DNA of 16,874 bases from an uncultured Pseudomonadota bacterium. GTDB taxonomy: Bacteria > Pseudomonadota > Gammaproteobacteria > Burkholderiales > SG8-39. This document shows positions 1 through 16,874 of this stretch, one piece after another. Location of the stretch: positions 1 through 16,874 of the forward strand of contig CAIVVS010000122.1 of NCBI GenBank assembly GCA_903909415.1. Reading direction: 5' to 3'. How positions within the stretch are numbered: the first letter of the stretch is position 1; every line of letters starts with the position of its first letter. The position numbers and the translations under genes are program-made. Below the pieces are notes generated by a model that searched no databases, had not been told where the DNA came from, and saw nothing but the letters and a program-made list of their open reading frames with translations.

Positions 1-281
1 CGGCCGACGTAGCCGACCTCGGTGAACTTGGTCGCCTCGACCTTGATGAAGGGCGCATCGGCCAGCCGCGCCAGGCGCCGCGCGATCTCGGTCTTGCCCA
101 CGCCGGTGGGCCCGATCATCAGGATGTTCTTGGGCGTGATCTCCTGGCGCAGCGGCTCGGCCACCTGCTGGCGGCGCCAGCGGTTGCGCATGGCGATCGC
201 CACCGCGCGCTTGGCGCGGTCCTGCCCGACGATGTGCTTGTCCAGTTCGTGGACGATTTCCTGCGGGGTCATGGACGACAT
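1..281 (-). CDS. hslU: HslU, ATPase subunit of HslVU protease (3' part beyond window)
   Basis: This is the AAA+ unfoldase that feeds substrates to the HslV peptidase in the cytoplasm. Only the first 93 codons are present; the gene runs off the left edge. The start [20 protein letters not shown] matches the family N-terminus. The Walker A motif GPTGVGKT is at residues 57-64, followed by [20 protein letters not shown] and TEVGYVG, which are highly conserved in HslU. The start at 281 is preceded by AGGAA. A second in-frame Met lies three codons later. It follows hslV by 92 bases and is probably cotranscribed with it. Identity is certain from the sequence; the rest of the ATPase (Walker B, I-domain, C-terminal tail) cannot be seen. 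Confidence 0.97.
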
Positions 282-373
282 GGGGGTTCCTGCGGAGGCT
301 GGGGGTTGCTGCGGCGGCTGGGGTCAGTTGCGGTGGCCGCCCGGCCTGCGGTGCGGGCGCCGGCGCCGGGCAC

Positions 374-910
374 TCAGCCCAGCGTCTCGACCGTGATGTT
401 GGTGTTGGTGTAGATGCACAGGTCCGCGGCGATCAGCAGCGACTTCCTCACCACCTCCTCCGCGCCGAGCTGCGTGTTCTCCAGCAGGCCGCGCGCGGCG
501 GCCTGCGCATAGGCGCCGCCCGAGCCGATGGCGATCAGGCCGTGTTCGGGCTCGAGCACGTCGCCGTTGCCGGTGAGGATCAGCGAATGCTGCGCGTCGG
601 CCACCGCCAGCATCGCCTCCAGGCGGCGCAGCATGCGGTCGGTGCGCCAGTCCTTGGCCAGTTCCACCGCCGAGCGCATCAGGTTGCCCTGGTGCTTGTC
701 CAGCTTGGCCTCGAAGCGCTCGAACAGCGTGAAGGCATCGGCGGTACTGCCGGCGAAGCCCGCTAGGATGCGGTCCTGGTGCATGCGGCGCACCTTGCGC
801 GCACCCGCCTTGATGACGATGCTGCCCAGGGTCACCTGGCCGTCGCCGCCCATGGAGACCTGCGCGCCGCGCCGGGCGGACACGATGGTGGTGCCGTGAA
901 AGGATTCCAT
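374..910 (-). CDS. hslV: HslV, peptidase subunit of HslVU protease
   Basis: This is the N-terminal-threonine peptidase of the two-tier HslVU protease; 178 residues, near the family length. The TTIVSARR block contains the catalytic threonine, here Thr7 after a six-residue MESFHG leader rather than directly after Met, so processing must remove a short propeptide. [25 protein letters not shown] and GSGGAYA are family signatures. The open frame extends upstream to a Met at 940, but that codon lies at the predicted heat-shock promoter and transcription start, so the start at 910 is preferred. No strong Shine-Dalgarno is visible before it. hslU follows on the same strand. Function is established for the family; the propeptide is read directly. 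Confidence 0.97.
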
Positions 911-942
911 GGGGGAGGTGCCGCGAAGGGGAAACCCCAAGG

Positions 943-970
943 ATATGGGGTTGTCGCCCCGCGGTTCAAG
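943..970 (-). promoter_or_regulatory. Sigma-32 (RpoH) type heat-shock promoter for hslVU
   Basis: On the minus strand, CTTGAA (965-970) is followed after 14 bases by CCCCATAT (943-950). This is close to the established RpoH consensus CTTGAA-N(13-17)-CCCCATNT. It ends 32 bases before the hslV ATG at 910, leaving room for a short leader. hslVU is a classical heat-shock operon, so sequence and context agree. The transcription start is inferred to be near 936. Confidence 0.85.
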
Positions 971-1044
971 CCCGGGGCGCGCCCACCTCCGCGCCCCGGT
1001 TGCACGCCCTGATGGCGGTCAATGGCGTCCTTCCCGGACGGGGA

Positions 1045-3225
1045 TCAGAACTCGCCACGCAGGCCGGCCATGATGCCTCGGCCGGGCAGCGGAGCGATGT
1101 CCTTCAGCGACGACGCATGGTTGCGCGCTTCGCGGTTGGTCAGGTTGTCACCGCGCAGGAAGGCATCCCAGGTGGTTCCGGCGAAGGCCTTGAAGCGGTA
1201 GCTCACGCTCGCATTGAGCAGGGTGTAGGCGTCGGTCGGCAATTCGTTGGCCGTCACCCGGTTCTGGGCGCTGACCCGAACCACCTCGGCGCGGGCGCCC
1301 CAGGCATTGCGCGCGTACTCCAGCCCGGCCTTCAGCCGCGCGGGCGCGATCCTGGGCAGCGGGGCACCGGTGTCGGCGTTCTCGGCGCGCACGATGTCCA
1401 GCCCGAGCAGCAGGTGCAGCTTGGTGCCCGCGTCCATCAGCTGGAAGCGTCCCTGCGCCTCGATGCCCTTGAACACCGCCCGCACCGCGCGGAACTGGGT
1501 TTCGGGGTTGATCGGGTTGCCCGAGCCGTCGGCGTTGCCGTCACCATCGGCGTCCACCGGGTTCAGCTCGCCGTCGGAACCGCGGTTGTTGCCGGAGCGG
1601 AACAGCGCGATGTAGTTGGAGAACCGCGTGTAGTAGGCCCCCACCGATCCCGAGTGGCCGCCCGACCTCATGCGCAGGCCCAGGTCCAGCGAGCGCGATT
1701 TCTCCTTGCCGAACCCCGTGTTGCCGACTTCATATTCGCCGGTCGCCACGTGGCGGCCGTTGGCAAACAGTTCGCCCGCGCTGGGCGCGCGCTCGGTGAG
1801 CGAGTAGTTCGCAGCCAGCGCGACACCGGGCGTGAAGGCGTACAGGCCACCCAGGGTTCCGCTGCGCGGGGAGAACGACCGCGTCTGCGCCGCGCCGAAC
1901 CTTGCCGCGCCCGTGGAGGCGTCCACCGTGCCGCCTCCCACCGACTTCAGTTCATTGCGCTCGGTGCGCGCGCCGGCGCTGAGCTTCAGGGCGCCGACGG
2001 TCATTTCCTCATACAGGAACAGCGCCTTGGCATCGCTGCGCGTGGAAGGCACGAAGGCTTCCGCACCCTGCGCCTCGAACGTGCCGCCGCCGTACTGGAA
2101 GCCGAACGCACCGGTCAGCGGGCCCAGCTTGCCGTGAACCGCCTCGACCCGGCCCTCGTTGCCCTTGTTGCGGAAGGTCGTGCCGGCCACGCCGTTGTCG
2201 ATCTCGCGGTGCGCATAGTCGGTGCGCGCGTACTTGAACTTCACCGCCTCGACCAGGCTGCTGACTTCGCGGACCTCGCCGGCGAAGTCCCAGCGGCCGC
2301 TCTGCATGTCGATGGACACGCGCGGCTCCGCCACCGTCCCATAGGTGCTGTTGAAGCCGCGGTAGGACATGCCCGCATAGCCCTTGTCCCAGGTGAGCGA
2401 GGCACCGAGCGCCCCGCCGTCCGCGCTGGAGCGGCTGTTGGGCAGCCTGCCGTTGGCGGCGAGCGAATGCGCCTGCGCCGCAAAGCCCTGGCGGTTCTGC
2501 GCGATCGCCTGGCGCAGCCGGCCGGATACCGCTCCGCCGGGGATGTCGAGGTTCTCGGTCTGGCGCGAGTACACATCGGCATGGAGCGCGAACCTGCCGT
2601 TGCCTCCCTCGAGGACAACCGCATTGCTGCGCAGCCGGTCGGCGCCACCGACCCGCGGCTCGATGGAGCCGCTCACCCCGTTTCGCGCATCCTGCGGAAT
2701 CCGGTTGTCGATCACGTTCACCACGCCGCCGACTGCGTTGCCTCCGTACAGCAGCGCGGCGGCCCCCCGCACCACTTCGACGCGGTCAGCCGTCGCCGGA
2801 TCGACGGGAAGCGCATGGTCGAAACTCAGCGCCGACGCGTCCAGGGAACCCATCCCGTTGCTCATGATGCGCACGCGCTCGCCGTCCAGGCCGCGTATCA
2901 CCGGGCGGCTGGCGTTCGGCCCGAAGTAGCTGGAAGACACCCCGGGCATGTCGTTGATGGTGTCGCCGACCGTCGTGCCGCGGCGCAGGACCAGGCCGCG
3001 GCCCTGCAGGGTGGAGGCAGGCGCGATGAAATCGAACAGGCGGCTGGCGCGGATCGGGCTGCCCGTCACGATGACCGCGTCGAGTTCGGTCGTTGCTCCC
3101 GCGCTCGCGGGGGCGGATGCGGCGGACGGACCGGCGGACTGTGCGAAAGCAAACCCGGGCGCGGCAAAAGCGGCGCCAACGGCAAGGCGAAGTGCGGAAA
3201 CGCGGGAACGGCGGGGAAACGCCAT
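1045..3225 (-). CDS. znuD: TonB-dependent outer-membrane receptor, ZnuD-like (zinc uptake)
   Basis: A 726-residue outer-membrane receptor. A Sec signal peptide (residues 1-28, cut after AFA) is followed by a possible TonB box in ELDAVIVTGS. The plug carries VIRGLDGERVRIMSNG, DRVEVVRGAAALLYGGNAVGGVVNVID. The barrel ends in a terminal Phe. The plug and the stretch around NYSLTERAPSAGELFANG, RHVATGEYEVGN and FGKEKSRSLDLGL resemble Neisseria ZnuD as I remember it. The His/Asp-rich loop of neisserial ZnuD is not seen; a DADGDGNADG stretch occurs at residues 558-567. The start at 3225 has GGAGAG about seven bases upstream; an earlier Met at 3246 lacks one. It lies last in a run of small exported-protein genes, after a GC-rich 101-base leader. 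The receptor family is certain; zinc as substrate is inferred from similarity and neighbours. Confidence 0.85.
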   Translation of the reverse strand: MAFPRRSRVSALRLAVGAAFAAPGFAFAQSAGPSAASAPASAGATTELDAVIVTGSPIRASRLFDFIAPASTLQGRGLVLRRGTTVGDTINDMPGVSSSYFGPNASRPVIRGLDGERVRIMSNGMGSLDASALSFDHALPVDPATADRVEVVRGAAALLYGGNAVGGVVNVIDNRIPQDARNGVSGSIEPRVGGADRLRSNAVVLEGGNGRFALHADVYSRQTENLDIPGGAVSGRLRQAIAQNRQGFAAQAHSLAANGRLPNSRSSADGGALGASLTWDKGYAGMSYRGFNSTYGTVAEPRVSIDMQSGRWDFAGEVREVSSLVEAVKFKYARTDYAHREIDNGVAGTTFRNKGNEGRVEAVHGKLGPLTGAFGFQYGGGTFEAQGAEAFVPSTRSDAKALFLYEEMTVGALKLSAGARTERNELKSVGGGTVDASTGAARFGAAQTRSFSPRSGTLGGLYAFTPGVALAANYSLTERAPSAGELFANGRHVATGEYEVGNTGFGKEKSRSLDLGLRMRSGGHSGSVGAYYTRFSNYIALFRSGNNRGSDGELNPVDADGDGNADGSGNPINPETQFRAVRAVFKGIEAQGRFQLMDAGTKLHLLLGLDIVRAENADTGAPLPRIAPARLKAGLEYARNAWGARAEVVRVSAQNRVTANELPTDAYTLLNASVSYRFKAFAGTTWDAFLRGDNLTNREARNHASSLKDIAPLPGRGIMAGLRGEF

Positions 3226-3326
3226 GATGCTTCTCTCCAAAGGCATGTGGGGAACCCGGACCAAGGCCACGGGCTCCGGGGAGGGCTGCCGGGGCCCCGC
3301 TGGGCGGGACCGGGCGGCCGGGCCGG

Positions 3327-3644
3327 CTAGGAGAGGAGCGGAGGCGGGCCGCGCGACAGGGGCGCGGCGTGGAGGCGAAGTGCAACTGCCGGCTGCCCGG
3401 CCGAAGGCGTGGCCACCGGCAGGTCCGGCGAGGGAAGCGATGGAAGCAGGGACGGCGCCGGACTGTCCAGCGCAGCGAATGCAAGGCACTCGTCCGTGGC
3501 GTGCCCGATGGGCGGCGCCCCGTCCGGACCATGCTGCGCAACGACCAGGTCGTGCTCGGCGTGGGCAAGCGCATGCAGCTGCGCCCCCAGCTGGGCAAAG
3601 CCCAGCAGGAAGGCGAGCAGCAGCGCCAGCGGACGATGCCTCAC
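3327..3644 (-). CDS. Small exported His-containing protein, function unknown
   Basis: A 105-residue protein starting with GTG in a four-base GTGA overlap with the DUF3299 gene, so probably translationally coupled. The N-terminus RHRPLALLLAFLLGFAQLGAQ looks like a Sec signal peptide or membrane anchor. Beyond it are His24, His28, His31, His38 and His48 and one Cys (Cys53 in ATDECLAFAAL), then a Pro/Ser/Leu-rich low-complexity tail. I do not recognise a named family with confidence; short exported proteins of this style often sit beside metal-uptake genes. The spaced histidines and the position directly before a ZnuD-like receptor suggest periplasmic metal binding, which is inference. It could also be a weakly conserved envelope protein unrelated to metal. 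Confidence 0.7.
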   Translation of the reverse strand: MRHRPLALLLAFLLGFAQLGAQLHALAHAEHDLVVAQHGPDGAPPIGHATDECLAFAALDSPAPSLLPSLPSPDLPVATPSAGQPAVALRLHAAPLSRGPPPLLS

Positions 3645-4144
3645 TTTGCGACCGGCCTCGCGTCGGTGAGGCGGTAATACAGGCCTGCGGGATCGTCGCG
3701 CAGCACTTCCAGCTTCCCGGCCACCAGCACCGGCTCGAAGCTGTGCTTCACGCCCACGCGCGCCCTCACTTCAACCAGCGCCTCCGGCCCGCCGGGCATG
3801 CAGAAGCCGCAGGTCACAGGCATGGCAGACAGCAGGAAATGCTTCTGCTGGTTTCCCGTCTCGAGCGGCATCATGAAGCCGTTGATGCGCACTTCCTTGC
3901 TGGACAGCGCCGTCACCGCGTCGGAGAACTGCGGCACCACCTTGTTCTTGACCTTCACCGGCTCGACCTGGGCGAGCGTGCGCCAGGACACCACGCCGTT
4001 CATCTCGGGAAGCGGCTTGGCGGCCTGCGGCGCAATCGGCGAGGACAGGGTCATCGCCCCCGGCTCCGTGCCGCCCCACTTCTGCGCGAACGCCGGCGCC
4101 GCGAGCGCGGCAACCACGGCAATTGTCAGGACCTTGGTCATCAT
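3641..4144 (-). CDS. DUF3299 exported protein
   Basis: A 167-residue protein with a clear Sec signal peptide (residues 1-20, cut after AFA), hence periplasmic or membrane-associated. The DUF3299 core is visible: VRINGFMMPLE (about 85-95), KHFLLS (101-106) and the signature TCGFCMPGGPEALVEV (111-126), with a CxxC pair at Cys112/Cys115 and His102 as possible metal or redox ligands. The start at 4144 has GGAGAGG upstream; the second Met is equally possible. It starts 12 bases after the four-Cys gene and overlaps the next gene. DUF3299 has no established biochemical role that I know of. As I recall, members accompany ABC transporters of the Vibrio Zrg type under zinc control, which fits these neighbours. 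Confidence 0.85.
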   Translation of the reverse strand: MMTKVLTIAVVAALAAPAFAQKWGGTEPGAMTLSSPIAPQAAKPLPEMNGVVSWRTLAQVEPVKVKNKVVPQFSDAVTALSSKEVRINGFMMPLETGNQQKHFLLSAMPVTCGFCMPGGPEALVEVRARVGVKHSFEPVLVAGKLEVLRDDPAGLYYRLTDARPVAK

Positions 4145-4156
4145 CGGGCCTCTCCG

Positions 4157-4453
4157 TCAGTGCTTGTGCTTCATCCCGCACACCTTGCCTATGCCCACGC
4201 CGCGGCAATCCTTGGCGAGCTGCGCATGGCAATCCTTTTCGGGTTTGCCGGACTCCAGGCATTTCGCGGCAGCCTCGTGCGCCTGGGCCATCACCCGATG
4301 GTCAAGGATATCGTTCTTGACGCTGTGCCCGCCACGGGGCGCGGCCTTGTCGGGCGCCGCCTGCGCGAACGCGGGCGATGCGGCGAAGGCGAGCGCGCAA
4401 GCGAGTCCAACGAGGGGGCTTCGTATTAGCAACACAGTTGCACTATAGCGCAT
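4157..4453 (-). CDS. Small exported four-cysteine protein, function unknown
   Basis: A 98-residue protein. Its N-terminus ends in AFAASPAFA and looks like a signal peptide cut after residue 30. The mature part has four cysteines at 65, 75, 83 and 92 (spacing C-x9-C-x7-C-x8-C) and ends in MKHKH, with further His at 43, 52, 59 and 76. Even cysteine number and regular spacing suggest two disulfides in a helical hairpin, or a metal site. The start at 4453 has GGGAAGG a few bases upstream; an ATG at 4465 and a GTG at codon 7 are alternatives. It opens a tight gene group leading to the ZnuD-like receptor and follows the ABC permease by 45 bases. I do not recognise the family; a periplasmic metal-handling role is inferred from context only. 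Confidence 0.75.
   Translation of the reverse strand: MRYSATVLLIRSPLVGLACALAFAASPAFAQAAPDKAAPRGGHSVKNDILDHRVMAQAHEAAAKCLESGKPEKDCHAQLAKDCRGVGIGKVCGMKHKH
4429..4446 (-). promoter_or_regulatory. Candidate operator, motif shared with the zur upstream region
   Basis: On the plus strand this site reads GCAA-CAC-AGTTGCAC-T-AT and includes a perfect inverted repeat GCAAC-ACA-GTTGC (4429-4441). The same pattern GCAA-N3-AGTTGCAC-N-AT occurs before zur at 8721-8738. It overlaps the first codons of the four-Cys gene, just downstream of a candidate -10 box. A second near-palindrome, TGCACTATAGCGCA (4439-4452, 12 of 14 positions symmetric), overlaps it. Binding by the Fur-family regulator is inferred. 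Confidence 0.4.
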
Positions 4454-4472
4454 TTTCCTTCCCATTTAGGCA

Positions 4473-4478
4473 CTTATA
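4473..4478 (-). promoter_or_regulatory. Candidate -10 element for the four-Cys/DUF3299/znuD group
   Basis: TATAAG on the minus strand lies in a short AT-rich island (about 4420-4490), one of only two such islands in the window. A possible -35 (TTGCTG) sits 14 bases upstream, shorter than ideal. It falls in the 45-base gap between the permease stop and the four-Cys gene, so this group may have its own promoter besides read-through. Confidence 0.4.
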
Positions 4479-4498
4479 CGAAAATGCTAGCCCAGCAA

Positions 4499-5716
4499 TC
4501 AGCCGCGCGCAAGCGTTGCGGCGATATCCGTCCGATACGCCCGCATGGCGGGAATCAGGGCCGCAACCAGCCCGACGCCCACCGCGGCCAGGGCGATCCA
4601 GTACTCGCCGGGCAGCAGCGCCCAACCCGTGACCGCGGGTTGCTGGCGCGACGCGAGCGCGAAGCCGAGCACCTCCGTGAGCACGTGTCCCGCGACCAGC
4701 CCGATCACCGCCCCGATGGCCGCGAGCAAGGCGCCCTCGAACAGCACCAGCAGGAACAAGCGCGCCGGGCTCGCGCCGAGCATGCGCATCACCGCCAGGT
4801 CGCGGCGCCGTTCCTCCATGGCCCCGTACAGCGCGATGAACACGGACAACCCGGCCGCGAACACCAGGATCCACGCCATTCCCTGCACCGCGTCGACGCC
4901 GGCGCCCACCAGCTGGAACATGCGCGCGGTCTCGAACGCGGGGGACGCGGCCTGCAGTCCCGCCGTGGCGTTGACGAAGCGCGGCAGCATGGCCGCGGCG
5001 AGCGGCGTGGCGTACTGCACCAGGAGGGCCGTGACCTCCTTCTCCTCCTCGGCCATGTCGGCGAGCGCCTTGCGGGCCTGCGCGAGGTCGTCCAGGTGGG
5101 TATGCACCAGCCAGACCGACTCGACGCCGGTCAGCACCAGGCGGTCGACCACCGTGCCGGTGGGCGCGAGCACCCCGGTCACGGTGTACGGCGTCGCGGC
5201 GTGCGAGCTGCCGCCGCCGTCGCCGCCCAGGCCGTGCACGCCCTCGAACCGGGCCCCCGGCGCGAGCCCGAGGTCGCGCGCGGCAAGGGCGCCCGGCACC
5301 GCCTCCAGCGGGGCCTCCCACAGCCGGCCGGCGGCGAGCGCCGCGCCGAAGTGCGCCGGGTAATCGTGGCTGGTCCCCACGATCCGGAAACCCCCGACAC
5401 TGTCGCCCATCGCGATCGGGATCACCTTCTTCACCATGCGGTGCGCCTGCACGTCGCGAGCGTCCGAGAGCGCGATGTTGCCGGTCGGCACGTCCACCTG
5501 GTAGAGCGCCGACAACACCAGCTGCAGCGGACTGCCCTTGGCGCCGACCACCAGGTCGATGCCCGCCGAATCCCGCTGCATGCGCTGCTCCAGCTGGTGG
5601 CTGGCGAGCAGCAGCACGGTGATGGTGGCGATGCCCAGCGCCAGCAACAGGAGGTTCAGGGCCGTGGCGAGCGGCCGCGCGCGCAGGTAGGCGAAGCTGA
5701 TCGCAGCGGTGTTCAT
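4499..5716 (-). CDS. ABC transporter permease, MacB/FtsX type
   Basis: A 405-residue inner-membrane permease of the type-VII (MacB/LolCE/FtsX) fold: one N-terminal transmembrane helix (LATALNLLLLALGIATITVL), a periplasmic domain of about 230 residues, then three C-terminal helices (around GMAWILVFAAGLSVFIALYG, LFLLVLFEGALLAAIGAVIG and WIALAAVGVGLVAALIPAM). The FtsX-like motif MLGASPARLFLLVLFEGALL is clear. The start overlaps the ATPase stop in ATGA. Type-VII systems are known for mechanotransmission or export from the inner membrane rather than classical import. With DUF3299 and ZnuD-like neighbours, the closest analogy I recall is the zinc-regulated Zrg system of Vibrio cholerae, but substrate and direction are not evident from sequence. 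Confidence 0.88.
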   Translation of the reverse strand: MNTAAISFAYLRARPLATALNLLLLALGIATITVLLLASHQLEQRMQRDSAGIDLVVGAKGSPLQLVLSALYQVDVPTGNIALSDARDVQAHRMVKKVIPIAMGDSVGGFRIVGTSHDYPAHFGAALAAGRLWEAPLEAVPGALAARDLGLAPGARFEGVHGLGGDGGGSSHAATPYTVTGVLAPTGTVVDRLVLTGVESVWLVHTHLDDLAQARKALADMAEEEKEVTALLVQYATPLAAAMLPRFVNATAGLQAASPAFETARMFQLVGAGVDAVQGMAWILVFAAGLSVFIALYGAMEERRRDLAVMRMLGASPARLFLLVLFEGALLAAIGAVIGLVAGHVLTEVLGFALASRQQPAVTGWALLPGEYWIALAAVGVGLVAALIPAMRAYRTDIAATLARG

Positions 5717-6366
5717 GGCTTTGCCGACGCGCCGGTCCCGCCCAGCACGAGGCACCGTTCGAACGCCGGCTTGCAGCGTGAGTCGTGGGTGGCGACCACC
5801 AGGGTCGCACCGCAGGATCGCGCCTGCTCCCCGAGCAGGTCCAGTACCTGGCGCGCGCTGGCGTCGTCCAGGCTGGACGTCGGCTCGTCCGCCAGCACCA
5901 GCGCCGGCCCGTTGACCACGGCGCGCGCCACCGCCACGCGCTGCGCCTGGCCCTGCGACAGCTCGTGGGGCATGGCGCGCAAGCGCCCGCCCATGCCCAC
6001 CGCCGCGAGCACCTCGCGCACCCGACCGGGCGAGGGCGGCAGGCCGGCCAGCGAGCGCGCCAGCGTGAGGTTCTGCTCCACGCTCAGGCTGCCCACGAGG
6101 TGGAAACGCTGGGGAACGAAGCCGATGCGCGCGCCGCGGAAGCGGTCCAGTTCGCGCGGGGCAAGGCCGCCGAGGTCGCGCCCGTCCACGCTGACCTGGC
6201 CCGGCGCGGCACGCAGCAGGCCGCACAGCAGGTGCAACAGGGTGGTCTTGCCGGATCCCGAGGGGCCCATCACCAGCCAGTGCTCCCCGGCCGCCGCATC
6301 CCAGGCGTCAAGGACCAGCGCAGCCGCGCCGGCGTAGGAGTAAGCCAAGGAACGCAGCTGGATCAT
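5713..6366 (-). CDS. ABC transporter ATP-binding protein, MacB/LolD type
   Basis: A 217-residue cytoplasmic ATPase that pairs with the overlapping permease. Walker A is GPSGSGKT (34-41), the Q-loop is VPQRFHLVG (Gln86), the signature is LSQGQ (136-140), Walker B is LVLADE (156-161) and the switch His is His194 in ATHD. All catalytic elements are intact. Size and sequence fit the LolD/MacB-N subfamily that drives FtsX-type permeases. The start at 6366 lacks an obvious Shine-Dalgarno. It follows dksA by 65 bases on the same strand, so it may be read from the zur-cobW-dksA transcript or from its own promoter. The ABC assignment is certain; a role in zinc stress comes from context. Confidence 0.93.
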   Translation of the reverse strand: MIQLRSLAYSYAGAAALVLDAWDAAAGEHWLVMGPSGSGKTTLLHLLCGLLRAAPGQVSVDGRDLGGLAPRELDRFRGARIGFVPQRFHLVGSLSVEQNLTLARSLAGLPPSPGRVREVLAAVGMGGRLRAMPHELSQGQAQRVAVARAVVNGPALVLADEPTSSLDDASARQVLDLLGEQARSCGATLVVATHDSRCKPAFERCLVLGGTGASAKP

Positions 6367-6398
6367 GGCTGGACGACCCGGTTGGCCCGCATGGCGAG

Positions 6399-6412
6399 GG
6401 CGGCGCGCCGCC
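6399..6412. other. GC palindrome between dksA and the ABC ATPase gene
   Basis: GGCGGCGCGCCGCC is a perfect 14-base palindrome in the 65-base gap after the dksA stop. It could fold as part of a terminator or transcript-processing hairpin, but no T-run follows on the minus strand. In DNA this GC-rich it may also be chance. Confidence 0.25.
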
Positions 6413-6431
6413 GTCGGCCCTCAGTCGGCCT

Positions 6432-7265
6432 TCAGTCGCCGTACAGCTTCTGTTTCAGCTCGCGGCGCGACTGGGCTTCCACCGACATGGACGCGGTCGG
6501 ACGCGCGAGCAGGCGCGGCAGCCCGATCGGCTCGCCGGTCTCCTCGCAATAGCCGTAGCTGCCGTCGGCGATGCGGCCCAGCGCCTGCATGATCTTCTTG
6601 AGCAGCTTGCGCTCGCGGTCGCGCGCGCGCAGTTCGAGCGCGTACTCTTCCTCGATCGTGGCCTGGTCGGTGGGATCGGGCTCGATCTCGTGCTCGCGCA
6701 GGTGCTCGGAGGTCGCGTCGGCCTTCTCGATGATCTCGTTGCGCATCTCCTCGAGGACTTCCTTGAAGAATGCGAGCTGCGCGGCATTCATGTAGTCGCC
6801 CGCGGGCTGCTTGAGCAGCTGCGACTCGGTGATCCCGGCATAGCGCGCCTCGGGACGCGCCACCGGGTTGGACGGGCGCACGGCGGCGGCCAGCGGCGCG
6901 GCGTACACGGCGGTGTCGCCCAGGCGCTCCGATGCGCGCGGCGGGGTGAGCGCGGCCACGGCGGCCTGCGCGGCGCTGGGCGTGGAGGACACCTGCTCGG
7001 GCTCGGGGCGCGCGACCGGCTGCGACGCAGCCTTTGCGGAGGACTTGGGAGCGGGCTTGGCGGCAGGCGTCGCAGCCTTGGCCGCGGGTGACGCGGCGGG
7101 CTTCACGGCTGCGCTTACCGCCTTGCGGGCGGCAACGCTGCGCACCGCGCTGGCGGGCTTGGCCGCAGGCCTGGACGTCGCCTTGGAGGTCGCCTTGGTG
7201 GCCGGTGCGGCTTTCTTGGCTGCGGTCTTTTTCACTGTGGCCTTCACTGTGCTTGCACGAGGCAT
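6432..7265 (-). CDS. dksA: DksA family regulator, zinc-finger-deficient, with long Ala/Lys/Pro tail
   Basis: A 277-residue protein whose last ~125 residues are a DksA domain, an RNA polymerase secondary-channel regulator that works with ppGpp. The coiled-coil tip keeps the key Asp and Ala (Asp200, Ala202 in DPTDQATIEEE), and ELRARDRERKLLKKI is well conserved. The C-terminal finger reads C-x2-T-x17-S-x2-A (Cys240, Thr243, Ser261, Ala264) in place of C-x2-C-x17-C-x2-C, so a Cys4 zinc site cannot form, as in Pseudomonas DksA2. The first ~100 residues are histone-H1-like (Ala, Lys, Pro, Thr repeats), which makes it far longer than the usual ~150. Its start overlaps the cobW 3' end by 22 bases, implying coupling. 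Family is certain; zinc independence is strongly inferred from the missing cysteines. Confidence 0.93.
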   Translation of the reverse strand: MPRASTVKATVKKTAAKKAAPATKATSKATSRPAAKPASAVRSVAARKAVSAAVKPAASPAAKAATPAAKPAPKSSAKAASQPVARPEPEQVSSTPSAAQAAVAALTPPRASERLGDTAVYAAPLAAAVRPSNPVARPEARYAGITESQLLKQPAGDYMNAAQLAFFKEVLEEMRNEIIEKADATSEHLREHEIEPDPTDQATIEEEYALELRARDRERKLLKKIMQALGRIADGSYGYCEETGEPIGLPRLLARPTASMSVEAQSRRELKQKLYGD

Positions 7266-8233
7266 TGCTCGAGCCCTTTGATGAACAGGTCTTCGGGCAG
7301 GTTGCGCCCGATGAACACCATGACGCTGGAACGCTTTTCCCCCGGCCCCCAGGGCTTGCCGATGTCGCCGCCCATCAGCATGTGGACGCCCTGGAACACC
7401 ACCCTGTGGGCGTTGTCCTTCAGCGAAAGGACGCCTTTATACCGCAGCATGTCGGCCCCGTAAACCTGAATCAGGCCGGACAGGAACTCCTCCAGCTTGG
7501 CCCCGTCGAAGTGGCGCTCGGTGCGGAACACGAACGAGGACACGTGCTCGTCGTGCTCGTGCTCGGCGTCCTCCAGGAAGGTCGGGTCCAGCTCGAGGAT
7601 GGCGTTCAGGTTGAAGCCGCGGATGTCCAGGATCTCCTTGAGCGGCGTGTGCCCGAAGTTGACCTTCTTCACCGGCGCGCGCGGGTTCATGCGCGCGAGG
7701 CGCGCGCGCAGCTTCTCCACGTCCTTGTCGTCCACCAGGTCGGTCTTGGACAGCAGGATCCTGTCGGCGAAGCCCACCTGCTCCTGCGCCTCCTTGAACT
7801 CGTCCAGCGTCTGCTCGGCGTGCTTGGCGTCCACCAGCGTGATCACCGAATCCAGCAGGTAGTAGTTGCCGATGTCCTCTTCCATGAAGAAGGTCTGCGC
7901 GACCGGGCCCGGGTCGGCCATGCCGGTGGTCTCGATGATGACGCGGTCGAACTTGAGCGTGCCGCCGTCGCGCTTGTCCTTCAGCTCGCCCAGGATGCGC
8001 ACCAGGTCGCCGCGCACGGTGCAGCAGATGCAGCCGTTGTTCATCTCCACGATCTGCTCGTCCTTGTCCTGCACCAGGATCTCGTTGTCGACTCCGGCCT
8101 CGCCGAACTCGTTCTCGATCACCGCGATGCGCTGGCCGTGCTGCTCCTTGAGGATGCGGTTGAGCAGCGTGGTCTTGCCGCTGCCCAGGAATCCGGTGAG
8201 GATGGTGACGGGTACCATGTTCGAATCAGACAT
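7244..8233 (-). CDS. CobW/COG0523 family GTPase, putative zinc metallochaperone
   Basis: A 329-residue G3E-family GTPase. Walker A is GFLGSGKT (14-21), the metal-binding CxCC motif is at Cys68, Cys70 and Cys71 (NNGCICCTVRGDL), ETTGMADP (101-108) is the Walker B/G3 region and SKTD (162-165) the base-recognition motif. A HEHDEH cluster (225-230) precedes the CobW C-terminal domain. COG0523 proteins include YjiA, ZigA and ZNG1, which bind zinc and can hand it to client enzymes during limitation. The start at 8233 has a purine-rich GAGAGAAAGAG upstream; a second Met is five codons in. It lies 30 bases after zur and overlaps dksA, forming zur-cobW-dksA. A cobalamin role is less likely: no cobalamin gene is nearby. 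Confidence 0.92.
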   Translation of the reverse strand: MSDSNMVPVTILTGFLGSGKTTLLNRILKEQHGQRIAVIENEFGEAGVDNEILVQDKDEQIVEMNNGCICCTVRGDLVRILGELKDKRDGGTLKFDRVIIETTGMADPGPVAQTFFMEEDIGNYYLLDSVITLVDAKHAEQTLDEFKEAQEQVGFADRILLSKTDLVDDKDVEKLRARLARMNPRAPVKKVNFGHTPLKEILDIRGFNLNAILELDPTFLEDAEHEHDEHVSSFVFRTERHFDGAKLEEFLSGLIQVYGADMLRYKGVLSLKDNAHRVVFQGVHMLMGGDIGKPWGPGEKRSSVMVFIGRNLPEDLFIKGLEQCLVQAQ

Positions 8234-8263
8234 GCGGGCTCTTTCTCTCTTAAGCGGGGCGGG

Positions 8264-8683
8264 TCACGCGCACTGCGCGCAGACGCCCCTCACGGTTAAC
8301 TCGGTTGCGGTCAGGCCCAGCTTCCCGGCCAGTCCCAGCCCCTCGGCGCTGAGGTTTTCCAGGCAAAGCACCTTGCCGCAGCGGGAACATTCGAAGTGCG
8401 CGTGGTTCGCATGGGTTGCGTCGTTGGTGCGGAACCGCCAGACGCGGTCCTCGCCGGACACCCGGTGCGCGAGCCCCCGATCGACCAGCCATTCCAGCAC
8501 GCGGTACACCGTCACGCGGTCGATCGGCATGACCTTGGAGAGCTCGGCCTCGATCTCGTGGTGCGACAGCGCCCGCTCCGTGCGCGACAGCAGTTCCATG
8601 ACCTGCACGCGGGTGGGCGTGATGCGGCCGCCGGCGTGCCGGATCGCATCGCGGAACTGGGAAAGGTCTTTGTTCGGGGCCAT
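8264..8683 (-). CDS. zur: Fur-family regulator, probable Zur
   Basis: A 139-residue Fur-family repressor. The winged-helix part contains RITPTRVQVMELL, SHHEIEAEL and the recognition helix region DRVTVYRVLEWLVDRGL. The C-terminal part has the structural zinc cysteines Cys99/Cys102 and Cys135/Cys138, plus Cys107 and the His cluster HANHAHFEC (His91, His94, His96). The start at 8683 gives the normal family N-terminus; a longer frame to a TTG at 8728 would add 15 unrelated residues across the candidate operator. Assignment to Zur rather than Fur rests mainly on the neighbours: CobW GTPase, zinc-less DksA and ZnuD-like receptor. Autoregulation is plausible because a shared motif lies 38-55 bases upstream. 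Family is certain; metal specificity is inferred. Confidence 0.85.
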   Translation of the reverse strand: MAPNKDLSQFRDAIRHAGGRITPTRVQVMELLSRTERALSHHEIEAELSKVMPIDRVTVYRVLEWLVDRGLAHRVSGEDRVWRFRTNDATHANHAHFECSRCGKVLCLENLSAEGLGLAGKLGLTATELTVRGVCAQCA

Positions 8684-8988
8684 GGCAGGAGCGCAATGGT
8701 AGATGGGTGCGCCCCGGTGCGCAAACAAGTTGCACGATGACCGCCCCAGCCTGGCGAATGGCCGCTTCCTCCGCAGGCATAAAAGACACTAACTGGCTGT
8801 TCTTATTTACTTTTTTCGCGCCACGATCCCGGACCCAGGGTGCCTCGGCCCCCATCCCCGGCGCAAGGAAATCGGCGTTGAGGCGCCGTCCCGTAAGGAA
8901 TGTCCGCCCCTGCCGACCAAATCCGGAGCGGCAGCCGGCCCTGCACCGCCCGGACCGCAGGCCCGATTTCCCGGACAGGAGCAAACGC
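8684..8988. other. Divergent intergenic region between zur and the FecR-domain gene
   Basis: This 305-base stretch has no convincing gene. Its main signals are the shared inverted-repeat motif at 8721-8738, an AT-rich island at about 8777-8817 (TAAAAGACACTAACT then TTATTTACTTTTTT) that is the likely promoter zone for one or both flanking genes, and the AGGAG before the plus-strand ATG at 8989. I could not fit a convincing -35/-10 pair in either direction. The remainder (about 8820-8970) is GC-rich and shows nothing clear. Confidence 0.6.
8721..8738 (-). promoter_or_regulatory. Candidate operator upstream of zur
   Basis: The plus strand reads GCAA-ACA-AGTTGCAC-G-AT, 14 of 18 positions identical to the site at 4429-4446 and in the same orientation relative to its downstream minus-strand genes. 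GCAA...TTGC forms the inverted repeat. It lies 38-55 bases upstream of the zur start, a usual place for autoregulation. It does not match the TGTTATA-type Zur box I know from gammaproteobacteria and Neisseria, so assignment to Zur is tentative. Confidence 0.4.
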
Positions 8989-9678
8989 ATGACCCCAGAA
9001 CGCCCGCAGCCGGCGTCGCCGCAGAGGCGCGCCTTCCTCCAACGGGCGGAACTCGCTTGCGGCGCATGCCTGTGCCTCGCCCTGCTTCCGTCGGCCGCGA
9101 TGGCGCAACCCGCGCCGGCTACGCGGCGCAACGCCATCCACCGCCTGTCAGGCGAAGTACGGGTCAATGAACGGCTCGCGTCCATCGCCTCGGAGATCCG
9201 GCCCGGCGACAGGGTGCGCACCGGACCGGACGGCGAGATCGCGTTTTCCATCGGCGCCGACGCCTTCCAGCTGCGCAGCCGCAGCGAGCTCGCGGTGGAC
9301 GGATCCGCGGCGGCGAACATCGTGGCCGCGCTGAGGCTGACCACCGGCGCGCTGGCGGCGGTCTTCGGCCGCGGCGCGCCCCGCAGCGTCGTCGGCCCCA
9401 CGGTGACGGCCGGCATACGCGGCACCGGCGTGTACATGCAAACCGGCGCGCGCGGCACCTACGTCTGCGCCTGCTTCGGCACCGTGGACCTCGCCGCCAC
9501 CCGGGGCTCGCGCGACCGGCTCAGCGTGCAGTCCACCCACCACCATGCGCATTGGGCGCTGGGGGAGGCCACGCCCGCCGGCTCGCTGGAGGCCGCGCCG
9601 ATGATGTTCCACACCGACGAGGAGATGGACGGACTCGAACAGCTGGTCGGGCGGCGCGCGCCCTGGGTACCGCGCTGA
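8989..9678 (+). CDS. Secreted FecR-domain protein with CxC and HHHxH motifs
   Basis: A 229-residue protein and the only plus-strand gene. The N-terminus has twin arginines (Arg13-Arg14 in QRRAFLQ), then a hydrophobic stretch ending AMA (residue 39), compatible with a Tat or Sec signal peptide. Residues from about 48 match the FecR domain: SGEVRVNERLASIASEI, GDRVRTGPDGEIAFSIG, TVTAGIRGTGVYM. The end of the domain has YVCACFGTVDL (Cys160, Cys162) and then HHHAH (His184-186, His188), possible metal ligands. There is no transmembrane anti-sigma arrangement and no sigma-factor or FecA gene alongside, so it is unlikely to be a classical FecR. The start at 8989 has AGGAG at ideal spacing, rejecting the longer frame. 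Its job is unknown; divergence from zur is suggestive only. Confidence 0.87.
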   Translation: MTPERPQPASPQRRAFLQRAELACGACLCLALLPSAAMAQPAPATRRNAIHRLSGEVRVNERLASIASEIRPGDRVRTGPDGEIAFSIGADAFQLRSRSELAVDGSAAANIVAALRLTTGALAAVFGRGAPRSVVGPTVTAGIRGTGVYMQTGARGTYVCACFGTVDLAATRGSRDRLSVQSTHHHAHWALGEATPAGSLEAAPMMFHTDEEMDGLEQLVGRRAPWVPR

Positions 9679-9682
9679 CCTG

Positions 9683-9706
9683 CAGGCCGCGCGTCGTCGC
9701 GGCCTG
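9683..9706. terminator. Hairpin after the FecR-domain gene
   Basis: A perfect 9-base stem, CAGGCCGCG / CGCGGCCTG, with a six-base loop (9692-9697), starts four bases after the plus-strand stop at 9678. No T-run follows, so it is intrinsic-like rather than canonical. The convergent gene arrangement supports a termination role. Confidence 0.6.
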
Positions 9707-9721
9707 TGACCGCGGTTACAC

Positions 9722-9751
9722 CTGCACCGCCCGCTAGCGCGGCCGGTGCAG
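9722..9751 (-). terminator. Long hairpin across the rlmI stop codon
   Basis: An 8-base stem (9722-9729 with 9744-9751), one C/C mismatch, a 4-base inner stem (9731-9734 with 9739-9742) and a TAGC tetraloop form an almost perfect 30-base hairpin covering the last codons and stop of rlmI. It lacks a T-run. Because it is symmetric it could end transcripts from either side. Confidence 0.55.
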
Positions 9752-11116
9752 CAGCAACCCCTTCAGGTACTCGCCCTCGGGGAAGTCCATGCTCACCGGG
9801 TGGTCGGCGGCGGCCTGCAGCCGCCCGACGATGGAGAGCGGCACGCCGGCATCGGACGCCGCGCCGGCGACGATCTTCTGGAACAGCTCGGTGGCGATGC
9901 CGCCCGAGCAGGAGAAGGTCGCGAGCCAGCCGCCCGGCTCGAGCAGGCGCATGGCATGCAGGTTGATGTCCTTGTAGCCGCGCGCCGCGCGCTCCGCGTC
10001 CTTGGGCGTGGGCGCGAACTTGGGGGGGTCGAGCACGATCATGCCGAAGCGCGCGCCCTCCGCACCGAGCGCGCGCAACAGACCGAAGGCGTTGCCCTGG
10101 CGCTGCTCCAGCCTTGAGGGATCCATGCCGTTCAACAGCAGGTTGGCGCGCTCGGCGGCCTGCGCCGGCTCCGAGGACTCCACCGACACCACGCTCGCCG
10201 CGCCGCCCGCCAGCGCGCTCAGCGTGAAGCCGCCGGTGTAGGCAAAGCAGTTGAGCACCCGGTGCCCGCCCGACAGGCCGCGCACCCGCAGCCGGTTGTC
10301 GCGCTGGTCCAGGTAGAAGCCGGTCTTCTGGCCCTCGACCACGTCCACGCGGTAGCGGATGCCGTGCTCGGTGATGTCCACCGGCGCGCCGGGCACCTCG
10401 CCGCGCAGGCTGCCCGCGCGCGGCCCCAGGCCCTCCAGCACGCGCGCATCGGTGTCGGAGCGCTCCCAGGCGCGGGTGCAGCCGCTCGCGGCGACCAGCT
10501 CGTCCACCAGCACCTCGCGCCAGCGCTCGGCCCCGGCCGACAGGCACTGCACCACCAGCAGCTCGCCGTACTGGTCGGCGATCAGGCCGGGCAGGCCGTC
10601 GGACTCGCCATGCACCAGTCGCCGCGCATTGCCTGCGTCCACCGGCAGCAGGTCGTTGCGCGCGTTCACCGCGCGCCGCACCCGCGCGCGCAGCCAGGCC
10701 TCGTCCGGCGCCTCGGCTTCATCGAAGCTCCAGGCCCGCGCGCGGATCTGGCTCTTGGGGCTGTAGGCCGCCCAGGCGAGGAACGTGCCGTCGGCGGCGC
10801 GTACCGCCACCGTGTCGCCCAGTTGCGGGCCGCCGCTGGTCCTGGCCACCGCGCCGGAGAACACCCAGGGATGGCGCTTGTGCAGCGACTTGTCGCGCCC
10901 CGCGTTGAGCATCACGGTCGGTCCGTGCGGGATGTAGGTCTGCACCGGCGGTGGCGGCGGCGGGGCTGCGTCGTGTTCCTTCCCGTGTTCCTTCGACGGC
11001 CTCGTGGCCTGCTCCGGCTTCGGCCCCTTCGACGCATTGCGCGCAGCCGGCGCCCCCCGCGGGTTCGCGGGCTTCGAGTGCTTCGGGGACTTCGGTGCCT
11101 TGCTTGAGTCGCTCAT
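9734..11116 (-). CDS. rlmI: 23S rRNA (cytosine-C5) methyltransferase RlmI-like, N-terminally extended
   Basis: A 460-residue class I SAM methyltransferase of the RlmI (YccW) family, which methylates C1962 of 23S rRNA in E. coli. From about residue 69 it aligns with RlmI: a PUA-like domain (NAGRDKSLHKRHPWVFSGAV), SQIRARAW, RLVHGESDGLPGLIADQYG, DQRDNRLRVRGL, SAM motif I VLNCFAYTGGFTLSAL, motif IV VLDPPKF and the catalytic cysteine Cys403 in TFSCSGG. RlmI is usually about 396 residues; the extra ~66 at the N-terminus are Lys/Pro/Ala-rich and low complexity. The ATG at 11116 begins 10 bases after the chromate gene stop; a later start cannot be excluded. It is the last gene of the xerC-side run. 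Confidence 0.92.
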   Translation of the reverse strand: MSDSSKAPKSPKHSKPANPRGAPAARNASKGPKPEQATRPSKEHGKEHDAAPPPPPPVQTYIPHGPTVMLNAGRDKSLHKRHPWVFSGAVARTSGGPQLGDTVAVRAADGTFLAWAAYSPKSQIRARAWSFDEAEAPDEAWLRARVRRAVNARNDLLPVDAGNARRLVHGESDGLPGLIADQYGELLVVQCLSAGAERWREVLVDELVAASGCTRAWERSDTDARVLEGLGPRAGSLRGEVPGAPVDITEHGIRYRVDVVEGQKTGFYLDQRDNRLRVRGLSGGHRVLNCFAYTGGFTLSALAGGAASVVSVESSEPAQAAERANLLLNGMDPSRLEQRQGNAFGLLRALGAEGARFGMIVLDPPKFAPTPKDAERAARGYKDINLHAMRLLEPGGWLATFSCSGGIATELFQKIVAGAASDAGVPLSIVGRLQAAADHPVSMDFPEGEYLKGLLLHRPR

Positions 11117-11126
11117 CGGATTCCAG

Positions 11127-11660
11127 TCATAACCAGCCGGCCAGGCCCATGCCTGCGCCGGCGATGATCAGCCAGATCGGGTTGATGCGCGAAGCCAGCA
11201 GCAATACGCCCGCCGCGACTGCGGTGAGCGTGTAATCCTTGATCGTGTGGTCGGCGGCCTGGGTCAGCAGCCAGGCCGCCGAGAGCATCAGCCCGACGGT
11301 GATGGGCGCGAGCGCCGACTGCACCACGCGCCGCCAGCGCGCCTCGCGGAAGCGCTCCCAGACCTGCGCGCCGAAATGCGCGACCGTGCAGGTGGGAATG
11401 GTCATCGCCGCGGTGAGGATCACCGCCCCGGCCAGCCCGCCCATGTGGAAGCCGATCAGGGTCATCACCAGCACGTTCGGGCCGGGCGCGGCCGTGCCCA
11501 TGGCGTACAGGTCGGCGAAGGTCGGCTCGGTCATCCAGCCGTTGATGTCCACGACCTTGCGCTGTATCTCGGGGAGGATGGACTGCACCCCGCCGATGGA
11601 CAGCAGCGATATCGCCGCCAGCTCCAGCGCGAAGCCCCAGATGGTGTCCAGGCCCTGCAT
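11127..11660 (-). CDS. Chromate transporter (CHR) half protein, C-terminal type
   Basis: A 177-residue membrane protein with hydrophobic segments at FALELAAISLLSIGGVQSIL, NVLVMTLIGFHMGGLAGAVIL, SALAPITVGLMLSAAWLL and the C-terminus. It carries the CHR pattern in GGVQSILPEIQR, followed by DLYAMGTAAPGPN. With the gene just upstream it forms a short-chain CHR pair whose two products together correspond to full-length ChrA. It begins three bases after its partner's stop, so the two are surely coexpressed. CHR proteins are known as chromate efflux carriers, but many short-chain pairs have untested substrates. Nothing else in the window suggests chromate stress. Confidence 0.87.
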   Translation of the reverse strand: MQGLDTIWGFALELAAISLLSIGGVQSILPEIQRKVVDINGWMTEPTFADLYAMGTAAPGPNVLVMTLIGFHMGGLAGAVILTAAMTIPTCTVAHFGAQVWERFREARWRRVVQSALAPITVGLMLSAAWLLTQAADHTIKDYTLTAVAAGVLLLASRINPIWLIIAGAGMGLAGWL

Positions 11661-11663
11661 GCG

Positions 11664-12230
11664 CTACTTCACCCGCCGCCAGGCGATCAGCAGCGCGAGC
11701 GGCACCAGCACCGCCAGCATCGCCGGCAGGCTGACGCGCAGCAGGGCGATCGCGACGAACGCCAGGACCGCGAAGATGCCCATCGGGTTGCGCCAGTCGT
11801 AGGCCCCGGCCACCTTGAGCGCGGTGGCCACCATCAGGCCGGCGGCCACCGGCGCCACGCCGCGCATCACGCCATCGACGATGGGCGAGTGGCCGTAGCC
11901 CACGTAGATGGCGCCCAGGCAGCACGCGATCGCGAACGGCGCGCCCATCAATGCGAGCAGGCCCACGACCGCGCCCGGCAGGCCGTGCAGGCGCCCACCC
12001 ATCACCACCGCCATGTTGATGATGTTCGGCCCCGGCATGAACTGGCTGAGCGCGAGCAGGTCGTTGAACTCGGCCGCGGTCAGCCACTTGCGTCGCTCGA
12101 CCATCACCAGCCGCGCCCAGGGCAGCACGCCGCCGAAGCCGGACACGCCGATGACGAACAGTCCCCAGGTGAATTCACCGAAAGAAGGTTTGCGGCCGGT
12201 CGCGGCCGCGGGTGGCGTGGACCCGCTCAC
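11664..12230 (-). CDS. Chromate transporter (CHR) half protein, N-terminal type
   Basis: A 188-residue membrane protein with the N-terminal CHR signature: FGEFTWGLFVIGVSGFGG, ARLVMVERRKWLTAAEFNDL, LSQFMPGPNIINMAVVMG. Several hydrophobic helices follow (LLALMGAPFAIACCLGAIYV, AGLMVATALKVAGA, IFAVLAFVAIALL, LPAMLAVLVPLALLIAW). The start is a GTG at 12230 in a four-base GTGA overlap with the xerC stop, indicating translational coupling. It pairs with the next gene as a two-gene CHR carrier. Chromate is the established family substrate; here it is unproven. Confidence 0.87.
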   Translation of the reverse strand: MSGSTPPAAATGRKPSFGEFTWGLFVIGVSGFGGVLPWARLVMVERRKWLTAAEFNDLLALSQFMPGPNIINMAVVMGGRLHGLPGAVVGLLALMGAPFAIACCLGAIYVGYGHSPIVDGVMRGVAPVAAGLMVATALKVAGAYDWRNPMGIFAVLAFVAIALLRVSLPAMLAVLVPLALLIAWRRVK

Positions 12231-13318
12231 GGCTGGCGCTTCGCGGGCGTCTTGGAGCGCGCCCTGGATTCCGTGTCGCCCCGCGCGCCCGAGCGGGCCC
12301 GCGGATGGGCCGCGTCGTAGACCTTGGCCAGATGCTGGAAGTCCAGGCTCGTATAGACCTGCGTCGTCGCGATGCTGGCGTGGCCGAGCATTTCCTGCAC
12401 CGCGCGCAGGTCCCCCGAGGACTGCAGCACGTGGCTGGCGAAGGAGTGGCGCAGCACGTGCGGGTGCACGTCGGCGGCGACGCCGGCCTTGCGCGCCCAG
12501 CGCTTCAGGCGCAGCTGCACCACGCGCGGCGACACGCGCAGGCCGCGCTCGCCGACGAACAGCGCGGGCTCGTCCGGCGCGGCATGCGACGAGCGCACCG
12601 CCAGCCAGGCCTCGAGCGACTCCAGCGCGCGCGCGCCGACCGGCACGCGCCGCGTCTTGGAGCCCTTGCCGAGCACGGTGACCTCGTGCTCGCCGCGCAT
12701 CTCGCGCGCCCCGGCCAGGTCCAGCCCGACCAGCTCGGCCAGGCGCAGGCCGGAGGAATACAGCAGCTCGAACATGGCGCGGTCGCGCGTTTCGAGGTCA
12801 TCCTCCGGCTTCAGGTCGAGCAGCCGCGCCGCGAGGTCGGGCGACAGCGCCTTGGGCAGGGACTTCGGACTGCGCGGCGCGCGCACGCCGGCCGCGGGAT
12901 TGGCGGTGACCTGGCCCCCGTCCGCGGCTTCCGCGGCGGTGCCCGCAACCAGGCCCGCCACGACATCGCGCCGCCCCAGCCAGCGGAACAGGCCGCGCCA
13001 TGCAGACAACATGCGCGCCACCGACTTGCCCGACAGCCCGCGGCCGTGCGCCTGCGCGGCGGCGCGGCGGATCAGCGGCGTGCCGACCTGGTCCAGCGGC
13101 AGCTCGCCGATGGACGCCAGCAGGACGTGCAGGTCGCGCCGGTAAGCATCGACGGTATGCGCCGACAGGCGACGCTCGCCTCCCAGCGACGCGAGGTAGG
13201 CGTTGACCAGCGCGAGGCGCGGGTCGGTGTGGTCCGACCTGGATTCCGCGACCGGGCCCGCCTTGCGGGCCGCGATCGATCCCACGACCGGGCCCGCCTT
13301 GCGGGCCGCGGTGGTCAC
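12227..13318 (-). CDS. xerC: Tyrosine recombinase XerC
   Basis: A 363-residue site-specific recombinase for chromosome dimer resolution at dif with XerD. The N-terminal SAM-like domain begins near ALVNAYLASLGGERRLSAHT. All catalytic residues are present: Arg192 in SSGLRLAEL, a Lys in GKGSKTRR (217-223), His287 and Arg290 in HVLRHS, His313 in LGHASI and the nucleophile Tyr322 in TTQVYTSLD. It is longer than the usual ~300 residues through an N-terminal addition containing AARKAGPV twice, an Ala/Gly-rich insertion before ANPAAGVRAP and a basic tail. The GTG start at 13318 overlaps the DUF484 stop in GTGA; a GTG at codon 12 is an alternative. XerC rather than XerD is supported by the dapF-DUF484-xerC order, which is widely conserved. 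Confidence 0.93.
   Translation of the reverse strand: MTTAARKAGPVVGSIAARKAGPVAESRSDHTDPRLALVNAYLASLGGERRLSAHTVDAYRRDLHVLLASIGELPLDQVGTPLIRRAAAQAHGRGLSGKSVARMLSAWRGLFRWLGRRDVVAGLVAGTAAEAADGGQVTANPAAGVRAPRSPKSLPKALSPDLAARLLDLKPEDDLETRDRAMFELLYSSGLRLAELVGLDLAGAREMRGEHEVTVLGKGSKTRRVPVGARALESLEAWLAVRSSHAAPDEPALFVGERGLRVSPRVVQLRLKRWARKAGVAADVHPHVLRHSFASHVLQSSGDLRAVQEMLGHASIATTQVYTSLDFQHLAKVYDAAHPRARSGARGDTESRARSKTPAKRQP
13249..13310. repeat. Two copies of a 26-bp hairpin-forming direct repeat in the xerC start
   Basis: Identical 26-base copies occupy 13249-13274 and 13285-13310, offset by 36 bases and therefore in frame. Each contains the inverted repeat GGCCCGC-CTT-GCGGGCC, so each can fold as a 7-base stem with a 3-base loop. 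They begin eight bases inside the xerC GTG start and encode AARKAGPV twice. I found no third copy in the window. Confidence 0.85.
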
Positions 13319-14046
13319 GGCGCGATCCGGACCAGCGAGGCGCTGACCAGTTCGCCGATGCGCTCGAGGAACAGCGTGCCCATGTCCGGATAGAACCGCA
13401 GCACGTCCTCGCTGCCCAGCGCCAGCATGCCGGCGCAGGGCGCGGCGGGATCGGGGGCGCTGCCGGGATCGGAGCCGCGCAGGTCGCGCAGCGCCATGAA
13501 AGCCACCGAGCGCACGTGCGATGCCGCCGGGCCGAACCAGGACGCGACCTCCGGCTGGCCGCTGGGGCCGCAGAACGGCTGCGCCAGTGCGGCCGCGTAC
13601 TCGCGCACCGCATCGCCCACCGGGCGCAGGCACTCGACCACCGCGCCCCCGGCCTCGCCCGCCGCGCCACCCAAGGCGTCCCCGCCGCGCTGGCTGAACC
13701 CGCCCCAGAGGCGCAACGCCACGTGCGGCACGGCGAAGTCCTGCTGCAGGTGGTTGTGCAGGGCCGCGTCCAGCGTGGCCAGGTCGCGCGCCGACGTCAG
13801 CCCGAGCGACAGCCGGTGCATGCGCGCGCCGATGGCATCGTTTTCCTCGCCGATCTGGATCAGTTCGCCCAGGCGCGATTCCAGCACCTTGTTGCGCTCG
13901 CGCAGCTGGAGCATCTGCCGGTCCGACAGCGAAATGGCGCGGCCATCGTGGGGATGCGGCACCGTGATGTCGGCCAGCAGTTGCGTGTGCTGCTCGAAGA
14001 ATCCCGGGTTGCCCCGGAGGTAGGTTGCGACGTCGTCGGCGTCCAT
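13315..14046 (-). CDS. DUF484 family (GAF-like) protein
   Basis: A 243-residue cytoplasmic protein of the DUF484 family. It opens with the family N-terminus DDVATYLRGNPGFFEQHTQLL, then a coiled-coil-like stretch (LSDRQMLQLRERNKVLESRLGELI), then a GAF-like domain containing VPHVALRLWG, VRSVAFMALRD and AGMLALGSEDVLRFYPDMGTLFLERIGELV. The start at 14046 overlaps the dapF stop by one base (TGATG) and its own stop overlaps xerC, giving dapF-DUF484-xerC, an order shared with gammaproteobacteria such as E. coli (yigA). A longer frame to 14250 lies inside dapF and is not used. The family has no firm biochemical function; a link to XerC is known only from gene order. Confidence 0.9.
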   Translation of the reverse strand: MDADDVATYLRGNPGFFEQHTQLLADITVPHPHDGRAISLSDRQMLQLRERNKVLESRLGELIQIGEENDAIGARMHRLSLGLTSARDLATLDAALHNHLQQDFAVPHVALRLWGGFSQRGGDALGGAAGEAGGAVVECLRPVGDAVREYAAALAQPFCGPSGQPEVASWFGPAASHVRSVAFMALRDLRGSDPGSAPDPAAPCAGMLALGSEDVLRFYPDMGTLFLERIGELVSASLVRIAP

Positions 14047-14927
14047 CAGATTTCCAGCTCTCCCTCGAAGACCGTCACTGCCGGCCCGGTCATGAACACC
14101 GCCTGTCCCAGCTTCGGCCCCAGCTTCGCATTGTCGTTGCCGGGCCAGCGTATCGTCAATTCGCCGCCGCGCGTCTGCACCCGCACCGTGTCGTCCAGCA
14201 GGCCGCGGCGTATGCCGGCGACCACCGCGGCGCAGGCGCCGGTGCCGCACGCGAGCGTCTCGCCCGCGCCGCGTTCATGGACGCGCAGCCGGATGCGGCC
14301 GCGGTCCAGCACCTGCATGAAGCCGGCGTTCACCCTGTTCGGGAAGCGGACATGGGATTCGATCAACGGGCCCTGCCCGGCCACCGGCGCGGTGTCCACG
14401 TCCTCCACCACCTGAACCGCGTGCGGGTTGCCCATGGACAGCGCGGTGACCTGGACCGTCAGCCGCGCGTTGCCCATGGCCAGCTCCAGCGGCTGCACCA
14501 GCGCGTCGCTGTCGGTGATGAAGGGGATGCGCGCGGCCTCGAACACCGGCGCGCCCATGTCCACCGTCACCTCGCCGTCGTCCTCCAGCCGCGGCGCGAT
14601 CACGCCCGAGGCGGTGAGCACGCGGATCTCGCGCGCGGTCGACAGGCCCTTGTCGTTGACGAAGCGCGCGAAGCAGCGCGCGCCGTTGCCGCACTGCTCG
14701 ACCTCGCCGCCATCCGAGTTCCAGATGCGGTAGCGGAAGTCGGCCTGGCCCGCGAGCCCACCCGCGAGCGGTTCGACCAGCAGGATCTGGTCGCAGCCGA
14801 CGCCGAAGTGCCGGTCGGCGATGCGGCGCGCGCGCTCCGGGGTCATGTCCACCGACTGGCGCACGCCGTCCAGCACGACGAAGTCGTTGCCCAGTCCCTG
14901 CATCTTGGAAAACCGCAGCTTGCCCAT
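14046..14927 (-). CDS. dapF: Diaminopimelate epimerase
   Basis: A 293-residue cofactor-independent epimerase converting LL- to meso-diaminopimelate for lysine and peptidoglycan synthesis in the cytoplasm. The N-terminus [18 protein letters not shown] is diagnostic. The two catalytic cysteines are Cys79 in [13 protein letters not shown] and Cys227 in [16 protein letters not shown] is also present. The start at 14927 gives the usual N-terminus and has GGAGA five bases upstream; a longer frame to 14966 would overlap the upstream gene. It lies 20 bases after the CoA-binding gene and overlaps DUF484 by one base, so it is part of the packed operon. Confidence 0.97.
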
Positions 14928-14947
14928 CTTCGTCTCCGGCCCCTGCC

Positions 14948-15412
14948 TCACACCTTGGAATCGCAAAAGCGCGTGTAGTCACGCATGATGCAGCGGTCCA
15001 TCACCACCAGCATGCCGGCGGCCTGGGCGCGCAGCGCCGAGGCCTCGTCCACCACGCCGTCCTGCAGCCAGATCGCCTTCAGGCCGAGCGCGAGGCATTC
15101 GTCGACCAGGCCCGGCACGTGTTCGGGGGCGCGGAACACGTTGACCAGGTCGATGGGCGCGTCCGGTCCCAGCCCGGCGACGGCTGCGGCGAGGTCCGGG
15201 TATGCGGTCTCGTTCAGGCCTTCCTTCAGCTTGGGCCGCACCGGCACGACGCGCATGCCCATCCGCTGCAGCTGGCGCGCGATGTTGTGGCTGGCGCGCT
15301 GCGGCTTGGGCGAGAAGCCGACCACGGCGACGGTGCGCGCGGAAGACAACAGCGCGCGGATCGCGTCGGGCGCCGGGTTGCTGAACTTGCCGTCCATGCC
15401 GGTCGCGTTCAT
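14948..15412 (-). CDS. CoA-binding (Rossmann) domain protein
   Basis: A 154-residue protein that is essentially one CoA_binding_2 Rossmann domain. The nucleotide-binding start is [20 protein letters not shown] (about 31-50), followed by [15 protein letters not shown], then [20 protein letters not shown] and [13 protein letters not shown], which match the E. coli YccU-type proteins. It lacks the ligase and acetyltransferase domains of larger acyl-CoA synthetases. The start at 15412 overlaps the acyltransferase stop in ATGA; a Met five codons in is possible. Members bind CoA in structures, but no reaction is established. Its place between lipid acyltransferases and dapF hints at acyl-CoA sensing, which is speculative. 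Confidence 0.88.
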
Positions 15413-16302
15413 GGATAGAACGCCGGCTCGCCCTCGGGACGGGTCTTGAAGCGCTTGTGGGTCCACAGGTACTGCGCCGGCTGGGCCAGCACCTGTTCCT
15501 CGATCCACGCGTTCATGCGCCGGGTGTCGGACTCGACGTCCTCGCCGGGGTAGTCGGCGAGCGCGGGCAGCAGGCGCACCTCGTAGGCCGCGCCGTCCGC
15601 CCCCGGGCGGTCCAGCAGCGTGGCCACGCAGGGCACGACGGTGGCGCGGGACAGCCGCGCCAGTCGCGACAGGCCGGTGATGGTGGCGGCCGGCACCCCG
15701 AAGAAGGGCACGAAGATCGCGTCGCGCGGGCCATAGTCCATGTCCGGAAGATAGTAGCAGGCGTACCCGTCGCGCATCGCGCGCAGCAGCGGGCGCACGC
15801 CGTCCTGGCGCGACAGCGGTACGGAATTGCCCAGGCGCGCGCGCATGGACAGCAGGAAGTCGTTGACCGGCCCCTGCTTCTGCATGGAATACAGCCCGGT
15901 GAGCGGCACGTCCGCGAGCAGGCGCGTCACCGCCGCATCCAGCCCGACGAAATGCGGCACCAGCAGGATCACCGGACCGCGCGCGGCCGCCTGGCGCACG
16001 TGCTCCAGGCCGAGCACCCGCACGAAGGACACCACCCGGTCGCGCGAACTCCAGCGCAGCACGCCACGGTCGAGCAGGCTGCGCGCCAGCGCGCGGAAGT
16101 GCGCGCGCGCGATCGAGCGGTGCCACATCGGCGTGCGTCCCGGAAAGCAGCGCGCGAGGTTCGTGAGGCACACCTGGCGGCGCGAGCCGGCCAGCGCATA
16201 CAGCACCGATCCCAGCAGCTCGCCCAGCGCGGCGACCACCGGTACCGGCAGCAGGTGCACCAGCCACAGCAGGCCGAGGACGACGCGCGCGCCCAGGTGC
16301 AT
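15409..16302 (-). CDS. Lysophospholipid/lipid A acyltransferase, LpxL (HtrB) family
   Basis: A 297-residue inner-membrane acyltransferase that by family adds a secondary acyl chain to lipid A, or acts on a related lipid. It has an N-terminal membrane helix (VVLGLLWLVHLLPVPVVAAL), the CLTNLARCFPG motif, the catalytic HX4D at His117-Asp122 (VPHFVGLD), MQKQGPVNDFLLSMRAR, and the C-terminal AQYLWTHKRFKTRPEG typical of LpxL/LpxM proteins. The start at 16302 is two bases after the stop of a second family member, and its end overlaps the CoA-binding gene. Two tandem acyltransferases upstream of dapF are known in Bordetella (lpxL1/lpxL2), as I recall. Which acyl position each copy serves cannot be told from sequence, so no symbol is given. 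Confidence 0.92.
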   Translation of the reverse strand: MHLGARVVLGLLWLVHLLPVPVVAALGELLGSVLYALAGSRRQVCLTNLARCFPGRTPMWHRSIARAHFRALARSLLDRGVLRWSSRDRVVSFVRVLGLEHVRQAAARGPVILLVPHFVGLDAAVTRLLADVPLTGLYSMQKQGPVNDFLLSMRARLGNSVPLSRQDGVRPLLRAMRDGYACYYLPDMDYGPRDAIFVPFFGVPAATITGLSRLARLSRATVVPCVATLLDRPGADGAAYEVRLLPALADYPGEDVESDTRRMNAWIEEQVLAQPAQYLWTHKRFKTRPEGEPAFYP

Positions 16303-16304
16303 GT

Positions 16305-16874
16305 TCAGGTCCCGTCCTGCGCCGCGGGCGCCTGCGCGCCGGCCGGCACCTTGTAACGGTTGTAGCCCCACAGGTACTGCCCGGGGCACTGGCGCACCAG
16401 CGACTCCAGCGCCCGGTTGGTGTGGCGCGCGGCGGACTCGCCCGGCTCGCGCGCGGGCATCTCGGCGACGTGGATGCGAAAACCGGCGGCGCGCGGCAGG
16501 CGCTCGCCCCAGGCCAGCAGGACGGCGGCGCCGGTGGCCTCGGCCAGCCGCTGCACCAGCGTCATGGTGTATGCGGGCCGGCCGAAGAACGGCGCCCACT
16601 CGCCTTCGCCGCGTCCGGGCACCTGGTCCGGCAGCATGCCCACGGCCTCGCCCGCGCGCAGCGCGCGGTGCAGGGCGCGCATGCCGCGCAGGTCGGGCGT
16701 GGCCATCTTCAGCCGTGCCTTGGCGCGCCCGCCGCGCACCAGCGCGTCCAGCCCGCCTTTCTTGGGCGGCGCGAACAAGACCGTCATCGGCCCGACGCGG
16801 TGGGCGTACCACTGCGCGGTGATCTCGAAGCAGCCCAGGTGCGGGGTGACGAAGATCACGCCGCGGCCCGCCGC
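16305..16874 (-). CDS. Second LpxL-family acyltransferase (5' end beyond window)
   Basis: The C-terminal 189 codons of another lipid A-type acyltransferase; the gene enters from the right edge, so its N-terminal anchor is missing. The catalytic motif is HLGCFE, an HX4E instead of the HX4D of the neighbouring copy, in the context VIFVTPHLGCFEITAQWYAH. Then come LFAPPKKGGLDALVRGGRAK, GMLPDQVPGRGEGEWAPFFG and the terminal GQYLWGYNRYKVP, all typical of LpxL/HtrB. A GTG within VIFVTPH could pass for a start but is internal to the conserved core. It ends two bases before the next acyltransferase, so the two are coexpressed. The Glu/Asp difference and low similarity suggest distinct substrates rather than recent duplication. 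Confidence 0.92.
   Translation of the reverse strand, partial: AAGRGVIFVTPHLGCFEITAQWYAHRVGPMTVLFAPPKKGGLDALVRGGRAKARLKMATPDLRGMRALHRALRAGEAVGMLPDQVPGRGEGEWAPFFGRPAYTMTLVQRLAEATGAAVLLAWGERLPRAAGFRIHVAEMPAREPGESAARHTNRALESLVRQCPGQYLWGYNRYKVPAGAQAPAAQDGT

Follow-up and report, generated by a model that had tools for sequence, protein, structure and literature searches.

A candidate zinc-scarcity locus with a MacB-type ABC pair and a four-cysteine protein beside hslV in a member of the Burkholderiales

The present analysis concerns a block of nine genes in a 16,874-nucleotide stretch of DNA (the window). A sequence-only reading had described nine consecutive minus-strand genes extending from a Zur-type regulator to a ZnuD-like receptor, and all nine open reading frames were found in the order claimed, followed by the housekeeping gene hslV, which marks the block boundary, and beyond it by hslU, truncated by the window end:

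8264..8683, minus strand: Zur-type Fur-family regulator (PF01475)
7244..8233, minus strand: COG0523 GTPase (PF02492 and PF07683)
6432..7265, minus strand: DksA (Pfam DksA_N and zf-dskA_traR)
5713..6366, minus strand: ABC ATPase of MacB/LolD/FtsE type (PF00005)
4499..5716, minus strand: ABC permease (PF02687, FtsX, and PF12704, MacB periplasmic core)
4157..4453, minus strand: Cys98, a four-cysteine protein
3641..4144, minus strand: DUF3299 protein (PF11736)
3327..3644, minus strand: His105, a short histidine-containing protein
1045..3225, minus strand: ZnuD-like TonB-dependent receptor (Pfam Plug and TonB barrel)
374..910, minus strand: hslV

Seven of the nine proteins matched Pfam families above cut-off (FUR, cobW, DksA_N with zf-dskA_traR, ABC_tran, FtsX with MacB_PCD, DUF3299, and Plug with the TonB barrel), while neither Cys98 nor His105 had such a match. 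Overlaps join cobW and dksA (22 nt), ATPase and permease (4 nt), and DUF3299 and His105 (4 nt), and the largest intergenic gap within the block is 101 nt, between His105 and the TonB receptor, given a receptor start at 3225. No sigma-70-like promoter was found in positions 900-9100 of the window.

The regulator has two CxxC pairs, both aligned with E. coli Zur, and was also aligned with sequences from relatives. Among solved structures it is closest to E. coli Zur (4mtd, 47.5 bits, with Fur next at 32.8), and it scores 48.4 bits against the cut-off of 167 for the curated Zur model NF008646. The GTPase carries a CICC motif; its top NCBIfam model is PRK11537 (336 bits, under the cut-off of 361), and it fails the curated ZigA model with 193.5 bits against a cut-off of 600. 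DksA matches TIGR02420 above cut-off (136.0 bits, 115.5 required), has a long Ala/Lys-rich N-terminus and keeps one of the four finger cysteines, such that the C4 finger is lost. The cysteine-poor DksA had been proposed as a zinc-limitation component, a view undercut by relatives, in which all eight DksA copies close to the module have the same one-cysteine finger, and by Cupriavidus metallidurans, where, in the excerpted data of PMC13192273, DksA had no regulation where Zur targets had it. The cysteine-poor protein is thus an ordinary form of DksA; in 3 of 20 genomes no finger-family match other than the one-cysteine type was present (the survey covered 30 loci, of which L242, L243 and L218 yielded no reading, with L216 and L241 judged by eye, plus two further matches without a locus). 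Zur-regulated Cys-poor DksA paralogues have been reported (PMC2770081) and, like the window DksA, are missing the C4 finger motif, but unlike them the window DksA occupies the slot of the relatives' ordinary dksA, and the unregulated C. metallidurans protein likewise contrasts with those paralogues. DksA is probably a housekeeping passenger of the block.

In the remainder of the block, the TonB-dependent receptor has ZnuD as its closest solved structure (4rdr, 185.1 bits, next best 45.7). Its alignment with Neisseria ZnuD spans most of the receptor including the plug DHA...VD stretch, and it scores 287.7 bits against the curated ZnuD cut-off of 950. The ATPase matches the DevA, FtsE and LolD models, each under cut-off, and the MacB-type ATPase and permease are separate adjoining genes, as in the Zrg/PA4063-66 system. 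The DUF3299 protein scores 31.5 bits with PF11736 (cut-off 22); searched singly against solved structures it had no match at E<=1, and a profile (alignment A2, comprising 22 of 39 DUF3299 relatives, L030 and the window) matched the PA4066 structure 4hsp at 6.9e-6, by which sequence comparison the block protein is identified as a homologue of PA4066. The window protein differs in an extra cysteine, absent from 4hsp, that forms a CxxC. His105, ending in RGPPPLLS, had just one homologue, nearly identical, although its slot in L133, L135, L140 and L144 is filled by a short histidine-bearing protein with a related ending; it is perhaps DUF2946-like, judging by a match of 9.4 bits under a cut-off of 23.7.

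Cys98 looks secreted and has four cysteines and a GMKHxH-type C-terminal tail. There were 103 relatives at E<=0.001, and C65, C75, C83, C92, H52, H59 and H96 were invariant in 21 aligned rows. Helices at 45-67 and 72-82 are well predicted in its structural model, but the mean pLDDT of the whole model is 69.4 and no PDB match was present at E<=0.001, so no fold can be named. Cys98 was found in 13 of the 45 module genomes, in 12 of them immediately after the permease, and in none of 80 tested genomes without the module; the search covered all 45 module genomes and 80 of the 255 others in the sample, with module-free meaning no permease match at E<=1e-45. Five of the Cys98-bearing genomes lacked a close Zur.

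A palindrome, TGCAAC-N3-GTTGCA, emerged de novo from the relatives' loci with the window left out, against a shuffle control of a single run. The two best positions in the whole window match it, the third best reaching 8.0 bits:

8719..8735, no strand assigned: Zur-box-like palindrome GTGCAACTTGTTTGCGC (minus-strand reading), upstream of zur, 15.0 bits, second best
4427..4443, no strand assigned: Zur-box-like palindrome GTGCAACTGTGTTGCTA (minus-strand reading), at the start of the Cys98 gene, 17.65 bits, best

In Markov simulations, two sites of at least 15.0 bits occurred in 0 of 500 windows, one such site in 26, and a single site matching 17.65 bits in 7 of 500. If Cys98 starts at ATG 4453, the 4427-4443 site falls 10 nt within its reading frame. 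With leave-one-out scoring, 14 of the 19 loci that have Zur showed a site of at least 13 bits upstream of zur, and 6 of 15 showed one upstream of the receptor. There was no such site within 1.5 kb upstream of the ABC genes in the 16 loci without a zinc gene (L166, which starts inside the permease, could not be judged), nor any convincing other shared palindrome upstream of the Zur-less modules. A site matrix re-trained in rounds drifted to AT-rich sites, and a fixed matrix was used instead. RegPrecise has a Zur motif for Burkholderia, according to an excerpt of PMC10563805, and no novelty is claimed for the palindrome; it looks different from the Vibrio zrg Zur site as given in an excerpt of PMC9817125.

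Recurrence was assessed in 45 module loci, i.e. all permease matches at E<=1e-45 in 300 genomes of one order, that of G934, the sole genome returned when 259 genomes were probed with HslV at E<=1e-86. At least one of Zur, CobW, ZIP, ZnuA or ZnuB (E<=1e-8) lay beside the permease in 29 of the 45 loci, compared with 0 of 20 control regions; four loci had ZIP and eight a ZnuA-like gene. The absence of ZnuABC had been offered as a mark of the ABC system, which it is not, because in those eight relatives the region also contains a ZnuA-like gene. No zinc gene was found in 16 of the 45. Five loci (L134, L136, L162, L166 and L175) are shorter than 14 kb at contig ends and further loci are truncated on one side; the counts include all of them, and absences there are therefore lower bounds, while L152, L153, L159 and L175 are near-copies rather than independent loci. 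A DUF3299 gene was near the permease in 39 of 45. A Zur match at E<=1e-12 was missing in 12 of 14 module genomes, 13 of them chosen for having no Zur at the locus, and a diverged Zur would escape this threshold. On the suggestion that the block interrupts an hslUV/dksA/cobW neighbourhood, module-free L092 reads cobW-dksA-[another gene]-hslV-hslU, and in six of the 45 loci (L149, L158, L165, L169, L173 and L177) the module is flanked by dksA and hslV. In genome G1143, rlmI-zur-cobW-dksA (L213) and the ABC module (L171) are on separate contigs; the block is thus two separable halves, and movement as a unit is true only in part. A scan of genome contigs returned a single distant locus, L001 (Psychrosphaera). 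COG0523, tried as a kinship probe, led to another group (methanotrophs, judged by genes) and was dropped. The Burkholderiales affiliation is based on gene order, protein identity and the database label that one Cys98 relative (P0061) carries.

In itself, the locus is nothing new. Excerpts of three papers describe a counterpart in C. metallidurans, Op0032r (zur-cobW2-dksA-cobW3...Rmet_0123), in which TonB receptor Rmet_0123 shares an operon with zur-cobW2-cobW3, downstream of them (PMC11647595), and is listed first among the genes that EDTA raised, at 10.7-fold (PMC11647585), zur is under autogenous control and dksA sits between cobW2 and cobW3 (PMC13192273). As far as these excerpts go, it shares with the window the order of zur, COG0523 and dksA and a downstream TonB receptor in the same operon, with two cobW genes versus one COG0523 gene here, and the comparison covers the non-ABC part. 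With its ABC/DUF3299 part, the block belongs to a distant branch of the Zrg/PA4063-66 systems. Vibrio ZrgABCDE (VP_RS01475-01455) and P. aeruginosa PA4063-PA4066 share with it the MacB-type pair, the DUF3299 protein and, putatively, a Zur link, the excerpted reports giving the zrg operon as repressed by Zur (PMC9817125) and PA4063-66, with its MacB-type pair, as Zur-regulated (PMC11481552). In comparison the window adds Cys98 and the ZnuD-like receptor, and no DUF2796/ZrgA was found: Pfam assigns DUF2796 to no block protein, and a single-sequence blastp query, the ZrgA-like protein from L041, matched reading frames in 2 of 45 loci (L155 and L174), not in the window. That probe also missed L156 and L176, which are on the ZrgA side of the tree, so a diverged ZrgA could escape it. 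In a tree of 47 permeases, the window sequence falls outside the clade of three ZrgA-linked permeases, on a distant branch; L162 and L166, with no full permease, and the PA4065 and Vibrio permeases were left out. Distinctive here are a branch on which ZrgA was not found and the tie between Cys98 and the module.

The zinc reading of the block is largely supported. That all nine genes are zinc related, as had been suggested, is supported for the block by its neighbours, palindromes, the C. metallidurans operon and the ZnuD-like receptor, and is not supported for DksA. A zinc-scarcity locus under Zur is probable; regulation, metal, direction and carrier roles we infer as follows. The locus would consist of two halves, zur-cobW-dksA and ABC-Cys98-DUF3299-His105-TonB-receptor, both repressed at ample zinc by Zn-bound Zur, judging by the site upstream of zur and the one at the Cys98 start. 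As zinc falls, the ZnuD-like receptor would import zinc or a zinc chelate to the periplasm, where Cys98, the CxxC DUF3299 protein and His105 may hold and relay the metal, and the MacB-type pair might convert cytoplasmic ATP use into a periplasmic conformational change by which carriers are loaded or stripped. The pair would then be no zinc channel, zinc entering via an importer of ZIP or Znu type whose genes lie elsewhere, with the COG0523 GTPase allocating zinc inside the cell and DksA a presumed passenger. We regard the locus-level account, with the carrier mechanism as its leading reading, as evenly balanced, and loading or stripping of carriers by the ABC pair as in itself rather doubtful. 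Tentatively, the hslV-linked Burkholderiales branch could be a ZrgA-less Zrg counterpart in which cysteine replaces histidine chemistry, and a dedicated, hitherto undescribed family of periplasmic carriers, Cys98 (four invariant cysteines, an HxH-type tail and, in the window, its own candidate Zur box), would with the CxxC DUF3299 protein hand zinc from the ZnuD-like receptor on to, or receive it from, a MacB-type mechanical ABC pump. Counting against the zinc account, 16 of 45 loci are free of zinc genes and, where this could be judged, of palindrome sites upstream of their ABC genes; 12 of 14 tested module genomes gave no Zur match; the best site lies inside the Cys98 reading frame if ATG 4453 is the start; the window block shows no sigma-70-like promoter; the receptor, regulator and GTPase score too low for the curated NCBIfam models of ZnuD, Zur and ZigA; and the experimental case made for the PA4064-65 pair is one for pyochelin/cobalt export.

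Alternatively, the ABC pair could work as an exporter of a metal chelate or metallophore, guarding against wrong metals in zinc scarcity, with the TonB receptor as import partner. The FtsX/MacB architecture of the permease is consistent with this, as are the results on PA4065 (deletion, feeding and metal content) in excerpts of PMC11481552, which make an experimental case that the PA4064-65 pair serves pyochelin/cobalt export and not zinc handling. The same study, as excerpted, reports that pyochelin export also proceeds without this transporter; moreover, the window permease is far from the ZrgA-type clade (in a tree without PA4065), no MacA adaptor was among the ten window proteins scanned with Pfam, and no MacA-like, TolC-like or metallophore synthesis gene was recognised by eye among the window reading frames. 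We consider chelate export unlikely. Still less probable is a LolCDE-like transporter for lipoproteins or envelope maintenance with no metal link: the permease does match the solved structures 5xu1 (an ABC transporter permease), LolF, YtrF, LolC and LolE, but weakly (35.6 bits at best), it reaches 30.4 bits with the LolCE model against a cut-off of 362, and a DUF3299 gene accompanies it in most loci; this is a very improbable reading.

It is also conceivable, though quite improbable, that two unrelated neighbours have been brought together, with zur-cobW-dksA serving zinc and the ABC/Cys98/DUF3299/receptor genes serving another metal or an envelope task. The separation of the halves in G1143, the 16 zinc-gene-free loci and the 12 of 14 tested genomes without a close Zur would fit such an arrangement, and the Cys98 residues could also bind copper. 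Against it are the frequency of zinc genes beside the permease (29 of 45 versus 0 of 20 controls), a receptor closest to ZnuD, a second Zur-box-like site within the ABC half, and the MacB-type/DUF3299 operons under Zur in Vibrio and Pseudomonas described in the excerpts of PMC9817125 and PMC11481552.

Under the zinc-scarcity reading, MacB-type pairs with DUF3299, Zur-controlled in Vibrio and Pseudomonas according to those excerpts, would by the sites found here probably have a third lineage. The job of these systems is disputed among import aid, chelate export and carrier stripping, and a branch seemingly without ZrgA yet with pump and DUF3299 protein narrows the system core to three proteins. 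The link of Cys98 to the module (13 of 45 versus 0 of 80 genomes) offers a small-protein handle on which metal the system handles.

The zinc reading of the block is mostly right, and the locus is a variant of already known ones, itself new. The sequence-only reading gave coordinates and order for nine minus-strand genes (1045-8683; zur, COG0523, dksA, ATPase, permease, Cys98, DUF3299, His105 and TonB receptor), and both were confirmed on the window sequence. Seven of the nine proteins carried Pfam domains (FUR, cobW, DksA, ABC_tran, FtsX with MacB_PCD, DUF3299 and TonB receptor), and a family-library scan placed neither Cys98 nor His105 in any family above cut-off. The NCBIfam cut-off for DksA was attained by the window DksA, and the curated NCBIfam cut-offs for Zur, ZnuD and ZigA were not attained by block proteins; the closest solved structure to the receptor was ZnuD (185.1 bits, runner-up 45.7) and to the regulator E. 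coli Zur (47.5 bits, runner-up Fur at 32.8). Individual genes were:

3327-3644, minus strand: His105, a short His-bearing protein
4157-4453, minus strand: Cys98, a four-Cys protein
6432-7265, minus strand: DksA, with a long Ala/Lys/Pro-rich N-terminal extension in its first 150 codons, an extension also found in a module-free genome (G934, L092)
8989-9678, plus strand: gene divergent from zur, presumably FecR-like, without a Pfam or NCBIfam match
11127-12230, minus strand: two consecutive half-size genes, which we take to be a split chromate-transporter pair

Among 300 genomes of one order, the ABC module (in the window the ABC pair, Cys98, DUF3299, His105 and receptor), scored by a permease match at E<=1e-45, was present in 45 (loci L133-L177). 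Near the permease were a DUF3299 gene in 39 of these loci, hslV in 24, a COG0523 gene in 21, Zur in 19, a window-like receptor in 15, Cys98 in 13, DksA and a ZnuA-like gene in eight each, and a ZIP transporter in four. Because at least one of Zur, COG0523, ZIP, ZnuA or ZnuB occurred at 29/45 module loci versus 0/20 control regions (20 kb each, drawn from 19 of the sampled genomes, chosen by hand at round coordinates), the zinc-gene company of the module is genuine. At the other 16/45 loci none of these five was found. A genome-wide Zur search at E<=1e-12 gave no match in 12 of 14 module genomes tested, 13 of which were chosen for showing no Zur at the locus. A second Fur/Zur type, with sequence unlike the zur-cobW type, lay beside znu-like genes in L148, L160 and L163.

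Both halves, zur-cobW-dksA and the ABC module, are united in the window. The order in G934 was cobW-dksA-[one gene]-hslV-hslU, and another genome had rlmI-zur-cobW-dksA on one contig (that of L213) but carried its ABC module, Cys98 included, on another contig (L171). Cysteine-poor DksA had been read as a zinc-limitation part, which was not borne out: the one-Cys finger was common to 8/8 DksA copies found near the module and was the sole finger-family match in 3/20 genomes, and in Cupriavidus metallidurans Zur targets were regulated but DksA was not (PMC13192273), so that DksA is part of the ordinary half of the block. Zur-linked Cys-poor DksA paralogues have been known since 2009 (PMC2770081).

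When 397 upstream stretches were searched de novo for exact gapped palindromes, TGCAAC-N3-GTTGCA came first, present in five loci, the window not among them; in one shuffled control set no palindrome reached more than two loci. With a matrix from 18 sites in 12 loci (at most two mismatches, window excluded), the best position in all 16,874 window bases was 4427-4443 (17.65 bits), at the start of Cys98, followed by 8719-8735 (15.0 bits), upstream of zur, and a third at only 8.0 bits. Among 500 simulated windows, seven had one site at least as good as the 17.65-bit site, 26 had one as good as the 15.0-bit site, and a pair of sites that both reached the 15.0-bit level occurred in none. Leave-one-out candidate sites of at least 13 bits lay upstream of zur in 14/19 Zur-bearing loci, of the TonB receptor in 6/15 (Zur-box-like and within the block in L139, L152, L153, L159, L167 and L175) and of the ZIP gene in 2/4, counts inflated by near-identical loci. 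A second, internal candidate site thus occurs in several relatives. Within 1.5 kb upstream of the ABC genes, no site of at least 13 bits was found in the 16 zinc-gene-free loci (L166 not judgeable).

Alignment of Cys98 relatives showed four invariant Cys, an H-x-H-like tail and a signal-like N-terminus. A single profile, used on both sets, found Cys98 in 13/45 module genomes versus 0/80 others, directly after the permease in 12 of the 13; in the remaining one (L141, G1031) two adjoining matches shared one open frame (13976-14410, permease orientation), some 3.4 kb further downstream. Six of the 13 Cys98 loci were without a zinc gene (L133, L134, L137, L144, L166 and L171), and genome search at E<=1e-12 found no close Zur in five of those six genomes. 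His105 changes fast: in L133, L135, L140 and L144 its slot was occupied by short proteins that contain His and have related C-terminal ends, and DUF2946 was the closest family, each time below cut-off, for 4/5 slot proteins scanned. In addition to the copy that precedes the receptor, L133 had a second His105-like gene (8275-8634) immediately upstream of the ATPase gene.

Published counterparts include TonB receptor Rmet_0123 of C. metallidurans, downstream of zur-cobW2-cobW3 in the same operon (PMC11647595) and listed first, with a 10.7-fold increase, among the genes raised by EDTA (PMC11647585). Two operons that combine an ABC pair with a DUF3299 protein are under Zur control: Vibrio zrg, for which zinc acquisition is argued (PMC9817125), and P. 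aeruginosa PA4063-66, for which pyochelin-cobalt export is argued (PMC11481552, PMC8561739). No publications on Cys98 or on the branch lacking ZrgA (the DUF2796 zinc-binding protein of these operons) were found, with the C. metallidurans Zur-regulon literature covered in part. The window DUF3299 protein is homologous to PA4066 (profile match to structure 4hsp, E 6.9e-6); CxxC was present in 24/24 aligned DUF3299 rows, whereas 4hsp shows the first Cys of this pair but not the second. Mechanotransmission has been described for the MacB architecture (PMC11481552), and this, with three secreted-looking neighbour proteins, tentatively suggests that the ABC pair could load or strip periplasmic carriers, the leading reading of its mechanism but one held with low confidence. 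In a tree built from 47 permeases, five rows split from the other 42, the window among the latter (support 100/100; midpoint rooting, with a length of 1.81 towards the five rows), and all three permeases adjoining a ZrgA (DUF2796-like) relative fell in the five-row group. One-sequence blastp with a ZrgA relative found none in the window and ORF matches in 2/45 loci, both belonging to the five-row group; it is insensitive to diverged forms, as two members of that group were missed.
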